A stretch of DNA of 64,000 nt from Candidatus Bathyarchaeota archaeon (GTDB lineage Archaea; Thermoproteota; Bathyarchaeia; Bathyarchaeales; Bathycorpusculaceae). Shown piece after piece: positions 1 through 64,000 of this stretch (positions are counted from its first letter, which is position 1; each line of letters opens with the position of its first letter). The position numbers and the translations under genes are program-made. Under the pieces are notes generated by a model. It saw only the letters and a list, made by a program, of their open reading frames with translations, was not told the origin of the DNA and ran no database searches. The stretch lies in contig JAOZHS010000002.1 of the NCBI GenBank assembly GCA_026014745.1, forward strand, positions 186,001 to 250,000, written 5' to 3'.

Positions 1-1332
1 GTCGAGTCCGTTGCGGGTGACTTTGTCATGTCGACGGAGCGGTGCGTAGACGTGTAGGGTGAGGTAGTCGGTGGTGAGGTAGCCGGGTTCGAGGAGGAGT
101 TCTTCAGTTTTCTGGGGCAACACGATGGCTTTTATTGTGGTGGCTTCGCCGTAGACTGGGCTGTCGCCTGTTTGGATTTGAGGGTGAAGGGTGAGGTTTT
201 CGCCTTTGCTTCCCAGCACCTGCACAAACCTTGTCAGGGGCGCCTCATAATCCGCAAACATTATTCCAAGCCAGCACACCGTCGCCATGGCCTGCTTAAC
301 CTCAACGGGCGCGTAATCAGCGTGTCTGGGACCCCAAAACATGAACGCCTCCGCGTGGGCACTGATGGTCTGCGCGCTATGGGCGTAGGAGGGTTGGTCG
401 TGGCGTTGGCGGATTTTTCCAAGGATGCCCGCAGTGACGGCGTCGTAGTAGTTGCAGGCGGGGGTTTTGGTTTTGACGTTTAGGTAACCTGCCCAGCAGA
501 CCGCGGGGTTGTAGGCGGGGTATAGAGGCGATTCAGCAATGGCGCCTAATGCTTCATAGACGTTTTTGACGGTTCCGCTGTAGCCTTCGTAATCGTTGAG
601 ACCCAAGAGGGCATAGGCGATGGAGTCATCGTAGACTGTGTCGTCGCCTAAGCCTACCCTGTGCCATCCACCGTCGCCGGCTGGTTGGGGATCAAAAAAT
701 AGGGCTAATGCTTCTATGCCGGGGCGGTAAAAGTTGGCGGCATCTTGGACCATAACCTGATAAGCTGCCTTGTTTGCGGGGTCAGCTTCCGTTAGCAAGC
801 CCAACGCAACCAAATTGTAGAGAGATTCCACATCCATCTGAGGCTGCCACACACCCGAATCGTCAACGGCGCGGGCAAATCCACCGTGATAACGGTCATG
901 CACTCCTTGCTCGGAGGGGCGATGTTGCATGTTGTAGAGAAAAGTGCCCACGGCAAGTTTAGCCGCATCCAAATAGGCACCATCCGAGGTCAACTCGTAC
1001 GCTTTCAGCAAGGCAGGAACCACGCGGCCCACGTCCACGCTGTAGCAGGCGACGCCGTTTTCGGTGCATACAAACCCGCCAAACGTCGCTTTCTGGCGGT
1101 CTTGTACTTGTTGGGTGAGCAGCCAGTCGGCGAGTTCCACGATTTTAGCTTCAATTTCACTGCTGCGGTCTTCAAACTGCAAGTTAAAGTAGGCTTCATA
1201 GAGAAAATCCACCCCAAACCCAGCGGCAAATGCTGCTTTGCCCCACGTCAAATCGGGCCCCGTTTGGGGGTCTACATAGAGGTAGGGGGCGTTGTCCATG
1301 ACAAATTGGTAGTAGACTTCGGGAACCTGCAT
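1..1332 (-). CDS. Viral structural protein, helical-toroid plus head-closure-like C-terminus (partial)
   Basis: The minus-strand frame is open from an ATG at 1332 to the left edge, so at least 444 residues are present and the C-terminus lies outside the window. A GGAG ribosome-binding site sits about 9 bases before the ATG, inside the end of the connector gene. The first roughly 340 residues are helix-rich with repeated Gly/Trp/Tyr-containing turns, as in alpha/alpha toroids of glycosidases. The visible end (about residues 385-444, with DSPVYGEATTIKAIVLP and GYLTTDYLTLHVYAPL) is beta-rich and resembles small head-closure or neck proteins of tailed viruses. That assignment is by eye. It is the last visible gene of the capsid operon. 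Function is inferred from context only. Confidence 0.6.
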   Translation of the reverse strand, partial: MQVPEVYYQFVMDNAPYLYVDPQTGPDLTWGKAAFAAGFGVDFLYEAYFNLQFEDRSSEIEAKIVELADWLLTQQVQDRQKATFGGFVCTENGVACYSVDVGRVVPALLKAYELTSDGAYLDAAKLAVGTFLYNMQHRPSEQGVHDRYHGGFARAVDDSGVWQPQMDVESLYNLVALGLLTEADPANKAAYQVMVQDAANFYRPGIEALALFFDPQPAGDGGWHRVGLGDDTVYDDSIAYALLGLNDYEGYSGTVKNVYEALGAIAESPLYPAYNPAVCWAGYLNVKTKTPACNYYDAVTAGILGKIRQRHDQPSYAHSAQTISAHAEAFMFWGPRHADYAPVEVKQAMATVCWLGIMFADYEAPLTRFVQVLGSKGENLTLHPQIQTGDSPVYGEATTIKAIVLPQKTEELLLEPGYLTTDYLTLHVYAPLRRHDKVTRNGLD

Positions 1333-1334
1333 GA

Positions 1335-1688
1335 CTATGCGCTCCGGAGGCTGGGCTTTTTTAGGCTGCAGAGGAGACGTTCGACTTCAGCTTGGAGGAC
1401 GGCGAGGGGCGGCGTGTTGCCTGCTACGCTGATGTTTTGGTCGCCAACGCTGAAGTTTAACCCGACTGCGGAGCCGCCTGTTAAGTAGCAGATTGCGTAG
1501 ACTGCGGAGAGCAGGGTTATGAATTCTTTTTCTGCGTCAGTGCAGCCTGTGGGGTCGACGGGTTTGTTTAGTTCTAGTGCGAGTGTGGTTGCGGCGCGGT
1601 TGACCATTTTTTGCAGCTTATCGTCGGGGATGTCGCTGCTGGTCAGATTGATGGTGTCGCGTACGTCGCTAAAGGTTACGTTTGCCAT
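1335..1688 (-). CDS. Head-tail connector-like protein (gp6-like)
   Basis: A 117-aa, mostly helical protein. It starts with a short domain of the type DVRDTINLTSSDIPDDKL and continues with long helices, the usual build of HK97 gp6-like connector or DnaT-like head-completion proteins (about 100-120 aa). Its TAG stop is 2 bases before the ATG of the next structural gene, so the two are probably translationally coupled. A 229-base AT-rich gap separates it from the fibre-like gene upstream, so it may begin a new transcript. The assignment rests on size, fold impression and position. Confidence 0.55.
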   Translation of the reverse strand: MANVTFSDVRDTINLTSSDIPDDKLQKMVNRAATTLALELNKPVDPTGCTDAEKEFITLLSAVYAICYLTGGSAVGLNFSVGDQNISVAGNTPPLAVLQAEVERLLCSLKKPSLRSA

Positions 1689-1917
1689 TTTGGGTTTACC
1701 TCAAGCTGACAACAGGCGAATAAGCGCGATTTAAAGAATTTTGAGGTTATAAAGGCAGAAAAATACCTATTTTCAACAATAAGCTAATTTTTAAAGGTAT
1801 TTCATAAAAATGCTTTTTTGAAATAGATTAAAAAACCAGCCATTACCCAAGCAAAAAGCTTGCCAGCCCAAAAACCAACAAAAAAAGAAAACAAAAAAGC
1901 AGGGATAAACACTCAGT

Positions 1918-3990
1918 CTATACTTCACTCTTCACCTTAGCCAAATACTTATTCACCAAACCCGAACCCGAAACCGCAACATTCACCAACCCACCAGAAA
2001 TCAACGCTAAGCGAAGGAACCCACTTAACGTGCCGAAATTCAAAGTTGCAGGCAAAGATGTCCAAGTAATTTTTCGGTTGCCAACATAAAGCGTCCCCGT
2101 AGCACCAGAACTTGTTGTACCCGTCGAATAAGGCGAGACTGCGGGGATCTCAAGGCTTGTTGCATCAGGATAGGCATATAGTCCGAAAGCACAAACAGTA
2201 ATCTGCAGAGGCATACCAGCATCAATTGTATATGCGGAGGAACTGCCAGAAGAAATAAAGTTGTACTTGACGTTGACAAGTTGCTGCACCGGATTCACAA
2301 AACTAAGAGTCAAAAGCCTAAAGTTTCCTACATAATACTCGTTTAGGTAGGCGCCATGGGAACCCAAATCAACACCACTATGCGTAGCATACAATGAGTG
2401 CCTAAGATGAGGATATACTCCAGTATTGATTTTAACCCAACAGAATGCAACGTATGTTCCAGCAGGCAAATTATTATAGCCTTGATACAGGTAGGCGTTG
2501 CTGCCGTAGCCCGTCAAAGTCGCCATAATACTGTGACTACCCAAAATACCCGCACCGCCATCGCTAAACGTGACTGAACCACTCGTCCACACAGAACCCA
2601 TAGCAGTCCAACCCGAAGGCGTAGACACATAAGGCCCCGAATTAAAGTTCGGATTTACCAGCAAATTAGTAACCGATGCCGAGGTAACGGTGATTATAGC
2701 GTCTAAAAGCGTTCGCGATGAAACTGCTATGCCGCCGGCTCCAAAAGTGGAGCAACTAAATTTGTCAGCCCCATCGATTATATAGTTGGCTTCAGCACGA
2801 GTTAAACGCTTAAACCTTCCCAACGGATAAGTTGCGCCTGCATTTCTATCAGCGAAATATATGTAGTCGCCAAATAAGCATAGGTCAACGCTTGCACTTG
2901 TATGGTCAGCAGTAGCTTTTAGGCGTGTCAGCACCTTCCAACTGTTACCTAAATCAAAAGACACAATAATCGATTGGTACGTGTCATAGCCGCCTGCTGC
3001 AGGGTTAGGCGAATTGTCTGTTCCTGCGTATAGAACGCCGTTTTCCGAGTCAAAAACGATATGTTTGAAAATTACGTTTGCAGAGCAGATACCGACTAGG
3101 GGATTAAAAACGGGTGCCCATGTGTTGGTTACATGAGTGTACTTTATCGCGGGTGTCCAACCGTCACCGAAGTAAATTGTGTAGTCGCCCATGTTGATGA
3201 ATGCACAGTATCCGTTGTGGCCACACACATTTGTCCAGTTAGCGGCATTCGTTGGGTCGGTTGCGTCGGTTGAATCCGCTGGGTTGCCTGCATACTTCCA
3301 CATGCTATGTCCCGAATCGCCTATGGCAACAATTAACGTGTGGGTTTCAGGAATCCAATTCATGCTGTGAATATGCCGCATGTCGTAAAAGTTAGTCGGG
3401 CTAAGCGGCGAGGGAACCGCATAGAGCGGAAACATTGTCGTAAAGTTTGTCCAAACGCTCCAAGTTGCGCCGTAGTCGGTAGAGATATAGATTAGGGGGG
3501 CCGTAAAATCGCACCATTCACCGAGCAAGTGCCTGCCGTTACCTAAGTCCACAAAGTTAAAGGTCGGCACAGACCCGTTGTTTTGTGTGGTTGAGTCAGG
3601 TTTAGTCGAAGAAAGCGTTAAGACACTTGTCCAAGTCGCACCTTGATTGGTGCTTCGCCACACTTTCCCATCCGTATTTGAACCTGAAGCGATACTAACA
3701 AACAAATGCCCTGATGAGCTCTTGTGCACAAAAGTTGAGCCAGAGGATGGGCTCCCGTCGAATATTTTCTCAAAGTAAAGACCGCTACCGCACCTAATCG
3801 CCTTAAACACTTTAGCGTCAGTAGTACCAATCAGCATAGTGTTCTCGTCGTATTTGAGCAGGGTATATGGCGTATAGGAAAATGCTTCTATAGGCTCTAT
3901 GTTGAGACTTGTTCGTGGAGGAAATAGACTCTTCCCAGCATCGCCTAAAGGCAGAATAACTCCACCCAAGTCAAAAGAAGGCACACTCAT
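1918..3990 (-). CDS. Sialidase-type beta-propeller protein, probable virion fibre or host-recognition protein
   Basis: A 690-aa protein without a signal peptide. At least three BNR/Asp-box motifs are visible: STNQGATW (about residue 112), STDYGATW (about 169) and SFDLGNSW (about 344). These mark a sialidase-like propeller over roughly the first 400 residues. The C-terminal third (from about residue 430) is beta-rich and looks like a carbohydrate-binding jelly roll followed by a small terminal domain. The propeller fold is known in sialidases and in glycan-binding proteins; catalytic residues were not established. Sitting 2 bases after the small gene upstream and inside the capsid operon, it is most simply a receptor-binding or capsid-decorating protein. 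Confidence 0.6.
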   Translation of the reverse strand: MSVPSFDLGGVILPLGDAGKSLFPPRTSLNIEPIEAFSYTPYTLLKYDENTMLIGTTDAKVFKAIRCGSGLYFEKIFDGSPSSGSTFVHKSSSGHLFVSIASGSNTDGKVWRSTNQGATWTSVLTLSSTKPDSTTQNNGSVPTFNFVDLGNGRHLLGEWCDFTAPLIYISTDYGATWSVWTNFTTMFPLYAVPSPLSPTNFYDMRHIHSMNWIPETHTLIVAIGDSGHSMWKYAGNPADSTDATDPTNAANWTNVCGHNGYCAFINMGDYTIYFGDGWTPAIKYTHVTNTWAPVFNPLVGICSANVIFKHIVFDSENGVLYAGTDNSPNPAAGGYDTYQSIIVSFDLGNSWKVLTRLKATADHTSASVDLCLFGDYIYFADRNAGATYPLGRFKRLTRAEANYIIDGADKFSCSTFGAGGIAVSSRTLLDAIITVTSASVTNLLVNPNFNSGPYVSTPSGWTAMGSVWTSGSVTFSDGGAGILGSHSIMATLTGYGSNAYLYQGYNNLPAGTYVAFCWVKINTGVYPHLRHSLYATHSGVDLGSHGAYLNEYYVGNFRLLTLSFVNPVQQLVNVKYNFISSGSSSAYTIDAGMPLQITVCAFGLYAYPDATSLEIPAVSPYSTGTTSSGATGTLYVGNRKITWTSLPATLNFGTLSGFLRLALISGGLVNVAVSGSGLVNKYLAKVKSEV

Positions 3991-3992
3991 CG

Positions 3993-4223
3993 TTAAGACC
4001 TCACAATCTGCTGCAGAGTCCCATCAGCGTTCCAAGTGAAAGTCAACGTAAACATCAGGTATGTACCATCATATGCGGAGAGGGTGGCAACTGTTCCGGT
4101 AGTGTTCCAAGTGAAACCGAGTTTGGTAAGTTTACGCCCTGGCGGTGGACACGTCAAACCCATCAAGGCACTGTGGATAGCTCTGTAAGCTTCCTCGTAA
4201 TGCCCGTAGGGTACCTCAGTCAT
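3993..4223 (-). CDS. Small beta-rich protein of the capsid operon, unknown function
   Basis: A 76-aa protein not assigned to a family. The second half contains two similar beta hairpins (around FTWNTTGTVATLSAYDG and FTWNADGTLQQIV). It overlaps the portal gene upstream by 8 bases and ends 2 bases before the fibre-like gene, so it belongs to the same transcript. A role as a small virion or fibre-attachment protein is possible but rests only on position. Confidence 0.6.
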   Translation of the reverse strand: MTEVPYGHYEEAYRAIHSALMGLTCPPPGRKLTKLGFTWNTTGTVATLSAYDGTYLMFTLTFTWNADGTLQQIVRS

Positions 4224-5433
4224 CTGCGGTCACCTCAAGTGGAGGGGTAGGTTCCCAGAGTTGCCAACCGAATTTGGCGGCGTTTTTGCGAAATTCCTCT
4301 TGGCGAATGAGGCCTTGGCTTGCGGCTTGTAGAAGGTCAGTGAGGCTTGGTTGCTGGGTTTTGTAGGGACTCCAATGTAGGCGTGCTTGAGCTTGCGAAG
4401 GACTCAACCCTGCCTGCAAAAGTATGGTATCGAAGAGTTCACGTTCTACTTGGCGTTTAATGTAGCGTTGGATGGGCTGAATTAGCATGTTTTGAAGTTC
4501 CAGCGCGGCGTTAGCGGAGGCTTCTGTGAAACCCGGTGTACTAAAGAGGCGGGGCAACGGAGTTTCGCAGCCAAGATAGAATTGGTTGATAATATGGTCA
4601 ACGTAGTATTCGAAGCGGGCACGAGGGTCAATCGAGACAGGTTGGATGCTGCCTTTGCCGTTGTAGAAAAGCCAGGCGCCTTCTTCGCTACGGGTTTTGA
4701 TGGCTTGCTGAAACTTGGCGATTGTGTCATCGTCAGCACGTTCTAGAAGCGCCAAAACGTCTGGTCCAGCATATTTCTCAAAAATCTTGGGCATAATACG
4801 CTCGATTCTGGCTTTCATAGCGGCGTAGGCGGGGCGTTTGTCGCCATGGAAAGTTAACGAGTGCAAAAGCACCTGTAACACGCCCGTGCCGTAGCCCGAG
4901 TAATCAAGGCAGTTAATACGCCAATGGACTAACGCGTCTTGGGATAGGGTTTCGCCACCGTAGGTTTGCCTAAGCTTATAGCCCTCAATCTTGTAGGGCA
5001 CTTTGAGGACTTTATCGTCAAGGTAGCTTTGCTGAATGCGCTCTACAGCGTCCACGGGTAGGCGGTGGAGGTTCTGGGTGTTTTGGGGGGTAAGTTTGAG
5101 CCAGAAATCATTACCGCATGCAATAAGCATCCGCGCCATGTCTCCGAGCAAAGCGTCCAGGTTCACGTTTTCGTTAAAGTTATCTATGACTTGTTTGGCT
5201 TGGGCGGCTTTTTCGTAATCATCGTTTATGGTGGTGTAGAAGCCGGAGCCAACTGCGGATGCCGCTAAGAGGTCTACGCTTGATTTGCAGGAAGGATCCC
5301 GCTCGTAGAGTTTAATCACATCCGCTAGGGGGATAGAGGGCGTCTCGTAGACGAGGGCAGTTTGGGGGGATGCGTAGCCGCTTTTAGCCTTAACCGCAAA
5401 CGACTCCAAAAGGCGACGAAGCGTGCTGCTCAT
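4216..5433 (-). CDS. Phage portal protein
   Basis: A 405-aa protein matching the HK97/lambda-type portal family, which forms the dodecameric DNA channel at one capsid vertex. Family-like features are an early segment on depositing constant numbers of cells ending in AASAVGSGFY, a central conserved region (DALVHWRINCLDYSGYGTGVLQVLL) with the Gly-rich turn typical of portals, and a long C-terminal helical crown with the segment around FTEASANAALELQNMLIQPI. The length is usual for the family. Its start overlaps the winged-helix gene by 4 bases (ATGA) and its end overlaps the next gene by 8 bases. Its position downstream of the capsid gene is unusual. Confidence 0.85.
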   Translation of the reverse strand: MSSTLRRLLESFAVKAKSGYASPQTALVYETPSIPLADVIKLYERDPSCKSSVDLLAASAVGSGFYTTINDDYEKAAQAKQVIDNFNENVNLDALLGDMARMLIACGNDFWLKLTPQNTQNLHRLPVDAVERIQQSYLDDKVLKVPYKIEGYKLRQTYGGETLSQDALVHWRINCLDYSGYGTGVLQVLLHSLTFHGDKRPAYAAMKARIERIMPKIFEKYAGPDVLALLERADDDTIAKFQQAIKTRSEEGAWLFYNGKGSIQPVSIDPRARFEYYVDHIINQFYLGCETPLPRLFSTPGFTEASANAALELQNMLIQPIQRYIKRQVERELFDTILLQAGLSPSQAQARLHWSPYKTQQPSLTDLLQAASQGLIRQEEFRKNAAKFGWQLWEPTPPLEVTADD

Positions 5434-5672
5434 GTGATGGCCTCCAAGAGTTTGCTGCCCTTCTCAGTTATGATGTAGTCGGAGCGGTGTTTGGGTTCAC
5501 TTTTCTGCACGTAACTACCTTCAATGAGATAGCGGAATATGCCTTCAAAGGAGGCATGCGTACCTGCTTTGCGGATGGTTCGCTGTTCAAGTGCGGTTCG
5601 GGAAAGCGGCTGTCGACTAAGTTCATGCAATACGGTTTTTGCCAGGTTCATTCTTTCATTTAATCTTCTCAT
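5430..5672 (-). CDS. Small winged-helix protein within the capsid operon
   Basis: An 80-aa protein with an N-terminal helical half, a probable recognition helix (ASFEGIFRYLIEGSYVQ) and a C-terminal wing ending in SDYIITEKGSKLLEAI, the common ending of archaeal winged-helix transcription factors. It lies between the major capsid and portal genes and overlaps the portal start by 4 bases. It could regulate the operon or act as a small DNA-packaging factor (some terminase small subunits are helix-turn-helix proteins). The sequence does not decide between these. Confidence 0.6.
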   Translation of the reverse strand: MRRLNERMNLAKTVLHELSRQPLSRTALEQRTIRKAGTHASFEGIFRYLIEGSYVQKSEPKHRSDYIITEKGSKLLEAIT

Positions 5673-5739
5673 ATGTTTCGACCTCGAGTTTTAGATTACA
5701 AAAAAATTGGGGAAATGGAGTGGTCATGATGTTGCCTGC

Positions 5740-6702
5740 CTATGTGAGGGTGGTGGCTATGTTGGTGAGTTTGGCGATGGCGTTGCTGCGCAGCACGCCT
5801 AATCCGAAGCGGGTGGTGGCGCGGACGCCATATTTGCCGTTTTTGATGTCTTCCCAGTCGTCCACGGTTATGTCTCGGCGTAGCAGCATGACAGAGGCGA
5901 CTCGGGTGTCAAGGGCATATGCGGTGCCGTTGGGGACAAGTGTGCTGGCTTGGACGCGCATGCCAAGCACGCTGGTAACGGTTCCGTCGTCGAGGTTGGT
6001 CTGCGCGGAGGGCAAATATTGGGCGTGAATGAATTTGTCATCACTCAAGAGTTGGTGAAGTTGAATTTCGTTGACGGCGAGTACAGTGGGTTTCCAGTTT
6101 GCAGCGCGTAGAGCATTGTGCATTTTTAGAAGCCCAGCCCAGTTCATGGCGGCGTTGCCTTGGTTTATGGGGGCTCCGCCCGCTAAGTCTGCGTCTGCAA
6201 CTGAACCGTAGAGGGCGATGATGCGGTTGGTTTCGTCTTCTCCTAGTGCGCGGCCTACTTTTTCGACCATGCTGTTCATGACGTTCCAGCTTGCATCCTC
6301 CAAAAACTCTCGGGTCCATTCCTCTGAAGATTCAGCCAAGATGTTGGTGTAGACATCAACAGTGCTGTTTTTTGTTCCGCTCAGACGGGTGGCGGCTCCT
6401 TCGGCATATCGATAGGCTACTGCTTTTTGGTCAATTGGGAACCGTTCCATAGGGACTGTGGTGGGCATTACTGTGATTATGTCTCTGCCGATTAATTCGG
6501 GGTAGGCAGCTTGCACAAGCGTGTCATGCAAACGACCCAAAGCAGAGATGGAGTCACTGAATAAGCCTTCTTTTATGCCTACTTCGCAGTAGCGTTTAAG
6601 GAAGGGGTGGACATTGGTTTTGTGACGTTGGGTTTCGAGGTGTTCTTTGAATTCAGCGTTTTGCTGGAGAGATTCAAACAAGTGGGGTTTCATGGCGGTC
6701 AC
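5740..6702 (-). CDS. Major capsid protein, HK97-fold-like
   Basis: A 320-aa protein with the layout of HK97-fold capsid proteins: a helical N-terminal arm, then a beta-rich E-loop region (TTVPMERFPIDQ and the SGTKNSTVDVYTNILAES stretch), a long spine-helix region (EEWTREFLEDASWNVMNSMVE), and the P- and A-domain segments ending in YGVRATTRFGLGVLRSNAIAKL. The stretch MLLRRDITVDDWEDIKNGKYGVRA is a common C-terminal signature of archaeal virus and encapsulin-like capsid proteins. It overlaps the decoration-protein gene by 4 bases. Protease, decoration protein and portal in the same operon support the call. Confidence 0.8.
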   Translation of the reverse strand: MTAMKPHLFESLQQNAEFKEHLETQRHKTNVHPFLKRYCEVGIKEGLFSDSISALGRLHDTLVQAAYPELIGRDIITVMPTTVPMERFPIDQKAVAYRYAEGAATRLSGTKNSTVDVYTNILAESSEEWTREFLEDASWNVMNSMVEKVGRALGEDETNRIIALYGSVADADLAGGAPINQGNAAMNWAGLLKMHNALRAANWKPTVLAVNEIQLHQLLSDDKFIHAQYLPSAQTNLDDGTVTSVLGMRVQASTLVPNGTAYALDTRVASVMLLRRDITVDDWEDIKNGKYGVRATTRFGLGVLRSNAIAKLTNIATTLT

Positions 6703-7130
6703 CGTTCAACTTTTATGAAGAGTAAGTCGTCTGCTGCGGCGGTGGTTTCTTGGGCGGTTCCAAGGCGACGGTTATAGTAGATGGTGTAGCTTGCGGTGCC
6801 TGCCTCGTTTACGGCTTGTTCAGTCAATTCAAGGACGCGTTTGGAGGCGTCTGCTGCGTAAACGGCTTTGCCGCGGGTTATGACGCCGCCAGCTTTGACT
6901 TTGACTCTGCCATGGGTCAAAACGGGGCATTGCTCGCCTGTGGAGACGCTTTTTAGCGCGATGCCGATGCAGGTTTGAGCGGCGGCTGCAGAGGAGACTT
7001 TGTGGTCGCTGCTGTAATAGACTGGGTCACCTTTGGTTATGGCTGCTTCAGCTTCGATTGATTCTATGGCTGCGTGGGGGTCGTCGGTTTCGCCTATACT
7101 CATCCAGCTTTTAGAGGTAAAATCAGTCAT
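6699..7130 (-). CDS. DUF2190-like capsid decoration protein
   Basis: A 143-aa beta-rich protein with the pattern KGDPVYYSSDHKVSSAAA, then CIGIALKSVSTGEQCPVLTHG, then GGVITRGKAVYAADASKRV. This resembles the DUF2190/head-decoration family usually found beside HK97-type capsid genes. The repeated Gly-Asp/Gly-Lys turns fit a small beta-tulip or beta-barrel that binds the outside of the capsid. Its stop overlaps the capsid start by 4 bases. The neighbours (protease upstream, capsid downstream) give the strongest support. Confidence 0.7.
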   Translation of the reverse strand: MTDFTSKSWMSIGETDDPHAAIESIEAEAAITKGDPVYYSSDHKVSSAAAAQTCIGIALKSVSTGEQCPVLTHGRVKVKAGGVITRGKAVYAADASKRVLELTEQAVNEAGTASYTIYYNRRLGTAQETTAAADDLLFIKVER

Positions 7131-7177
7131 TTTGTGTTACTCCCTTTTTAGTGCGTGTTCTCCGAGTTCGTCCTCAG

Positions 7178-8338
7178 TTACTTACGGTCAACTTTGTGAC
7201 TATCCTGCATTGCTTTGAGCTTGAAGAGTACACGGGAGAGCTCTTGGCACATGCGTTGGGGACCTAAACTCCAACTCCGCTGAACCAGATGGCTGGGTAA
7301 CACTGCCTCAAGGAGGCGTATGGCTTGGCTTACGGGTATGGTGGGTTCGGCGGGTTTTTTGAAGAAGCCCTCCGCGAGTGTTGCAGCCTGGGCACCTGAG
7401 AGGGGGGTCAGGTAGCTGGGGTGTAGTTGGAGCCAGTCGCGGATTTTGTTTTGATCCCACCTTTTTTCTTGCGAGAAATAGATGGCTTGGGTACGTTGAA
7501 GTTCGGGTTGGCTGCGGGGTTTACCCATTATCGCCAATATTCCGTTTTCTCGGTTCAGCCATACCGTGCTATAGTGTTCGGGCATAAACAGGGCGATATC
7601 TTGATAGAAACCCAGCGTGTATTCGCCGACTATAATGGGCAGGGTTTCTTGTTCTTTTAGGTGGAGTTTTTCGATGATTTCAATGTTAGTTTGGGGGACG
7701 CCGGGGACGGCGACGAGGCTCATCTCTGCGTTGTAGAGGCCATGTGGCACTTTGCCGTTGACTAAATCGATGGTTTCATAGTCTGCGCCGACACTCACGT
7801 GCTTGATTAAGCCGTTGCGGATTTTCGATGCGGTTTCTTCATCGTATATTTCCGCGGTGTAGAGAAGGCTTTTGCCGTCCCATTGGGTCTTTGTTACTTT
7901 GCCCACGGCGTCTTGGGCAGTGACGTGTTCAAGGTATACAGGTGCTTCGAGTAGTTTGCTGGCAAATGCCTCTAGCTCCTCGGGGGTGTAGATGTTGAAG
8001 TTGCGACTCATCCCCGCTGCTAGGGCGATGCCTTGGATACGAAGGGGCTTATCGAGAACTTTTTCGGCAATCACAAAGGGCAGAACCGCGCAAACATGCT
8101 CTTTGGCGCCTGTGAAATGCTTCTCAAACCATTCCTGCGCAGCTTGCAGCGTCCAACCCTTGTCTTTGCTAAATAGGTAGCTTTGGATTTCTTGGGTATC
8201 CTTGTCTAGTGGTTTGCCGACGACGGCTTGGATTCCTTCGGCCTCGTTTAAGTTGATTGTTTTTAGGGTTTGGGGCTGGAAGTTTTGGGGGTTTTTATGC
8301 CCGCTTTGTATCGTTTTTGATGTTTCTTCCCATGGCAT
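7178..8338 (-). CDS. Capsid maturation protease, HK97 prohead-protease type, with two flanking repeat domains
   Basis: The start is set at the ATG at 8338 because GAGGT lies 9 bases upstream; an ATG 45 bases earlier has no ribosome-binding site. The 386-aa product has a prohead-protease core with a probable catalytic His138 (in VYLEHVTAQDAVGKV) and Ser182 (in LIKHVSVGADYE). The core is flanked by two copies of a domain of about 43 residues (33-75 and 264-306), both with the pattern G-I-x-A-[VI]-x-GKP ... F-S-x-[DE]-K-x-W ... W. Families of this type cleave the scaffold before DNA packaging. The C-terminal third may be the scaffold part. It is the first gene of the structural operon. Confidence 0.75.
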   Translation of the reverse strand: MPWEETSKTIQSGHKNPQNFQPQTLKTINLNEAEGIQAVVGKPLDKDTQEIQSYLFSKDKGWTLQAAQEWFEKHFTGAKEHVCAVLPFVIAEKVLDKPLRIQGIALAAGMSRNFNIYTPEELEAFASKLLEAPVYLEHVTAQDAVGKVTKTQWDGKSLLYTAEIYDEETASKIRNGLIKHVSVGADYETIDLVNGKVPHGLYNAEMSLVAVPGVPQTNIEIIEKLHLKEQETLPIIVGEYTLGFYQDIALFMPEHYSTVWLNRENGILAIMGKPRSQPELQRTQAIYFSQEKRWDQNKIRDWLQLHPSYLTPLSGAQAATLAEGFFKKPAEPTIPVSQAIRLLEAVLPSHLVQRSWSLGPQRMCQELSRVLFKLKAMQDSHKVDRK

Positions 8339-8418
8339 TTTGCTATACCTCACACGACTAATACCAAGCATATATGGCGTCAAAGTGAAAAGGCGAGTTG
8401 TACCGTGCTTTAGCCCAT

Positions 8419-8437
8419 GCGGGGGGTCACCTGTGGT
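8419..8437. promoter_or_regulatory. Imperfect palindrome between capsid operon and RHH gene
   Basis: An interrupted GGG(n)ACC-TGT-GGT(n)CCC arrangement lies in the divergent spacer. Ribbon-helix-helix repressors usually bind short inverted or direct repeats beside their own gene, so this is a candidate operator. The symmetry is broken by a one-base offset, and no second copy was found nearby. Confidence 0.25.
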
Positions 8438-8468
8438 CCCTTCGGCGGGGTGAAACTAGGGAGAGAAA

Positions 8469-8666
8469 ATGGATATGGTTAGAAAATGTGTAGTTAAAGT
8501 CGTGTTAAGTAAAGAACAGCGAGAAATCCTCTGCGAATTGTCCACTCGGCTGGGAACCAGTGAGAGCGAAGCGATGAGGATGGCGCTTATGGATTATGTT
8601 AAGCAGTTGAGTTTGATGTCGGAGGCGTTGCATCGCAAGAAAACTTTCAAAACCGACCAGACCTGA
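8469..8666 (+). CDS. Ribbon-helix-helix DNA-binding protein
   Basis: A 65-aa protein with a short beta strand (VVKVVLSKEQ) followed by two helices (ILCELSTRLG and SESEAMRMALMDYVKQL), the Arc/MetJ/CopG fold. The strand pairs in a dimer and inserts into the major groove. A GGGAGAG ribosome-binding site lies 4 bases before the ATG. It is divergent from the capsid operon and separated from it by 130 bases containing an imperfect palindrome (8419-8437), so it may control that operon. That link is an inference. Confidence 0.75.
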   Translation: MDMVRKCVVKVVLSKEQREILCELSTRLGTSESEAMRMALMDYVKQLSLMSEALHRKKTFKTDQT

Positions 8667-8780
8667 GGTCTACGGTGGATATTTGGGTTAATTGTTTGGT
8701 TGGTTGTTGCATCATACTGTAATCACATTATTTTATATCCGATTCGTTTCTAACTCGACTATAGAAGAACAGCCTCCCAG

Positions 8781-8859
8781 TTGGGCAGGCCTGCGCCAAA
8801 ACGGTAAGGCGCTTTCCTTTTCCTTTCGTCCTTATCAAAAAAGCGTGGAACCTGCCCAA
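8781..8859. other. Possible structured RNA or bidirectional terminator between convergent genes
   Basis: A perfect 9-base inverted repeat (TTGGGCAGG at 8781-8789, CCTGCCCAA at 8851-8859) encloses an inner hairpin, GCGCC/GGCGC with a 10-base loop (8793-8812). The 228-base spacer it sits in lies between the RHH gene and the convergent acetyltransferase gene. It could be the 3' end structure of either transcript or a small RNA. No known RNA family was recognised. Confidence 0.35.
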
Positions 8860-8894
8860 TCCCCATCGATTAACCAAAAAAGGATAAAAACTGT

Positions 8895-9374
8895 TTAGGC
8901 TAATTTTTTGGTCATGACGTAGGCGTCTTCGCCGTCACTATAGTACCCGTTGATGGTTCGGGTAATTTCGAAACCAAGTTTCTTGTAGAGCGAAATCGCC
9001 GCTTCATTGGTTACGCGGACTTCCAAGAAGCCCTGTTTAGCCTTATAATACTCCATACCTTGGAGCGCCTTGTTGATTATTGCTTGGGCGACGCCTTTGC
9101 GTCTACTCTGAGGCATAACCGCGATGGAAACCACATGTCCCTTGCGGACTAAACCGCCAAAGCCATAGTTTGATAATCCAACTTCAATACGGCACATTAT
9201 GTAGCCGATTATGTGTCCGTTTTCTTCGGCAACAACGAATGTTTCAGGGAATCTCTGATGGAGATCCACGAAGAAGAAGTCAGTGTAGTTTTCGGGGAGA
9301 CATACACGGTTAATCTGCATGACATTTTGTAAGTCGTCGGGAACAAATTTGCGGAGTGTGAAAGCTTGCTGCAT
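8895..9374 (-). CDS. rimI: RimI/Ard1-like N-terminal acetyltransferase
   Basis: A 159-aa GNAT-fold protein. The N-terminal strand and helices are followed by the substrate-side motif (EENGHIIGYIMCRIE), then the acetyl-CoA-binding segment VVSIAVMPQSRRKGVAQAI, which has the Q/R-x-x-G-x-G/A pattern of the family. The C-terminus has the RimI/Ard1 signature LEVRVTNEAAISLYKKLGFE. Archaeal members acetylate protein N-termini. It is not in an operon with the RHH gene, which is convergent. Length and motifs are complete. Confidence 0.88.
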   Translation of the reverse strand: MQQAFTLRKFVPDDLQNVMQINRVCLPENYTDFFFVDLHQRFPETFVVAEENGHIIGYIMCRIEVGLSNYGFGGLVRKGHVVSIAVMPQSRRKGVAQAIINKALQGMEYYKAKQGFLEVRVTNEAAISLYKKLGFEITRTINGYYSDGEDAYVMTKKLA

Positions 9375-9479
9375 CGTTTCGCCTTGCTAACAGGATTTCA
9401 CCATCCCAACATAAAGGTTACGCTTAAAACAGTTACTGTCGCTTCAAAGTAGCCGCCGCAAAGGGCATTATAATTTGGT

Positions 9480-10751
9480 TTATTCAAGCGACTTATACAC
9501 TGGCAAAGTGTAGTTGCCCTGTGGCATAGCCCAAACTCTTGAAGCTGAACCGGCAAGCTTGAGCGCCTCGTTGAGGGCATCGTTGACGGCTCGGGCAGTT
9601 TTTAGTTTGAATATGCTAGTGGCGTAGTAATCGGGCATGGATGAAACTAAGATTATTGGGTGATTTTGCAACGCTCTCAGGAGATAGTAGACTTTGTGTC
9701 CGCCCATCACGAAGTTGCGCCGCACTTCACGTTCTGCGCTTTTTATGTCGCTGAGTCGCGTCATCCAATCGTAAAACACTTGATTTCCAACGCCCTCTGT
9801 ACATTCCGCTACTAGAATGATTACGCCGTTTCGCTTTACGACATCTAAAACGTTTTCAACGCTTTTGAGTGCCTGATATAGGTTGATGTCCGCGGGGTAT
9901 CCGCCTGCACTAAGGACCACTATGTCAGCACGGCGGTCCACAGTGACTCGGTACAATTCATCAACTAATTTTACGCCTTCCATAAATGCGGCTTCTAAAT
10001 CGCCTGCGAACGCTTTTACGATTTCGCCCTTTTTGTTTTCGACTACGTTGAGGATAAAATCTACTTTTGCCAGCCGCGCTGCCTCCATCATGTCGATGTG
10101 GACGGGGTTGTCTTGCAGGTTGCCTGTGAAGGCGTTGGAGTTGACCATTAGGGCATGGTTGACTTTTATTGTTTCTTCGCCAGCCACAGCGGGCAAGACG
10201 CTTTTTCTGCCTCCGCCGTATCCAGCATAGTAGTGAAGGTTCACATCGCCAAGCAGCACACGGACATCGGCTTCGGCGAATACACGGTTAACCAGGACTT
10301 TGTTACCTTGCGTCTTAGTGGTTCCAATATTGACTAAGTCGGGGGCGCGGCAATCATGGCTAATGGCTTTTACGCGTTTGAGCACTTCTTCGCCGAGTAA
10401 CTCTTTGGCTTCTTCAGGCTTAGCTGCCCGATGGGTTCCACAGCCAAAAATTACCGTGATGTTCTCGTCTTTTACCCCTGCAGCGCCGAGTTCCGCTAAC
10501 ACGGGCAATATTAGGGTTTGACTGGGAGATTTTCGGGTGGCGTCGTCTACGACTATGGCGACTTTGCTTTCTGGCTTGGCTATTTCACGTAGAAGTTTGG
10601 TTCCTATGGGTTCTTTGAGGGCACGTTCCACTTCGGCTTTTGGGTCCGCTACGCCTTGGCGCTCCGCAGGTTCAATTGTGCCTAGCAGGTTTCGGGCGGG
10701 AATCCGGACACAAACATCGGTTTTTCCGTAAGGTAACCAAACATCAACCAT
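9480..10751 (-). CDS. larA: LarA-like nickel-pincer lactate/2-hydroxyacid racemase
   Basis: A 423-aa protein with the LarA layout. An N-terminal domain begins VDVWLPYGKTDV and the GCGTHR motif carries a conserved His. The cofactor region is LGDVNLHYYAGYGGGRKSV, whose Lys corresponds to the residue that carries the pyridinium-thiocarboxylate nickel cofactor. A metal-ligand His follows in EETIKVNH. Family members racemise lactate or other short 2-hydroxyacids. No larB, larC or larE homologue, needed to make the cofactor, is in this window. Substrate cannot be read from sequence; malate- and other hydroxyacid-specific relatives exist. Confidence 0.85.
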   Translation of the reverse strand: MVDVWLPYGKTDVCVRIPARNLLGTIEPAERQGVADPKAEVERALKEPIGTKLLREIAKPESKVAIVVDDATRKSPSQTLILPVLAELGAAGVKDENITVIFGCGTHRAAKPEEAKELLGEEVLKRVKAISHDCRAPDLVNIGTTKTQGNKVLVNRVFAEADVRVLLGDVNLHYYAGYGGGRKSVLPAVAGEETIKVNHALMVNSNAFTGNLQDNPVHIDMMEAARLAKVDFILNVVENKKGEIVKAFAGDLEAAFMEGVKLVDELYRVTVDRRADIVVLSAGGYPADINLYQALKSVENVLDVVKRNGVIILVAECTEGVGNQVFYDWMTRLSDIKSAEREVRRNFVMGGHKVYYLLRALQNHPIILVSSMPDYYATSIFKLKTARAVNDALNEALKLAGSASRVWAMPQGNYTLPVYKSLE

Positions 10752-11038
10752 GGCTAGTCACGCATATTATCATCTACTCACCTTAAGAAACTATTAAGCC
10801 TTATTAAACCCCCACAACCTCTGGGCGGCTTGACCTTTTTGCTTTTTTAACAGTTACTAACGATTACCCAATTTCAAAAAGAAGGCTATGTAAAGCGAAT
10901 CGGAAACGCAACAAAACACACCTACACTCGAAAGGGGGCCCGTCACACTTTGTGTTCTGTTGAGTTTGCGTTTGGCTGATATGGTTTTTATTGCGCCGTG
11001 GCATTTTCATATTGAATTAGAGGAGAGGTACACAGGGT

Positions 11039-12214
11039 TTGAATGGTAAACCACTCGTCAGCATAATCAGCGCCGGCATGTCAAAATTTGGAAAACGCGA
11101 CGGCTTATTAACTCGTGAACTATTCAGCGAAGCCGCCAAAGAAGCCTTTGACCGCTGCCCCAAACTGCAGCCTAAAAGCGACATAAAAGCCCTCTTCGTG
11201 GGGCACATGGGCGAAGCCTACGAACACCAAGGCCACACGGGAAGCACCATAGCAGATTGGGCAGGTCTCGCAGGCGTTCCAGCCACCCGCACCGAAGCCG
11301 CATGCGGCTCATCAGGCGCCGCCCTACGCTCAGGCGTCTATGCAGTTCTCTCTGGCTTAGCAGACGTGGTGGTAGTCGGGGGAGTTGAGAAGATGACTCA
11401 TCGCACCACCGCCGAAGTCACCGAATACCTCGCCATGGCATCTGATTATCCCTTTGAACAATTCCACGGCATCACCTTCCCCGGACTCTTCGCGTTGATG
11501 GCAACCGCGCACATGCATGCTTACGGGACTACCGAGGAACAAATTAGTACAGTAGCCGTCAAAAACCACTATCACGGTAGCCTCAACCCCAAAGCACATA
11601 TGCAAAAAGAAGTAAGTCTCCAAACCGTTATGGCTTCCAAGTATGTGGCGTGGCCCCTTAAACTCTATGACTGCTCGCTTATCTCTGACGGCGCCAGTTG
11701 CATCATCCTTTCAAAGCCTGAGCTTGCCAAAAAATACAGTGACCAAACCGTCCAAATCGTTGGCAGCGGTCAAGCAACCGATACCATTGGGCTCTATCAA
11801 CGCAAAAGTTTCACCTCGCTTAACTCTACTAAACTCGCCGCTAAAGAAGCCTATCAGATGGCTCAAATCACGCCCGAACAGGTGAATTTAGCAGAAGTCC
11901 ATGACTGCTTCACCATCGCAGAATTGATACATTACGAGGACCTTGGCTTCTGCAAAGTAGGAGAAGCAGGCAAATACGTTGAAAGCGGCGCAACCCGCCT
12001 CGGCGGCATCTTACCAGTCAACACCAGCGGCGGCTTAAAATCCAAAGGTCACCCCGTCGGCGCAACAGGCACCGCACAGGCATACGAGATGTATCTGCAA
12101 CTCACAGACCAAGCCGACCGGCGCCAAGTACAAGACGCCCAAATCGGGTTAACCCAAAACATCGGCGGTTCAGGCGCTACCGCGTCTGTGCACATATACA
12201 GGAGAGACCAATAA
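11039..12214 (+). CDS. Thiolase-family acetyl-CoA acyltransferase (archaeal type)
   Basis: The start is TTG at 11039, with a GGAGAGGT ribosome-binding site about 10 bases upstream. The 391-aa product is an archaeal thiolase/SCP2-type enzyme: the nucleophile Cys89 lies in EAACGSSGAA, VHDCFTIAE is in the C-terminal half, and the HPVGATGTAQ motif supplies the catalytic His. Its stop overlaps the ATG of the DUF35 gene (TAATG). In archaea such thiolase-DUF35 pairs make acetoacetyl-CoA for the mevalonate pathway, channelled to HMG-CoA synthase. That third gene is absent here, so another beta-ketothiolase role is possible. Confidence 0.85.
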   Translation: MNGKPLVSIISAGMSKFGKRDGLLTRELFSEAAKEAFDRCPKLQPKSDIKALFVGHMGEAYEHQGHTGSTIADWAGLAGVPATRTEAACGSSGAALRSGVYAVLSGLADVVVVGGVEKMTHRTTAEVTEYLAMASDYPFEQFHGITFPGLFALMATAHMHAYGTTEEQISTVAVKNHYHGSLNPKAHMQKEVSLQTVMASKYVAWPLKLYDCSLISDGASCIILSKPELAKKYSDQTVQIVGSGQATDTIGLYQRKSFTSLNSTKLAAKEAYQMAQITPEQVNLAEVHDCFTIAELIHYEDLGFCKVGEAGKYVESGATRLGGILPVNTSGGLKSKGHPVGATGTAQAYEMYLQLTDQADRRQVQDAQIGLTQNIGGSGATASVHIYRRDQ

Positions 12215-12615
12215 TGAGTAACCCAACCGACCCCTTTACGATTGAGCAATTCTACAAGTTCCTATCCCAAGGCAAACTGATGGCTGGCAAATGCTTAACT
12301 TGCGGCAAAATCCACCTCCCCCCGCGCCCCCTATGCGACAACTGTTATAGTCAACAATTCCAGTGGCTACCTATCAACGGCAAAGGCAAACTACTCACAT
12401 ACACCGTAATTCATGTTGCGCCTCAGCAATTCCAAAGCCTAACGCCTTACGCCGTCGGCATCGTTGAACTTGAGACCGGCCTTAAAATTCCCGGCATGAT
12501 TCAGGGTCTCGGGCAGGAGCAGCTTAAAATCGGCATGGAACTCACGCTGGACTTCGGTACCTGCAGTTCGCCGCAGCAGTGGCCTCAATGGCCCCGTTAC
12601 TGCTTCAAACCGTAA
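12214..12615 (+). CDS. DUF35 zinc-ribbon/OB-fold partner of thiolase
   Basis: A 133-aa protein with an N-terminal helix, a zinc ribbon with two CxxC pairs (CLTCGKIHLPPRPLCDNC) and a C-terminal OB fold (GKGKLLTYTVIH onward). DUF35 proteins bridge archaeal thiolase and HMG-CoA synthase and shuttle CoA substrates. A GGAGAG ribosome-binding site and the TAATG overlap with the thiolase stop indicate coupled translation. The family length is normal. Confidence 0.88.
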   Translation: MSNPTDPFTIEQFYKFLSQGKLMAGKCLTCGKIHLPPRPLCDNCYSQQFQWLPINGKGKLLTYTVIHVAPQQFQSLTPYAVGIVELETGLKIPGMIQGLGQEQLKIGMELTLDFGTCSSPQQWPQWPRYCFKP

Positions 12616-12844
12616 GCCTAAAATTCATTATTTTTTTAAGGCGGGAGTTATCGACAAGATATAGGGCGCCGGAGTCTATTTTTTAAAAAATATCATTGTT
12701 AACTTGGTGAGAACATGATGCCGGAAAAAATCTCAAATTCAGGAAGAGAGAAAACTCCCAACATCCGCAGTCCTCACCAAGGGATATAGTGCTAGCTCGT
12801 TTGATTTATGTGTAACGCCGTGAAAACCGTAGCGAGCGCGGTCA

Positions 12845-13063
12845 CTAAACTTGAATGATTTTTTCAAAAAGCGCCTTGAAGAGATGGTCATGTATTTGTT
12901 TAGCTACTGTTGAACGTTGGAGGGGGTCTTTGCAGAGCCTTCGGTGTTCTTCAATGTGGGCATCTATGGCGCCTCCCACTGCTTCAACATTTGGGATAAT
13001 TGGAATTTCGAACCCGCATGTGCATTTTATGACGGCGCCTTTTTTTGGAAGCGTAGTGTCCGT
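12845..13063 (-). CDS. Small CxC protein, paralogue of the 39297-39533 product; non-standard start
   Basis: The minus frame reads about 72 residues to a TAG at 12845. It has a short zinc-ribbon-like N-terminus (IKCTCGFEIPIIPNV), then AIDAHIEEHRR and a helical tail. The product at 39297-39533 has the same layout (IRCHCGKEILVVPDV, AIDAHAEEHKK), so the frame is very likely translated. No ATG, GTG or TTG lies between the upstream in-frame stop and the CxC motif. A GGGAGG ribosome-binding site precedes an ACG at 13063, proposed as the start. A frameshift in the A7 run at about 13041-13047 is an alternative. Function unknown. Confidence 0.6.
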   Translation of the reverse strand, partial: TDTTLPKKGAVIKCTCGFEIPIIPNVEAVGGAIDAHIEEHRRLCKDPLQRSTVAKQIHDHLFKALFEKIIQV

Positions 13064-13264
13064 TGTTGTTTACCTCCCAGCCCTGTCTAATTTGCTGCTT
13101 TAGCATATAAATTTTGCCAAAACATAGCAAAATTGCTTGGTTAAAGCAATAATAAAAGCGGGTACAGCATTCGTCGGCTCGCCGTTAAGCCTCTAGTAAA
13201 CTTAATTGTCTTAACGCTTAAATACAGTATTGAACGAATATTTTCCAATTTGGGGGGAACTTGT

Positions 13265-14050
13265 ATGGAGTACCGAGCGTTACTCAGGTCGGAACTCAAA
13301 CAGAAAATTCTACTCAGCTTGCTAAAAAGTGACAAAAGACTTTCAGATTTAAAAGCTGAAGTTGAAAGCACCGAAACAACCATACTCCATGTCCTCAAAG
13401 AATTTGAGAAACTTGATCTAACCACAAAAAACGCAGGCACATATAGCCTCTCGCCATTAGGGCTCATAGAAGCCCAACTCTGTGATGCGTGTTACAGCAC
13501 GACAGAAGCAATGGATAAATTCAAAGCGTTCTGGTTAACTCATGACACACACCAGATACCACCCGATTTAATGCTTAAAATTGGCATGCTCAAAGAATCC
13601 ACGATAGTAAGAAGCGAACGAAGCGAATTATCAAAAGTCCACGAGAACTTTTTGAAATTGATGACGAATACTAAAAAAGTGCAGGGGACCTCTTCGATAT
13701 TTCACCCCGACTTCGTTGGCATCTTTAAAGACATCCTGAACTCAGGCGGCTCTATTGACCTGATAATAACCGAAGAAGTCTTCAGCAGAACCTTTGAAAG
13801 CGCAATATCCACCGGCGATGGAGAATTATTCCAGAAATTTATGCTTGAAGGACGACTGAACCTTTACTTGCTTGACGAAATAAAAACCGCATTAACCGTA
13901 ACAGAAAACGTTTTTTCAATGGGGCTTTTCCATTTGGACGGCCAATACGACTACAGCATGGACTTAGTCTCCACGGATGCGAATGCTTTGCAATGGGGCG
14001 AAGAGTTATTCCAAAGTATCCTCAAGCAAGCTAAGAAGGTGAGCTTATAG
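13265..14050 (+). CDS. FilR1/DUF1724-type archaeal transcriptional regulator
   Basis: The start is ATG 13265, with a G-rich ribosome-binding site (GGGGGGA) just upstream. The 261-aa product begins with a winged-helix domain (SELKQKILLSLLKSDKRLSDL to YSLSPLGLIEA, about residues 7-75), followed by the middle and C-terminal segments of the methanogenesis regulatory protein FilR1 type (HENFLKLMTNTKKVQGTSS, FHPDFVGIFK, DLIITEEVF, FSMGLFHLDGQYDYSMDLVS). Such regulators are common in archaea; the sensed signal is unknown. The prenyltransferase gene follows after 35 bases on the same strand and may be its target. Confidence 0.82.
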   Translation: MEYRALLRSELKQKILLSLLKSDKRLSDLKAEVESTETTILHVLKEFEKLDLTTKNAGTYSLSPLGLIEAQLCDACYSTTEAMDKFKAFWLTHDTHQIPPDLMLKIGMLKESTIVRSERSELSKVHENFLKLMTNTKKVQGTSSIFHPDFVGIFKDILNSGGSIDLIITEEVFSRTFESAISTGDGELFQKFMLEGRLNLYLLDEIKTALTVTENVFSMGLFHLDGQYDYSMDLVSTDANALQWGEELFQSILKQAKKVSL

Positions 14051-14085
14051 TTGGAATAAACCATAAAGCAAACGCATGCACCTTA

Positions 14086-14916
14086 TTGGAAAAAGTCCTA
14101 AAATTAACTTTGTCAAACTCGATTTTCCTAGCTTTGAACGGCACCCTAGTTTTCGTCTTCGCAAGCCTACTCTATGAAATCCCTATTTCACTAACTCTAG
14201 CAATCGCGGCTTTTTTGATTACATATTCCGTTTACAGTTTAAACATGGCCACAGACACCAAAGAAGACACTATAAACCAAACTGAGGCTGCCCCAAACAA
14301 AACACTGTTTTACCTCGTTCCTTCAATAATCTGTTTGATTCTCAGCATTGCCATAGGCGCTCTTTCAGGCTTTAGTGTGTTACTTATCTTGCTTGCACCT
14401 CTAATCATAGGTTTCATTTACAGCATAAAATTAAACAAATCAATACCACGCCTAAAGGAAGTCTTAGGCGTCAAAAGCATAATTGTGGCATTAAGTTGGG
14501 CAATCACGGGAGCGCTTCTACCGGCGACAATGCAATCTGTTGCTGTTTACAAAGAAATCATGGTATTCTTCTACATTTTCATTCAAATCCTCGTGAACAC
14601 CATAATCTTTGACGCTTTAGACACTCGGGGAGACCGCGAATCAGGTATACTTACGATACCATTAGCATTAGGATTAAAAAATACCAAAAAACTGCTCTTG
14701 GGCTTCAACGGGATACTTGTCATATGGTTTATCTGCTGCCTAATTACGGGCGTTTTCACCGAATACTCACTTACTTTAGGCATCGGAATAGTCTACGAAG
14801 TCTTGCTTATCTGGTACTTCTTTAAGACTGCGCGCCCAAGACTACAAGCCGCTGTAATAGTGGATGGTGAATGGTTACCGCTTGTATTATTGCTAAAAAT
14901 GCTCATCCTTAGGTGA
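14086..14916 (+). CDS. UbiA-family prenyltransferase
   Basis: A 276-aa membrane protein, TTG start, with about eight hydrophobic segments. Both Asp-rich prenyl-diphosphate/Mg sites are present: NMATDTKED (N53, D57, D61) and DALDTRGD (D176, D179, D183). The family transfers polyprenyl groups to aromatic or glycerol-phosphate acceptors. The acceptor cannot be told here; candidates include archaeal lipid (GGGP) or quinone pathways, although the sequence does not look like a close GGGP geranylgeranyltransferase. It follows the FilR1-type regulator by 35 bases. Confidence 0.8.
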   Translation: MEKVLKLTLSNSIFLALNGTLVFVFASLLYEIPISLTLAIAAFLITYSVYSLNMATDTKEDTINQTEAAPNKTLFYLVPSIICLILSIAIGALSGFSVLLILLAPLIIGFIYSIKLNKSIPRLKEVLGVKSIIVALSWAITGALLPATMQSVAVYKEIMVFFYIFIQILVNTIIFDALDTRGDRESGILTIPLALGLKNTKKLLLGFNGILVIWFICCLITGVFTEYSLTLGIGIVYEVLLIWYFFKTARPRLQAAVIVDGEWLPLVLLLKMLILR

Positions 14917-14986
14917 CTTTGCTTATTTTTTAGGGTGCTTTAGAAGTTGCAGGTTCGGGGAACTGCCGACATTTATTTATTTTCGG

Positions 14987-14996
14987 TTATATATAG
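14987..14996 (+). promoter_or_regulatory. Archaeal TATA box of the 15042 gene
   Basis: TTATATATAG lies 46-55 bases before the proposed TTG start at 15042. That predicts a transcription start near 15020 and a short leader holding the GAGAGG ribosome-binding site. Confidence 0.5.
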
Positions 14997-15041
14997 GAGT
15001 ACTGTAACATATTGTATATCTTAAGAGAGGACACAGCCATA

Positions 15042-15296
15042 TTGAAACGGACGAAACTGGAAGATTATTTGGCGATTTTGCAAATTCTATTAATCAATAA
15101 GCGGCCACTTGAACTCTTAGAAATCCAGAATGCCACTCGTATAGACTCCACCGAATTGGAAGAACAGTTAGTGTTTTTGCAAGAACAAAACGCCCTCAAA
15201 AAAGAGTTTTCAGGCTCAGCGCAAGCCTTTTTCCTTCTGCCCTTAGGCGTTAAGCTTGTGCGATACTTCAACTCGAAGCTACTCTACGAGCAGTAG
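15042..15296 (+). CDS. Small winged-helix DNA-binding protein
   Basis: The start is placed at TTG 15042 because GAGAGG precedes it; an in-frame TTG 30 bases earlier lacks one. The 84-aa product has the form of archaeal single-domain winged-helix regulators: helix 1 DYLAILQILL, a recognition-helix region DSTELEEQLVFLQEQNAL, and a wing ending in FFLLPLGVKLVRYFNSKL. The gene stands alone between the prenyltransferase and DUF1638 genes. Target unknown. Confidence 0.72.
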   Translation: MKRTKLEDYLAILQILLINKRPLELLEIQNATRIDSTELEEQLVFLQEQNALKKEFSGSAQAFFLLPLGVKLVRYFNSKLLYEQ

Positions 15297-15387
15297 TTAC
15301 ATCTGCTTTTTTGACGAACCTCCAATAATGATTGGTTAAACGAAAAACTTACTCCTATTGTTTCCCTTTCCTTTGAAGGTCAATAAA

Positions 15388-15993
15388 TTGGGCTCCGCTC
15401 CAAAAACTTGTCTAGTCGCCTGCAGCGTGCTTAAGCAGGAACTCCAACAACTCATCAAAGAAGGCAAACTCAACGCCGACTTAGTGTTGGTCAGTAAAAA
15501 CTTCCACATAGACTACGCCCTGCTGGAAAGTAACCTCCGCAAAATGCTTCAACACACCAAACAGCGCTATGGTAAAATCGTGTTGGTCTACGGTGACCTC
15601 TGTTTGGGGCCGGATGGAGAAATGAAGAAACTCGCCGACGAGTTTAGCGTTGTAAAAGTGGATGCGCTCAACTGTATTGATTGTCAATTGGGGGGCGGTG
15701 GCAAATCAGCGGAGGCGGACCCTGAGCATAATTTGATGTTTATGGGTCCGGGGATGATAGAGTTTTTTGCAGTTATGAAGGCGAATTTGAAGCAGCAGGG
15801 CATGGATGAGGCGGCGTTTTCAGCGATGTATAGCGGCATCAAAGGCATGGTTTTGCTTGATACCTGTGGTGATGCGGAGCGGCACCGAAAAGAGTTGGAG
15901 CGGTTAGGCATCGGATTAGAGGTTCTTGAGGTAAGAAAAGTCGGGTTAGACAACGTTTGCAAGGTTGTTTTAGACGCCATTAGCCGCGCATAA
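15388..15993 (+). CDS. DUF1638 family protein
   Basis: The start is placed at TTG 15388, with GAAGGT 7 bases upstream. The 201-aa product resembles DUF1638: LVACSVLKQEL at the N-terminus, LVYGDLCLGPDGEM, the Cys/Gly-rich NCIDCQLGGGG loop, and GMVLLDTCGD. DUF1638 members in archaea often occur near methylamine/corrinoid methyltransferase genes and have been suggested to take part in C1 metabolism. No such neighbour is present here, so the role stays open. The conserved Cys residues suggest a metal or cofactor site. Confidence 0.7.
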   Translation: MGSAPKTCLVACSVLKQELQQLIKEGKLNADLVLVSKNFHIDYALLESNLRKMLQHTKQRYGKIVLVYGDLCLGPDGEMKKLADEFSVVKVDALNCIDCQLGGGGKSAEADPEHNLMFMGPGMIEFFAVMKANLKQQGMDEAAFSAMYSGIKGMVLLDTCGDAERHRKELERLGIGLEVLEVRKVGLDNVCKVVLDAISRA

Positions 15994-16123
15994 GCCCTCG
16001 AAGGCGGCGTTGAACTGTTATTGTAGCTGTGTTCTGCTTGTTTGAGTGTTATGGCGTCTACCGTAAGTATTAAAGAATGATACAGACATTATGCTAGCTG
16101 TACCGCTTTGGAGTTGGCATTTG

Positions 16124-19100
16124 ATGACTGAAACCCTTACGTCCGCACCTATGAAGCGTGTTGAAGATTGGAAAGCCCGACTAATTGATTTATCAAAAAG
16201 AAATAATCTGCTCCATTTCAAGAAAGGCAAACGAGGCAGCCTCACCATAACCCAACCTGACGCTCAAAAAATCTTTGAGAACCTCGTTATAAAAAAGGCG
16301 CATATGGATTTTTGGTCTCCACCCCAAGAAACCCAACCCGCCAAACAGGCAAAAACCAAAACAAAAAGTGCTAAAGCGGAGGCTCAAGCAAAAGCCACAA
16401 AACTGCCAGTCCAAACCGTCACGCTCCCTGAGGAACCTAAACGCCCCAGCGCCAACCAACTCGTCTGCGGTAAACTATCCGCCGAAGAACTGGAACGGAG
16501 CCTCAAAGGGCTAGAGCGCCGCTCCCTTCAGGATTACCGTGAACGCGGTGTACGTATCCTGTATGCAGCATTTGGTACCCTTAATTGGGTGGATGCGGAA
16601 ACCAAAGAAAAAGTCCAATCCCCGTTGGTTTTGGTGCCGCTGGAGTTGACAAGGGAAACGTTCCGTCAACCCTACAATATAGCGTTGCCCCCTGTCGAGG
16701 ACGAAGTTGTTCTTAACCCCGCGTTGGCGGCTAAGCTCAAAAACGACTACAAAATTGACTTGCCGCCTCTACCCGATGAATGGGAAGAACAGAAACTCTC
16801 CGACTACTATACAATGGTTTCGCAGGCTGTCGCGCAGGAAAAAACATGGACAATCGAGTCTACAGTGGATTTAGGGTTGTTCTCATTCCAGAAACTAGTC
16901 ATCTACAAAGACCTCGAATCCAACGCGCAACTAGTTACCCAGCATCCATTTATCCGTGCCATTGCGGGAATCAAAGAAGACAGCTTAATCCAAACGGGAT
17001 TACCCGACGAGAAAGACGTGGATAAAATCGAGCCGCCAGCCAAAACCTATCAGGTTCTTGACGCTGACAGCAGCCAACGCGTCAGCATCGAATACGCCCT
17101 TCATGGACAAAGCTTCGTTATGAAAGGACCGCCTGGCACTGGAAAGAGCCAAACCATCGCCAACATCATTGCCGAATGCATTGCCAACGGCAAAAGCGTA
17201 CTTTTTGTGAGCGACAAAATGGCGGCGCTTGAAGTTGTGTATAAGCGGCTAAGCGAAGTGGGGCTGGCGCATTTCTGTCTACAAATGCACAGCAGCAAAG
17301 CTAACAAACAAGAAGTCGTCGCTGAACTCAAACGGAGCCTCGACGAAACCCTCGTGCCGCGCAAGTTGCCCTCCGAGCATGAGTTTGAACGCCTCACCAT
17401 GTATCGTGAAGAGCTTAACGGTTACGTGACAGCGATTCATGAAAAACGCCCCTACCTACAGCGTAGCGTCTATGACGTTTTAAGCATCATATCCAGCCTA
17501 GAAAGGGTGCCTTTTGTGCCTGTGGGCTTAGCGGATGTGGGGACGCTGACACCACAGAAGATGCTGGAGCTTGAGCAGTTGGTCTCGCAGCTCAGCAAAG
17601 TCTGGCAGGTAGTGGAGGAAACCGATTTTCCCTGGGTAGGTTACCTCGCTGACAGATACAACCTTGAAGTCCGAAGCGAACTCCTCACAACCCTCGAGGC
17701 TATTGATGATACTCTTCGCTCGCTTGAGGCGGAGGCTGAAGATTTTTCCTCGAAACTGGGGGTTTTTCCGCCTGAAACATTTTCGCGCATACAGTGGCTA
17801 TTAGATGTGAGCAAATATCTTTCCGAGAGCTCCAAACCTGAAGCCTACTGGTTAACTAACCCTGCCCTTGACGGGCTCCTTGCTGAGGCTAAAGCTTACC
17901 TTGAAACCAGCCACTGGATAAAACAAACCCGTCTAGACCTAAACGAACGGTACCACCCACGCCTTTTTGAGTTGCCACTCAACCGCTCCGCCGAACTATC
18001 ACTGGCATTAGCGGCTTTAAACAATCAGTTACCCGCGGTTAACGTGTCTGAGAGCGATTTTCTGTCTAAACGTGAAAAAATCTACTCTTTCCTGAAATCT
18101 TCATCGCTGACGGCACATAAATGGCGAGACACCGCCCAAGCTCTAGCCTCCACGTTGGGACTCGACGGCGCCAACCTAACCATTAAACAACTCAAACAAC
18201 TCGCCCGCATTGCGTACCTATGTTTCGCGGCTGATAAGCCTGAGCCGCAGTGGTTTGACGCAAAGTACCTTGAGCAAGTCCAAGAAACCGTAACCAAGGC
18301 TAGACAAATCTACCAAGAACATCACCTGCTAAAAAGCCGCTTAGATGAAACTTACAGCGACGGCATATACAAACTGCCGCTTGACGAATTCATAGCCAAC
18401 TACAGCGGCCCTTACCAAGGCGGAATCAAATTATTCAACAGCAAATACCGAAACGACCAAAAAACCCTCGCCGCACTCACCAATGACGGCAAAGTCCCCA
18501 AAGACGTCCTCAAAGACCTCATTGATGCCCGCAAGGTTAACTGGCTGCAGGGAAAGATTGAGGCATCCGCCGAAACCGTGCAAACCTTGATGGGACATTA
18601 TTATCATAAATCCCGCACAGACTTCTCTGGCGCCGAAAAAGCTCTCTCTTTAACGGATGAAATTCGCAAACTAAATTGGGCAACCACTATTCCCGAACCG
18701 TTGCTTAAACTGCTAACTAGCCCTGCTGCGCCTTCGCCGATGATAAAGAACCTCGGTGAAGAGTTGCAGGCGACATTGACCAAGTGGGAAGCCCAAGCTA
18801 AAGAGGTTGAGGCGTTTTTGCCCATTAAACTGCCTAAATTGGATTTGCCCTTTGCCGAATCCTCCTTGATTCTGCTTGAGGAATGGGCATCTGAAACCGA
18901 AAAGCTGCTCCTTTACCTCTGCAACCAAACCAAAGGTATCCTTGCAACCGCCAAAAAAGAACCCGCCAGCTTCAAGCAGCTCCTCGACGACCTCCAAAAC
19001 GCCGAAACCATCCGCAAAAAAGAAGCCCAAATCATCGGCGAAAAAGTCCAACTTCAACAAAAATACGGCAGCCGCTTCCAAGAACTCCAAACCGACTGGC

Positions 19101-21775
19101 AAAACATCGTGTCGATGCTGGAATGGTGTAAAACCGTGCAAACAGCCTTTGGAGACATTCCGGTACCGCAGGCGTTTGCTGACCTCGCAGCCCAAGGACC
19201 AGACGCAGCCCCCTCCACCGCGGAGCTAGTACAGCAACGCGACATGGCGCAGAAAGCGTTGGCGGATTTCCAAACACGCTTTGACTCAGAGTTGCGCTAT
19301 CAAAATCAACCCCTTGTAGCCCTCGAAATCGCAATTATACGTGAACGTATCCAAGGACTCCGCGAACGTGTAGATGATGTGCAGGTCTGGATTGACTTTA
19401 AAGATACCAAAAACCGCTTTGCGTTGCGTGGTTTGGATGGTTTCTTTGGTCGGTTGGTGGAGCAGAAGATTCCAGCTGAAGATTTACTTGCAGTCTTCCG
19501 CAAAGGCGTCTATCAGGAATGGATGAACAACCTCTACGACGAGGATCAAAAGATGGGGCGTTTCCGCCGTGAGAACCATGAGCAGCTTATTGCGGATTTC
19601 AAGAAACTCGACCTTGACCTCCTTCACCAAACTTCAAGCATGGTTATTGACGCGGCCAATAGCCGAAAACCCCAAGACATACTCATCCAAGCCGCCGACA
19701 CCGAAGCCAGCATCCTCCAAAAAGAAGCAGCCAAAAAACGCCGCCTCATGCCCATCCGCACCCTAATGCAGAAAATCCCCAACCTACTCGTCAAACTCAA
19801 ACCCTGCCTACTCATGAGCCCCATATCGGTAAGCCAGTTTCTGCCACCAGACATGAAATTCGATTTAGTCCTCTTTGATGAGGCTTCCCAGCTTGTCCCC
19901 GAAGACGCCATAGGAGCTATCTACCGCGGCAAAACCATCGTGGTTGCAGGCGACAACAAACAGTTGCCACCCACAAGCTTCTTCCAAAAGAACCTCCTCG
20001 ACGACGTCGATTGGGATGAACTAAGCGACGAAGACGTCGAAGTATTTGACAGCATCCTTGACGAATGCCTCGGCATCGGCTTGCCAGTTAAAACTCTGCG
20101 TTGGCATTACCGTAGCAAACATGAAGAACTCATTGCATTCTCAAACCACCGCTTCTACGACGACGGGCTCATCACTTTCCCCGCAGCCAAAGCCCAAACC
20201 GACGCTTTAGGAGTCAAACTTGCCCATGTCCCAGACGGCATCTATGACCGCGGAGGCAACCGTGACAACCCCAATGAAGCAAAAAAAGTCGCAGACCTCG
20301 TCTTTGAACACTTCAAGAATTACCCCAAAAAGACGCTTGGCGTGGTCACCTTTAGCATTGCACAAATGAATGCTGTCGAAGAAGCAGTTGAAGCGAAACT
20401 CCAAGAAAACCCCGAGTTTGAACACTTCTTTAAAGAAGACCGCCTCGAGGGCTTCTTTGTTAAAAACCTTGAGAACGTACAAGGAGACGAACGCGACGTT
20501 ATCTTCTTTAGCGTAGGCTACGGCTACGACGCAGCGGGACAGATAACAATGAATTTTGGTCCCCTCAACAAACCCGGCGGCGAACGACGCCTCAATGTCG
20601 CTGTTACAAGGGCACGCGAAAAAGTCATCTTAATTACCTCCATAAAAGCCGCAGATATCGACGCAGACGTCAAAGCCCTTGGTGTGCAAACCCTTCGCAC
20701 TTACCTAGACTATGCTGAGCACGGTCCTGAAGCAGCCAATGGCTCAAAAAAAGCCGTTTTCGATTCAGCACTTGACGAGGATGTTTCAGCGGAAATCAAA
20801 AAACTCGGCTACAACATCACCGCGCAGGTTGGCTGTAGCGGCTACCGAATTGACATAGGCGTTGTAGACCCCACTAACCCCGGCTCCTATTTGCTCGGTG
20901 TAGAATGTGACGGCGCAACCTACCAGTATAGTAATAGCGCAAGGGACCGCGACCGCCTCCGCGAGCAGGTCCTGCGCCAACTGGGTTGGCGTATCCACCG
21001 CATCTGGTCACCTGCATGGGTTTCCCGACGTGACAGCGAAATCCGCCGACTCAAAGAAGCCATAGAGCAAGCCCAAAAACAGCAGCTTGACCGAGACGCC
21101 CAAAAACCAATCGCCGACGCCTCCGCCCCCCAAACCGACGTGCAGAAAAACACGTATGCGGGCATTGAAAAAATCGGTGTCCCATACAAGGTGTACCCCC
21201 TAAAAGCCACCTATAACCCCTACATAAAAGCCGCCCGCGGCAAAGCCAGCGTGGACACTAAAATCAAAAACGAGTTCCATTTCCCCGAAAACCGAGAAAA
21301 CCAAACAAAACTCCTATCCGAACTAATCACCAACGAAGGCCCCGTCCACTTTGATTATGCTGTAGAGCGATTGGCTGATTCGTGGGGGATTAAGAAGGTT
21401 ACGCCGAAGATGTCGCATGCCGTCAAAGAAGCCCTCAACAATCTGCTCCGCGAACAGAAAGTCACCCTAAAAGGCAGCTTCCTTTGGTCACCCACACAAA
21501 AAGAGACCCCCATCCGCGTGCCCATACCCGGCGTCCCCGAATCCAAACGCAAACCCCAATACATCTCGCCCGAAGAAGTAGAGGCAACAATGAAGCTAAT
21601 CGCCCAATACGCTCTGGGCATAAGTGATGAATCATTGATTGCAGAAACCGCCAAGGTCTTCGGCGTCAATCACGGCGGCGACGAAGCCAAAACCGTTTTT
21701 GCAGAAGCTCTCAAACGGTTGGTTCGGGAGAGAAAACTAGTCTGTAGAGAAGACGGCATTATCTCCGCCGCCTAA
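16124..21775 (+). CDS. DUF4011 / SF1 helicase / Vsr-like nuclease / DUF3320 protein, probable antiviral defence
   Basis: The start is ATG 16124 (GGAG 10 bases upstream). The 1,883-aa product begins with a DUF4011-like region (KARLIDLSKRNNLLHF). Next come a superfamily I helicase split around a very long coiled-coil insert: Walker A GPPGTGKS (335-342), Walker B VLFDEAS (D1252, E1253), GDNKQLPP and LNVAVTRAREKV near 1490. A Vsr/MTES_1575-like nuclease follows, with RIDIGVVDP (D1577), GVECDGATY (E1594, D1596) and LGWRIHRIWS. A DUF3320-like tail ends it (about 1735-1880). This architecture matches single-gene systems reported as anti-phage (the 'hhe' type, from memory). It stands alone, without a methylase. 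Confidence 0.8.
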   Translation: MTETLTSAPMKRVEDWKARLIDLSKRNNLLHFKKGKRGSLTITQPDAQKIFENLVIKKAHMDFWSPPQETQPAKQAKTKTKSAKAEAQAKATKLPVQTVTLPEEPKRPSANQLVCGKLSAEELERSLKGLERRSLQDYRERGVRILYAAFGTLNWVDAETKEKVQSPLVLVPLELTRETFRQPYNIALPPVEDEVVLNPALAAKLKNDYKIDLPPLPDEWEEQKLSDYYTMVSQAVAQEKTWTIESTVDLGLFSFQKLVIYKDLESNAQLVTQHPFIRAIAGIKEDSLIQTGLPDEKDVDKIEPPAKTYQVLDADSSQRVSIEYALHGQSFVMKGPPGTGKSQTIANIIAECIANGKSVLFVSDKMAALEVVYKRLSEVGLAHFCLQMHSSKANKQEVVAELKRSLDETLVPRKLPSEHEFERLTMYREELNGYVTAIHEKRPYLQRSVYDVLSIISSLERVPFVPVGLADVGTLTPQKMLELEQLVSQLSKVWQVVEETDFPWVGYLADRYNLEVRSELLTTLEAIDDTLRSLEAEAEDFSSKLGVFPPETFSRIQWLLDVSKYLSESSKPEAYWLTNPALDGLLAEAKAYLETSHWIKQTRLDLNERYHPRLFELPLNRSAELSLALAALNNQLPAVNVSESDFLSKREKIYSFLKSSSLTAHKWRDTAQALASTLGLDGANLTIKQLKQLARIAYLCFAADKPEPQWFDAKYLEQVQETVTKARQIYQEHHLLKSRLDETYSDGIYKLPLDEFIANYSGPYQGGIKLFNSKYRNDQKTLAALTNDGKVPKDVLKDLIDARKVNWLQGKIEASAETVQTLMGHYYHKSRTDFSGAEKALSLTDEIRKLNWATTIPEPLLKLLTSPAAPSPMIKNLGEELQATLTKWEAQAKEVEAFLPIKLPKLDLPFAESSLILLEEWASETEKLLLYLCNQTKGILATAKKEPASFKQLLDDLQNAETIRKKEAQIIGEKVQLQQKYGSRFQELQTDWQNIVSMLEWCKTVQTAFGDIPVPQAFADLAAQGPDAAPSTAELVQQRDMAQKALADFQTRFDSELRYQNQPLVALEIAIIRERIQGLRERVDDVQVWIDFKDTKNRFALRGLDGFFGRLVEQKIPAEDLLAVFRKGVYQEWMNNLYDEDQKMGRFRRENHEQLIADFKKLDLDLLHQTSSMVIDAANSRKPQDILIQAADTEASILQKEAAKKRRLMPIRTLMQKIPNLLVKLKPCLLMSPISVSQFLPPDMKFDLVLFDEASQLVPEDAIGAIYRGKTIVVAGDNKQLPPTSFFQKNLLDDVDWDELSDEDVEVFDSILDECLGIGLPVKTLRWHYRSKHEELIAFSNHRFYDDGLITFPAAKAQTDALGVKLAHVPDGIYDRGGNRDNPNEAKKVADLVFEHFKNYPKKTLGVVTFSIAQMNAVEEAVEAKLQENPEFEHFFKEDRLEGFFVKNLENVQGDERDVIFFSVGYGYDAAGQITMNFGPLNKPGGERRLNVAVTRAREKVILITSIKAADIDADVKALGVQTLRTYLDYAEHGPEAANGSKKAVFDSALDEDVSAEIKKLGYNITAQVGCSGYRIDIGVVDPTNPGSYLLGVECDGATYQYSNSARDRDRLREQVLRQLGWRIHRIWSPAWVSRRDSEIRRLKEAIEQAQKQQLDRDAQKPIADASAPQTDVQKNTYAGIEKIGVPYKVYPLKATYNPYIKAARGKASVDTKIKNEFHFPENRENQTKLLSELITNEGPVHFDYAVERLADSWGIKKVTPKMSHAVKEALNNLLREQKVTLKGSFLWSPTQKETPIRVPIPGVPESKRKPQYISPEEVEATMKLIAQYALGISDESLIAETAKVFGVNHGGDEAKTVFAEALKRLVRERKLVCREDGIISAA

Positions 21776-21779
21776 CCCC

Positions 21780-22475
21780 CTAATTTTGGTTTAATTTTTT
21801 TATTAGCAGGGGCAAATCGGTTAGGGACGTTATGATATAGTTTGCGCCGCTTGTCATAAGTTGCTCTTTGGTGGAAAAGCCCGTAGGGTACCCGACGGAT
21901 AGGGCTTTCAATTCTTTAGCGCTCTGCATATCTACTGTGCTGTCGCCGACTATGACTGTGGCTTCTTTGGCTGCCTTGAGCGTGTTTAATGCAACCTCAA
22001 ACTGTTCAATGTGGGGTTTAACGTCTTTTACTTTGTCTCGTGCAACCAAAACCTGGAAGTATTCTGCTATTTTGAATCGGTTGAGGATGTAAGCGGCTGC
22101 TTTTTCACTGTTAGAAGTGCATAAGCCAATTTTGAGGTTCAACCGTTGAAGCTCCTTGAGCGTTTCTGCAACGCCTGGAAGCAAACTGGTGGTTTCGGCG
22201 GCTTCTAACTCGTATTTTTCGGCAAGCGCCAAAGAGTGAGTGCGGAGTTCCTCGAAGATTTCGGGGTTTTTGGCTTTTCTTGTGTATAGCTGGGTTTTTT
22301 TGAGCATCTCAAAGATGCTTTCGTTAACTTTAAGCACGGAGGGTGGGATATTTTTTTGTATGAGGTAGCTGCGGACTTCGCCTCGGAGGGCTTTGTAGTC
22401 TAAGTTAAAGGTGGCAAGTGTTCCGTCTAAATCAAATATTACCGCTTCGATGGGCATCTTGGTCTGCTGCTCCAT
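21780..22475 (-). CDS. HAD-family phosphatase, phosphoglycolate-phosphatase-like
   Basis: A 231-aa protein with the HAD motifs in order: I, DLDGT (nucleophile D15, D17); a helical cap (about 25-95); II, CTSNS; III, a Lys in VKPHIEQF; IV, GDSTVDMQSAKELK. The pattern is that of Gph/beta-phosphoglucomutase-like small-molecule phosphatases. Substrate not predictable. It is convergent with the large helicase gene, 4 bases between stops, so the two transcripts meet there. Confidence 0.85.
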   Translation of the reverse strand: MEQQTKMPIEAVIFDLDGTLATFNLDYKALRGEVRSYLIQKNIPPSVLKVNESIFEMLKKTQLYTRKAKNPEIFEELRTHSLALAEKYELEAAETTSLLPGVAETLKELQRLNLKIGLCTSNSEKAAAYILNRFKIAEYFQVLVARDKVKDVKPHIEQFEVALNTLKAAKEATVIVGDSTVDMQSAKELKALSVGYPTGFSTKEQLMTSGANYIITSLTDLPLLIKKLNQN

Positions 22476-22593
22476 TATGGGTCGTTATAGAACGGGGGGT
22501 TAGACGTGCGTGACAAGAGATATACTTTGTGGTAAAACCGCCTTTCGACTCAGCGAACGCTTGTTTGCAGCATTCAAAAAGATGGCTGGGCGG

Positions 22594-23565
22594 CTACTTG
22601 GTTACAATCACTTTTATGGGCTTCTCTTGGGGGTTCTCCACCGCCGCCAAAGCTTTCTCAAAGTCTTCAAGCTTAAACCGATGCGTAATGAGTCCCTTGA
22701 CGTCGACGAGTTTGCGTGCAATCAACTCAACCGCCAAAGGATACTCCACAGGCGAAATGTACATCGTGAAGAAATGGGCTTCGTCAGCGTCTTCTAAGTT
22801 CAAGTAGCCCTTGGATTCCCCGATTAACGCCACTTTGCCTGCTTTACGCACCAGAAAAGGCGTTTGCTCCACAGTTTTTTGGGTGCCTGCTGCTTCAATG
22901 ACAAAATCTGAGCCCAGTTTGGTGACTTTGCGCACCGTTTTGATAACGTCTTCATTGGCAGCGTTTACGACCACGTCGGCTCCATACTTTTCAGAGAGCT
23001 CTAAGCGGTAATCCTCTAAATCCACAGCGATGACTCGGCAGCCATTCATCAAAGCCACTTGTGTCATTAGCAGCCCAATGGCACCCTGTCCAAGCACTGT
23101 AACCCAATCACCCAAGTTCGGCTGCAAACTGTTAAGCACCCGAAGCGCTAATGCCACGGGCTCCACCACAGCGGCTTCCTCATCGGAAACCTCTTGGGGG
23201 ATAGGGATGATGCTTCGGGGCAGCATTGCTTTGGATTCAGCGAAGAAACCGTCGCGGGTTAACCCGTAGAATTTGCCTCGAACACAATAAGTCGGCAAAC
23301 CGCGCAGACAAAAGAAGCAGTGTCCGCAGTTTACGATGGGCACCATGACTACCCGTTCGCCGTTGTCGGTTCGATTTCCGCAGGCGTCGTGTCCTATGAT
23401 GCGGCCTTTGCGCATCCATTTCCAGTCGCCACGGTAGATGTGCATGTCGGTTCCGCAGATTCCGCCTGCCTTAAAATTTACCAGCACTTGGTTGGCTTTG
23501 ACTTTGGGTTCAGCTACATCTTCGATGTGAATTTTTTGTGTTCCGCGATAAACTGCAGCTTTCAA
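22594..23565 (-). CDS. Zinc-dependent alcohol/polyol dehydrogenase (MDR family)
   Basis: A 323-aa medium-chain dehydrogenase. The catalytic zinc site starts with GGICGTDMHIYRGDW and GHDACGN. The structural-zinc loop NCGHCFFCLRGLPTYC has all four Cys. The Rossmann nucleotide site is GQGAIGLLMTQVALMNG, with VDLEDYR after the second strand, where the acidic residue favours NAD over NADP. It resembles sorbitol or L-threonine dehydrogenases and archaeal glucose dehydrogenase relatives. At about 30 residues shorter than usual, it has a compact C-terminus. Substrate open. Confidence 0.85.
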   Translation of the reverse strand: MKAAVYRGTQKIHIEDVAEPKVKANQVLVNFKAGGICGTDMHIYRGDWKWMRKGRIIGHDACGNRTDNGERVVMVPIVNCGHCFFCLRGLPTYCVRGKFYGLTRDGFFAESKAMLPRSIIPIPQEVSDEEAAVVEPVALALRVLNSLQPNLGDWVTVLGQGAIGLLMTQVALMNGCRVIAVDLEDYRLELSEKYGADVVVNAANEDVIKTVRKVTKLGSDFVIEAAGTQKTVEQTPFLVRKAGKVALIGESKGYLNLEDADEAHFFTMYISPVEYPLAVELIARKLVDVKGLITHRFKLEDFEKALAAVENPQEKPIKVIVTK

Positions 23566-23671
23566 AACCTCGCCTCACCTCTATGTAAGTTGTTTCGCGT
23601 ATTAAGATTGTTATAGTGTGCTGTGGCAATAGACTAATAACAGTCTTAGAGCTTAGTGGCTGTGATGCGCC

Positions 23672-23887
23672 TTGAATTTAGATGAATACACAAAAGAGCA
23701 GCTTTGGCAGTTGATTGTTGAGTCAGTGCACGCTTCAGTGATGTATCCCACCCATAAAGCCTACACCCGAGACAGCATCTTGCCCCAGAATCCAGCGTTG
23801 ACGCCACTAGAGCTTGCGGAGCAGTTAGGGATGCCCCTCGGCGAGGCGCTGGTGATTTTAAGTGAGTTAGCGCAGGACAAGAAATAG
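23672..23887 (+). CDS. Small helix-turn-helix-like protein
   Basis: A 71-aa frame from a TTG at 23672 with no clear ribosome-binding site. The C-terminal part (LTPLELAEQLGMPLGEALVI) reads like a helix-turn-helix: Ala-x3-Gly in the turn region and hydrophobic spacing as in ArsR/MarR-type domains. It is divergent from the alcohol dehydrogenase, 106 bases away, and could regulate it. No family recognised. Confidence 0.5.
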   Translation: MNLDEYTKEQLWQLIVESVHASVMYPTHKAYTRDSILPQNPALTPLELAEQLGMPLGEALVILSELAQDKK

Positions 23888-24003
23888 CTTCAGAGTACGG
23901 GTTTTGTTTCGATTAGCTTATATGCCCATTAATCTTTAGATTCAAATGCAGCAGTGAGTGAGAGGCTGCTTTGTTTGTGTTTGTCTGTTTGGAGGTGAAT
24001 TGC

Positions 24004-24210
24004 TTGAAGCTTAGTGCACGTAATCAGTTTCGTGGAAAAGTGGTTGAAGTCAAAAAAGGCGTCATTACCGCAGAAATCAAAGTCGAAATCACCATGCCCG
24101 TAACAATAACTTCCGTGATTACTAAAGAATCCGCGGATGAATTAGACTTAAAAGTCGGCGACGAAGTGGCTGCAATCGTTAAATCTACTGAGGTTATGAT
24201 TTCTAAATAA
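24004..24210 (+). CDS. Mop/TOBE-domain molybdate-binding protein
   Basis: The start is TTG 24004, 5 bases after a perfect GGAGGTGA site; an earlier in-frame TTG at 23971 has none. The 68-aa product is a single Mop domain: KLSARNQFRGKVVEVKKG, then ITMPVTITSVITKESADEL, then VGDEVAAIVKSTEVMI. Single-Mop proteins (molbindins) form hexamers that store molybdate or tungstate. The gene stands alone, with no transporter or cofactor gene nearby. A T-rich terminator follows. Confidence 0.85.
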   Translation: MKLSARNQFRGKVVEVKKGVITAEIKVEITMPVTITSVITKESADELDLKVGDEVAAIVKSTEVMISK

Positions 24211-24239
24211 TTTTTTCTTTATTTTTTGTCGAAAGAAGG
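24211..24239 (+). terminator. T-rich terminator after the Mop gene
   Basis: Two T6 runs (TTTTTTC and ATTTTTTG) immediately follow the stop codon. Archaeal RNA polymerase terminates at such T tracts without needing a hairpin. Confidence 0.5.
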
Positions 24240-24264
24240 TAAAATAGGAAAAAGAAAGATTGGC

Positions 24265-24816
24265 TTATTCTACAACGTAACGGTAAGTTACGTGTTCGCC
24301 TGCCGTGGTGCTTCTTCGGGTAATCTTGAGGACGTCGCCGGGTTGTGCGCCGATGGCTTTAACTGCGGGGTCGCCAGAGCGGATCTGGGGCATCTGGTAG
24401 GGCTGGACTTTGAATTGACCGAGGAGTTGATTCTTTTCTTTTTCGCTTAGAATTTCATGATAGGGAACAAGGGCATGTTCAAAGATGTCGAAAACTGGGA
24501 ATGATTTTGGTAAGAGTTCAACGTTTTTCTTTTTTGCGCCCAATTTTACGGCGTGGGTGTAGCGGCCTTCGGTGACGACTATGGCTCGTTCTAGCTCTTT
24601 TTCTTTCATCACCTTATAGAGGGTGTTCATTGCTGCGATGCCCACGGTGGCTTCGCCAAGGATACACCAAACGATGGCGCGTTCCTTGTCTTGGGGTATG
24701 TCAATTATGTAGGCGTAGGCGCCTTCGTATTGTTGCTTCTCGACAAGCTTGTATTTTCTGAGTTTAATCAGAACTTCTGCCTTGCGTTCCTCAATCGTTA
24801 ACATATTAGTACTCAA
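24265..24816 (-). CDS. rpoH: RNA polymerase subunit H, long form with Rpb5-like N-terminal jaw domain
   Basis: A 183-aa protein. Residues 113-183 are a complete archaeal RpoH: EHALVPYHEILS, then QMPQIRSGDPAVKAIGAQPGD, then STTAGEHVTYRYVVE. Archaeal RpoH normally is only this part (about 75-85 aa). Here residues 1-112 form an added domain whose pattern VGI(58-60) ... MKEKELERAIVV (70-81) ... T87 ... LLPKSFPVFDIFEH runs straight into the core, as the N-terminal jaw domain does in eukaryotic Rpb5 (KVGI ... MQEENITRALIVV ... T ... ITEHELVPEH in human Rpb5, from memory). It is not next to rpoB or rpoA here. Confidence 0.88.
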   Translation of the reverse strand: MSTNMLTIEERKAEVLIKLRKYKLVEKQQYEGAYAYIIDIPQDKERAIVWCILGEATVGIAAMNTLYKVMKEKELERAIVVTEGRYTHAVKLGAKKKNVELLPKSFPVFDIFEHALVPYHEILSEKEKNQLLGQFKVQPYQMPQIRSGDPAVKAIGAQPGDVLKITRRSTTAGEHVTYRYVVE

Positions 24817-25245
24817 GCCACAAACCTCAAAGTGAGAATACTCGCATCCTAAAACAAACCATTTACCCTTAAACTTTTCTCTTCAAAGAGCGGGCGAACC
24901 CAACAAAAACACATTTTTTTCGCCTAATTTTTCTTTTTCTGTAGCGCGTTGAATCTAAAAAACGTCTTTGAAGCATATTGCGATTGCATTTGACCTATTA
25001 GTAGACCTAGCGCGCTCCCTATTGTAAAGTGTAAATAGACACGGGATTTCTACTGGTTTTCAATATGCTAATGGGCTGGTTTTGCGTCAATAGGACCTAC
25101 CCCTCTTAGGTTTCTGCATAGAACCACTAATAGGATCCAAATAGGCTGCAAATAGGTTCGTTGAGAGCAAAGAAAGCAGTGAACAACACAATGCAATCGT
25201 AGTATGCTAAAACAGTATAAACATTAAAGAAAAGAAGAAAAAAGA
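24817..25245. other. 429-base intergenic region with repeats
   Basis: No gene was found on either strand. The region contains one copy of a 92-bp dispersed repeat (25043-25134). It also has at least six AATAGG or CCTATT words in both orientations (about 24990-25155), giving it a repetitive look. It lies downstream of nrdG and upstream of rpoH, both on the minus strand, so it must hold the rpoH promoter. Confidence 0.6.
25043..25134 (+). repeat. Dispersed intergenic repeat, copy A (92 bp)
   Basis: It begins GGGATTTCTACTG and contains ATGCTAATG, GACCTACCCC, CTTAGG and CTGCAT, ending TAATAGG. The reverse complement of 43381-43472 matches along its whole length at roughly three quarters of positions, with two single-base gaps. 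The conserved CCTA-n7-TAGG block is palindromic. It has no open frame common to both copies. Confidence 0.7.
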
Positions 25246-25923
25246 TTAGACTCTTAGGATAACTTTTTGGGTGAATTGCCCTAATGTTTTGGCGAATTCC
25301 TCGATAACCTCAGGCGCGTAGGGCTTGAGTTGTTGGCACTTCTTATCCATCGTATCATCGGGGACGAACTGTTGAAGCGCATGAACTTTCGAGCCTTTAA
25401 CCAACTCGCCGATGCTCTTTATGTCCTCAAGGGTAACGATTTCTGGAACCAGAGTTGTGCGGAACTCGTAGGCTACAGTGCCGTTTTTGAGTAACTCTAT
25501 AGAACGGAGCAGGGGTGCTGTGTCAGTAGCGCCGAGTTGGCGGTATTTTTCGAGGCTGGTTTTCACGTCCATCGCAATGTAATCTACGTAGGGCAGGCAT
25601 TCTTCGAGTACGTCGGGGAAGAAGCCGTTGGTGTCGAGTTTTACGTTGAAGCCGCGTTCTTTGAGTTTAGCCAAGAATTTGGGGAGTTCCTTGTGCATAC
25701 AGGGTTCCCCGCCTGTTACGACGACGGAGTCGACGTATTTTTTGCGGGTCTCAAGGATTTTTAGTGCTGCGCCTTCGGAAAGAAAGGGAGGCTGGGGGTC
25801 CACTGCGATGCGCCAGTTGTGGCAGAAGGGGCAGCGGAGATTGCAGCCTGGAGTGAACAGCACAGTTGCAACATGGTCGGGGTAATCGACTAGGCTAGTT
25901 TTTTGTAATCCACTGAACTTCAT
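25246..25923 (-). CDS. nrdG: Anaerobic ribonucleotide reductase activating enzyme (radical SAM)
   Basis: The start is set at ATG 25923, giving the family's usual N-terminus MKFSGLQKTSLVDYP, 15 bases after the nrdD stop; a GTG at 25944 is an alternative. The 225-aa product has the radical-SAM cluster CNLRCPFCHNW (CxxxCxxC) and the GGEPCMHKEL motif. It uses S-adenosylmethionine to make the glycyl radical on NrdD. Length and motifs are complete, and it is the third gene of the nrdR-nrdD-nrdG operon. Confidence 0.92.
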   Translation of the reverse strand: MKFSGLQKTSLVDYPDHVATVLFTPGCNLRCPFCHNWRIAVDPQPPFLSEGAALKILETRKKYVDSVVVTGGEPCMHKELPKFLAKLKERGFNVKLDTNGFFPDVLEECLPYVDYIAMDVKTSLEKYRQLGATDTAPLLRSIELLKNGTVAYEFRTTLVPEIVTLEDIKSIGELVKGSKVHALQQFVPDDTMDKKCQQLKPYAPEVIEEFAKTLGQFTQKVILRV

Positions 25924-25940
25924 GAGGGCGTATTCACCTA

Positions 25941-28067
25941 TCACGCAATTAGAGGTGCCGTGTTTTGAATTACTGAACGCTCAAAGGTGTTTCGGATTTT
26001 GAATTCGGCTTGTTTTCCGTCGTTCCATTGATCCACAGGTCGCAGGTACCCCACTACGCGGCTGTAAACTTCGCTTTTTGCGCCGCAGACGGGGCAGTTA
26101 CGGTGTTCGCCAGAGGTGTATCCATGAGTTGGGCAGACGCTAAAGGTCGGAGTCAAGGTGAAGTAGGGCAGTTTAGAGTTCCAGCTGACTTTTTTGATGA
26201 GTTCCGCAGCAGCTTTCCATGAATGGATACGTTCGCCTAAGAATATGTGGAATACGGTTCCGCCTGTGTAGAGAGATTGGAGTGTCTCTTGGTGTTCTAG
26301 GGCTTCGAAGAGGTCGCCTGAGAAATCAACGGGGAGCTGAGAGCTGTTGGTGTAGAAGGGTTCGGCGTGTTCAGAGACAATTTGTTTTTGGTTGGCAAAG
26401 ACTATGTCGCGGTAGCGTTTTCGGTCGAGACGTGCGAGGCGGTAGCTGGTGCCTTCGGCGGGGGTGGCTTCGAGGTTGTAGATGCTGCCAGTTTCTTCTT
26501 GATAGTCAGCTAGGCGTTTACGCATGAAGTTTAGCATCTTAACTGCGAAAGCTTGACCGTCACGTGTGGAGATGTTTTGTCCCAGAAGGTTTAGTACGGC
26601 TTCGTTGACGCCGACTATGCCGATGGTTGAGAAGTGGTTCTTCCAGTATCGGTCATGTCCTTCTTTTACGTGACGCAAGTAGCGGCGGCTGTAGGGATAC
26701 AAACCGCTCTCGGTGAATGACTCCAGCACTTTGCGTTTGAGTTCTAAGCTGTCTTTTGCGGTATCCATTAAGGTGCTTAAGCGCTCATAGAAGTCATCTT
26801 CGTCTTTGGCGAGGTACCCGATGCGGGGGATGTTGAGGGTGACAACGCCGATGCTGCCTGTTAAGGGGTTGGCGCCAAAGAAGCCGCCTCCGCGTTTGCG
26901 AAGTTCACGGTTGTCGATTCGGAGTCGACAGCACATGCTGCGGACGTCTTCGGGTTTCATGTCGCTGTTGACAAAGTTGCTGAAGTAGGGGACGCCGTAT
27001 TTGGCGGTGACTTCAAAGATTGCTTGTGAGACGGGGGAGTCCCAGTCGAAGTCTTTGGTGACATTGTAGGTTGGGATGGGGAAGGTAAAGACGCGTCCTT
27101 TGGCGTCGCCTTGCGCCATGACTTTGGCGAAGGCCATGTTGAACATTTCCATCTCTTTGGTCATGCTGCCATAGGTGTCGCCGGTGACTTTGCCGTTGAA
27201 GAGGATTGCTTCATCCTTCATGAAGTCAGGGACGGTTAAGTCCAAGGTGAGGTTCGTGAACGGGGTCTGGAAGCCTACACGGGTCGGCACGTTCATGTTG
27301 AAGAAGAATTCTTGAAGCGCCTGATCAACGTCTTTTTGGGATAGGTTATCATACTTTATGAAGGGAGCGAGGTAAGTGTCAAAGTTGCTAAACGCCTGTG
27401 CACCCGCAGCTTCTCCTTGCAGGGTGTAGAAGAAGTTGACAACTTGACCTAGAGCGGTGCGGAAATGTTTAGCAGGTTTACTCTCGATTTTGCCAGGAAC
27501 ACCGCCGAAGCCCGATAGCAGCAAATCGCTGAGGTCCCAGCCGACGCAGTAGGGTCCTAAGACGCCTAAGTCGTGGATGTGGATGTCTCCTGAGAAGTGA
27601 GACGCAGCGATGTCTTCGGGGTAGATGCGGGCTATCCAGTATTTGGCGATAACCGCTGAAGAAAGATAGTTGTTTAGTCCTTGCAGGGAGTAGCTCATGT
27701 TGCTGTTTTCTTTGACGCGCCAGTCCGCTAACTCTAGGTATTGGTCCACCATGTCGGAGGAGCTAAGCAGCGCGGCTAATTCGCGCATGTCGTTGTGTTG
27801 TTTGCGGTAGAGGATGTAGGCTTTAGCGGTTTGGGCGTGTCCGTTTTCGATGAGGCGTTTTTCGACGATGTCTTGGATTTCTTCGACTGTGGGTACGCCG
27901 TCGTCGCCGTAGGTTTTTTGGAGTTCAGCCATTACTTCGTCGCTTATGCGTTTGGCTGTTTCTTTGTCTTTTCCGCCTACAGCACGTGCGGCTTTGTAAA
28001 TGGCTGTTGTGATTCTTTCTTGATCGAATGGTTCTAATTTACTATCACGTTTTAGGACAAACTTCAT
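25941..28067 (-). CDS. nrdD: Anaerobic ribonucleoside-triphosphate reductase (class III)
   Basis: A 708-aa protein with an N-terminal ATP-cone (about 3-92) that gives allosteric control, the catalytic barrel with the Cys pair region around MCCRLRIDNRELRKRGGG, and NPLTGSIGVVTLNIPRIG. The C-terminal zinc site is CPTHG ... CPVC (C645, H648, C658, C661). The glycyl-radical site is RVVGYLRP (G673), followed by DQWNDGKQAEF. It reduces NTPs to dNTPs under anoxia using formate or thioredoxin-type reductant. Start overlaps nrdR by 4 bases. No intein or intron seen. Confidence 0.94.
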   Translation of the reverse strand: MKFVLKRDSKLEPFDQERITTAIYKAARAVGGKDKETAKRISDEVMAELQKTYGDDGVPTVEEIQDIVEKRLIENGHAQTAKAYILYRKQHNDMRELAALLSSSDMVDQYLELADWRVKENSNMSYSLQGLNNYLSSAVIAKYWIARIYPEDIAASHFSGDIHIHDLGVLGPYCVGWDLSDLLLSGFGGVPGKIESKPAKHFRTALGQVVNFFYTLQGEAAGAQAFSNFDTYLAPFIKYDNLSQKDVDQALQEFFFNMNVPTRVGFQTPFTNLTLDLTVPDFMKDEAILFNGKVTGDTYGSMTKEMEMFNMAFAKVMAQGDAKGRVFTFPIPTYNVTKDFDWDSPVSQAIFEVTAKYGVPYFSNFVNSDMKPEDVRSMCCRLRIDNRELRKRGGGFFGANPLTGSIGVVTLNIPRIGYLAKDEDDFYERLSTLMDTAKDSLELKRKVLESFTESGLYPYSRRYLRHVKEGHDRYWKNHFSTIGIVGVNEAVLNLLGQNISTRDGQAFAVKMLNFMRKRLADYQEETGSIYNLEATPAEGTSYRLARLDRKRYRDIVFANQKQIVSEHAEPFYTNSSQLPVDFSGDLFEALEHQETLQSLYTGGTVFHIFLGERIHSWKAAAELIKKVSWNSKLPYFTLTPTFSVCPTHGYTSGEHRNCPVCGAKSEVYSRVVGYLRPVDQWNDGKQAEFKIRNTFERSVIQNTAPLIA

Positions 28068-28513
28068 GGTTTTTTCACTTCCGAGAGTACTCGCCTGAAA
28101 TCTTCAGGCTCTTCAAACTGTTTGTATACTGAAGCGAAGCGGATGTAGGCGATACGGTCAACGGTTTTGAGGCGTTTCATGATGGCGTCGCCGATGTCTC
28201 TGGAGGGGACTTCTTCGGTTCCTTTGAGCATGAGGTCTTGGCGGACTTGTTCCGCTAACTGGTTGATTTGGGTCATGGAGACGGGCCTTTTTTCGCAGGC
28301 TTTCTGTAGGCCGCGGATGATTTTGTTGACGTCGAAGCGTTGAAGGCTGTTGTCTTTTTTGCGGACCATGAGTTCGACGGTTTCGACGTATTCGTAGGTG
28401 GTGAAGCGTTTGCCGCAGCTTGTGCATTCCCTGCGTCTGCGTGTGGTGTTTTCGGGGGAGTCTCGGGTTTCGAGGGTTTTTGATTCTTGGGCGTTGCAGT
28501 AGGGGCATCTCAT
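28064..28513 (-). CDS. nrdR: Transcriptional repressor NrdR
   Basis: A 149-aa protein starting MRCPYCNAQESKTLETRDS, with the zinc ribbon formed by C3, C6, C30 and C33 (ECTSCGKRFTTYE), then an ATP-cone (about 46-136). NrdR senses ATP/dATP and represses ribonucleotide reductase genes. Being first in the nrdR-nrdD-nrdG operon with an ATGA overlap suggests self-regulation. No convincing NrdR box was found upstream. NrdR is mainly bacterial but occurs in some archaea, so acquisition from bacteria is likely. Confidence 0.93.
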   Translation of the reverse strand: MRCPYCNAQESKTLETRDSPENTTRRRRECTSCGKRFTTYEYVETVELMVRKKDNSLQRFDVNKIIRGLQKACEKRPVSMTQINQLAEQVRQDLMLKGTEEVPSRDIGDAIMKRLKTVDRIAYIRFASVYKQFEEPEDFRRVLSEVKKP

Positions 28514-28829
28514 ATTATATACATGCTCATTGAGTTTATTATTCGTAGTGCCGACAAGCTTACAATAGACACTACATTTAGCGGATATTTAAGTCGTTTT
28601 TACATTAAAACGCCAAAACAACCCATAACCCCCAAAGCAGATACCATAAAAAATAAACAAAAAACTAAACATAAAAAAAACCCAAAACGCCCTCAATTCG
28701 TAAAAAAACCCGAATCTGCCTAAATAATACTCCAGTTAAGCCTTACGCAAATAATATTAAATAAGAAACCCTTCACAAGACCCCGAAAAACAAACATTTC
28801 CAATCTGCCCCCCACAAAAAGGTGAAAGA
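28514..28829. other. 316-base divergent spacer between nrdR and cupin gene
   Basis: It holds both promoters. The nrdR side is AT-rich (TATATAATATG directly abuts the start codon). The middle is A-rich and C-rich on the plus strand with few T. An inverted GTAGTG/CACTAC pair (28545-28550, 28570-28575) is present but does not resemble a NrdR box. No gene seen. Confidence 0.5.
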
Positions 28830-29189
28830 ATGAATCCAAAAATCATCAAACCCAGCATCCTACATGAGTATTTAACCCCCGAACACTGCTATATAGCCGA
28901 AAACTACAGTTGCCCAGACGTATCCATCGCACGCGCCACCGTAGAACCCGGCGTCACCACTGTGCCTCACCACCTCAAAGGCGTGCAAGAAATCTACCTC
29001 ATCGCCTCAGGACAAGGAACCGTAACCGTCGGAGACCTCAAACCCACACCTGTAACGGCTGGCGATGTGGTAGTTATTCCACCCGAAACTTCTCAAAAAA
29101 TCACCAACACTGGCACCGTCGATTTAGTTTTTCATTGTATCTGCACGCCCCGCTTTACCGAAGAATGCTACGTAAGCGAAGGCGAATAG
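28830..29189 (+). CDS. Single-domain cupin protein
   Basis: A 119-aa protein with cupin motif 1 (EPGVTTVPHHLKGVQEIYLIASGQG) and motif 2 (TAGDVVVIPPETSQKITNTG). It includes the two His and the Glu that commonly bind a metal. GGTGA lies 5 bases before the ATG. Function within the superfamily (isomerase, dioxygenase or sensor) cannot be told. It stands alone and is divergent from nrdR. Confidence 0.85.
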   Translation: MNPKIIKPSILHEYLTPEHCYIAENYSCPDVSIARATVEPGVTTVPHHLKGVQEIYLIASGQGTVTVGDLKPTPVTAGDVVVIPPETSQKITNTGTVDLVFHCICTPRFTEECYVSEGE

Positions 29190-29301
29190 CCGCCTTGCAG
29201 TTGACATATATCAGAATAGGAACTACGCCTTATATGCTAAATTTACCGAGTAGTGTTTGAGAAGAAAGGAGAAGCTTCTCATCCCCCCTACCCTTTACTG
29301 C

Positions 29302-30336
<1,035 letters not shown>

Positions 30337-30421
30337 CTACAGACAACCAAGAACATCACTGTGATTTGGGAATAGTCAATATTTATTAATCATGATAGCG
30401 CTAAGCCCCTTGTGAAAAAAA

Positions 30422-30730
30422 ATGGTTGCTGTAACAGCATATCATATTTTGATCTACGGAAGCGCCGAAGGATACCAGACAAACAGAGCTCAAATAGCAC
30501 TTTATAACGGAAACCAAACAGTGGCATACGTTAGATTCAATGACCCCGGCATGGCTTTTGAAAGTGACAGCGAGGTCAACGGCATAATAAAAATGCACCT
30601 GCCTTCTACGATGTTCCAAAGCGTAATTGACATTCTACGCAACGAGAAACCCATAAACATCTACTTTGCTCAAGGCCGCGGCTTCTTTGGAACCGCAAGC
30701 ACAGAACAAGTAGGCGAAGGAGAAGCGTAA
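30422..30730 (+). CDS. Conserved-looking small protein between korA and korB, unknown
   Basis: A 102-aa, soluble, beta-rich protein (AYHILIYGSAEGYQTNRAQIALYN, then VAYVRFNDPG). No family recognised. The ATG follows a run of eight A with no strong ribosome-binding site. It lies on the opposite strand between the two kor genes and ends in a hairpin terminator, so it is an independent unit placed inside a normally continuous operon. Confidence 0.65.
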   Translation: MVAVTAYHILIYGSAEGYQTNRAQIALYNGNQTVAYVRFNDPGMAFESDSEVNGIIKMHLPSTMFQSVIDILRNEKPINIYFAQGRGFFGTASTEQVGEGEA

Positions 30731-30738
30731 AATCGTTT

Positions 30739-30767
30739 AACGAGGCAAACCAAACCTCGTTTTTTTC
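30739..30767 (+). terminator. Hairpin-plus-T terminator after the 30422 gene
   Basis: AACGAGG (30739-30745) and CCTCGTT (30755-30761) form a 7-base stem with a 9-base loop, directly followed by a run of T. Confidence 0.7.
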
Positions 30768-30805
30768 TATAAGGTGGAAAGGTAGAGAAGTAGGTGGGGG
30801 ATTTT

Positions 30806-32734
30806 TTAAGCCCCGTGGGTAAGCACTTGTCGTTCTTCTGCCTTGTTTTCTAGAATGTTTTTGAGCGCATCGTAGACTTCGGTTGTGGTCATGGGTCGTC
30901 CCGTGTATTTGAGGATGTAGTGGCTGGGTTTTATGCAGGTTTGTTCCGTTATGACGCCACCGAGTTGCGCGGTCCAGTTGTCTTCGATGTCGATGACGCG
31001 TTTTTTGTTTCGGAGGGCTTCTTTTAGGTAGGCAGAGGGAAGCGGATGAATCATCCGAACCTGTATGAAACCTAAGCTGTAGCCTTCAGTTTTGAGTTGA
31101 TTGATGGCTTCGATGATGGCGCCTTTGGGTGCACCCCAGCTGACGATGATGTTTTCCGCGTGGGGGTCGCCGAACACTTTTACTTTCAAATCCAGCGGCA
31201 CTTCCTTATCGATTAACGCCAGCTTGTTGAGACGTTTATCCATCATTTTTCGGCGTATGAACGGCTCCTCGTTAATGTTGCCCATCTCGTTGTGTTCGTC
31301 ACCGGTGTACCATTGAACCGCGTTTTTTGTCCCCAGAAACGCTCTGGGAGAAACACCGTTTTCGATGAATTGAAAACGTTTGTACTGTTTGCCTTCAAGG
31401 TCTTTTTCTGTGACTATTTTGCCGCGGTCTATGGTTACTTTGCGGTAATCGAACTCAGGGTAAGTTTGTGAAGCGTTAGCTGTGCCTTTATCTATTAAGT
31501 GAACAACGGGCACTTGATATCTTTCAGCTAAATTGAAAACTTCTGCCGCATCAAAGAAACATTCCTCTATATCACCAGAGGCAAGCAATATTCGGGCAAA
31601 TTCGCCGTGTGCCGCATGCATCGCAAAACGGAGGTCCTGTTGACTGTGATGTGTGGGCTGCCCTGTAGCTGGTCCACCCCGCTGATAAAGGGTGACTACT
31701 ACGGGGACTTCGTTGTTACCTGCCCAACCTAAGCCTTCAGCCATCAAAGAAAAACCGGGACCTGAAGTGCTGGTCGCCGCCCGCGCGCCTGTTAAACATG
31801 CGCCTGAAGCTGAATTTATAGCTGCTAACTCGTCCTCTGTCTGTAGCACGATGATGGCTTCTTGGGTGTTGTTGCGGGTTTTGAGGATTTCGTGGGCTTC
31901 TAAATATTCGCTTTCGTCCGATGCGGGCGTTATGGGGTAGTAGCATTGGACTCTGCAGCCGCCAAGAACTTTGCCCATCGCGACGGCTTGGTTTCCCGAT
32001 AAAAAGATACGGGGCTCCGTGATGGGCTGTTTTTCAAGTTTGTATTTGAAGTTGTTTACGTCGAAGTTCTGTTCCGCGTAGGTGTAGGCTTGGTTTACTG
32101 CTACGATGTTCATTTCGGCGATTTTCTCGTGGAAGGTGGCGCGTATGGCGTCTTCGACGAGTTTTCGGTCATACTTTAGTAACGCAAAAGATACGCCGAT
32201 GGTTAAGACATTAATCATTTTTTGTAGCGTGCTGAGTTTTTCTATGTGGAGTTTCTCGCCTATGTCTTTTAGCAAGTTAGTGTAGGGAACAGGATAGACG
32301 TTGATGTTTTGTTTCTTTGCATAAGTTAAGAAGTCGCTAATCGTTTCGCCGATACCATTGAGCTGCATAAACTCTCGGACATGGGTTTTGTATTCTTCGC
32401 TAAAAGTAGCAATACCAGCTAAAACGTTGACATCTAAGTCGCGTGAATCAACGATTACGCCGCCTTCACTCACAACGTCGCCGATGTGTCGCACAACGGT
32501 CTCTGCGTCAAACGCCGCCAACAAATCCACATCGCTTATGTTAGCTAATGTGGGGGTTTTGGAGACACGTTGATGGAAGTAGCTGTGCATGGTTTTGATG
32601 TTGGAGTGGTATTCTCTGCGTCCATAGACGTATAATCCGCCGTATCCGCAGGCTCTGCCAAATATGGTGGAAGCTGTGTCAACGCCGCTTCCTTGTGGTC
32701 CACCGGCCATCCAGTTTATGCTTTCAATTGCCAT
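30806..32734 (-). CDS. korA: 2-oxoacid:ferredoxin oxidoreductase, fused gamma-alpha subunit
   Basis: A 642-aa protein. The N-terminal part (about 1-200) is the gamma domain (INWMAGGPQGSGVDTASTIF). From about residue 238 the alpha domain begins (IFLSGNQAVAMGKVLGGCRVQCYYPITPASD), with TEDELAAINSASGACLTGARAATSTSGPG and QPTHHSQQDL typical of KorA. The C-terminal transketolase-like part contains IIVSWGAPKGAIIEAI. The fusion is common in archaea. A 45-aa Cys-rich gene lies 38 bases upstream on the same strand. korB follows only after an inserted opposite-strand gene. Confidence 0.9.
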   Translation of the reverse strand: MAIESINWMAGGPQGSGVDTASTIFGRACGYGGLYVYGRREYHSNIKTMHSYFHQRVSKTPTLANISDVDLLAAFDAETVVRHIGDVVSEGGVIVDSRDLDVNVLAGIATFSEEYKTHVREFMQLNGIGETISDFLTYAKKQNINVYPVPYTNLLKDIGEKLHIEKLSTLQKMINVLTIGVSFALLKYDRKLVEDAIRATFHEKIAEMNIVAVNQAYTYAEQNFDVNNFKYKLEKQPITEPRIFLSGNQAVAMGKVLGGCRVQCYYPITPASDESEYLEAHEILKTRNNTQEAIIVLQTEDELAAINSASGACLTGARAATSTSGPGFSLMAEGLGWAGNNEVPVVVTLYQRGGPATGQPTHHSQQDLRFAMHAAHGEFARILLASGDIEECFFDAAEVFNLAERYQVPVVHLIDKGTANASQTYPEFDYRKVTIDRGKIVTEKDLEGKQYKRFQFIENGVSPRAFLGTKNAVQWYTGDEHNEMGNINEEPFIRRKMMDKRLNKLALIDKEVPLDLKVKVFGDPHAENIIVSWGAPKGAIIEAINQLKTEGYSLGFIQVRMIHPLPSAYLKEALRNKKRVIDIEDNWTAQLGGVITEQTCIKPSHYILKYTGRPMTTTEVYDALKNILENKAEERQVLTHGA

Positions 32735-32772
32735 GTCGCATTTTCCGCCCTGAAAATCTGTGGTTGAGACGT

Positions 32773-32910
32773 TTATCCTCCGCCAGATGCTTTATCGGTG
32801 CCTACACAGCAGGTACAGGATGCGGTTTCGCCGCAGTAGGGGCACACACATTTGCAGTCGTCGATAAAGTTTCCGCAGTTGATGCAACGAGGCTGATCTT
32901 GTTTACTCAT
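32773..32910 (-). CDS. 45-aa Cys-rich zinc-ribbon protein at the head of the kor operon
   Basis: ATG at 32910 after GAGG; TAA at 32773. The product has nine Cys in 45 residues: CINC (9, 12), C19, C21, CPYC (23, 26), C32, C34 and C35, ending in a Gly-rich tail. Spacing suggests a two-zinc ribbon rather than a 4Fe-4S ferredoxin. It is 38 bases upstream of korA and probably co-transcribed. A role in assembly or electron transfer for the oxidoreductase is only a guess. Confidence 0.7.
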   Translation of the reverse strand: MSKQDQPRCINCGNFIDDCKCVCPYCGETASCTCCVGTDKASGGG

Positions 32911-33300
32911 CCTCTTCGCCTCTGCCCACATAACCTTGTATTACCTTAAGGTTTTAAGGTTTCGGAAAAAAGCAATAATCCACAAAACTGTCGTATGAGC
33001 AGTTTCTTGTTTGATTGAGCTCCAGGGAAAAAAGCAGAGCTGACAGATACACAAAACAGAATTTGAAAAAACCCTCATTTTTCGAATAGAAAAATAAAAA
33101 CGGCGTTTAAGCCAAAAAGACCTCGATTTTTTTTCTTAGTTACTTTTTGGGGCAAAACAGGCCTTTTTGTTCCATAGCCTAATATAGTCCCGTAAACCTT
33201 TTTCTTAGTTTGTGGGAATTCTTTAGAGGAAGAGTCTTAGAAAAAACAGTCGCTTTTTCTCCAATTTATTCTAAACGGTGGTTATTTGAGGTTATAGAAT
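32911..33300 (+). promoter_or_regulatory. 390-base leader/promoter region of aIF1A copy 1, conserved in copy 2
   Basis: No gene is seen here. Several blocks recur in the same order upstream of the second aIF1A (about 61086-61317): TTTTTCGA-TAGAA, GTTTAAGCCA/TTTAAGCCAG, CCTAATATAGT/CCTAATGTAGT, GGAATTC-TTTAGAGGAAGAGTC (33217-33238) and GCTTTTTCTC (33253-33262). CCTAATATAG (about 33178) could be the TATA box, which would leave an untranslated leader of roughly 90 bases containing the last two blocks. Confidence 0.6.
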
Positions 33301-33606
33301 TTGGGTAAACGAAAAATAACAAATGAGGGCAGCTTGGAAAGCATGATTCTGCCTACTTCTAATGATGTTTTGGGTATAGCAGTAAAAATGTTAGGTGCAG
33401 ACAGAATTATGGTGAAATGCCAAGATGGCAAAGAACGTCTATGCAGAGTCAGAGGCAAACTTAAAAGGCGCGTCTGGATACGCGACGGCGATATCGTTTT
33501 GGTTTCTCCGTGGGATTTTCAAAGTGACAGTAGAGGCGACATATTTTGGCGTTATAGGAAAAATCAGTGTGACTGGCTTAGAAGCCACAGCTACCTGACC
33601 ATGTAG
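33301..33606 (+). CDS. eif1A: Translation initiation factor aIF1A, copy 1
   Basis: A 101-aa OB-fold protein with a TTG start: KITNEGSLESMILPTSNDVLGIAVKMLGADRIMVKCQDGKERLCRVRGKL in pieces, then KRRVWIRDGDIVLVSPWDFQSD. These are the family's RNA-binding OB fold and C-terminal helix. It binds the ribosomal A site and promotes initiator tRNA and start-codon selection. It is one of two copies here; the other (61318-61623) differs at roughly a sixth of positions. It is followed by the LysW-like gene and, further on, aIF2-alpha. Confidence 0.93.
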   Translation: MGKRKITNEGSLESMILPTSNDVLGIAVKMLGADRIMVKCQDGKERLCRVRGKLKRRVWIRDGDIVLVSPWDFQSDSRGDIFWRYRKNQCDWLRSHSYLTM

Positions 33607-33619
33607 GAGGATACGCTCG

Positions 33620-33799
33620 ATTATTATAAAGTGCACTGAATGTGGGAATAAGTTCACAAAAGAAACCCCATCTGATGGAGAAGTTGGAGAAGTGGTATGT
33701 TGCCCAATCTGTGAAGCTCAATACAAAGTAATAGTTACTGATGGGAAATTGCGTTTAGAAGAGTCGATATGGGACGAAAATGACCGTGGAGAACTCTGA
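33620..33799 (+). CDS. LysW-like zinc-ribbon protein, copy 1; probable ATT start
   Basis: The frame reads 59 residues: KCTECGNKF and CCPICEAQYKV (two CxxC pairs), VTDGKLRLEE, and an acidic tail ending ENDRGEL. The layout (zinc ribbon, short beta, acidic tail ending like EDWGE) resembles LysW amino-group carrier proteins. No ATG, GTG or TTG exists between the in-frame stop at 33596 and the first Cys. GGAGG at 33606-33610 is followed after 9 bases by ATT ATT ATA. The second copy has the same problem. No lysine/arginine LysW-pathway genes are nearby. Confidence 0.68.
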   Translation: MIIKCTECGNKFTKETPSDGEVGEVVCCPICEAQYKVIVTDGKLRLEESIWDENDRGEL

Positions 33800-33820
33800 A
33801 AATAAAAGTTAGGTGAAAAA

Positions 33821-34348
33821 ATGAGTGAAAATAAGATAAATTTCATAATAGCGGTACGTGGCTATAAAAACGTGAAAAAACAAACAAACGGTAAATTCAC
33901 GGACTTTTCGGCTGCAGATCAATTGAACCAAAAAGTGCTCATGCGGATTATTGAGCCTCAAGGAAATGAACTGATAGGCGTCACTGAGGTCAAAACCTTA
34001 TCAGTTTTCATGAAACTCGAAAGCTATGCTTCCGCGGTTCTATTTGGCAGAAAATTCACAGAAGATGCTATTACAGAAATGAGCGAGCATAACATTCAGT
34101 ATGTTTCTGAAGACTACCTGCCACCATTCGACACTAAACAATTATACTTAGCAATTATGGACTACATCAACATTCAATGCGACAAAAGATGCGGAAGAAC
34201 CTTACATGCAATATCTGAATGCGAAGAAAAAAATAAGGACTTCTGCAAAATAAAAAACCTTGCCAAAAGCGCAAAAGAACATTTTAAAGATGGAACAGTT
34301 GGATTACTGAAAAACGACTTAAAAATGGCTTTGGCGCTGAGTCGCTAA
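33821..34348 (+). CDS. Stand-alone Rpb5-jaw/Mrr-like domain protein with C-terminal Cys motif
   Basis: A 175-aa protein not assignable to a named family. Residues 52-105 line up with residues 58-110 of the long RpoH in this window: [IV]G[IV]-x3-[NK]TL-x3-MK-x5-A[IV]-x4-[RK][FY]T-x2-A ... PxFD. The same region is the jaw domain of Rpb5, a restriction-nuclease-like fold. A C-terminal C-x3-C-x9-C-x7-C motif (C120, C124, C134, C142) may bind zinc. It lies between the LysW-like gene (21-base gap) and aIF2-alpha (30-base gap), so it is probably co-transcribed with initiation-factor genes. Function unknown. Confidence 0.7.
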   Translation: MSENKINFIIAVRGYKNVKKQTNGKFTDFSAADQLNQKVLMRIIEPQGNELIGVTEVKTLSVFMKLESYASAVLFGRKFTEDAITEMSEHNIQYVSEDYLPPFDTKQLYLAIMDYINIQCDKRCGRTLHAISECEEKNKDFCKIKNLAKSAKEHFKDGTVGLLKNDLKMALALSR

Positions 34349-34378
34349 AGATTTTAAAAACAAAAGTGGAATCAAATT

Positions 34379-35167
34379 ATGTCTGAACAAAACATAGAAT
34401 GGCCTGAAATCGGCGACTTAGTTATCGCAACCATCAAAACAGTGATGGACTACGGCGTGTATGCTAACCTTGATGAATATAACAAGAAGGGTTTTCTTCA
34501 CATCTCAGAGATTTCAAGCGCCCGTATACGAAACATCCGAGATTTTGTCCGTGAAAACCAAAAAATGGTCTTAAAAGTTCTTCGAGTAGACTTAGAAAAA
34601 GGTCACATAGACTTATCGTTGAGGCGAGTCACCAAACGGGAACGTATCGAAAAAGTCAAGTCGTGGAAAAAAGGGAAAAAAGGAGACGCATTACTCTACG
34701 TAGTTGGTGAACGGGCGGGTTTATCAAAGGAGGAAATACAGCAGAAAGTCGGCGCTATTCTGGAAGAAAAAATCGGCATCTATGAAGGCTTCGAGAATGC
34801 CGTAAAAGAAGGCCCTGATAGTCTGGTCAAATATGGAATCCCTGAAGATTTGGCAAAGGTTATCGCGCAAGTTGCAGATGAACGCATTAAAATTAAATCA
34901 GTCAAATTAAGAGGCGTCTTGGAGGTGCGGTGCATGCAGCCCAACGGCGTCAGATGCATCCAAGAAGCATTCCGTAATGCAAAAAAAACTAACTCTTCAA
35001 AAAATTCTAAAATCGAGTTCGCAGTCATAGCTGCACCAAAATATCGCGTTGAAGTTTCTGCCGATAACTGGAAAGCCGCAGAAGCACTTCTTAAGAAAGT
35101 AGCTGACAGTGTGGTTGAAAACATCACAAGCTTAGGCGGACATGGCGACTTTAAGGCAGAGAAATAA
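34379..35167 (+). CDS. eif2A: Translation initiation factor aIF2 subunit alpha
   Basis: A 262-aa protein. An N-terminal S1 domain (GDLVIATIKTVMDYGVYANLDEYNKKGFLHISEIS, in pieces; about 10-85) contains the segment where eukaryotes carry the regulated Ser. A helical domain (about 90-175) and the C-terminal alpha/beta domain that binds the gamma subunit (RGVLEVRCMQPNGVRCIQEAF onward) follow. With beta and gamma it delivers initiator Met-tRNA to the ribosome. It is the last gene of the aIF1A cluster. Confidence 0.94.
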   Translation: MSEQNIEWPEIGDLVIATIKTVMDYGVYANLDEYNKKGFLHISEISSARIRNIRDFVRENQKMVLKVLRVDLEKGHIDLSLRRVTKRERIEKVKSWKKGKKGDALLYVVGERAGLSKEEIQQKVGAILEEKIGIYEGFENAVKEGPDSLVKYGIPEDLAKVIAQVADERIKIKSVKLRGVLEVRCMQPNGVRCIQEAFRNAKKTNSSKNSKIEFAVIAAPKYRVEVSADNWKAAEALLKKVADSVVENITSLGGHGDFKAEK

Positions 35168-35282
35168 ACGGGGAATAATGTCGGAATACGCTGCAAACGT
35201 TTAAGTGAAGGGAAATGAGTATTGCTCGGGTTAATTCCACCGCTATTTTTCATAGCTTAAAATTAACAGGATCAACATGTAA

Positions 35283-35507
35283 ATGCCTCAAGATATTGTA
35301 ACAGAAGTAATATGTACTGACTGCGGAAAATCTACAAAAGTTCCCTTTAAACCAACAGCGGGTAAACCCGTCTATTGCCAAGAATGTTTAATTAAACACA
35401 GACCCCCCAGACGTCCCGACCCAAAAAATAACCGTGGACCAACAAAACCACAGGTTATGGAAAACGAAAAACAAGCCTGGTCCCGACGCCGCGGTAACTG
35501 GAAATAA
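35283..35507 (+). CDS. CxxC-type small zinc-ribbon protein
   Basis: A 74-aa protein with two Cys pairs spaced like the CxxC-x17-CxxC zinc-ribbon family: CTDCGKSTKVPFKPTAGKP then CQECL. A basic, Pro-rich tail (HRPPRRPDPKNNRGP) ending RRRGNWK suits nucleic-acid binding. It has an ATG start and stands alone downstream of aIF2-alpha. Confidence 0.75.
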   Translation: MPQDIVTEVICTDCGKSTKVPFKPTAGKPVYCQECLIKHRPPRRPDPKNNRGPTKPQVMENEKQAWSRRRGNWK

Positions 35508-35615
35508 CAACGCGGCAACCATTTTAAACAACTTTTCATTTTCTTTGTAACATCAAACGCATGTTTTGGTAATGCTTAAATCGTGTCGAGCCTTCCCGTT
35601 GTTGGATGATTTAGC

Positions 35616-35990
35616 ATGCGTTACTGTCACAAGTGTGGAGCCCCTCTAGAGGAGGAGGCACGTTTCTGCCCAAAGTGCGGCACACCAGTCGCCGCTGGCT
35701 ATGTTGCAGTTCCACCTCCACCCCCGCCAGTTGCACCAAAGCCGCCTGCTCGCGCATCATCCCCTGAATCACCAACCCGCAACGACACACCCATAATCAT
35801 AGCCGCCGTATGCGTTATCATGATTGTTGTGGCGGTGGTTGCAATTGCTGTGTACCTTGCCACACAGTTCACATTTGATTTTTCTTCGTCTAATCCTAAC
35901 AATTACAATCAGCTTGGCTTCTTTGGCAGGCTCCAAGATACGCAGGCAGCTATCGGCGGGTTAATGACTGCTTTGAAGCTACCCATTTGA
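35616..35990 (+). CDS. Zinc-ribbon membrane protein
   Basis: A 124-aa protein starting with a zinc ribbon (MRYCHKCGAPLEEEARFCPKCGT; two CxxC pairs), then a proline-rich linker with PPPPPP, one transmembrane helix (IIIAAVCVIMIVVAVVAIAVYL, about 71-92) and a short external tail. Such 'zinc-ribbon domain-containing' single-pass proteins are very common in archaea; their role is unknown. Confidence 0.8.
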   Translation: MRYCHKCGAPLEEEARFCPKCGTPVAAGYVAVPPPPPPVAPKPPARASSPESPTRNDTPIIIAAVCVIMIVVAVVAIAVYLATQFTFDFSSSNPNNYNQLGFFGRLQDTQAAIGGLMTALKLPI

Positions 35991-36048
35991 GTTGGGGCTA
36001 GTTAGCCCTAAATGTTTAAAGCTTGAGGTGAGGATTTTAGTTTGAGGT

Positions 36049-36297
36049 ATGGTGAATTTTTTGGGAGAACAAAAAATATCGCGTAAACAGCTTGAAGAAA
36101 ATAATGGCAAGGGCGGTAAGCCTGCCTACGTTGCTTATCAGGGTAAGGTTTATGATGTTACGGACAGTCCGTTTTGGGTAGATGGCGCTCATATGGGTAT
36201 GCATGATGCGGGCAGAGATTTGACTGAGGATTTGGAGATGGCGCCGCATCAAGCAGACAACTTGACACGTGTCAAGTACGTGGGAGAGTTAGAATAA
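36049..36297 (+). CDS. Cytochrome b5-like heme/steroid-binding domain protein
   Basis: An 82-aa single domain: ISRKQLEENNGKGGKPAYVAYQGKVYDVTDSPFW, then HMGMHDAGRDLTEDLEMAPH. The pattern of PAYVAYQGKVYDVTDSPFW is the b5-like fold, and the two His regions could bind heme. Small b5-like proteins of this kind occur in many anaerobes; whether this one binds heme is not shown. Its stop overlaps the stop of cysS by 9 bases in convergent orientation. Confidence 0.82.
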   Translation: MVNFLGEQKISRKQLEENNGKGGKPAYVAYQGKVYDVTDSPFWVDGAHMGMHDAGRDLTEDLEMAPHQADNLTRVKYVGELE

Positions 36298-37542
36298 ACA
36301 ACCCAAAACCAAATCCACACGCAACAACCCATCCAACACCCTTTTTACAGCAACCCCACTCAAAGAACCCCGCAGCTCAAAAATTCTGCCAAGATTCTTC
36401 GTGAGACTATCGAAGGCGCCCCGCACATCCAAATCATCACTCATACATTTCTCAAAATCAGCAAACAACCCAGCCACCAAATCCTCCGCATCCCGCGTAC
36501 CCGTCGCAGAGACGCTCTGCAACTCCGCAATCAACCTCCGAACAACTCTTAGCTTCTCGCTCGTCTCCGCAAGTCGCTCAAAGGTAAAGTTCAGTTTCTC
36601 TCGATAAGGACCATAAATTAGGAAAAACCGTATCTCTGCGCCGCTGTAGCCCTTCGCGGTGAGGTCGCGTGGGTAGTAGACGTTGCCCTTGCTCTTGGAC
36701 ATTTTTTCGCCATCCACAAGCAGATGACCGCCATGCAGCCAAAACCGCGAAAACTGCTTCCCAGAGGCAGCTTCAGCGATGGCTATAGTGTAGTCATGGT
36801 GACGAACCAAATTATCGATGCCGCCGCATGCAAGGTCGATGCTAAAGCCCAAGTGCTGCGTGATTATGGCGGCGTCTTGGATGTTCCATGCGGGACGCCC
36901 TCTGCCAATGGGTGTGTCGTAGCAGACGTCTCTGGTTTGGCAGCCATGCCACAGCACGAAGTCACCCATGTTCCAGGGGGTGCCGGGGTAAGTGTCCTTG
37001 TGAAAACGCCGATGCCTCTTAGGCCATTTTGACATGTCCAGATGCGCCAACTTACCAAACCCCTTAAACTTAAAAGGCTCGAAGTAGGCGTTTTTGGCGC
37101 CCCGATAAGTGTACCAGTAGGCATAGCCGCCGCGGACAAGCAGGTTAATGAGGGCTACAGCTTGGTCTACCGCGTTGGATGCTTTGATGGGGTAGGTGGG
37201 GCATTTGATTTTTAGCAACTCAAAATCCGAAAAGAGCACCGAGAGGTTTCGGTCTGTTAAGGCGTCGAGGGGGAGGTTTTCTTTTTTTGCCTGCGCCACC
37301 GCCTTATCCTCCACATCGGTTAAGGTCATGACGCGGGTGACTTGGTAGCCCAGATATTCTAAGTACCGTTGGAGGATGTCTTCGTAGAGGAAGGTGCGGT
37401 AGTTGCCTATGTGGGCATGTTGATAGGTGGAGGGGCCGCAGCTCGCCATTTTCACGTGGCGGTTGTCGATGGGGTGGAAGGTTTCTTTTTGTCGGGTTAG
37501 GGTGTTGTATAGTTGCAGCTTGTCGCCGACGTTTAGGGCCAA
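36289..37542 (-). CDS. cysS: Cysteinyl-tRNA synthetase
   Basis: A 417-aa class I synthetase: KMASCGPSTYQHAHIGN holds the zinc Cys35 and the HxGH-type motif (HIGN, 44-47), WHGCQTRD and HHDYTIAIAEAASGKQF give other zinc-site residues, and KMSKSKGN is at 280-287. It is somewhat shorter than usual (about 460), the anticodon-binding tail being reduced. It charges tRNA-Cys. Its presence means the SepRS/SepCysS route is not the only one available. Confidence 0.92.
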   Translation of the reverse strand: MALNVGDKLQLYNTLTRQKETFHPIDNRHVKMASCGPSTYQHAHIGNYRTFLYEDILQRYLEYLGYQVTRVMTLTDVEDKAVAQAKKENLPLDALTDRNLSVLFSDFELLKIKCPTYPIKASNAVDQAVALINLLVRGGYAYWYTYRGAKNAYFEPFKFKGFGKLAHLDMSKWPKRHRRFHKDTYPGTPWNMGDFVLWHGCQTRDVCYDTPIGRGRPAWNIQDAAIITQHLGFSIDLACGGIDNLVRHHDYTIAIAEAASGKQFSRFWLHGGHLLVDGEKMSKSKGNVYYPRDLTAKGYSGAEIRFFLIYGPYREKLNFTFERLAETSEKLRVVRRLIAELQSVSATGTRDAEDLVAGLFADFEKCMSDDLDVRGAFDSLTKNLGRIFELRGSLSGVAVKRVLDGLLRVDLVLGCLF

Positions 37543-37640
37543 AAAATCACCTATCCTAAACTGTTGGGTAGGCTATTATGGGTTTCTAAGCCTACGCAGA
37601 GTTCATAAGAAACAAAAACATACCAGACAAGGCGAAACCA

Positions 37641-38243
37641 ATGGAAAAAACCCTCAACCTCTCAGGCGCCAAATGCCCCGCCCTCGTCTTTAATGCCCCC
37701 GGAGTTCCCATAGTCTTCTTCCACGGATTATCCTACAACACCGACATCTGGCAACAAATCGGCATAGCCGAAGCCCTAATGGAAAAACGCATCCCCTTCC
37801 TCGCACTTGACATGCCGTATGGAATAAAAAGCCGATGCCAACCCAAAAGCCGCGACCCCCAAAAAAACATCGACTTCGCCCACGAAGCACTCAAAACTGC
37901 CCTTGGCGATGTGGCACCTGTTGTGGTGGGCGCAAGCATCGGGGGCAACATGGCGCTCCGATATGCGGTGCAGTATCCTGTGAAGGGGTTGTTGCTGGTT
38001 GCGCCTGCCCGCTCGTTAGAGCCAGACTTGGCGGCGTCTTATGGCAAATTCAAGTTTCCCTCTACCATCATCTGGGGCACCGAAGACACCATTATCCCCA
38101 GCGAGGACATGAGGGTTTTAGCCGATAAACTCCCCAACTCAAAACTCATAATCTACAACGGCTGTGGTCACTCCGCCTACAAGGAACAGCCCGACAGATT
38201 CAGACATGACCTGCTTGAATTGTATGCCCACGCCGAAACATAG
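37641..38243 (+). CDS. Alpha/beta hydrolase
   Basis: A 200-aa small alpha/beta hydrolase. HGLSYN follows strand 3 (oxyanion region), the nucleophile elbow GASIGG has Ser, an acid residue lies in WGTEDTIIP, and the catalytic His is in GCGHSAYKE. Substrate not predictable; it could act as an esterase or dienelactone-type hydrolase. It faces the methyltransferase gene, with 3 bases between their stops. Confidence 0.85.
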   Translation: MEKTLNLSGAKCPALVFNAPGVPIVFFHGLSYNTDIWQQIGIAEALMEKRIPFLALDMPYGIKSRCQPKSRDPQKNIDFAHEALKTALGDVAPVVVGASIGGNMALRYAVQYPVKGLLLVAPARSLEPDLAASYGKFKFPSTIIWGTEDTIIPSEDMRVLADKLPNSKLIIYNGCGHSAYKEQPDRFRHDLLELYAHAET

Positions 38244-38246
38244 CGG

Positions 38247-38804
38247 TTAGGCGGGTTTAGCGGTGACCACGTAATGGAAGGGTCCTGCTGCCTTGACGGA
38301 TTCAACCCTAAACCCTGCCGCCGTGATTAGCTCTGTGGCTTTTTCTTTGCTGAAACGAATGGCTTCGGGCGGACCAAAAGGCATCTGCTGTTTTTCCCAA
38401 TCCAAATCAATCAACTGCCCCGTTGGCTTAATCATTTCACGCGCGTTTTTTAGCACCTGTGCGGCGTCGTTGAAGTCGTGAAGGTCCATACTGTAAAAGA
38501 CTACATCTATGCAGCCTTTGCAGAATACTGTGTCTTCGGCGCGTCCTGCCTTGGCAACTATGTTGGTTAAGCCTTGCTCGGCGGCTTTAGCGCGTAGTTT
38601 CTTTACGCCTTGGGGGTCAACGTCAACTGCGTAGATTTTGCCGTTTGCGCCGACTTTTTTGGCTGCTAGAATGCTAAAGTAGCCGTCTCCGCAGCCGATG
38701 TCTGCAAAGGTCATGCCAGCTTGTAGGTCTTGGATGATGGCGTCTGGGTTGTACCAGGCGCGTCTTTTTGCTTCGTCGAGGCTAAATCCGCCGTGACATA
38801 CCAT
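38247..38804 (-). CDS. SAM-dependent methyltransferase, class I
   Basis: A 185-aa Rossmann-fold methyltransferase: motif I ADIGCGDGYFSILAAKKVG, motif II acidic residue in YAVDVDPQGVKKL, motif IV DVVFYSMDLHD, then a post-motif helix. The N-terminal segment RAWYNPDAIIQDL is typical of small archaeal members of the UbiE/Tam-like group. Substrate unknown. It is 4 bases downstream of the muconolactone-isomerase-like gene and likely co-transcribed. Confidence 0.85.
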   Translation of the reverse strand: MVCHGGFSLDEAKRRAWYNPDAIIQDLQAGMTFADIGCGDGYFSILAAKKVGANGKIYAVDVDPQGVKKLRAKAAEQGLTNIVAKAGRAEDTVFCKGCIDVVFYSMDLHDFNDAAQVLKNAREMIKPTGQLIDLDWEKQQMPFGPPEAIRFSKEKATELITAAGFRVESVKAAGPFHYVVTAKPA

Positions 38805-38808
38805 AAAG

Positions 38809-39120
38809 TCACATACCTAAATCATTTGGCTGGAGCAGTTCGCGGATTTGCTGCTCATGCGTCTGTCTTGTGGTTAGGGGGTAGATTTCGCGGTCGCAGT
38901 CAAAGAACAGGGGGTCTTGACCGATGACGCGTGAGAGTTGCTCGTCTGTTTCAGCGTTCACGATGAGCATGCTGCCCTGTTGACCAATGAGGTGATAGTA
39001 AAGCTCCAATGTTTTGTTCTGTGTTAATTGTTCAAAATATTTGAATTGCATCGGAAGCATCTTTGCCCACTTCTCCAGCGGTACTTCACGTTTAACTTTT
39101 TGGATGATTAAAAACTTCAT
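38809..39120 (-). CDS. Muconolactone-isomerase-like (dimeric alpha-beta barrel) protein
   Basis: The start is set at ATG 39120 (GGGAT upstream), giving 103 aa beginning MKFLIIQKVKREVPLEKWAK, which is the usual family start; the frame upstream is not needed. The ferredoxin-like alpha/beta pattern continues with LYYHLIGQQGSMLIVNAETDEQL and RVIGQDPLFF. Proteins of this kind are often annotated as muconolactone delta-isomerase or YciI-like; true activity is unknown. Confidence 0.7.
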   Translation of the reverse strand: MKFLIIQKVKREVPLEKWAKMLPMQFKYFEQLTQNKTLELYYHLIGQQGSMLIVNAETDEQLSRVIGQDPLFFDCDREIYPLTTRQTHEQQIRELLQPNDLGM

Positions 39121-39296
39121 GGTTATCCCATCTTGTGTGTTGTTTAACTTGTGTAAAAAGTCTTTCTTATATAGCGCTTGCTTGCTAAGTTTTCGGGAAA
39201 TTTTTTTTGTGCTTGAAATATACATTGGTAGTGAATAACACATTTATAGAGTATTAATTCTTGTAAAAGGGAATAGCTAATAGCAGGGTGACGAGA

Positions 39297-39533
39297 ATGC
39301 CAAATCATGTTCTGGGAGAAAAAACTGGCGACAAAAAGGGTCTTCCAATGATTAGGTGCCACTGTGGAAAAGAAATTCTAGTAGTCCCCGACGTAAAATT
39401 GATGAGTGAAGCCATCGACGCGCATGCAGAAGAACATAAAAAAAGAATAAAAGACCCCAAACAAGCCGAAGAAGAAGCTGAACACATCCGCGACGAGTTA
39501 ATAGCGCAATTGTTCGATAAAGCATCTGAATAA
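39297..39533 (+). CDS. Small CxC protein, paralogue of the 12845-13063 product
   Basis: The start is ATG 39297 with GGGTGA upstream; a GTG at 39288 is an alternative. The 78-aa product has IRCHCGKEILVVPDV, AIDAHAEEHKKRIKD and a helical tail EHIRDELIAQLFDKA. The gene at 12845-13063 shares the CxCG, PDV/PNV, AIDAH-EEH and KDP positions. The motif C-x-C-G ... H-x2-EH may bind one metal ion. No family name is known to me. Confidence 0.75.
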   Translation: MPNHVLGEKTGDKKGLPMIRCHCGKEILVVPDVKLMSEAIDAHAEEHKKRIKDPKQAEEEAEHIRDELIAQLFDKASE

Positions 39534-39567
39534 CAAAAAAGAGAAAACGGGCAAAACTGCCGCAAAT

Positions 39568-39717
39568 TTATTGTTTGTTTTCGTTGCCCCGTTTCATAAG
39601 TTCGGGAAGTCGACTTGACGCTTTAGACATCGCATCTTTCACGACCTCCATCAACTCCTCGTTGACCTCTAACTCCATCGTTACTTTTAGGCGACCTTTC
39701 TTTTCTCCTTCAGTCAT
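39568..39717 (-). CDS. 49-aa acidic-helical protein, unknown
   Basis: ATG at 39717, inside the end of the preceding gene (8-base overlap), TAA at 39568. The 49-aa product has a beta strand (RLKVTMELEV) and a helix (EELMEVVKDAMSKASSRLPEL), resembling a ribbon-helix-helix monomer without a second helix. Overlap with its neighbour argues that it is translated. Confidence 0.5.
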   Translation of the reverse strand: MTEGEKKGRLKVTMELEVNEELMEVVKDAMSKASSRLPELMKRGNENKQ

Positions 39718-40012
39718 GGAACCACCTCCTTAATCCGCTTAATTGATTAGGAAAAATGTTACCTAACAAATGCATAGCCTGCCTGCCCGTCAAATCTAAA
39801 TCGATAATTACACGATAATGATATTTGCCTAAACGTTTGGTGTGTGTTTTGTAGTCGCCGATTATGTTGCCTTCTTTGTATCGATGCAGCTGCTGATTCA
39901 CAAGAACGGTGATTGCGGTTGGGGCTAAGGGTTCAAAGACAAAAGCAACCCTAAGCAACACTTTAGTAACACTGCTGATGAGTGATTCGGAAACGGATTC
40001 TTTTTGAGTCAT
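39710..40012 (-). CDS. Unrecognised 100-aa protein
   Basis: A 100-aa protein with an N-terminal helical part and a central beta part (GNIIGDYKTHTKRLGKYHYRVIIDLDL), ending ...LSGLRRWFHD. No family recognised. It overlaps the 49-aa gene downstream by 8 bases, which suggests a two-gene unit. It is divergent from the uracil-DNA glycosylase. Confidence 0.55.
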   Translation of the reverse strand: MTQKESVSESLISSVTKVLLRVAFVFEPLAPTAITVLVNQQLHRYKEGNIIGDYKTHTKRLGKYHYRVIIDLDLTGRQAMHLLGNIFPNQLSGLRRWFHD

Positions 40013-40077
40013 ATTTGCGCCCCAGTTGAGGTTTTGATGCAGAAGTGTCGTTCAGGCTTTGAGGGACAAGAACTGGA

Positions 40078-40086
40078 TTATATATT
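40078..40086 (+). promoter_or_regulatory. TATA box of the uracil-DNA glycosylase gene
   Basis: TTATATATT is located about 60 bases before the ATG at 40147, giving a predicted transcription start near 40110 and a short leader with GGGAG. Confidence 0.4.
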
Positions 40087-40146
40087 GTGGTGGGGATTTT
40101 TTTAAGTTTGTGTGCCTTTAACTATACAATAACAAGGGAGCAAGCA

Positions 40147-40650
40147 ATGAGCATTGAACAGTTAAATCTACAAATCAATGAATGCAAAAAATGCCGCCTC
40201 TACCAAACCGCCAAGCACGCTGTCCCCGGTGAAGGACCCCTAAACGCCCAAGTCATGGTGATAGGGCAAAACCCCGGCGCCGAAGAAGACGAGCAGGGTC
40301 GCCCTTTTGTGGGACGTGCAGGCAAATACTTAACCAAAACCCTCGCCGAATACGGCATAAACCGCCAAGACCTATACATAACCAACATCGTCAAACACAC
40401 TTCGCCCCAGAACCGTAAACCCTACCCTGACGAAGTCGAAGCCTGCCTACCCTACCTGACCCAGCAAATCCAAACCATAAAACCAAAAATAATCGTGCTC
40501 CTCGGCGCTTCAGCCAAGGAAACTCCCCGAGTCGAAGGTATAGAATACTTTGAAATTGTGCATCCCTCGGCAGCCATGCGCTTTACAAAGATGCGTGAAA
40601 AATTCAGGGGACAAATCGCTGAGTTAGCAGGGCGCCTCAAACAAAACTAA
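40147..40650 (+). CDS. Uracil-DNA glycosylase, family 4/5-like, with one cluster Cys replaced
   Basis: The start is ATG 40147, with GGGAG 6 bases upstream. The 167-aa product has CKKCRLYQTAKHAVPGEG, the active-site GQNPGAEEDEQGRPFVGRAG, a central NIVKHTSPQNRKP, EACLPYLTQQI and HPSAAMRF. Family 4 enzymes excise uracil from DNA and hold a 4Fe-4S cluster with four Cys. Here C13, C16 and C100 are present, but the position usually Cys in N-x-x-KC is His84. The protein is shorter than typical (about 190-200). Confidence 0.82.
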   Translation: MSIEQLNLQINECKKCRLYQTAKHAVPGEGPLNAQVMVIGQNPGAEEDEQGRPFVGRAGKYLTKTLAEYGINRQDLYITNIVKHTSPQNRKPYPDEVEACLPYLTQQIQTIKPKIIVLLGASAKETPRVEGIEYFEIVHPSAAMRFTKMREKFRGQIAELAGRLKQN

Positions 40651-40682
40651 TGGGAGCTCCCTACCGCTTAGATTGTGTTTGT

Positions 40683-41264
40683 TCAGAGGCTTTTTCTTTT
40701 AAAAAGCTTGATAGCCACTATAGGCGTTGCAACGACCAATGGCAGGATGCTCAAGATGGGAAATTCTGGAACCGTCGGGGTTGGAGTAGCTGAGGCGGTT
40801 ATTGAAAAGGTGATAGAAGCGGAATTCTTTATTGTAAAAGTATAGTATTGCAATATGCCGTTTCCGCTGTAAGTACCTGTTGCTACTGCATAAATTGTTA
40901 TTTTGTGGGTACCTGCAGGGATGTCCGTTAAATTTAATGCTTTGGAAATATCATGGAAGTTAGGAATCATAGATTTCTCATCATAAGCAAATACACTGAC
41001 GTTTTTAGCTAACCAATCTGCTTGTAGCCAACAGTATTTTATCATGGTATGAGGTGCACTTTTTGATTCTCCGTCGGTGACTGTAAAATTGAGGCAGACG
41101 TTAGAGTTGCCATAGGTCTTATTTTGGGGGCTAAATATTGTGATACACGGAGGGCTTGTATCGGCGTCTGGGGGAACTTCACCAAGCCAGACAGGGTTTG
41201 CAGTTGCAGAGCCGACAAAACAAACGCAAACAAGCATTAAAACCGCAAATATTATTGTCTTCAT
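40683..41264 (-). CDS. Secreted protein with PEF-type C-terminal membrane anchor
   Basis: A 193-aa protein: signal peptide (MKTIIFAVLMLVCVCFVGSATA), a beta-sandwich-like middle (ITIFSPQNKTYGNSNVCLNFTV; typical of archaeal Ig/PKD-like surface domains), and a C-terminus with TPTPTVPEFPILSILPL, a hydrophobic helix and KLFKRKSL. That ending matches PEF-CTERM-style sorting signals recognised by archaeosortases. Several N-glycosylation sequons are present. Probably a cell-surface protein. Confidence 0.75.
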   Translation of the reverse strand: MKTIIFAVLMLVCVCFVGSATANPVWLGEVPPDADTSPPCITIFSPQNKTYGNSNVCLNFTVTDGESKSAPHTMIKYCWLQADWLAKNVSVFAYDEKSMIPNFHDISKALNLTDIPAGTHKITIYAVATGTYSGNGILQYYTFTIKNSASITFSITASATPTPTVPEFPILSILPLVVATPIVAIKLFKRKSL

Positions 41265-41305
41265 TTTTACCCAGTTTAGCCAATAGGGTAAAGTTGTAAA
41301 TTTTT

Positions 41306-41320
41306 GTTATATAATTTACT
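41306..41320 (-). promoter_or_regulatory. Core promoter of the 40683-41264 gene
   Basis: On the minus strand this reads AGTAAATTATATAAC, ending 42 bases before the ATG. The identical 15-mer on the plus strand (41442-41456) serves the divergent gene. Confidence 0.6.
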
Positions 41321-41441
41321 TAGATAGTGACGGTTCTCTGAGTATAATAGATTGAAAGAGTTTAGTTTTCAGTCGGCGGCTACACTTGTTGTTTTGTTTT
41401 CAATATTTCTTTTAACCTCAGAATCAATTTCGCTGCGCTAC

Positions 41442-41456
41442 AGTAAATTATATAAC
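41442..41456 (+). promoter_or_regulatory. Core promoter of the 41491-42210 gene
   Basis: AGTAAATTATATAAC lies 35 bases before the TTG start. It is a perfect inverted copy of the promoter at 41306-41320. Together they bracket 121 bases. Confidence 0.6.
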
Positions 41457-41490
41457 GAAATCACATCAACAGTGCCTCAGGGATAAACGC

Positions 41491-42210
41491 TTGAATAAGA
41501 ACGCCATGGTCGTAGCTGTGGTCTTAACTTGTGCTATCGTCGCTTCTGCCTCAGCAGTGCTTGTCCTCTATGACCCATTTGCGGGTGTTTTTGCCTCTGA
41601 CCAGTCGTCTAGGGTATTTGACGCTGACTTGACTTATGTCTCTACAGGTCTAACAAACGCTACTGGAGAAGGACATGACCACTTTGGCTGGGGCATACAA
41701 ACCTATCCAACAACATACTACCCCGTCAACGCCATACTCACCTTAACTTATCGAGGCAACCCCGAAAACCAACCCTACGACATAATCGCCGAGGGCTACT
41801 TGGTGAACCTTACTGCTAACACGGGCGCCAAGGTTTCAGTTACGGGTTGGTTAGGCACCAACTACAATGTCTCCTGCCACTCACCCCCAATTCCGCCTCT
41901 AAATTCACCATGGGGACACTTTTCAAGTATGTATTGCAGATTCAACATGTCAACTACCGATGAATACTACCTAAGAGCAACAAACGGGGGGACATTTTCA
42001 AGCATAAATGGCACTTTAGGCCTTTGGAGCAATGGGGCACCCAACACTGTGACGGTGACTGTTCAACGAGTTGGCTGGCTTATCGTCCAAGGAAACCAAA
42101 GCGAATACGTCATCAACCCAGCCGCGAATGAAATCATACAGCAAATACAGCTTGAAAAGATGGGCGACGAATTCGGTTTTGGCACTTACCCCGCTGGAAA
42201 AGTGTATTAG
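41491..42210 (+). CDS. Membrane-anchored secreted protein, unknown
   Basis: A 239-aa protein from a TTG start with one N-terminal hydrophobic segment (MVVAVVLTCAIVASASAVLVLY, about 6-27). A beta-rich extracellular domain with many N-x-S/T sequons follows (NATGEG, NLTANTG, NVSC, NMSTT, NGTLG). There is no C-terminal anchor. It shares its core promoter sequence with the divergent secreted protein. Confidence 0.65.
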   Translation: MNKNAMVVAVVLTCAIVASASAVLVLYDPFAGVFASDQSSRVFDADLTYVSTGLTNATGEGHDHFGWGIQTYPTTYYPVNAILTLTYRGNPENQPYDIIAEGYLVNLTANTGAKVSVTGWLGTNYNVSCHSPPIPPLNSPWGHFSSMYCRFNMSTTDEYYLRATNGGTFSSINGTLGLWSNGAPNTVTVTVQRVGWLIVQGNQSEYVINPAANEIIQQIQLEKMGDEFGFGTYPAGKVY

Positions 42211-42329
42211 CAAGGCAACTGGCTTGTGCCCTCTGGACAAGTTCGCTATTTGGCTGTTTTTTGTTTGGCTTTAAAATGTGGGGCATTCCGCATGTGTGTG
42301 CTTGCACAAACAAACAGTGTAGCAAAAGA

Positions 42330-42611
42330 TTAGGGGTGAGTTATCCCCATGTCATCCATGAACCTAATGATTTTCTTATATTCCGCAAGATATTCTCTTC
42401 CCTTCTCAGTCAAATTAGGGGATGTTTCATTATCAATTAATCCCAGATGGTTTAGATCAGAGAGGTAACTTTTGAAGCGATCAAAGGGAACATTGAGTTT
42501 TAAGGAAATGGTTGTTAAGGGAAATTTATTTTTTCTATATTCAACGCTGTTGAGGATAGATAAGAGATCGTTGTAGATTTTTAGTGTGTCTCTACGAGCG
42601 GTCTTCCTCAT
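42330..42611 (-). CDS. Winged-helix regulator paired with membrane protein
   Basis: A 93-aa winged-helix protein: TLKIYNDLLSILN, the recognition region FPLTTISLKLNVPFDRFKSYLSDLNHLGLI, a wing, and LTEKGREYLAEYKKI, as in the archaeal HTH_45 group. Its ATG overlaps the upstream membrane-protein gene (ATGA). A second pair with the same order is at 54203-55115. Confidence 0.75.
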   Translation of the reverse strand: MRKTARRDTLKIYNDLLSILNSVEYRKNKFPLTTISLKLNVPFDRFKSYLSDLNHLGLIDNETSPNLTEKGREYLAEYKKIIRFMDDMGITHP

Positions 42612-43282
42612 GGGGGGTTCTCCGTTTTCGCTGGGCGGATGAAATTCTTGGTTACAACATATAGAAAAACTGCAAAGGCCAAAAAGCGAAATACTAAGCC
42701 TCCAACAAAGGCTAAACCATACGCGTAATTCTGGTCTACCATCCGAATCAGTTGCGAATATTCGCTAATTAACAAAAAGAAAAAGCCTAAGGGAATCCAA
42801 AAGGTCATCGGAACGGTCTTATCAAGTTGGCTTCGCAGTATGTGGATGCAGATATAGGCGAGACAGAATAGACTAAGAACCCTAAGGAAGATACTGAAAC
42901 TTACTGGAACCAGCAAATTAAGCGCAGGAGCAACAAACAAAACCAAGCATACAAGGGTAAAACTTAAAATTGTTACACTAAGGGTTGCGCTCCAAATTAA
43001 TTGGCTATCTTTGGAAGGCTTATTTGAGAAGTAATAGGTCAGGGCAATAAAGACAAACGCAAACGCCCTAATGGTAACGGAAAGGCCATTTAGCTGAGTA
43101 ATGGGGTAGATGATTTGTGAGGCTAAAATAATTTCGGAGACGCCAAGAAAGAAAAAGCCCAAAGGTAAACCCAGATAACGGGTTTCTTTTGTTAATTTGT
43201 AGGGTTTTATCATGTAGTACAGTAGAATAAAATAAATTATGACCGAAACAATCTCGACTATGAAGCGTGGAATCTCATACAT
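42608..43282 (-). CDS. Multi-pass membrane protein paired with winged-helix regulator
   Basis: A 224-aa protein with about seven hydrophobic helices (for example ISVIIYFILLYYMI at the start and LAFAVFLYVVTKNF at the end). No family recognised; the size and helix number resemble 7TM sensor-like archaeal proteins. It overlaps the winged-helix gene by 4 bases. A membrane sensor that controls its partner regulator is a reasonable inference. Confidence 0.7.
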   Translation of the reverse strand: MYEIPRFIVEIVSVIIYFILLYYMIKPYKLTKETRYLGLPLGFFFLGVSEIILASQIIYPITQLNGLSVTIRAFAFVFIALTYYFSNKPSKDSQLIWSATLSVTILSFTLVCLVLFVAPALNLLVPVSFSIFLRVLSLFCLAYICIHILRSQLDKTVPMTFWIPLGFFFLLISEYSQLIRMVDQNYAYGLAFVGGLVFRFLAFAVFLYVVTKNFIRPAKTENPP

Positions 43283-43380
43283 ATAGCTTAAAACATTGAT
43301 ATGCTGACAATTTATCCTTATCTATCGGCACAATTTTTGGGTTTGCAGCTGTTTTCCTGCGTTTGAAGCTGAGATTGACG

Positions 43381-43472
43381 CCTAATAGGAAGTGGATGCA
43401 GTGCCTAAGGGGGGTAGGTCAGTATTGGTGGAAAACAAGCTCATTAGCATGTTGAAATACAGTAGAAATCCC
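43381..43472 (-). repeat. Dispersed intergenic repeat, copy B (92 bp)
   Basis: The reverse complement begins GGGATTTCTACTGTATTTCA and matches copy A at 25043-25134 along its full length. The element lies in the spacer between the divergent membrane-protein and 43571 genes. The CCTA-n7-TAGG block is kept, with one base changed inside it. Confidence 0.7.
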
Positions 43473-43570
43473 AGCTTACCTCTGCGCCCAGCACATTGAG
43501 AAGTCCACCAGTTTTAGGCGGTTATGAGTAGACTAAAATATTGAGTTGCCTTCTTTTATTGGTGGTTTTT

Positions 43571-43927
43571 ATGTCGGCATCTGAGCTTGAAAGTGAATGG
43601 AACTTCCGAGTTTTCGACCAACGCCTAATCGTAATCCGAACCAAAAGCGAAGCGGCGCACAAAGCAGCAGCCCTAGACGTGAAAACTAATTTGCTGTTTG
43701 CCCTCGAAGTCACCAACGAAGTGCCTATCGATAAAGTTGCCTTAAACCACCCCTACATGGCGAACCTACGCGTGTACACGATAAAAAAAGTCGGCGAAGT
43801 AGACGACGAATTCATAGACTTCTTCAGAGCGCTTGACATAGACCAGTCAACAGAGGACTTTATCCGCGCGTACTGGATTTATCCGGGCAAAATCCGCTTT
43901 GAACTCGTAGACATCCAAGAACCCTGA
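43571..43927 (+). CDS. Unrecognised soluble protein
   Basis: The start is ATG 43571 with GGTGG 5 bases upstream. The 118-aa acidic protein has an N-terminal WNFRVFDQRLIVIRTK beta region, LFALEVTNEVPIDKVALNHPY in the middle, and a helical C-terminus. Family unknown. It stands alone. Confidence 0.65.
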   Translation: MSASELESEWNFRVFDQRLIVIRTKSEAAHKAAALDVKTNLLFALEVTNEVPIDKVALNHPYMANLRVYTIKKVGEVDDEFIDFFRALDIDQSTEDFIRAYWIYPGKIRFELVDIQEP

Positions 43928-44028
43928 GCTTAGAGACAGGTTATAGTTCCAGATACACCCGCCAAAGCGCCCGAAACCAACTCAACCACTAGCACAAATT
44001 CAAACCAAATACCTAAAAAGGAAAGGGT

Positions 44029-44934
44029 TTATCGGAGGACCATGTTGACGAATTTTTCGGGATTAAACAATTCGAGGTCCTTGTAGGTTTGACCCACCCC
44101 GATGAAGAGAATCGGCTTCTGCGTCACGAACGTAACGCTCAACGCGGAGCCGCCTTTAACGTCGGCGTCTACCTTGGTGAGGATGGTTGCGTCAATGCCA
44201 ACGGCTTTGTTGAATTCCTCCGCCTGCATCACCGCATCATTACCGATAAGCGAATCCACAGTGAATATTGTTAGGTCGGGTTTTACAACGCGTTTGACTT
44301 TGATAAGTTCGTTCATGAGGTTCTGGTTAGTCTGCATACGCCCAGCCGTATCAATCAAGACAAGGTTGATGCCGTGCGCTTTCGCATGGTTAACTGCATC
44401 GTACGCCACAGCCGCGGGGTCTCCGCCGTAGTTGCTCTTAATCACCCGAACGCCTAAGCGTCGACCGTGCTCTTCAAGCTGTTCAATGCTGCCCGCACGG
44501 TAGGTGTCTGCACCCGCCAAAACTACGGTATAGCGTTTGTCTTGGAAGTACTGGGCGACTTTGGCGATGGTGGTGGTTTTGCCGGTGCCGTTTATGCCGA
44601 CAAACATTAAAACCAGCGGCTCCGACTTCGCACGCTTATCCGCGGCAAGCTGGAGCAAATCAATGCGTTTTTTGGTTAACATAACTTCGAGGAGAACTTG
44701 ACGCAGGTTTTCGTCAACGAATTGTTTGCGGTCATCAAGCCGTTTTAGGGTGGTGCCAGTTAAACGTTTTTCGAGTTCATCACAGATTTTGTCTGCGACG
44801 GGAAAAGCCACGTCGTTTTCGGCTAGGCTCATTTTGAAGTCTGATAAAATTGGATTAAGATTGTCGGCTTTTAGCTCAGCCATGGTGACTTTGTTGACTA
44901 AGCCTTTAAAACCAGACTTGAGCTTCTCAAACAC
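44029..44934 (-). CDS. ftsY: Signal recognition particle receptor FtsY
   Basis: A 301-aa protein with a GTG start. A short N-terminal four-helix N domain (about 15-95) precedes the G domain: GINGTGKT (113-120), DTYRAGSIEQL, DTAGR (195-199), TKVD (253-256), and GVGQTYKDLELFNPEKF at the C-terminus. It lacks a long acidic A domain, as is usual in archaea. It docks SRP-ribosome complexes to the membrane. It ends the conserved LX-prefoldin-FtsY operon, 2 bases after the prefoldin gene. Confidence 0.95.
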   Translation of the reverse strand: MFEKLKSGFKGLVNKVTMAELKADNLNPILSDFKMSLAENDVAFPVADKICDELEKRLTGTTLKRLDDRKQFVDENLRQVLLEVMLTKKRIDLLQLAADKRAKSEPLVLMFVGINGTGKTTTIAKVAQYFQDKRYTVVLAGADTYRAGSIEQLEEHGRRLGVRVIKSNYGGDPAAVAYDAVNHAKAHGINLVLIDTAGRMQTNQNLMNELIKVKRVVKPDLTIFTVDSLIGNDAVMQAEEFNKAVGIDATILTKVDADVKGGSALSVTFVTQKPILFIGVGQTYKDLELFNPEKFVNMVLR

Positions 44935-44936
44935 GA

Positions 44937-45377
44937 CTACTGTTTCCCTTCTCTTGCTTGTGCAAGTAGGGCTTCAAGGCGGCCTCTGCCATTGTTTATG
45001 CGGTCAGCAACTTGGTGGAATTGCTGCTGGGCAGAAGTGAGGGTTTTTTCAAGTTCGTCGAGGCGTTCTTGGAGGGCTGCTTTGGCTTCTGGGAGAGTTT
45101 TCTCAATTGATACGCCAGAACCCATGCCGACGATGACTTTGTTTGTATCTGCGATTTTTGCTTTAACATAAGAGCTGCCACCGATGGGAACGAGCATTTC
45201 AGCGTTTTCCTGTTCTTTCTCGATACCTTCCAATGTTGCGGTTGCATAGGTTAAGTCGGTTATTGCGGCGTTAACCATGCCGATGCGTTGCTGGAGGGCA
45301 TCTGCTGTTTGTTCTAAATAGCGCATTTCGACGCTGAGTCTGCGAAGTTCTTCTTCAGCTGGGGCTCTTTGTGCCAA
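44937..45377 (-). CDS. pfdA: Prefoldin alpha subunit
   Basis: A 146-aa protein with a TTG start. Two long coiled-coil helices (about 5-55 and 90-140) flank a central beta-hairpin region (LVPIGGSSYVKAKI, NKVIVGMGSGVSIEK). The SSYVKA stretch is a family hallmark. With prefoldin beta it forms the hexameric chaperone. Located between LX and ftsY, the standard archaeal order. Confidence 0.92.
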   Translation of the reverse strand: MAQRAPAEEELRRLSVEMRYLEQTADALQQRIGMVNAAITDLTYATATLEGIEKEQENAEMLVPIGGSSYVKAKIADTNKVIVGMGSGVSIEKTLPEAKAALQERLDELEKTLTSAQQQFHQVADRINNGRGRLEALLAQAREGKQ

Positions 45378-45382
45378 ACCGT

Positions 45383-45610
45383 TTACTCTCCGCTTAATAA
45401 TCGTTTAAGGATTGGGTTTTCGACTTCTTCTGCGGTGACTTCTTGGACGCTTGTGATTTTGATTTGGAAACGTTTTACGCGGTGGCGACTGCCGATTTCA
45501 GCGTAGACTTTCTCTACAGCATGCTCGTTTTTGTCAGCTATGAGTTCTCTGACAAAGGGAGTTTTGAGTTCAGGTTTGGCGATTAAGCCAGTTACTTTGA
45601 AAGCTTTCAT
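45383..45610 (-). CDS. rplX: Ribosomal protein L18a (LX)
   Basis: The start is set at ATG 45610 (MKAFKVTGLIAKPEL), the usual N-terminus, with a GGA site; the frame extends upstream without support. The 75-aa product ends ENPILKRLLSGE and carries KVYAEIGSRHRVKRFQIKI, the family core. It is the first gene of the LX-pfdA-ftsY unit, 5 bases ahead of prefoldin. Confidence 0.9.
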   Translation of the reverse strand: MKAFKVTGLIAKPELKTPFVRELIADKNEHAVEKVYAEIGSRHRVKRFQIKITSVQEVTAEEVENPILKRLLSGE

Positions 45611-45921
45611 TTTTAATTCCTGCACAACATCCAATGCATTCCCAATTATAAACGTATTCACAAAAAAAGCGGCTCTATACCGTATTTTGTAAAATTTGGA
45701 TTTTGGTTGGTTTCAGGTCGAGGACAGGAGCTACTCTCAAAGAGCCTACCCCTTTGATTATTTAAAGTATAAATAAGCTAAACGTTCGCTGGTTCTAAAT
45801 GGGAGTTTGCAAGCCTCTAAAGAGTTGTTGCACGGTTTTGGTTTGAGCATTTTTCAGATTCACAGAAGTATAAAGGCTACCAAGGGCAAGTAGTATCATC
45901 AAACCCAAGGTTAGACCCCAA
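45611..45921. promoter_or_regulatory. Divergent promoter region between LX operon and 45922 gene
   Basis: For LX, TTTATAATT on the minus strand (45644-45652) lies at the right distance from ATG 45610. On the plus strand TTTAAAGTATAAATAAG (about 45763-45779) could be a TATA region but is 145 bases before the secreted-protein start. Nothing else was seen. Confidence 0.5.
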
Positions 45922-47817
45922 ATGAAGGGTACCTCAAAACAAGCCACAAAGCCACTGCAATCAGCAACAGCGCTGCTATGGGTAGCTTTGATGGTTACGG
46001 TTTGCTTTGTGGGGATTATCGGTTTTGCTGTGGGCGCTGAGGACCAAACAGGCGAAGTAGCGACCCAATCGACGGGCTCTGCCGCGATAATTGAAGAGTT
46101 GGTAGCCACTGTTGCCGATAATGGTGGTTGGAATAGCAGTTTACAAACAATCTATGACGGCATAGCCTTAGGGCAAACCACAGTTAGCCAACTCCAAGCC
46201 GCCGTTGACTCCATAAACGTAACATCCACAAGCAGCGCAGAAAACGTGTTTTACTGGTATGTCCAGCTAAACAAACTTGGAGTACCAATCAACGAAACAA
46301 CAATCAAAGCCGCATTAGATGCGGTTCAAATGCTTCCTGACGTCGGCGGCTTACCCTACAACTTCTACAACAGCAACACGCTAAAGGCTTCTTTTATAGT
46401 CTACAACCGACATGACTTATACGCCTATCAATGGGCAGACCAACTAAATTATCAAACCTCCAAATGGAATCTCACCCAAGCCTACGACGTCTTCAATAAC
46501 AGCGTCACCGCCTATGGAAAACCGGTCCTCTGTGTCGGTGCTAATCAAGTCGGCTGGGGCATAAGTTACGGTCCCCGATACTATGACGAATGCGCAGAAA
46601 CCATTGATATGTACGCGACTTTTTGGAAGCTGGGCATACCTGACGGGTTAGTTCAGGCTGAGCGCTGGTGGAATTGGGCAAATGCCCATCTTTGGGTCAA
46701 CAGCACGGCAGGATACTTTTACAAGTATGGGCTAAGTTCGCAGCAATTTGAGTGCGAAGCAGGCGGGTTTGACCAGATTATTTGGAAACTCTACAACAGC
46801 AGCCCCCAACTCTCAAACACCACTAACCTGTTTATTGACATGAACACAAGAGCGCTAAGCCAAGGCTGGAGCAGCCCTCAATGGGGCAACTACGTGGTTA
46901 AGCATGCATCCAGCAATTCACAACTACGCCTACAAAACACAATAACCGCATGGGCGTCTCTGATTGGCTTCTACAGCAACCTGACTGCCCCTATGCAGAG
47001 TAAAGTTCAGGCGCTTCTAAACGGCACCGCAGGCTCTGCACCAGCATGGAACCTGACCCTTCAAAACAGACTCTACGATAACGCCACAGGAATGTTCAGA
47101 ATGCAGTCAGACAAGGGGCTTAGCACGGAAGCCACAGCAAACGGCGCCGTCTTGTTGCTGTTGCTGTCTACTGTTCCAGTTACGGGTTCTTTAGCGGTAC
47201 CCTTGCAAGATTATGTCTATGAAGATATCAACGGCATAATTGACGGAGGCTTAAGCAACATAAACATCGCTGAAAGGACAGTGACTGTTAGCGTTGCCTC
47301 GCCGGGAACGTTTCTGTCCATGTTTGGGACCAGCATCTTTGAGTATGAACTGGACAGTATCGGGGTATGGCAACTCACATTTGATAGCAACTGGAATACT
47401 CTTGTTTCCAAAACGTTGCTGTCAGAGTTACCTACCTCAAGAATGTATATTGGACTTACAGGTCAAACGGATTCCACCATTGCGCCCTTGCCCACGCCGA
47501 CAGCTGAGCCAACCCCCACTCCTAGCCCATCCGCTGCGCCCCCAGCGATTATAGTTACCCCCACGGTGCCAAAAACAACATACACCCCCACTCCAACCAC
47601 AACACCCAAATCAACCCCGACCCCAACCCCCACCCCTACCCCTGCTGAACCAACTACCACACCATCCACCGCACCAACCCAGAACCCTAAGCCTACATCC
47701 TCAAATCAGCCATTATTCAAAATTTCACAAATACCCCCCGTGATTATCTTAATTGTAATTTTACTGGCTGCCGTTGGAGCGTCTGCTGGGCTATTTTTCT
47801 TCCGCAAACACTCATAG
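45922..47817 (+). CDS. Large surface protein with Pro/Thr-rich stalk and C-terminal anchor
   Basis: A 631-aa protein: signal/anchor segment (ALLWVALMVTVCFVGIIGFAVGA), an extracellular region (about 50-520) that is helix- and Trp-rich with repeated sequons, then a TP-repeat stalk (about 525-595; PTPTPTPAEPTTTP type), and a C-terminal transmembrane helix (VIILIVILLAAVGASAGLFFF) followed by RKHS. The helical domain may be an alpha/alpha toroid but has no recognised active site. It sits on the plus strand between LX and aIF6, which are neighbours in many archaea. Confidence 0.75.
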   Translation: MKGTSKQATKPLQSATALLWVALMVTVCFVGIIGFAVGAEDQTGEVATQSTGSAAIIEELVATVADNGGWNSSLQTIYDGIALGQTTVSQLQAAVDSINVTSTSSAENVFYWYVQLNKLGVPINETTIKAALDAVQMLPDVGGLPYNFYNSNTLKASFIVYNRHDLYAYQWADQLNYQTSKWNLTQAYDVFNNSVTAYGKPVLCVGANQVGWGISYGPRYYDECAETIDMYATFWKLGIPDGLVQAERWWNWANAHLWVNSTAGYFYKYGLSSQQFECEAGGFDQIIWKLYNSSPQLSNTTNLFIDMNTRALSQGWSSPQWGNYVVKHASSNSQLRLQNTITAWASLIGFYSNLTAPMQSKVQALLNGTAGSAPAWNLTLQNRLYDNATGMFRMQSDKGLSTEATANGAVLLLLLSTVPVTGSLAVPLQDYVYEDINGIIDGGLSNINIAERTVTVSVASPGTFLSMFGTSIFEYELDSIGVWQLTFDSNWNTLVSKTLLSELPTSRMYIGLTGQTDSTIAPLPTPTAEPTPTPSPSAAPPAIIVTPTVPKTTYTPTPTTTPKSTPTPTPTPTPAEPTTTPSTAPTQNPKPTSSNQPLFKISQIPPVIILIVILLAAVGASAGLFFFRKHS

Positions 47818-47834
47818 AAAAAAGAAAAATTTGG

Positions 47835-48503
47835 TTATAGGGTTCCTAGGGCGTGTTCGATGATGAACATTTCAGGACCAGTAGTCATGGAGCCTGCCAC
47901 TGCTGCTTTGCTATTGGCAAGTAAACCTGTCCCTACATAGGGGATACCGCAGTTTATTGTGCCTACATCGACGGGAACCTTAAAGACGTTTTCAAGGATT
48001 TTTTTCTCTTCTTCTTTAAGCAACGGATGTGCCAAGACTCCTTTGTTGGTTGCCACAGCAAGAGCACCCACATAGGGCAACGCGGCAATTTCAGTCGGTA
48101 CTGCCTCTACGCCTAAAGCTTCAGAGATAAGTTTGATTTCATTTTCTTTGAAACGTGGATCCACAACTGCGCCTTTATCGTTTGCTAATACGAGGTTGCC
48201 ATAGGCGGTTTTTTTGGTTTGCATTATGGTGATGTTGCCGTCGAAAACGGATTTTATATTTGCTATTTCTTCTTCACGAACCGAATTGGGGAGCAGCATA
48301 CCGTGGGAGTTTGCGCAAGCTAACGCGCCAGACAAAACGGAACCGCTTATGTGGGTGTATGCAAGTTTAACTTGGAGCCAATCGGCGTATTCTTGGGCTT
48401 TCTCGCGTGGAACCATAACAGGAATTATCACTATGTTTTCGGTTGCTAATGCGTATACGCCTATGCTTGAGCTTCCAACTATGCTGGATAAGTAAACTGT
48501 CAA
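47835..48503 (-). CDS. eif6: Translation initiation factor aIF6
   Basis: The start is placed at TTG 48503, because AGGAG lies 10 bases upstream, giving 222 aa, the usual length; the frame extends 15 codons further up. The pentein fold of five similar repeats is visible (SIGVYALATENIVIIP, YGNLVLANDKGAVVDP, YVGALAVATNKGVLAHP, YVGTGLLANSKAAVAG). aIF6 binds the large ribosomal subunit and blocks premature joining. Confidence 0.93.
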   Translation of the reverse strand: MTVYLSSIVGSSSIGVYALATENIVIIPVMVPREKAQEYADWLQVKLAYTHISGSVLSGALACANSHGMLLPNSVREEEIANIKSVFDGNITIMQTKKTAYGNLVLANDKGAVVDPRFKENEIKLISEALGVEAVPTEIAALPYVGALAVATNKGVLAHPLLKEEEKKILENVFKVPVDVGTINCGIPYVGTGLLANSKAAVAGSMTTGPEMFIIEHALGTL

Positions 48504-48754
48504 GAAACGTTGTCTCCTGAATTCTTTTAGCCTCGATGTTTGAGGCATTCTTCCTATTTTAGCTTGTGGTTAAATTCAACAGTTGAGGTGTTTTATTGAC
48601 TAAAATTTGTGCAGCATCCAAAAAAGCTCCAGTTACACCAGAAAAAGGTCCACAAAAATAGAACATTGCCCCGTTTAATCTATAAATCTGCTGCTCTATT
48701 AACGTAGAATTCTGCTGTATTAATGTAGAACAGTAAAACAAGTTATCCATATCA

Positions 48755-48764
48755 TTTTATATAT
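48755..48764 (+). promoter_or_regulatory. TATA box of the 48807 gene
   Basis: TTTTATATAT is 43-52 bases before the GTG start at 48807, giving a short leader that carries AAGGAGAGG. Confidence 0.55.
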
Positions 48765-48806
48765 CAATTAAGGGTTTCTTCATACTTGTATAAGGAGAGG
48801 CTCTAC

Positions 48807-49916
48807 GTGCGATTTATAGCCATGTCAACCAACGAAGGCATACAGCCTAGACAACTCAGCAGACGCAATAGATTAGCCATAGTGCTTTTAGTTGTCACAC
48901 TTATCATTGTAGGAAGCTGCGTTGCCACCATATCACTTTTAACAACAGGCCCAGGAAACACGCCAACTGGACCCGAAAGTACACAAACCACCCTATCTGC
49001 ATCAGGCAACGCCGTACACTTTGACCACAGCGCAACCACAAACATCATCGTAGACATCACAGGAGATAGCATCCCTGACGGGACAGAGTTCACGGTAACC
49101 ACCCTAAGCACAGGCACCGAAATTCCAGAAGACGCCGACGGTCACCCCCTAAACGTCAACGGAGCAGTAACCTACTATTACGATGTGAAAGTCACCTCAG
49201 CCGCGACCCTAACCCCCGACATAATGGCACAAATAACCATAACAAACAACGCCTTTGACAGCACAAGCGTCATGTACTACTATGACGCATCCCAGGCTGA
49301 ATGGATCGCGTTAACCACCCAGTTTGAAGCTCCACACACCGTAATAGCCAGCTTACCAGCATCCACCTTAGCCGGAACCCCCATAGGCGTCCCCGGTGGA
49401 GGAGATGAACCCACACCAACCCCATCTACAACACCAACCAACGCCCCAACCAATGCACCCACAGCTACGCCAACTTCAAACCCAACTTATGCACCTTCAG
49501 CCACCGCAACCCCGGCACCTGAGCGTCACATCACAATCGAAGCAGCAGTCGGTGGAACAACTAACCCACTGCCCGGCACCTACATAACTAGCGGATATCC
49601 AGTAATCACCGTTACAGCAAACCCAGGCTACACGTTCACCCGCTGGGACATTTACCTCCATGACCAGTATGGTGACCACTATTGGAGTGAAAACCCCTGG
49701 AACCCATGCACAGTCATCTATGACTATGCAGTCATGACTCCAGTATTTACCTCCAACTCTGAACCTACACCTGTTGAACCCACACCCACGGGTATATGGG
49801 TGGTTCCAGAGTACACATGGGGTCCACTGCTGGTGTTGATGGCCTGCTTTGCTGCATTCGCTGTGCTAAAGTTCGCGAGTAAAATTAACTTTAATCGAAA
49901 CTCTGTGAAGCTTTAA
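48807..49916 (+). CDS. Surface protein with Thr/Pro stalk and VPEY-type C-terminal anchor
   Basis: The start is GTG 48807, 6 bases after AAGGAGAGG. The 369-aa product has an N-terminal membrane segment (LAIVLLVVTLIIVGSCVATISLL), a beta domain (about 70-190), a Thr/Pro/Ala stalk (about 195-240), a second beta domain with IEAAVGGTTNPLPGTYITSG of the 'InlB B-repeat' type, and the ending WVVPEYTWGPLLVLMACFAA plus a basic tail. This C-terminus matches those of the 53407 and 55242 products. It interrupts L31e and aIF6, usual neighbours. Confidence 0.78.
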   Translation: MRFIAMSTNEGIQPRQLSRRNRLAIVLLVVTLIIVGSCVATISLLTTGPGNTPTGPESTQTTLSASGNAVHFDHSATTNIIVDITGDSIPDGTEFTVTTLSTGTEIPEDADGHPLNVNGAVTYYYDVKVTSAATLTPDIMAQITITNNAFDSTSVMYYYDASQAEWIALTTQFEAPHTVIASLPASTLAGTPIGVPGGGDEPTPTPSTTPTNAPTNAPTATPTSNPTYAPSATATPAPERHITIEAAVGGTTNPLPGTYITSGYPVITVTANPGYTFTRWDIYLHDQYGDHYWSENPWNPCTVIYDYAVMTPVFTSNSEPTPVEPTPTGIWVVPEYTWGPLLVLMACFAAFAVLKFASKINFNRNSVKL

Positions 49917-49946
49917 CTTCCTTTTTCTTTTTATTTTTTTATTTAA
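49917..49946 (+). terminator. T-rich terminator
   Basis: CTTCCTTTTTCTTTTTATTTTTTT-type tract immediately after the stop codon of the surface-protein gene. Confidence 0.5.
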
Positions 49947-50138
49947 TCTGCAGCCTCTGAGTTTGAAAATACAATCCGCGGGTCAATTATTCACTAACAC
50001 GGTAACTGCCTTATCCAAGAAGCATCAACCCGACAAATAGCACAACCAACTAATCAAGCAGAAAGCCACGGCTCATATAGACTACTAAAAACGAAAAATT
50101 ACGCCTAAAACAAAGAACAAAAAATGAGAAAGAAAGGT

Positions 50139-50618
50139 TTATTGATTTTCAGCCAAAAACACGGTGACGTTACCGTCGCGGTCTTTGGTTGCACGCACCT
50201 TGATTTTGCGTGGTGGCTTCTCGATGCCTCGACCCCAGATTTTCTCGTTAACTTCTTGGCTAACGATTAATTGAGGTAACTCTTCTTCTTCCTCTTCGTC
50301 AGAAGCCTTCATCTCGACCTTCATGTGCTTGTTTATGAATTCTTGGACAAGCTGCATGGCGCGTGGCGCACGTTTTTTGGGTGGACGAATCAAGGCTTTC
50401 TGGAGGGGTATGGTGTAGAAGCGTTCTTCAACGATTTCGTCTTCTTTCTTTTTACGTTTCGGCTTCTCTTTTGCTTCTTCTACGGGCGCTTCTGCTTCTG
50501 CTGGAGTTTCCTCTTTAGCTTCGGCTTCAGCTACTTCTGTTTCCTCTTCAGGTAACTCTAATTCTTCAAGTTCTTCTTCTTGAGGAACTTGTTCTTGTTT
50601 AGATTCTTCTTTGGACAT
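50139..50618 (-). CDS. rpl31e: Ribosomal protein L31e with long acidic N-terminal extension
   Basis: A 159-aa protein. The L31e core starts near residue 64 ([32 protein letters not shown] in pieces), with [21 protein letters not shown] at the end. The usual archaeal length is about 85-95. The extra first 60 residues are almost entirely Glu/Ala/Pro ending in KPKRKKKED, a charged extension seen in some Thermoproteota. It is followed upstream by L39e after 13 bases. Confidence 0.9.
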
Positions 50619-50631
50619 TCTATGCTTTCTC

Positions 50632-50790
50632 CTAAGCCTTTATCTTTCTAGTTCTCCAGTTGCGCCGCTGCTTAGGGTTAACTCTAACCTTACCGTCAGT
50701 TCGCGCAATAACCCAAGTTGGAACAGACTGTGATTCTTTGCCAGCCTTGGCTAATCGGAGCTTTTTCGCAGTTGGTTTTACTCGTGCCAT
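50632..50790 (-). CDS. rpl39e: Ribosomal protein L39e
   Basis: A 52-aa basic protein: [20 protein letters not shown], then [20 protein letters not shown] and [11 protein letters not shown] at the end, the L39e signature. ATG start 4 bases after the PDCD5 stop. It lines the polypeptide exit tunnel. Confidence 0.93.
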
Positions 50791-50794
50791 TTTT

Positions 50795-51127
50795 CTATAT
50801 CCTTCTAATTTTTGTCTCTCGCTTTCTTGATTGAAGCTGAATCAGGATTGATTTTAGCTGCGCATCAGAGAGCGGAATCGGCAACCTGCCGGTTTGCGCC
50901 ATCTCGATGAGCTGCACTTCTATTTGCTCAGCGAAATCTTTTCTAACCATTTTAAGGTTATTGATTCTTTGTCGTGCTTCAGGCGACAATATCTTGCTGA
51001 GCAGAGCCTGTTTCTGTTGTTCAAATTGCTGTTCGGCGTGAGCTTGTCTTTGGTCTTCACTCATGCGAGCATTCTGCATTGAGAGAAGTTTCCGTTTACG
51101 GATTTGTTCAAGCTCATCATCCGACAT
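50795..51127 (-). CDS. PDCD5-like DNA-binding protein
   Basis: A 110-aa protein of the archaeal PDCD5/TFAR19 family: [18 protein letters not shown] at the N-terminus, a three-helix core ([35 protein letters not shown] in pieces) and [19 protein letters not shown]. Usual length. Always found between S19e and L39e in archaea, as here. Confidence 0.92.
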
Positions 51128-51131
51128 CGCG

Positions 51132-51596
51132 TTATTCGCCTTGATACTTCTTGAGTTCAGGGACAGATTTAACCAGTTCTTTAGCTAGGTCTCCAGCTAC
51201 TTCCTGCATCATTTTGCGTCCCTTTGGCGTCATGATTCTGCCCTTAGGACGTGTAACCTGGATTAAACCGGCGCTTTCTAGTTGCTGCATAGCCTTTCGT
51301 ATGCCGCTTCCGCCTGCTTTGGTTACGCGGTTAGGTTTAGAACCACGGTTTTTTCTTCCGCCGTAGTCGGCACGTAATGCTTCAAGACCGATGGGACCAT
51401 GGACGTAGACTTTGCGTAGAACGCTGGCGCTTCTTGTGTACCACCAGTTAGGGTTCTGTGGCTGCTTCTCGACGTGGGTGCCTGTTTTTGCGAAGGTAGC
51501 CCATGTTGGAGGCTGGACTTCGTCAACGTTTTCCCTAAGATACTTTGCTAATCTATCGATGAATTTTGAAGCTGGAACGTCATGAGGAGTCGTCAA
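51132..51596 (-). CDS. rps19e: Ribosomal protein S19e
   Basis: A 154-aa protein with a TTG start. TTPHDVPASKFIDRLAKYL at the N-terminus, PPTWATFAKTGTHVEKQPQN, then WWYTRSASVLRKVYVHGPIG and YGGRKNRGSKPNRVTKAGGS are all family hallmarks. It has a winged-helix fold. First gene of the S19e-PDCD5-L39e-L31e group. Confidence 0.94.
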   Translation of the reverse strand: MTTPHDVPASKFIDRLAKYLRENVDEVQPPTWATFAKTGTHVEKQPQNPNWWYTRSASVLRKVYVHGPIGLEALRADYGGRKNRGSKPNRVTKAGGSGIRKAMQQLESAGLIQVTRPKGRIMTPKGRKMMQEVAGDLAKELVKSVPELKKYQGE

Positions 51597-51801
51597 AGAT
51601 TCTCTATCCTATTGGTTTTTCCTTGCAGTAAAACAATGAAGCCTAATATAAATATTCTCTGAACAACTAAGCCGCATACAACACTTAATCCCCAATAAAA
51701 GGACTAAGCGTTTGAATGATGCCGCCTCAATTTTTGTTCGCAGAGACTATTTGACGTATAGGCACGGATGCATATTAAGTGTTTTTCTCTTCTCTGCAGG
51801 G

Positions 51802-51987
51802 CTATGCTTTTCTTCGTCTACGCACCAAATAGGCGAAGTTCATAACTAAAGATAAACCCAGCAGCAGCCCTTCAAGAAAAGAAGAAACGTTAAAACCTAA
51901 ATATTCAAAATTCGAAAACGTGCCAATTAAGATGCCAATAGTCAGAGATAACATGCCTACCGCCAAAATGTTTTCATCTTTGAGCAA
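51802..51987 (-). CDS. Small two-helix membrane protein
   Basis: A 61-aa protein with two hydrophobic segments (ILAVGMLSLTIGILIGTF and FLEGLLLGLSLVMNFAYLV) and a basic end RRRRKA. No family; its hydrophobic pattern and tail look like a genuine small membrane protein. Orphan between S19e and the shikimate-kinase-like gene. Confidence 0.5.
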   Translation of the reverse strand: MLKDENILAVGMLSLTIGILIGTFSNFEYLGFNVSSFLEGLLLGLSLVMNFAYLVRRRRKA

Positions 51988-52076
51988 CAGGACAGCCCAC
52001 CCCAGTTTCTATTTATTCCACTAAAAATTTAACCTTTCTGCCCTAAACAAAAGGCAATAACATCAATTGGCGACTG

Positions 52077-52583
52077 TCACCGCAAAGTTCCCAAGGTTTT
52101 TTGAATAATCATCTCAACAACCGCCTCGTCACCAAGACCATCCACATCTATAGTTACGTCAGCGTATCTTCTGTAAAGCGGCAACCTCTCCAAAAAGAGC
52201 TGCTCCAACCCCTTCTGCTTCAACCCAACAATGCCGCGCTCCGAAAAATCCACAGTTCGCCGCTTAATTTCCTCTAAAGAAGCATTCAAAAAGACCACCA
52301 CAGAGATACCTTTCAAAAAAGCCATAGCACGCTCCGAATAAATGGAGCTGCCACCTGAAGAAATGACTGTTTCGTTAACTTCGCCTAAGTTGAGGACAGC
52401 AGTCTTTTCTAGCTCCAGAAACTTGGCATCACCCAAACTATCAACCAAATCCTGCAATTTCTTGCCAGAGACATCCTCAATGACCCTGTCAACATCAATA
52501 AACCGATAATTCAACTTCTCAGCCAAAAGCAACCCTATACGACTCTTCCCAACACCAGACATACCAATCAAAGAAACATTCAT
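52077..52583 (-). CDS. Shikimate kinase-like protein (AroK fold)
   Basis: A 168-aa P-loop kinase: GMSGVGKS (7-14), DVDRVIE (Asp of the shikimate site), the SSGGSSIYSE stretch, LNASLEEIKRRT (lid) and RLPLYRRYADVTID at the C-terminus. This is the bacterial/eukaryotic AroK type; archaea usually use a GHMP-type shikimate kinase, so it may be acquired or have another substrate such as gluconate. The usual 'R-x-x-Y-x-x-x-A' tail is present. No aro neighbours. Confidence 0.78.
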   Translation of the reverse strand: MNVSLIGMSGVGKSRIGLLLAEKLNYRFIDVDRVIEDVSGKKLQDLVDSLGDAKFLELEKTAVLNLGEVNETVISSGGSSIYSERAMAFLKGISVVVFLNASLEEIKRRTVDFSERGIVGLKQKGLEQLFLERLPLYRRYADVTIDVDGLGDEAVVEMIIQKTLGTLR

Positions 52584-53089
52584 AATAACAACCTAATGTG
52601 ATTGCAGCTATTTTCGTTTATCGACATTTCATGTGGAAGTGATGCTAAATTTTGGGTAGCGCCTGTTTGAGGGTGATGAGCGGGCTAACTATTTGAGGTC
52701 TGCACAATGGGGTTGATTGTCTGATTTATGAATATTGAAATTTTTTGAACGCTAGTTTTTAGTGTCCCCTTCATTTGAAACGGGGAAAAATGTCTCAACC
52801 CGTTTGGTGTTTTGATATTTCTTTTTAACCCCCGTTTGGGGCTTAAATTTAGTGAAGTCTGTTTTGTGTGTTAAGTCATGATTTTTTGATTTTTTCGACG
52901 TCATTCTTTTCTACCTCTAAAATTTTGTTTCAAAGAATTGATTTCATCCGAGCAGGGAAATGCTGTTTTTAATAATTTCTCGCCTGAGGCGGTAGTGAAT
53001 AAGCAGTTTTCAGTTTTTCATATCCCGCATCAGGTGGTTCGGGTTGGAAATTTACCTATTTACTTACTTTCGCCTTAGACTCGGATGGT
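52584..53089. other. 506-base region with hairpins but no gene
   Basis: No coding frame supported. It contains a strong hairpin at 52824-52847 (TTTAACCCCC/GGGGCTTAAA, one mismatch, loop GTTT), an 11-base palindrome CGCCTGAGGCG at 52981-52991, and three words related to CCCGTTTGG (near 52784, 52798 and 52831). A weak C/D-box-like arrangement is at 52673-52724. Promoter for the downstream shikimate-kinase-like gene should lie at its left end. Confidence 0.45.
52824..52847. repeat. Perfect-type hairpin
   Basis: A 10-bp stem with a C-C mismatch in the middle and a GTTT loop. It is not followed by a T run, so a terminator is not its obvious role. Partial copies of its CCCGTTTGG half are nearby. 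Confidence 0.45.
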
Positions 53090-53221
53090 TTAGTTCTGTT
53101 TTTTACGTTTACCATCCGAATACTTGCCCATTCCACAATCAAAACATTTTGCTTCTTTTTCCGAGCTTTCAATTTTGCTACTTCCACAATAAGGACAAGC
53201 CTTACCAAATTCCTTAGACAT
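53090..53221 (-). CDS. 43-aa zinc-ribbon protein
   Basis: ATG at 53221, TAA at 53090. The product has CPYCGSSKIESSEKEAKC (C9, C12, C26) and FDCG (C29), followed by a basic tail KRKKQN. A GGAG site is 13 bases upstream. A longer frame overlapping on the same strand has no Cys pattern and is rejected in its favour. Confidence 0.6.
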   Translation of the reverse strand: MSKEFGKACPYCGSSKIESSEKEAKCFDCGMGKYSDGKRKKQN

Positions 53222-53406
53222 AATAAATCATATTCTCCAGACCTTCTAGGCAATACGTCTCCCTGTTAAAGATTGAGTAAAAAATTTTTAATTCCGAAAG
53301 GGCATCCCCATAAGTACTTGCAATTTTTGAGTGCGGGCGGCATTCTTCAAACCAACCGCCTTTAACTACTGAATGCTTAGCACAAGAAAACAAAAAAGAA
53401 AGAAGG

Positions 53407-53892
53407 TCAGGGATGTTGATTGCGGACTTGGCGGTTTTTCACCACCACAAAACCAGCAATACACGCAATCAACGCGCCCAGCGCGCCAAAGGCATATTCG
53501 GGCACTACAAATAGTCCTTCCTGACCCGTAAACGCGTTGGATGACAGGTAGGGGTTGCCGTCGCCTGTGTAAACGTCTTGAACCATATGAATCCCATTAG
53601 CTAAACCGGACGCTGTCCACAGATAGGAATAGGAGCCATCGGGTTGGGTGGTTGCTGAGCCGAGGTCACGCCATGCACTGCCGTCATCGTATGAGAGCAT
53701 AATGGTTTGACCACCGATGGGTAAACAACCATCAGTAGTTAAGACGCCAGAAATCACAGTATTCATTGAACCAGCTGTGTCGACGGTGTCGGGTGTGCAA
53801 ATGACGTTTAGATTTGTTGCAATTGGTGTGAGGGCAAAGGTTGCGGTTGGGGTGTGGGGTTCTTGAACGTCGACAAAATCATAGTGGTACAT
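53407..53892 (-). pseudogene. Ig-like/VPEY-anchor surface protein lacking its N-terminus
   Basis: A 161-aa frame without a signal peptide. Residues 25-130 are an Ig-like domain (VICTPDTVDTAGSMNTVISG, GGQTIMLSYDDGSAWRDLGS) closely like the C-terminal domain of the 55242 product (VSCTPDTIQND, GQTITLSYNDD). The end is LFVVPEYAFGALGALIACIA plus a basic tail. A surface protein needs an export signal, so this is probably a fragment, or an exporting start was lost. The dispersed element R1 lies only about 70 bases upstream. Confidence 0.6.
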
Positions 53893-53962
53893 ACAAAAAA
53901 ATGATGCTGACTATTTTAACAGAGATAAAAATTTTTGTTTGTGTGCGTGTACGCGTTGTTGG

Positions 53963-54106
53963 TTCTTGTGAGAAAAAAACCAGTCTATACATGCCTCCGC
54001 ATGCACATTGCGGCGGTTTCAACATACTTCTATGTTGGGCGTGTGGTACCCTTTTGTTATGCCACATCCAAACAGACCCCAAAACACATTGTAACCCCAA
54101 AAAGCA
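53963..54106 (-). repeat. Dispersed element R1
   Basis: The minus strand reads TTTTTGGGGTTACAATG, then TCTGTTTGGATGTGGCATAA, ACCACAC, a hairpin CAACATA-GAAG-TATGTTG and a block coding MLKPPQCACGGMYR. About 83% of positions in its 115-base core (53963-54077) equal R2 at 57762-57875. R3 (62313-62449) is a more distant third copy. An open frame (53879-54172) covers this copy. Confidence 0.72.
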
Positions 54107-54202
54107 ACCCAAACCAACAACCATCATGTGGTTTCCTGTAAACCGACACACCCACACAAAGAGAAAAATCAAAAATTTGATCTACCGTTTTAAAAAGGAA
54201 AG

Positions 54203-54472
54203 CTAAAGCCTGAACTCGGGGATATCATCAAAAAGTTCCCGATACGTCTTGTTAAATAACGCAATGTATTGGCTAGCCGCTTCGGTAGATTTTAGCAGGG
54301 TCATGCCGTCTTTTTCGATTTCGACCAAAAACTGCCTTTTCTTCAGGAAATCGATGTGGATCTGCCCAATCTTGGAATTAAGATTGCAACGGTTTATGAC
54401 ACTGGTGAAAGACTTCGGCTGTTTGCAGAAGGTGAGGATTTCCCAGAAAATCTCGTAATGCGTCCGCTTCAT
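54203..54472 (-). CDS. Winged-helix regulator paired with membrane protein, second pair
   Basis: An 89-aa protein: YEIFWEILTFCKQPKSFTSVINRCNLN (helix-turn-helix), HIDFLKKRQFLVEI (wing) and TYRELFDDIP. The archaeal HTH_45-like pattern is shared with the 42330 product. It starts 1 base after the stop of the membrane-protein gene. Confidence 0.75.
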   Translation of the reverse strand: MKRTHYEIFWEILTFCKQPKSFTSVINRCNLNSKIGQIHIDFLKKRQFLVEIEKDGMTLLKSTEAASQYIALFNKTYRELFDDIPEFRL

Positions 54473-54473
54473 C

Positions 54474-55115
54474 TTAAACTTCCCCTAACACCTTTTGCAG
54501 TTCCACTTCAGCCTTTGCGGTCTGGCTTAATCGTTGGTCCCAGATTTCGGAGTATTTCCTCAAAAAATGAGGGATAATGTAGCAGGCAACGGCTACACCG
54601 TAGCAGACGCCAGCGTTTAAGATGCCCAGCCAAAAGGACATGTCAAAGACGCCGCCTGCGATTAGAGATATTATTTGCAGAGAGGCTCCCAACGCGAAGA
54701 GGGCGCAGGCAACTTTGCTTATGGTCATCATTAGTTTGATGGTGGGTTTGTTTTCTCGGTAAGCAGCCGTTAACCCAACGATTAAGCCAGTTAGTGTTTC
54801 GTCGTCGAGGGTTTTTTCTTTTTTATGCTCGGTTAGGTTGTTGCCCATGTCGAAGGAAAATTCCAGTATTTTGATTGTGGAAAACATCCATCGGAAGCCA
54901 ATTGCGAAAGCCAAGCCGCCCAGCACCATTAACCCTAATTGGTCAAGCGGCGGAATGGTGAGCGTTGTTGCGGCTAAGACAAGGTTGGGCATCAAGAAGT
55001 ACGCGCCGAAGGCAAACGCCATTGCGCTACACATTAGGTTGATTATTGATAGCCCTTGTAGGCTGTTGAGTTCATGTTGGAGTTTTAGGGCTGTGCTTTG
55101 CATGTTTATCATCAA
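54474..55115 (-). CDS. Multi-pass membrane protein paired with winged-helix regulator
   Basis: A 213-aa protein with four strongly hydrophobic segments (IINLMCSAMAFAFGAYFLM, LGLMVLGGLAFAIGF, ACALFALGASLQIISLIAGG, LGILNAGVCYGVAVACYI). A charged loop with a helical hairpin separates the second and third, and a soluble C-terminal helix ends it. No family. It immediately precedes the winged-helix gene. Confidence 0.7.
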   Translation of the reverse strand: MMINMQSTALKLQHELNSLQGLSIINLMCSAMAFAFGAYFLMPNLVLAATTLTIPPLDQLGLMVLGGLAFAIGFRWMFSTIKILEFSFDMGNNLTEHKKEKTLDDETLTGLIVGLTAAYRENKPTIKLMMTISKVACALFALGASLQIISLIAGGVFDMSFWLGILNAGVCYGVAVACYIIPHFLRKYSEIWDQRLSQTAKAEVELQKVLGEV

Positions 55116-55241
55116 AGCGTAGTTATGCTTAAAAAGCTAATAAATAACCACGAAACATCGTTACATACCCAAGTTATACCGCAAAGATAGTAACATATTT
55201 TTTCTGCTGAACCCAAAAAACGGGAAAAACAAAAAAGAAGT

Positions 55242-56849
55242 TTATTTATGCAGGCTGCGGCGTGCTCTCACGACCACAAATCCTGCAAGACATGCGCCTA
55301 AAGCGCCAAGTACACCTAGACTGTACTCAGGTACGACGAAAAGTCCGCCACCTTGAGAGCTGCTTGTGGTTTCAGCGCTACTTGATTGATACGTGTTTTC
55401 ATCTCCAGTAAATTCGGCTTTTACCACGTAGAAGCCATTTGGCAAATCTGGCGTAGCCCAATTATAGGTGTAGGAACCGTCAAGTTGCGTGGTTGCTGTG
55501 CCTATGGTGTGCCATGTGTCATCGTTGTAGGAGAGTGTGATTGTTTGTCCATTAAGGGGTGTACCTGAGGCGGTTAAGGAGCCAGATATTGTGGTGGATT
55601 GGCTGCCGTCATTTTGGATTGTGTCGGGAGTACAAGATACGGTTACGGTTGTGGGGAGGGCTGCCTCAAATGTGGCTGAGATAGTGTGGTCTGTGACTAC
55701 GCTGTAGAATGTGTAGGTGGATACTGCGCCAACTGAGTTGTCGTCGACTAGGACATCTTTAATGTGGTATCCGCTGTCGGGGGTGATGCTGAATTGCTGG
55801 TTGGCATTGGCTGCGACGTTTACGTTTCCAGAGGGGTTGATGCTGCCGCCTGTTCCTGCGGACGCCGTTATGGTGTTGTATTGCAGTGTAGCGTAGAGGT
55901 TGTAGTTTTTGGTTCCTGAAGAGGAGAGGGTAGTGGTGGCAAAGGTTCCTGAGCCAGTGAAGGCTGGGGCGGTGGCTCCGTTGTAGAAGAGTTTTGCACC
56001 AGAGTCAGATGACCAAGCAGCCAGAACGTATTTTGTGTTTGCAGTCAATGTGGGGTTGGTGTTGAGGTTGAATGTGACCCATTTACCGGTGGTGGAGGTT
56101 AGGATTTTTTGTTCGGTTACAGCAAGTTTGGTGGTGCCGTCTGCTGAGTATAGGGCGCATTGTACGTTAGCAACGGTTTCGTAGTTGCACCAGATGAAGT
56201 AGTTCCGGTTGGTTTGGGTTGAAAAGCTCACTGATGAGGGCCAATCTCCGTAAGTCGCGGATACAACTCTACTGTTGGAAGTTTCTTCAGTGTAGACTAA
56301 GTTAGCGTCTGCTGTTTGGTCTTGTGCCCAAACCACTAGGATGTAGGTTGTAGAGGCAGATAGCACAGGGTTGGTTGTTAGCATAAAGGTTCGGTCTGCA
56401 GTTGTGGGGGCACTCAACGATACTGGATTGCTGTAGGCTACGAGGTTACCGCTTGCATCATAAATTGCTGCCTTAACATCATGCGACATTGTGCAAAATA
56501 TGCGGGCAGAGACACTTGTGGCAACAACGGGATAGGCAGGTGTAGTGAAAGCTTGGCCGCGAATGCTGTTGTCAATGCTGACAAAGTTGAGGCTGAATTT
56601 GGTATGTTGACCAAAATCGCCGGTAGAGGGAGTGTAGCTAAAGTAGGCGCTTACGCTGGCGGCTTGGCCAGTAACTGTGTTTAGGTATTGGGCGCCTTTT
56701 ATTGTATTTAGAGTAGAGGCGCTTGTGCCAGATTGGGTTGGTTGACCCAATGTCGCCGTGGCCGCGGAGACGTTTGGGGCTCCGAGGGTTAAGAGGGCGG
56801 AGGAGAATAGTAAAGCCATAATCGCGAATACGAAGATATTTTTCTTCAT
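55242..56849 (-). CDS. Multidomain surface protein with VPEY-type C-terminal anchor
   Basis: The start is set at ATG 56849, after GGTGA, giving a clean signal peptide (MKKNIFVFAIMALLFSSALL). The 535-aa product has two similar beta-sandwich modules (about 60-320; ASTTYILVVWAQD and ANTKYVLAAWSSD recur), an 'InlB B-repeat'-like module (ASAGTGGSINPSGNVNV), an Ig-like domain (VSCTPDTIQNDGS), and the ending GLFVVPEYSLGVLGALGACL plus ARRSLHK. It is probably attached to the cell surface. It separates YhbY from S19e, neighbours in many archaea. Confidence 0.8.
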   Translation of the reverse strand: MKKNIFVFAIMALLFSSALLTLGAPNVSAATATLGQPTQSGTSASTLNTIKGAQYLNTVTGQAASVSAYFSYTPSTGDFGQHTKFSLNFVSIDNSIRGQAFTTPAYPVVATSVSARIFCTMSHDVKAAIYDASGNLVAYSNPVSLSAPTTADRTFMLTTNPVLSASTTYILVVWAQDQTADANLVYTEETSNSRVVSATYGDWPSSVSFSTQTNRNYFIWCNYETVANVQCALYSADGTTKLAVTEQKILTSTTGKWVTFNLNTNPTLTANTKYVLAAWSSDSGAKLFYNGATAPAFTGSGTFATTTLSSSGTKNYNLYATLQYNTITASAGTGGSINPSGNVNVAANANQQFSITPDSGYHIKDVLVDDNSVGAVSTYTFYSVVTDHTISATFEAALPTTVTVSCTPDTIQNDGSQSTTISGSLTASGTPLNGQTITLSYNDDTWHTIGTATTQLDGSYTYNWATPDLPNGFYVVKAEFTGDENTYQSSSAETTSSSQGGGLFVVPEYSLGVLGALGACLAGFVVVRARRSLHK

Positions 56850-56969
56850 AGTTAATTCACCAGTTATAAGAAGCAGACTCCCAGTCAACTAATAAGTATG
56901 CATGCGATTATGGGAATATTACGAAAACTGACTTATATCAAAAAAAGAAATAATAAGCTAACAAAAAAA

Positions 56970-57290
56970 TTAAGGTTGATTTTCGGGTTCCTTAGACTCA
57001 GGCGTCCTACGTTTCCTAAACAAAATGAAAACGTGTCCTCTCACTTCAACCAGCGCAGCTTCAGTTTCTTTAGCTGCTTTAGCTGCAATCTCTTCAGCGG
57101 TTGTGAGCTCCTTTAGAGCCGCGGGTAAAATTCGGATTTTGACCATCTTGTTCTGTTGTAGCTGTTTCTCTATCTCCGCAACTGACTGCGCTGTTAGGCC
57201 ATCTTTGCCAATCCAGATGGTGGGGTTTTCGTCTTTTAGGACATGCCTAACATGACGTTTCATGCGTGTGGTTATCTTGCTCAACTTCAC
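56970..57290 (-). CDS. yhbY: YhbY/CRM-domain RNA-binding protein
   Basis: A 106-aa protein with the CRM-domain elements: RHVLKDENPTIWIGKDGLT, EIEKQLQQNKMVKIRIL, and the end LVEVRGHVFILFRKR. Archaeal and bacterial YhbY bind pre-ribosomal particles. It overlaps the Rnp4 gene by 44 bases; a later ATG at 57263 would cut this to 17. Same operon as Rnp4. Confidence 0.88.
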   Translation of the reverse strand: MKLSKITTRMKRHVRHVLKDENPTIWIGKDGLTAQSVAEIEKQLQQNKMVKIRILPAALKELTTAEEIAAKAAKETEAALVEVRGHVFILFRKRRTPESKEPENQP

Positions 57291-57606
57291 TGTGCACCTT
57301 TTTCTTAAGCATTATACGGGTTTGTTCCCCGCAGTTTAAACATGTTACTACGACGTGAGGCTCCCTTTTCTGCTTTACCCTAACACGGCAGTTAACGCCA
57401 TACACAAACAGCGAGTTACATTGTTTGCAGGTTTGCCGTCCAAACTCTGTGGGCAAACGGATTTTGGCTGCCATGGCAATCCGTCGGGCGGACAGGATGT
57501 ATTGCGCCGCAAGTTTGGGGTCAGCTTTAGCTACTTTCTGGGCATGGGCGAAGAGGATTTCGATGCGTTGCCGCGCAATCTGCCTAATGTTGCCTTGCTT
57601 CATCAT
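57247..57606 (-). CDS. rnp4: Ribonuclease P protein component 4 (Rpr2)
   Basis: The start is set at ATG 57606, matching the truncated copy at 61974. The 119-aa product has an N-terminal helical pair (RQIARQRIEILFAHAQKV, LAAQYILSARRIAMAAKIRLP) and a zinc ribbon with CKQCN and CLNCG. It is a protein subunit of archaeal RNase P, which matures the 5' end of tRNAs. Together with YhbY it heads the conserved ribosomal cluster. A second, broken copy lies 4.5 kb away. Confidence 0.93.
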   Translation of the reverse strand: MMKQGNIRQIARQRIEILFAHAQKVAKADPKLAAQYILSARRIAMAAKIRLPTEFGRQTCKQCNSLFVYGVNCRVRVKQKREPHVVVTCLNCGEQTRIMLKKKVHSEVEQDNHTHETSC

Positions 57607-57761
57607 AAGCCTAAACAATCCAGAAAAGCACGGTTCGCTTACATAATAGTTGCGCCTCTGCTGGCTTTGTTTGTCTCTTTGTGTGGGTTTGGCGGTTTAC
57701 GGGATGCCACAAGATAGCCGTAGGTGGCGTTTGTTTTTTGGGTTTGCTTTGTGTTTCTGCG

Positions 57762-57875
57762 TCTGTTTGGATGTGGCATAATTAGATTTTACCACACACT
57801 CAACATAGTTCTATGTTAAAACCGCTGCAGTGTGCGTGTGGGGGCATGTATAGACCGTTTTTTTCTACACAAGAA
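57762..57875 (+). repeat. Dispersed element R2
   Basis: The plus strand reads TCTGTTTGGATGTGGCATAA, ACCACAC, a hairpin AACATAG-TT-CTATGTT and a block that reads MLKPLQCACGGMYR (57814-57855) and ends in a stop after 13 further residues. It lies about 155 bases upstream of rnp4 in the divergent direction. The stretch between R2 and rnp4 is also present beside R3. Confidence 0.72.
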
Positions 57876-59135
57876 TTAAAGCAGGTTTGGTAAGTCAAGA
57901 AATTTGGCTGGAAAGCCGCTTAGTTGCTGGGTTTGTTTGGCGGTTTTTTCGTGTTGGCGGTGGCGCACTAGGATGGTTGTTGCCGCTATGACCATGCAAG
58001 CTACAACTACTCCAGCAATTATCGCTGTCATTTCGGGGGTGATTGGTTGCGAGCTTGTACTGTTTGACGGCGAAGCCGAGGGCTGTACTGTACCATAACC
58101 AAAAGGCGTATACAACTCAACAACACCCGTAAGAGTACCTATCCCAATCCCTAGTAGTTCTGTGGCGCCGCCAATGGCGTAGATTTTATCTTCCACTACC
58201 GCAACCGCCGTCTCATAGCGTGCAGTGGGCATATCAGCTGTTATATTCCACGAATCCGTTGTAGGGTCATATCTGAAAGATGCATTAACACCCTCATAAT
58301 GAGCAAAACCATCAAGAACCATCAGTCCACCCACTACACAGATTTGCTTTGGAGCATGCTCCCCAGAGATTGCAACTAAGCGACTATGTTTGTAGAAGGT
58401 GGGCAGGGTTGCTCCTGTGCTCCAATTACTTGTTGTAGTGTCGAAAATGTGCAGTTTTCCTTCTCCCATGTCAACGTTGTTGCCTCTGCTATCCGAAAGT
58501 ACGTAAATTTTGTCGTCAATGGCGCACGAGTCAAGGGGGTCTGATACTTCTTGAGGCAAGGCCGATATCCTTGTCCAAGTGTCTGTTTCTGGGTAATATA
58601 CATCAATGTTTGAACCTGTACCCGCCATATTTGAACCATAGTATCTTGCCCCGCTATACATAACGTAAATTTTTCCATCGATGGTATTTGCAACCAGCCT
58701 CCAGCTATAGTCAATTGTGGGTTGTTTTGTTTCCCAAGTGCCTGTTTGCGTATCATAGGCTTCGGTGACATTAGTCGGGTAGACTCCCACCGCTCCGCTT
58801 GGAAGAGAGTAAGATTGCTCCCCGCCTATTGTGTAGATTTTGTGGTCTACTACGGCTATGCCGAAACTTGTCCTGTATGTTGGCATAGATGCTGTTTGGG
58901 TTAGGGTTTGGTTTTGAGTGTAGTACACAAAAAGGTTAGTGGTATAGTTCCAGCTGTAAAATATGTATATTTTATCGTCTACTGTTACTGCAGGGCCGGC
59001 TAATGGTTCAGGTAGGGGTTGTAGGGTTTGCCAAGTGTTTGCCTCAGTTTCTTGGATTGCTTGAGCGGTTTGTGTATCGATAACCATGGAACAAAGAACC
59101 ATTAAACAAGCCAGCGCTAAACAAGCCCACTTCAC
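57876..59135 (-). CDS. Kelch-repeat surface protein
   Basis: A 419-aa protein: signal peptide (CLALACLMVLCSMVIDTQTA), six kelch-type blades, each with a DKIY[IVA]-like strand (DKIYIFYSW, HKIYTIGGE, GKIYVMYSG, DKIYVLSDS, KQICVVGG, DKIYAIGG), then a Ser/Thr linker, a transmembrane helix (MTAIIAGVVVACMVIAATTILV) and a basic cytoplasmic tail. Kelch propellers bind proteins or sugars. No VPE[YF] motif, so it is held by an ordinary single helix. Confidence 0.82.
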   Translation of the reverse strand: MKWACLALACLMVLCSMVIDTQTAQAIQETEANTWQTLQPLPEPLAGPAVTVDDKIYIFYSWNYTTNLFVYYTQNQTLTQTASMPTYRTSFGIAVVDHKIYTIGGEQSYSLPSGAVGVYPTNVTEAYDTQTGTWETKQPTIDYSWRLVANTIDGKIYVMYSGARYYGSNMAGTGSNIDVYYPETDTWTRISALPQEVSDPLDSCAIDDKIYVLSDSRGNNVDMGEGKLHIFDTTTSNWSTGATLPTFYKHSRLVAISGEHAPKQICVVGGLMVLDGFAHYEGVNASFRYDPTTDSWNITADMPTARYETAVAVVEDKIYAIGGATELLGIGIGTLTGVVELYTPFGYGTVQPSASPSNSTSSQPITPEMTAIIAGVVVACMVIAATTILVRHRQHEKTAKQTQQLSGFPAKFLDLPNLL

Positions 59136-59339
59136 ACAGCTTCACCAGACGATGAGTTAGCCTTTCTGCGCTTATGTAATTTACTAATCAACAGAGCAGT
59201 TCAAAAAATACTGTGAAAAAAGACGAATTAGCGGTTATGCCCTGCTTGAGAAAGAAAGATGTCCATGCCCTATAGAGAATACTCCAAAAATAGGCTATAG
59301 ACCCCAAGTTCCTACAGTCAAAGTCTACGAATCACTTAC

Positions 59340-59867
59340 TTAACGAGCGAATAATAGTTTACACACATGTAACGCCTTTGAGTTATTCGCATATTCATTT
59401 TCAAATAATTGAGAATAGTATTCCTCAGTTAATTTTCGTACCCCAACTTCGTCGCTCCCATATTTCAAGTGAAGCAACTCATGAATTAGCGCGGCTCTAG
59501 CCCTATTTCCTGCATAAGCAACCAATAGATATTGTCCATATTCCTTCCTGAAGGCATCACAAAACTTTAATGGTTTTGGGTAAATACGAATTTTGCCCTT
59601 AAGTGTGTTACATTTTCCAGCGATAGTTAAACCATTTTTTCTTAGCGCAGGAAAAAATTCGATACGAATGCTATCAATACTCTTTTGGGAAATCTTTTCT
59701 AATTTCAACATATCGGATAAAAATTCTTGAAAGACACTTTTACTTAGCGCTTTAAGGGTAAAGCGGGAATATTTTAGGTAGAAGCTATTAATAGACAAAT
59801 TAAGGTCGTTATCATCGGCACTAGCTATTGATATTTTGTTGGCGAGTATGTAACTTTGTTTCAACAT
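59340..59867 (-). CDS. Zincin metalloprotease-like protein (HELLH)
   Basis: A 175-aa protein with HELLH at 129-133 preceded by NRARAALI, i.e. the HExxH zinc motif, and a probable third ligand Glu in KLTEEYYSQLFENEY (about 147-149). N-terminal two thirds are helical and basic. Size and the loose context resemble small viral or plasmid-borne metalloproteases, but no named family fits. It is the last gene of the small minus-strand gene run from 60951. Confidence 0.65.
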   Translation of the reverse strand: MLKQSYILANKISIASADDNDLNLSINSFYLKYSRFTLKALSKSVFQEFLSDMLKLEKISQKSIDSIRIEFFPALRKNGLTIAGKCNTLKGKIRIYPKPLKFCDAFRKEYGQYLLVAYAGNRARAALIHELLHLKYGSDEVGVRKLTEEYYSQLFENEYANNSKALHVCKLLFAR

Positions 59868-59874
59868 TGTGCAT

Positions 59875-60093
59875 CTATGTATGTTTTATTATTGATTCGG
59901 TTTTAACAAGAAAAACGCTGTTTTTGTTTGCCTTAGCAGCCTTACTTGGAAATCCATATGAATCAGGTCTACTTTCGGGGGTATGACTCGCAGAACATTG
60001 GATTCCAACGACCTGTTTATTTTGTGAGATCCAAACAATGCGCCCAATTCTGGTGCATTCGGGGCACTGCGCATAATCCCCTATACGTGCCAT
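59875..60093 (-). CDS. Small Cys-rich zinc-binding protein
   Basis: A 72-aa protein with CPECTRIGRIVWISQNKQ (C9, C12) and QCSASH (C33, H36), a C2-CH type zinc site. ATG at 60093 lies inside the end of the upstream gene (13-base overlap), and the next gene begins 7 bases after its stop. Function unknown. Confidence 0.6.
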   Translation of the reverse strand: MARIGDYAQCPECTRIGRIVWISQNKQVVGIQCSASHTPESRPDSYGFPSKAAKANKNSVFLVKTESIIKHT

Positions 60094-60221
60094 TTTGAAT
60101 CACCTTTTTTATTGCTATCGCCATCTCTACAGATTGCCTCCGTACAGAAACCAAAAATGATTTTCACAGATGACCTAAATGCGGCATCTGTGATTTTTAA
60201 TAATTCAATATTTTGCTTCAT
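60081..60221 (-). CDS. 46-aa protein overlapping the next gene
   Basis: ATG at 60221 after GAGAGA, TAG at 60081. The 46-aa product (MKQNIELLKITDAAFRSS ...) has no recognised fold. The 13-base overlap with the Cys-rich gene and the upstream TATA box support translation, though weakly. Confidence 0.4.
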   Translation of the reverse strand: MKQNIELLKITDAAFRSSVKIIFGFCTEAICRDGDSNKKGDSKWHV

Positions 60222-60311
60222 TTCTCTCTCTTCTAACGAAATTAAGAAAAGTAAGTCACTTAGCTAAAGTCTAAGCAAAGGACTTTTCACTCTATAACAT
60301 ACACCGCCCCG

Positions 60312-60319
60312 CTTATAAA
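60312..60319 (-). promoter_or_regulatory. Candidate TATA box for the 60221 gene
   Basis: TTTATAAG on the minus strand lies about 90 bases before the ATG. It is the clearest TATA word in the 220-base gap. Confidence 0.4.
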
Positions 60320-60441
60320 CAACTGAGGCTAAAGGGAGTTTATTTCAAAAACGATCGATACGATGGATAATTTGAGCGGTGGCACAATTACTACTTATAC
60401 TTTCTATCAATGAAGATAAGGGTGTTTCATAGACGATTAAA

Positions 60442-60555
60442 CTATAGCATGTGTCCTTTATGTTGAACCATCCGATGAATCCTTAATTCCTCAGGGCTAT
60501 GGAAAGCAGTATTACAAATTCGGCACTTAAACGGTTGATCATTGTACGCTAACAT
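60442..60555 (-). CDS. 37-aa single C2H2 zinc-finger protein
   Basis: ATG at 60555, TAG at 60442. The product contains FKCRICNTAFHSPEELRIHR followed by MVQH, a textbook C2H2 finger (C11, C14, H27, H32) with the usual Phe and Leu in place. Single-finger C2H2 proteins are known from archaeal viruses and plasmids, where they act as DNA-binding regulators. Confidence 0.7.
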   Translation of the reverse strand: MLAYNDQPFKCRICNTAFHSPEELRIHRMVQHKGHML

Positions 60556-60667
60556 TTTAAAATTTCACTATTCCAGCAATGATTTAATATGCCCTATGAG
60601 AACAGTATCCCTCTTATAAAGAAGGCATTTTTGATTCTGCAAAAGTATGACTCAATAAGTCTGTTAT

Positions 60668-60787
60668 TTATTGAGTAATTATTTTCCATAGGTTAAGTGG
60701 ACACTGATTCCAACAGTAAGTGCTTGCTTTATACATGCAACCTTGACATTCTACCCTGTCAAAGCGTTTCTGACAATATTTACTCAT
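60668..60787 (-). CDS. 39-aa Cys-rich protein
   Basis: ATG at 60787 after AGGTG, TAA at 60668. The product has six Cys: C5, C14, C17, C25, C29, with MSKYCQKRFDRVECQGCMYK then YCWNQC. Spacing suggests a small zinc or iron-sulfur knuckle. No family. Confidence 0.5.
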   Translation of the reverse strand: MSKYCQKRFDRVECQGCMYKASTYCWNQCPLNLWKIITQ

Positions 60788-60816
60788 AGCAGCACCTAAA
60801 AAAGGAAAAGGAATTG

Positions 60817-60951
60817 TTATGCCGTTGGTTTCTTCTTGACATTATTTGCAAAGATTTTCTTAGTGGTTTTCTTTCTGTATTCACAATGTGGCCGTACTGA
60901 TGATTTGCATCTACGGCAGTTTTTAACTAGACCAACTCTGAGTTGACACAT
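60817..60951 (-). CDS. 44-aa basic Cys protein
   Basis: ATG at 60951 with GAGGT upstream, TAA at 60817. The product has C2, C12, C15 and C23 (NCRRCKSSVRPHCEYRKK) and a strongly basic tail (KKTTKKIFANNVKKKP), suggesting a nucleic-acid-binding zinc knuckle. First gene of the small minus-strand run. Confidence 0.5.
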   Translation of the reverse strand: MCQLRVGLVKNCRRCKSSVRPHCEYRKKTTKKIFANNVKKKPTA

Positions 60952-61317
60952 ATCTATTTACCTCTATGTTGTTTTGTGTTTAGAAAAGAATCAATTATTC
61001 AATCAGTCAATTCCAAGAGGATAATAGAGACTCTTCAATCAACAATACCGTTGGGTCAGACTAATAAAGGTTAAAATATTCAGCGTTTTTTCGATTAGAA
61101 GTTATTTTTCCAGTTTTTTCCTGAAAAACAGTTTTTTAACGCTTTTTCCACGTTTTTAAGCCAGAAAAATCCTTTTCGAGCGATACCCTAATGTAGTTGG
61201 TGAAGTCATGTATGTGTCATTGGAATTTTTAGAGGAAGAGTCAACCCAAAAGTTAGTTGCTTTTTCTCAGATCATTCTGATTATAACGTGGTTTAACGCC
61301 ACACTGGACAACATAAA
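60952..61317 (+). promoter_or_regulatory. 366-base leader region of aIF1A copy 2
   Basis: From about 61086 the sequence repeats the ordered blocks of the copy 1 leader: TTTTTTCGATTAGAAG, TTTAAGCCAG, CCTAATGTAGT, GGAATTTTTAGAGGAAGAGTC (61219-61239) and GCTTTTTCTC (61258-61267). Blocks between these have diverged. The left part holds the promoter of the small minus-strand genes. No gene. Confidence 0.6.
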
Positions 61318-61623
61318 ATGGGTAAACGAAAAGTAACAAATGAAGGCAACATAGACAGTATGGTTCTGCCTTCGCCAAACGATGTTTTGGGCATAGCAGT
61401 GAAAATGCTGGGTGCCGAAAGAATCATGGTTAAATGCCAAGATGGAAAAGAACGTCTCTGTAGAATCAGAGGTAAACTGAAAAAGCGCGTCTGGATAAGA
61501 GAAGGCGACATAGTTTTGGTTTCACCATGGGATTTCCAGACCGAAACTAGAGGCGATATATTTTGGCGGTACCGAAAGAACCAGTCAGATTGGCTTAGAA
61601 ACCACAATTACCTAACAATGTAG
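61318..61623 (+). CDS. eif1A: Translation initiation factor aIF1A, copy 2
   Basis: A 101-aa protein, ATG start, the same length as copy 1 and alignable without gaps: NEGNIDSMVLPSPNDVLGIA, GAERIMVKCQDGKERLCRIR, KKRVWIREGDIVLVSPWDFQ. All OB-fold positions are kept, so it is probably functional. Changes are mostly conservative (D/E, K/R, I/V). It is followed by the second LysW-like gene; the copy 1 successors (jaw-like gene, aIF2-alpha) are missing. Confidence 0.92.
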   Translation: MGKRKVTNEGNIDSMVLPSPNDVLGIAVKMLGAERIMVKCQDGKERLCRIRGKLKKRVWIREGDIVLVSPWDFQTETRGDIFWRYRKNQSDWLRNHNYLTM

Positions 61624-61632
61624 TGAGGACTG

Positions 61633-61830
61633 ATTAAAATTAACCTTAAATGCACCGAGTGCGGAAACACATTCAAGAAAGATTGTATAGCACTTGACGA
61701 AGTAGTTATCTGCCCAATCTGCGAAGCAGAATACAAAGTAGTGGCAACAACGGATGGCAAACTACGTCTAAAAGATTTTGTCCTCGACGAAAGTGACTTT
61801 GGTGAACTAAGCGTTTCACGAGAAAAATAA
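61633..61830 (+). CDS. LysW-like zinc-ribbon protein, copy 2; probable ATT start
   Basis: The frame reads 65 residues: LKCTECGNTFKKD, VVICPICEAEYKVV, TDGKLRLKDF and an acidic stretch DESDFGEL followed by a short tail. An in-frame stop at 61624-61626 leaves only GGA CTG ATT AAA ATT before the ribbon, so no ATG, GTG or TTG start exists. A GAGG site at 61625-61628 precedes ATT 61633 (4-base spacing) and ATT 61639 (10-base). It is the homologue of 33620-33799. Confidence 0.66.
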   Translation: MKINLKCTECGNTFKKDCIALDEVVICPICEAEYKVVATTDGKLRLKDFVLDESDFGELSVSREK

Positions 61831-61853
61831 TCGAACTTCTGAGGTGACGAGTT

Positions 61854-61952
61854 ATGAAGTATAAAACTCCTGATAAAAAGGTAGAACGTTTAGGCGGCGG
61901 TAAAATCCGAGGCTTAATCGTCAATGAAAACATTGACGAAGCGATTACTTAA
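61854..61952 (+). CDS. 32-aa peptide downstream of aIF1A copy 2
   Basis: ATG at 61854, 6 bases after GAGGTGA, TAA at 61952. The product is basic then acidic (KYKTPDKKVERLGGGKIRGL then NENIDEAIT). No similarity to the jaw-like gene that follows copy 1 was seen. It may be a short remnant or a real micropeptide. Confidence 0.4.
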   Translation: MKYKTPDKKVERLGGGKIRGLIVNENIDEAIT

Positions 61953-61973
61953 TTTACACATAATCGGTCAGAA

Positions 61974-62186
61974 CTATCGATTTAATTCGCTATGGGTTTC
62001 ATACTCTGAGAGAGTATGGAATTTTGAATGGGGCAAACGGATTCGTGCCGCCATCGCAATCCGCCGCGCCGAACCCACATATTCTGCCGCCAGTTTGGGG
62101 TTGCTCTGGGCGACTTTTTGGGCTTGCACAAAGAGGATTTCGATGCGTTGCCGCGCAATCTGCCTAATGTTGCCTTGCTTCATCAT
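61974..62186 (-). pseudogene. rnp4: Truncated second copy of RNase P component 4
   Basis: A 70-residue frame whose first 49 residues closely follow Rnp4 (GNIRQIARQRIEILF, then AARIRLP). After RIRLP it switches to unrelated residues (HSKFHTLSEYETHSEL). The zinc ribbon is missing, so it is not expected to work in RNase P. The upstream 270 bases, including element R3, also match the region upstream of intact rnp4. Confidence 0.78.
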
Positions 62187-62312
62187 AACCTAAACATGCA
62201 GAAAAGCACGGTTCGCTTGCATAATAGTTGCGCTTATGCTAGCTTTGTTTGTCACTTTATGTTGGTATGACAGTTTACGGCGCGCCACAAGAATACAAAT
62301 AGATACGGTTAC

Positions 62313-62449
62313 GTTTTGGGATTACAATGTTTTTCAACGCCAGTTACTTTGTGGTGAGTATGTTTTCCTCTATACACGATACATGACGTTATGTTGGAAC
62401 CGTCGCGGTGTGTATGTGAAAACATGTATCGATTGCTTTTTTCGTCAAG
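62313..62449 (+). repeat. Dispersed element R3
   Basis: The most diverged copy: TTTTGGGATTACAATG, hairpin ACATGAC/GTTATGT, and a block coding MLEPSRCVCENMYRLLF followed soon by a stop. With the truncated rnp4 it forms a second copy of the rnp4 5' region. Confidence 0.6.
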
Positions 62450-62508
62450 TTAGTGCTTTTATATTCCTTAACAGAATAATTCAAACCCAGAGGCTGGGCA
62501 CTTAACCT

Positions 62509-62937
62509 TTGGACTTGATTGGCAAGATTTTAGTAGTAATAGGCAGCACTATCTCAATTGGTTTTGGAATTTGGCACTTCACTGTGCCCGAAGCGTGGAA
62601 ATGGTATTCATATATCGCGCCCAACGCCACTGAGTTAGTGTTAGCCGTCCAAGCTATCAACGTGTTCTTCTCTTTGACTTTAGTTCTGTTTGGAGTCGTA
62701 AACATGCTGCTAATTTATGGAAACAAAGCCAACAATTACTCAGTCATGATAGTGCTGACTGCAACAAGCATCTTGTGGATAACAAGAGTTGCATTGCAGA
62801 TCGTTTATCCTCAAGGTTCAATCTACCCTGCACTCCAATACGGGATGCTATCCGCCTTCGTAATTGTGTCGCTATGCTACATCACCCCATTAACCACGGT
62901 AGTTAGAAAAGAAATCAGGGCTAAACATAAAACCTGA
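62509..62937 (+). CDS. Four-helix membrane protein, unknown
   Basis: A 142-aa protein from a TTG start (62509 or 62515) with four hydrophobic segments (KILVVIGSTISIGFGIWHF, LVLAVQAINVFFSLTLVLF, NNYSVMIVLTATSILWI, GMLSAFVIVSLCYITPL). Looks like a small archaeal membrane family; no name. Orphan between the pseudogene and the oxidoreductase. Confidence 0.65.
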   Translation: MDLIGKILVVIGSTISIGFGIWHFTVPEAWKWYSYIAPNATELVLAVQAINVFFSLTLVLFGVVNMLLIYGNKANNYSVMIVLTATSILWITRVALQIVYPQGSIYPALQYGMLSAFVIVSLCYITPLTTVVRKEIRAKHKT

Positions 62938-63126
62938 ATTAGGTAGGGCAACAAAAAGGTCTATTGACCTTCTTCTAACACAGAAGAAAGAAAGCTGTCC
63001 GTTTAAGTAATCCGATGTTAAGGAAAAGAGAAAGTAGGAAACCCATTTGAGAAAAAAAACCAAACTATCATGGGCTAATCTGGTTCCCGTGGCTCCTCGC
63101 AGCTGAATGTATCGCCAATCACTCAT

Positions 63127-64000
63127 CTACGCAGACAAACTATGTCCCACAGTTATGACGACGTTTCCTTTTTTATGCCCAGCTTCAACGTAGCGGTGTG
63201 CCTCAACAATCTGCTCCAACGAATACTGTCGGTCGATGACTACTTTTACTTTGCCAGTTTCAATTAGACCGCTAAGGGTTGACAAATCGTTTGGCTCCAT
63301 GTCTCCTGACCCCCAAGTGGAGAGAAAGACACCGGTTTCTGTCAGTGACCCCTTCGCCTTTGAACGCGAAATTTTGCCTACTGCGTCAAAAACCAAGTCA
63401 TACTTCTGACCATTTTTAGCGAAATCTTCTTTGACGTAATCAATCACAACATCCGCCCCTAAAGATTTGACCAACTCCAAATTAGCGGCGCTACAAACGC
63501 CAGTAACTTGTGCCCCGTAATACTTGGCAAGCTGAACGGCGTAGGTACCAACGCTTCCCGAAGCTCCATAAACAAGGACCTTCTGTCCATTCTTGACGTT
63601 TGCCTTCCTAAGAAAAGCCAACGCCGTCATTCCCCCGATGGGAACCGCAGCAGCTTCCTCAAAAGTCAAATTTGCAGGTTTCTTTGCAACCTCGATAACT
63701 ACTCTGCCCACCACGTCTGTTTCTGGAAGACAAATATACTCGGCATATCCACCGCCAAAACCAGTTGCAGCCAAAACTTCATCACCGACCCTAAATTTTT
63801 CCACACCCTTGCCAATTGTCTCGACGACCCCCGATACTTCCATCCCAAGAACTTTTTTTCTTGGCCCCGTTAAACCTAAAGCTAACCGCATAGGGAGCCA
63901 AAATTTCGTTGGGACTTTAAAGCCGCGCATTCGTATATCTCCTGCTGCTATGGTAGTCGCATTTATTTTCACTAGTACTTCATTGTCCTTTGGAACTGGT
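63127..64000 (-). CDS. NAD(P)-dependent quinone-oxidoreductase-like MDR protein (partial)
   Basis: The minus frame is open through the right edge (PVPKDNEVLVKINATTIAAGD), so the N-terminus is missing; a GTG at 63972 is not the start. The visible part has the zinc-free MDR features: VLGMEVSGVVETIG, the Rossmann motif LVYGASGSVGTYAVQLAKYYGA, and GSLTETGVFLSTWGSGD. It belongs to the quinone oxidoreductase/NADP-dependent alcohol dehydrogenase group. Confidence 0.88.
   Translation of the reverse strand, partial: PVPKDNEVLVKINATTIAAGDIRMRGFKVPTKFWLPMRLALGLTGPRKKVLGMEVSGVVETIGKGVEKFRVGDEVLAATGFGGGYAEYICLPETDVVGRVVIEVAKKPANLTFEEAAAVPIGGMTALAFLRKANVKNGQKVLVYGASGSVGTYAVQLAKYYGAQVTGVCSAANLELVKSLGADVVIDYVKEDFAKNGQKYDLVFDAVGKISRSKAKGSLTETGVFLSTWGSGDMEPNDLSTLSGLIETGKVKVVIDRQYSLEQIVEAHRYVEAGHKKGNVVITVGHSLSA

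Follow-up and report, generated by a model that had tools for sequence, protein, structure and literature searches.

The 64,000-nucleotide stretch that we analysed (hereafter, the window) represents positions 186001-250000 of contig C2 in genome G000 (G000:C2:186001-250000), and it carries, on the forward strand, two units in which a leader hairpin precedes a gene for the initiation factor aIF1A and a gene for a LysW-like zinc ribbon. The first-pass annotation had described such a duplicated unit, and we found both copies (33.2–33.8 kb and 61.2–61.8 kb) with their genes intact. In copy 1, a TATA box (TAATATA, 33180..33186) is located 32 nt ahead of the hairpin (33212..33276; recognised by folding and by our covariance models R1 and R2, with 58.6 and 55.2 bits, respectively), followed by an aIF1A gene with a TTG start (33301..33606), assigned with IF-1A models and a tree, and by the zinc ribbon gene (33620..33799) with a probable ATT start. 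Downstream lie H175 (33821..34348), which codes for a 175-aa protein with a predicted restriction-endonuclease-like fold and is kept in the operon, and an aIF2-alpha gene of a second kind (34379..35167), 64% identical to the canonical copy of the same genome (G000:C1:70471). Copy 2 comprises a TATA box (TAATGTA, 61189..61195) 30 nt ahead of its hairpin (61219..61282; folding, R1 58.9 bits, R2 62.9 bits), an aIF1A gene with an ATG start (61318..61623), assigned in the same way, and a zinc ribbon gene (61639..61830) with a probable ATT start at 61639 and another in-frame ATT at 61633. A short leftover reading frame is found behind the latter gene (61856-61951); a similar stretch seems to be present behind an aIF1A gene of the same class in genome G017, and these are perhaps remains of operon genes.

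The leader block TTTAGAGGAAGAGTC, reported at first pass as recurring in both units, is exact at 33222 and 61228, and it had 5 matches in the window versus 1.5 expected when up to 3 mismatches were allowed. Formal alignment of the two leaders (33212-33276 and 61219-61282) bore out their similarity: 47 of the 66 columns were identical, and the score was 69, whereas 1000 dinucleotide shuffles gave 19.6 +/- 7.1 and at most 40. The 60 bases upstream of the leaders, including the TATA box, were also more alike than shuffles, and the likeness of the spacers between leader and start codon was not above them. The two aIF1A proteins (101 aa each) are 82% identical, and the dN/dS comparison that had been suggested for them gave a dN of 0.088 and a dS of 1.16, indicating strong purifying selection. 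Misassembly of one copy was rejected, since both lie on a single 892-kb contig and differ in 18% of their residues; a second genome, G019, likewise has two copies.

Both aIF1A proteins scored over the NCBIfam cut-offs (NF003084: 126.8 and 125.5 bits, cut-off 91; TIGR00523: 114.9 and 110.8 bits, cut-off 102.9). A third, canonical aIF1A gene of G000 is found on a different contig, where it adjoins a RIO1-like kinase gene; this housekeeping neighbour is absent beside the two window copies. We built a tree of 111 aIF1A proteins, without Haloferax, which had few columns and left many forks unresolved, and in which a single branch with support 100/94 split the leader-linked proteins (37 rows) from the RIO1-linked ones (37 rows). 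The two window copies were not sisters; copy 2 clustered with proteins of G019 and G017. By sequence comparison, the window copies are therefore two members of an old paralogue class, which we named aIF1A2. Intact aIF1A2 genes were present in 15 of the 32 genomes of the genus, with two copies in G000 and G019.

The leader forms a hairpin of 58-85 nt upstream of aIF1A2 (37 loci folded), in which an internal loop separates an outer stem (about 8 pairs) from an inner one. For the first leader set, 37 loci out of 43 were anchored visually (L091, L060, L063, L064, L065 and L066 were excluded). R1 was built from 14 of those 37 loci in one register, and R2 from 50 matches (E <= 0.0003) in 49 loci; a preceding run on 54 loci had yielded antisense matches as well as three weak ones in sense orientation (L047, L054, L053), all of which were dropped. 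In the alignment of 50 sequences, 95.2% of 1025 cells were paired, versus 40-63% with slid partners, and changes on both sides were found at 6 pairs; 0 out of 500 shuffles reached these values. Since the alignment used for these counts had been fitted to the structure, and since its sequences are related, the figures support the structure without proving it. The covariation (13 double-change cells) is modest because sequence conservation is very high. Mean folding energy was -19.6 kcal/mol for the sense and -11.0 kcal/mol for the antisense strand, the sense strand folding better in 49 of 52 sites. The leader thus combines a conserved structure, on the sense strand, with a position ahead of related genes, as cis-regulatory leaders in general do.

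No named RNA family was matched: in the window, 0 of 4227 Rfam families reached the gathering threshold, and six loci searched at E <= 1 gave solely two tRNA-type matches, both on L058. Mimicry of 16S rRNA by the two window leaders was no better than in shuffles, and an exact search of viral_contigs with one leader pattern gave 0 matches. In the literature titles and abstract beginnings searched, with few subscription papers among them, we found no report of the leader or of the bathyarchaeal aIF1A copies. The general type, a cis leader RNA, is already known; this leader RNA is, judging from these comparisons, apparently real and so far undescribed. An apical-loop motif (ATCGGCT-like, up to 2 changes) was detected in 24 of 52 loops versus 9.3 in shuffles, and was seen in neither loop of the window copies.

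A covariance model search recovered 52 leader sites (E <= 0.001) in 41 of the 256 genomes of the class, 40 of them in the family of the window's genome and one (G143) in a different family of that order. Filtering was stricter in the searches at family, order and class level, so weak copies may have been missed there. The leader is conserved through 15 genera, and in G000 it matched the two window copies only. The first gene behind the leader was aIF1A in 39 sites (a count that includes two truncated or broken genes, in G005 and in G042, the latter with a 59% match, neither of them a full aIF1A2, as well as a gene interrupted where its contig stops, G081:C44), an SSB-like OB protein in 7, a glycosyltransferase in 3, and H175, the zinc ribbon and aIF2-alpha in one each. 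The SSB-like gene was also found behind aIF1A2 in several genera, and the glycosyltransferase is out of place in a regulon devoted purely to translation. Within the genus, all 15 genomes with an intact aIF1A2 have the leader, and a sixteenth leader is found in G005 ahead of a truncated aIF1A, H175 and aIF2-alpha. In G017 the module is split in three pieces with their own leader each, one of them behind an aIF1A remnant. Since these pieces and G005 retain it, the leader outlives aIF1A and remains with the neighbouring genes. Some units arose from duplication with aIF1A decay; therefore, part of the leader sharing is inheritance. The proposal that a duplicated initiation factor had kept its leader under selection is thus well supported for the hairpin, which is kept across the family; the two genes do not represent a duplicated housekeeping factor, the canonical aIF1A lying elsewhere, and the leader is not private to aIF1A, as relatives have it in front of aIF2-alpha, SSB-like and glycosyltransferase genes too. 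We also observed a weaker second leader-like hairpin in G049 (L053:1360-1436), scoring 26.4 bits with R1 and accompanied by a TATA-like word, ahead of another operon containing an SSB-like gene.

All 52 sites have a TATA word (TAATATA in 44) 27-35 nt ahead of the hairpin's first base, versus a mean of 0.6 and a maximum of 4 in the shuffled control; the word list had been drawn up after viewing the sequences. Given this spacing, the expected transcription start coincides with the beginning of the hairpin or directly adjoins it. We infer that the first base of the hairpin is also that of the transcript, which would give the mRNA a paired 5' end. The distance from the hairpin to the start of the first gene was 12-148 nt, mostly 24-53 (52 sites). 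Plain occlusion of the ribosome site by the hairpin is unlikely, because the hairpin stops short of the start codon.

The zinc ribbons of the window scored below both NCBIfam cut-offs for LysW/ArgW (28.7 and 24.0 bits versus 53.2; 27.0 and 29.2 bits versus 75). A structural model (pLDDT 70.6) had LysW chains as its top four Foldseek matches (prob 1.00, E 0.008-0.014). The C-terminus of LysW, an amino-group carrier, is a glutamate (EDWGE). A D-x-GE tail is common to both proteins, and the predicted fold may be as well; in nearly all of the 22 zinc ribbons aligned this tail, mostly kept, continues with L, I or F or with further residues (GEL, GEI, GEF or longer), and the LysW-type C-terminal glutamate was not found as a feature of this alignment. 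The cysteines and the tail are conserved in the 22 sequences.

In neither window copy is there an in-frame ATG, GTG or TTG upstream of the first zinc ligand. We examined start codons in 15 intact zinc ribbons of the genus type found directly behind aIF1A2 (14 plus L151), excluding the decayed L024 (ATT) and L055 (ATA) and the false match L027. The fourth codon before the cysteine was ATT, ATC or ATA in 13 out of 15, the exceptions being L017 (GTT) and L022 (ATG); L018 has an ATG one codon earlier, which leaves 12, of which 11 are without any ATG, GTG or TTG and one (L015) has a TTG two codons ahead of the cysteine. Behind aIF1A2 in other genera (4 rows), the start was ATG, TTG, ATG one codon earlier, and none. 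Zinc ribbons that are detached, follow a remnant or have H175 first carry ATG at that codon in 4 out of 4 cases (L043, L093, L132, L040). The simplest reading of these alignments is that, in one genus, zinc ribbon genes following aIF1A2 exchanged an AUG start for AUH, and translation of the zinc ribbon would then begin at AUU, AUC or AUA. A less probable, though serious, reading takes ATH as an internal isoleucine codon of a zinc ribbon that begins upstream at an unusual codon, or of a gene that is dying. Third-base variation among ATT, ATC and ATA is what an internal isoleucine codon is expected to show, and decayed copies do occur in relatives (L024 and L055); against this, residues farther upstream of the ATH codon are not conserved, L001 and L015 have an in-frame stop just ahead of the 8th and 5th codon before the cysteine, zinc ribbons outside the position behind aIF1A2 have ATG at exactly the ATH codon, and the cysteines and tail of the aligned zinc ribbons are conserved. 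Fusion of aIF1A and zinc ribbon by read-through or frameshift was rejected, as the frame after the stop is 0, 1 or 2 across genomes. The texts of two papers on archaeal start codons (PMC6237735 and PMC7531240) contain no mention of AUU, AUA or non-AUG.

The second kind of aIF2-alpha was detected in 13 of the 32 genomes of the genus, and 12 of these 13 genomes also contain the leader at one place or another. No leader was detected next to this gene in 7 of the 13 (G007, G008, G009, G010, G016, G026 and G029), the stretch examined in G016 ending 51 bases upstream of it. In 5 genomes (G008, G009, G010, G016 and G029) it was the only aIF2-alpha found, which suggests that the canonical gene was replaced there; hence the second aIF2-alpha probably works as a true subunit. 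Duplication of aIF2-beta and aIF2-gamma was rejected, as G000 has one of each over cut-off. The H175 protein of the window matched no Pfam family; the best matches of its predicted fold include chains of EndoMS, MspJI and the RNA polymerase subunit RPB5, and H175 is possibly inactive.

The interpretation towards which we lean is that a 5'-terminal structured RNA leader puts an alternative initiation-gene module under common control. The module would consist of aIF1A2, the LysW-like zinc ribbon and H175, with the second aIF2-alpha added in copy 1. The hairpin would act after transcription, by protecting the 5' end, by binding a trans-acting protein, or both, and the most likely candidate binder would be an OB-fold product of the regulon acting in feedback. 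A paired 5' end on the mRNAs of aIF1A and aIF2-alpha copies would fit control of stability or translation there. Bacterial infC, which encodes IF3, reportedly starts with AUU and controls itself, an observation attributed to Butler et al. in 1987. If the zinc ribbon starts from AUU, AUC or AUA, its output would similarly rise as start-codon stringency falls, and its start would be an archaeal parallel to infC; an initiation-factor operon would then, as with infC, include a gene with a third-base near-cognate start, but in these archaea the unusual codon would belong to the zinc ribbon gene downstream of the factor rather than to the factor gene itself. A bolder scheme, rather unlikely in our view, would have a housekeeping initiation machinery side by side with an alternative one, made up of aIF1A2 and the second aIF2-alpha, that selects mRNAs tagged by the 5'-terminal hairpin, with the AUU/AUC/AUA zinc ribbon serving as a gauge of stringency.

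Three other accounts of the leader have to be weighed. It might work at the DNA level, as an operator or extended core promoter just behind the TATA box that a transcription factor binds in double-stranded form, the inverted repeat providing two half-sites: the block always lies at a near-fixed distance from the TATA box, at the predicted start site, and its conserved part is the two arms while the loop varies. That loop, however, ranges from 7 to 45 nt, G-U pairs that break palindromic DNA symmetry are common and retained (three of the pairs, for instance, are G-U in 31, 38 and 28 of the 50 sequences), and the sense strand folds far better than the antisense; we consider a DNA element unlikely. 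Its strong stand-alone fold and 5'-terminal place would also suit a hairpin that is processed off as a trans-acting small RNA, its position ahead of genes being its production route, but a leader stands ahead of every piece of the split module in G017 and all 52 matches in the 256 genomes precede the module gene set, which makes this improbable. Finally, the likeness of the two window leaders could be a functionless remnant of duplication, and unit duplications are indeed seen in several genomes; yet the leaders have kept most of their columns while synonymous sites have become almost saturated and spacer similarity does not exceed chance, and a remnant would hardly be conserved through 15 genera, so we give this account very little credence.

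The preferred reading, control by an RNA leader, can be compared with described systems. Haloferax volcanii also has two aIF1A genes within one archaeon, the jointly essential paralogues aIF1A1 and aIF1A2, and is called unlike other archaea in this respect; the available parts of that account mention no shared RNA leader or aIF2-alpha copy (PMC8576121). The bathyarchaeal aIF1A2 has its own leader and splits from the RIO1-linked aIF1A within Bathyarchaeota. Archaeal leader RNAs of ribosomal proteins (S15, eL15 and L4) are likewise cis structures preceding translation genes, according to the parts available of PMC7247131, in whose text the term "initiation factor" is absent; the aIF1A2 leader differs in having neither an Rfam match nor, in the two window copies, 16S rRNA mimicry. 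In Sulfolobus, aIF2 is described as binding 5'-triphosphate ends and protecting mRNA, with Trf, a protein combining Zn and OB domains, as a partner in this 5'-end system (PMC3936769), and aIF1, aIF1A and aIF2 participate in start-codon selection, as stated in the portion available of PMC7531240. Initiation factors at mRNA 5' ends and a Zn plus OB partner recall our module, but the available parts of PMC3936769 describe no conserved hairpin, and the zinc ribbon here is LysW-like and lacks an OB domain.

Known archaeal leader RNAs are few, and none is described as tied to initiation factors in the sources available in part. A short, alignable hairpin ahead of aIF1A2, the second aIF2-alpha and SSB-like genes offers a handle on the regulation of protein synthesis in Bathyarchaeota, an uncultured group of archaea, and makes testable whether paralogous initiation factors choose mRNAs by 5' structure. 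Soil and sediment archaea with extra initiation proteins may run a second, separately controlled mode of initiation, and zinc ribbon genes starting with AUU, AUC or AUA would escape gene finders limited to ATG, GTG and TTG.

The aIF1A2 clade also contains genes without a leader recognised by the model (L060, L063, L064, L074, L182, L183, L185, L186 and L193-L196). Among these, the more distant L182, L183 and L186 have different long hairpins upstream, which may represent diverged leaders. Finally, a contig binned as a Cytophagales bacterium (L151, DPLR01000064.1) carries a bathyarchaeal-type aIF1A2 with a leader-like hairpin and a zinc ribbon, probably as a result of mis-binning.

Follow-up and report, generated by a model that had tools for sequence, protein, structure and literature searches.

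Gene content of the locus

The window, meaning the whole analyzed stretch of 64,000 nucleotides (G000:C2:186001-250000), belongs to a 2.7-Mb genome (G000) of a Candidatus Bathyarchaeota archaeon. It contains a gene for a stand-alone jaw-like protein, a gene for a long RpoH and a group of translation-related genes, located as follows.

24265-24816, reverse strand: long RpoH (Rpo5) of 183 aa, with an N-domain (residues 1-108) and an Rpb5_C core (residues 109-183)
33301-33606, forward strand: aIF1A-2, a second aIF1A paralogue with a TTG start; the canonical copy, 60% identical, lies at G000:C1:1092423-1092722
33620-33799, forward strand: LysW-like zinc-ribbon gene (ORF approximately 33602-33799)
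33821-34348, forward strand: stand-alone jaw-like protein gene, an ORF of 175 aa from ATG to TAA
33821-34135, forward strand: N-domain of the stand-alone protein (residues ~1-105), a paralogue of the RpoH N-domain with an inactivated Mrr-type PD-(D/E)XK fold
34133-34345, forward strand: C-terminal helical tail of the stand-alone protein (residues ~105-175) with C120, C124, C134 and C142, a probable metal site
34379-35167, forward strand: aIF2alpha-2, a second paralogue with S1 and EIF_2_alpha; the canonical copy, 64% identical, lies at G000:C1:70471-71253
35283-35507, forward strand: small treble-clef zinc protein (zf_Tbcl_2), with similar genes near several other members of the stand-alone family

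The ATG of the stand-alone gene follows the stop codon of the LysW-like gene by 21 bases, and its own stop codon precedes the ATG of aIF2alpha-2 by 30 bases. The four cysteines form a C-x3-C-x9-C-x7-C motif. The ORF, the motif and both gaps, as given in the original prediction, were all exact when the window was rechecked. The LysW-like ORF has no in-frame ATG, GTG or TTG ahead of its first CxxC, and an AGGAGG followed by ATT is a possible unusual start. Elsewhere in the window, 61977-62186 (reverse strand) looks like a truncated copy of 57247-57618 (reverse strand), which by eye resembles an RNase P Rpp21-like protein, and a run of genes at 1918-8383 (reverse strand) resembles, also by eye, phage structural genes.

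Relatives of the stand-alone protein, alignable along its full length and with 26-57% identity, were found in approximately 30 of 101 related genomes. In an alignment of 29 members all four cysteines are invariant, as are D36, L49, R51, F86, A90, I99 and D175 (L020 numbering), the alignments of this family being shallow. Because of these relatives and the invariant cysteines, the ORF is a real gene. The family is restricted to the window's order of Bathyarchaeota and is patchy within the window's genus (11 of 32 genomes), so the protein is dispensable. A second member in the window genome (L002, G000:C2:800481-801002) is 42% identical and has a fuller DNxxFHFExGW tail motif.

Homology with the N-domain of RpoH

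Comparison of the two window proteins by BLASTP aligned residues 1-116 of the stand-alone protein collinearly with residues 8-118 of the long RpoH, with only 21 bits (E 0.007), a result too weak on its own and no more than suggestive of relatedness. As a single query, the window protein already matches long RpoHs of related genomes (L030, E 6e-8), and a profile of the stand-alone family (A1), run against 397 genomes, matched RpoH N-domains with E values from 1e-20 to 1e-5, including the window's own RpoH N-domain at E 5.9e-6. Besides RpoH, the single identified match of the family profile at E <= 1e-4 in these genomes was a short Mrr-like ORF (L117). Alignment of the stand-alone family and RpoH N-domain profiles with hhalign gave a probability of 99.2 and a score of 113 over 110 columns; over all RpoH N-domain comparisons the probabilities were 99.2-99.5 and the scores 113-128, over 105-113 columns. 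The scores of 150 column shuffles had a mean of 12.2, an SD of 2.5 and a maximum of 20.6, and other Mrr-type domains from the same genomes reached 29-55 only.

In a maximum likelihood tree of 80 domains, the stand-alone family (support 96/83), the RpoH N-domains (99/98) and a second RpoH type (L112, L045 and L046; 99/93) form one clade separate from Mrr, with a support of 98/98. A P-x-F at the position that corresponds to the start of the RpoH core is also common to the stand-alone family and RpoH, and is not found in Mrr. With the family profiles added to the lone window pair, the homology of the stand-alone protein with the RpoH N-domain, together with its architecture, is as good as certain. 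The match between the two window proteins that had been read from spaced residues was thus borne out, the profile alignment lying far above both the column-shuffled controls and the other Mrr domains.

Fold, lost active site and cysteine tail

The AlphaFold model of the stand-alone protein has a pLDDT of 86.6. Its N-domain has the element order H-E-E-E-H-E-H-E, which is equal to that of the well-predicted N-domain in the AlphaFold model of the window RpoH, a model built from two sequences only and of low confidence in its core part. Foldseek searches of the PDB with the stand-alone protein retrieved EndoMS as the best match (3.3e-4), the Rpb5 chains of ASFV and yeast, EcoT38I and MspJI; the Rpb5 chains were matched with a probability of 1.00 and a TMq of 0.32-0.41 across the whole chain. 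With the window RpoH as query, Rpb5 chains fill the top ranks. The two models agree in a PD-(D/E)XK fold that includes the Rpb5 jaws and EndoMS.

Among the 29 family members, 21 matched Mrr_cat (PF04471) and 27 matched NA-iREase1 (PF22722) at E <= 0.1, while the window protein itself matched neither. The catalytic D and E/Q-x-K of Mrr read D and R-x-I in the stand-alone family, where the D is kept (35/35), the E/Q is replaced by R (35/35) and the K by I or V (34/35); an intact D...(E/Q)xK active site is not present in the family. In the RpoH N-domain the catalytic pattern is wholly gone, including the D. These replacements mark the stand-alone domain, whose fold is that of the Rpb5 jaw, as an inactivated member of the Mrr-type PD-(D/E)XK group, and the protein is very probably non-catalytic. 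The earlier label "Rpb5-jaw-like" therefore holds for the fold and for the position of the domain in RpoH, but not for the family to which the domain belongs, which is Mrr-type, with Pfam Rpb5_N unmatched.

A protein that still cleaves nucleic acid through an altered active site, serving repair or defence, would agree with the invariant D and R at the active-site columns, with EndoMS as the top structural match and with weak PADLOC mREase_IV matches. However, the catalytic E/Q and K are replaced in 34-35 of 35 sequences and no defence genes are found among the annotated neighbours, and we regard such an activity as very improbable. A role in defence was set aside because the matches of the family in PADLOC and PHROGs were only weak and scattered.

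The retained D also bears on the origin of the domain. An Mrr-type domain may have been recruited independently, in which case the stand-alone protein would not descend from the RpoH jaw; this would account for a catalytic D that is gone from RpoH, and no branching arrangement of the stand-alone, RpoH and second RpoH clades was rejected in a topology test, a result that favours neither direction of descent between RpoH and the free domain. On the other hand, the RpoH domain is the closest relative by a wide margin, and the common clade and the P-x-F at the core junction argue against independent recruitment, which we consider somewhat doubtful.

The Rpb5_C core (PF01191) is absent from the stand-alone protein and the cysteine tail is found in its place, as had been predicted; the tail shows no similarity to the RpoH core. 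A tail-only profile had no relatives outside the stand-alone family in 250 genomes and no real PDB match, and the helical fold of the tail is taken from one structure prediction. With four invariant cysteines and an invariant histidine, the tail is a probable metal site. The same residues could provide a Zn or Fe-S switch in a metal-sensing regulator that places the dead nuclease fold on DNA, and inactive REase-like domains do serve as binding modules (cf. the NA-iREase1 match). Neither a recognizable DNA-binding module beyond the fold nor a fixed target operon is seen, however, which makes a regulator of this kind improbable.

The long RpoH and the eukaryotic Rpb5 jaw

The window RpoH matches the Pfam families Rpb5_C (3.8e-29) and Mrr_cat (1.9e-6). 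Besides the window's order, one other family of the class (L118) has long RpoH ORFs of approximately 180-210 aa, whereas RpoH frames elsewhere in the phylum are mostly of 80-140 aa. The second RpoH type likewise has a two-domain Rpb5-like layout, and both types occur in G064. The RpoH of G084 (L124, 265-921, reverse strand) has an apparent zinc-ribbon insertion within the N-domain.

Pfam Rpb5_N (PF03871) matches neither the stand-alone family nor RpoH. When the RpoH N-domain profile was compared with all PDB sequences, the 11 best matches were to Rpb5, in register and with a best value of 1.4e-4; a single RpoH sequence gave only E 0.45, again to Rpb5, and the profile of the stand-alone family gave no matches to PDB sequences. 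The name "Rpb5 jaw" is thus based on the fold, the place in RpoH and a marginal profile match of RpoH only. The evidence favours a relation of the RpoH N-domain to the eukaryotic jaw, short of settling it.

Archaeal RpoH has been described without the Rpb5 N-terminal domain (PMC3906176), and the accessible part of a 2026 survey of archaeal subunits, which covers Rpo6 and Rpo8, describes no such Rpo5 (PMC13257274). No description of a jaw on archaeal RpoH was found in the portion of the literature covered. A domain of this type on RpoH across a whole order of Bathyarchaeota contradicts the published archaeal view, and together with a free, differently tailed paralogue it allows questions of how the Rpb5 jaw arose and what it does to be tested in archaea. 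The stand-alone protein was rejected as a replacement for RpoH because the window genome and most carriers also have a full-length RpoH.

Gene neighbourhood and duplicated initiation factors

The full order aIF1A-LysW-jaw-aIF2alpha is found in G000 and G025. In G011 the order is aIF1A-jaw-aIF2alpha, in G014 and G008 the jaw gene is followed by aIF2alpha, and aIF1A-LysW-jaw without aIF2alpha is found in G003, G005, G013, G015, G021 and G029 as well as in G048 of the same family. Elsewhere in the order, with neighbour calls based on the longest ORFs, the jaw gene lies beside aIF1A/XPD helicase, TFB, PCNA-primase, GlyRS, SRP54/deoxyhypusine synthase, NAC, aIF5B, L35Ae or unrelated genes; the neighbours are for the most part informational, vary between families and are non-informational at L067, L071, L076 and L077. 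Given these other neighbours, a universally conserved initiation-factor gene order was rejected, and the predicted order holds in part of the window's genus only.

The initiation-factor cluster described in the original prediction is present in the window, but it had gone unseen that the adjoining aIF1A and aIF2alpha are second paralogues. Canonical aIF1A and canonical aIF2alpha are encoded in nearly all genomes of the genus, a few showing one type only in the searches made. The jaw-adjacent copies share at least 79% (aIF1A) and at least 69% (aIF2alpha) identity with those of the window, compared with approximately 55-67% for the canonical ones. By these identities, the jaw-adjacent genes are an extra paralogue set with canonical copies elsewhere. 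Within the genus, aIF1A-2 is present in 10 of 11 genomes with the jaw gene and in 5 of 21 without it (Fisher p 0.0005, ignoring relatedness), and aIF2alpha-2 is a weaker partner (7/11 versus 6/21, p 0.07, likewise ignoring relatedness). A third aIF1A in the window (61318-61620, forward strand), 83% identical to the copy at 33301, is followed by a LysW-like gene (~61645-61809, forward strand) with no jaw gene.

The neighbouring aIF1A-2, LysW-like and aIF2alpha-2 genes in the genus, and L35Ae, aIF5B, NAC, GlyRS and ThrRS-like neighbours elsewhere, are what would be expected of a purely translational factor binding rRNA, tRNA or initiation factors, with a link to RNA polymerase by ancestry only. 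Other families, in which TFB, PCNA/primase and XPD helicase are neighbours, fit less well, and among its relatives the domain stands closest to an RNA polymerase subunit; we find a purely translational factor rather unlikely.

Proposed role

As an overall explanation, we give about an even chance to a non-catalytic docking factor made together with the second initiation-factor set. Homology, fold, the lost active site, the invariant cysteines, the extra initiation factors and the informational neighbours across the order speak for it; the variation of neighbours between families and the patchy distribution speak against it. The jaw-like domain would bind nucleic acid, or the RNA polymerase surface or downstream DNA used by the RpoH N-domain. 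Because the core that anchors RpoH is missing, the stand-alone protein would dock without being built into RNA polymerase; for the same reason, contact with RNA polymerase is a guess. The cysteine tail may bind a metal (Zn or Fe-S) and thereby provide a second contact or a sensor. On the simplest account, the protein would have kept a fold that faces nucleic acid or polymerase and gained a metal tail. That it docks, within information processing, on RNA polymerase or on nucleic acid has a probability slightly short of even.

In the window's genus, the stand-alone protein would be produced together with the second initiation-factor set, and for this reason its probable place of action, under some condition, is where transcription and translation meet. 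Co-purification of initiation factors with RNA polymerase subunits, aIF2alpha with RpoH among them, is known from Haloferax (PMC8576121), and by analogy a coupling role is possible. In its full form, the idea of a dedicated factor linking RNA polymerase to specialized translation initiation with duplicate initiation factors is unlikely. The findings point to an undescribed factor tied to extra copies of aIF1A and aIF2alpha.

Comparison with known systems

The closest known counterpart is the N-domain of RpoH/Rpo5 from the same order, whose homology shows in the profile comparison, in the tree and in the predicted secondary structure. RpoH differs in having an Rpb5_C core and in having lost the D, whereas the stand-alone protein has a cysteine tail, and both its D and an R are invariant. 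With the eukaryotic Rpb5 jaw (PF03871) the stand-alone protein shares the PD-(D/E)XK-like fold found by Foldseek, but neither a PF03871 sequence match nor the Rpb5_C core. Most family members match Mrr_cat and NA-iREase1, from which they differ by the loss of the catalytic E/Q and K and by a cysteine tail that resembles no known partner of these domains. The C-terminal nuclease domain of EndoMS/NucS is the top structural match, but the stand-alone protein has neither its nuclease motif nor the NucS N-domain.
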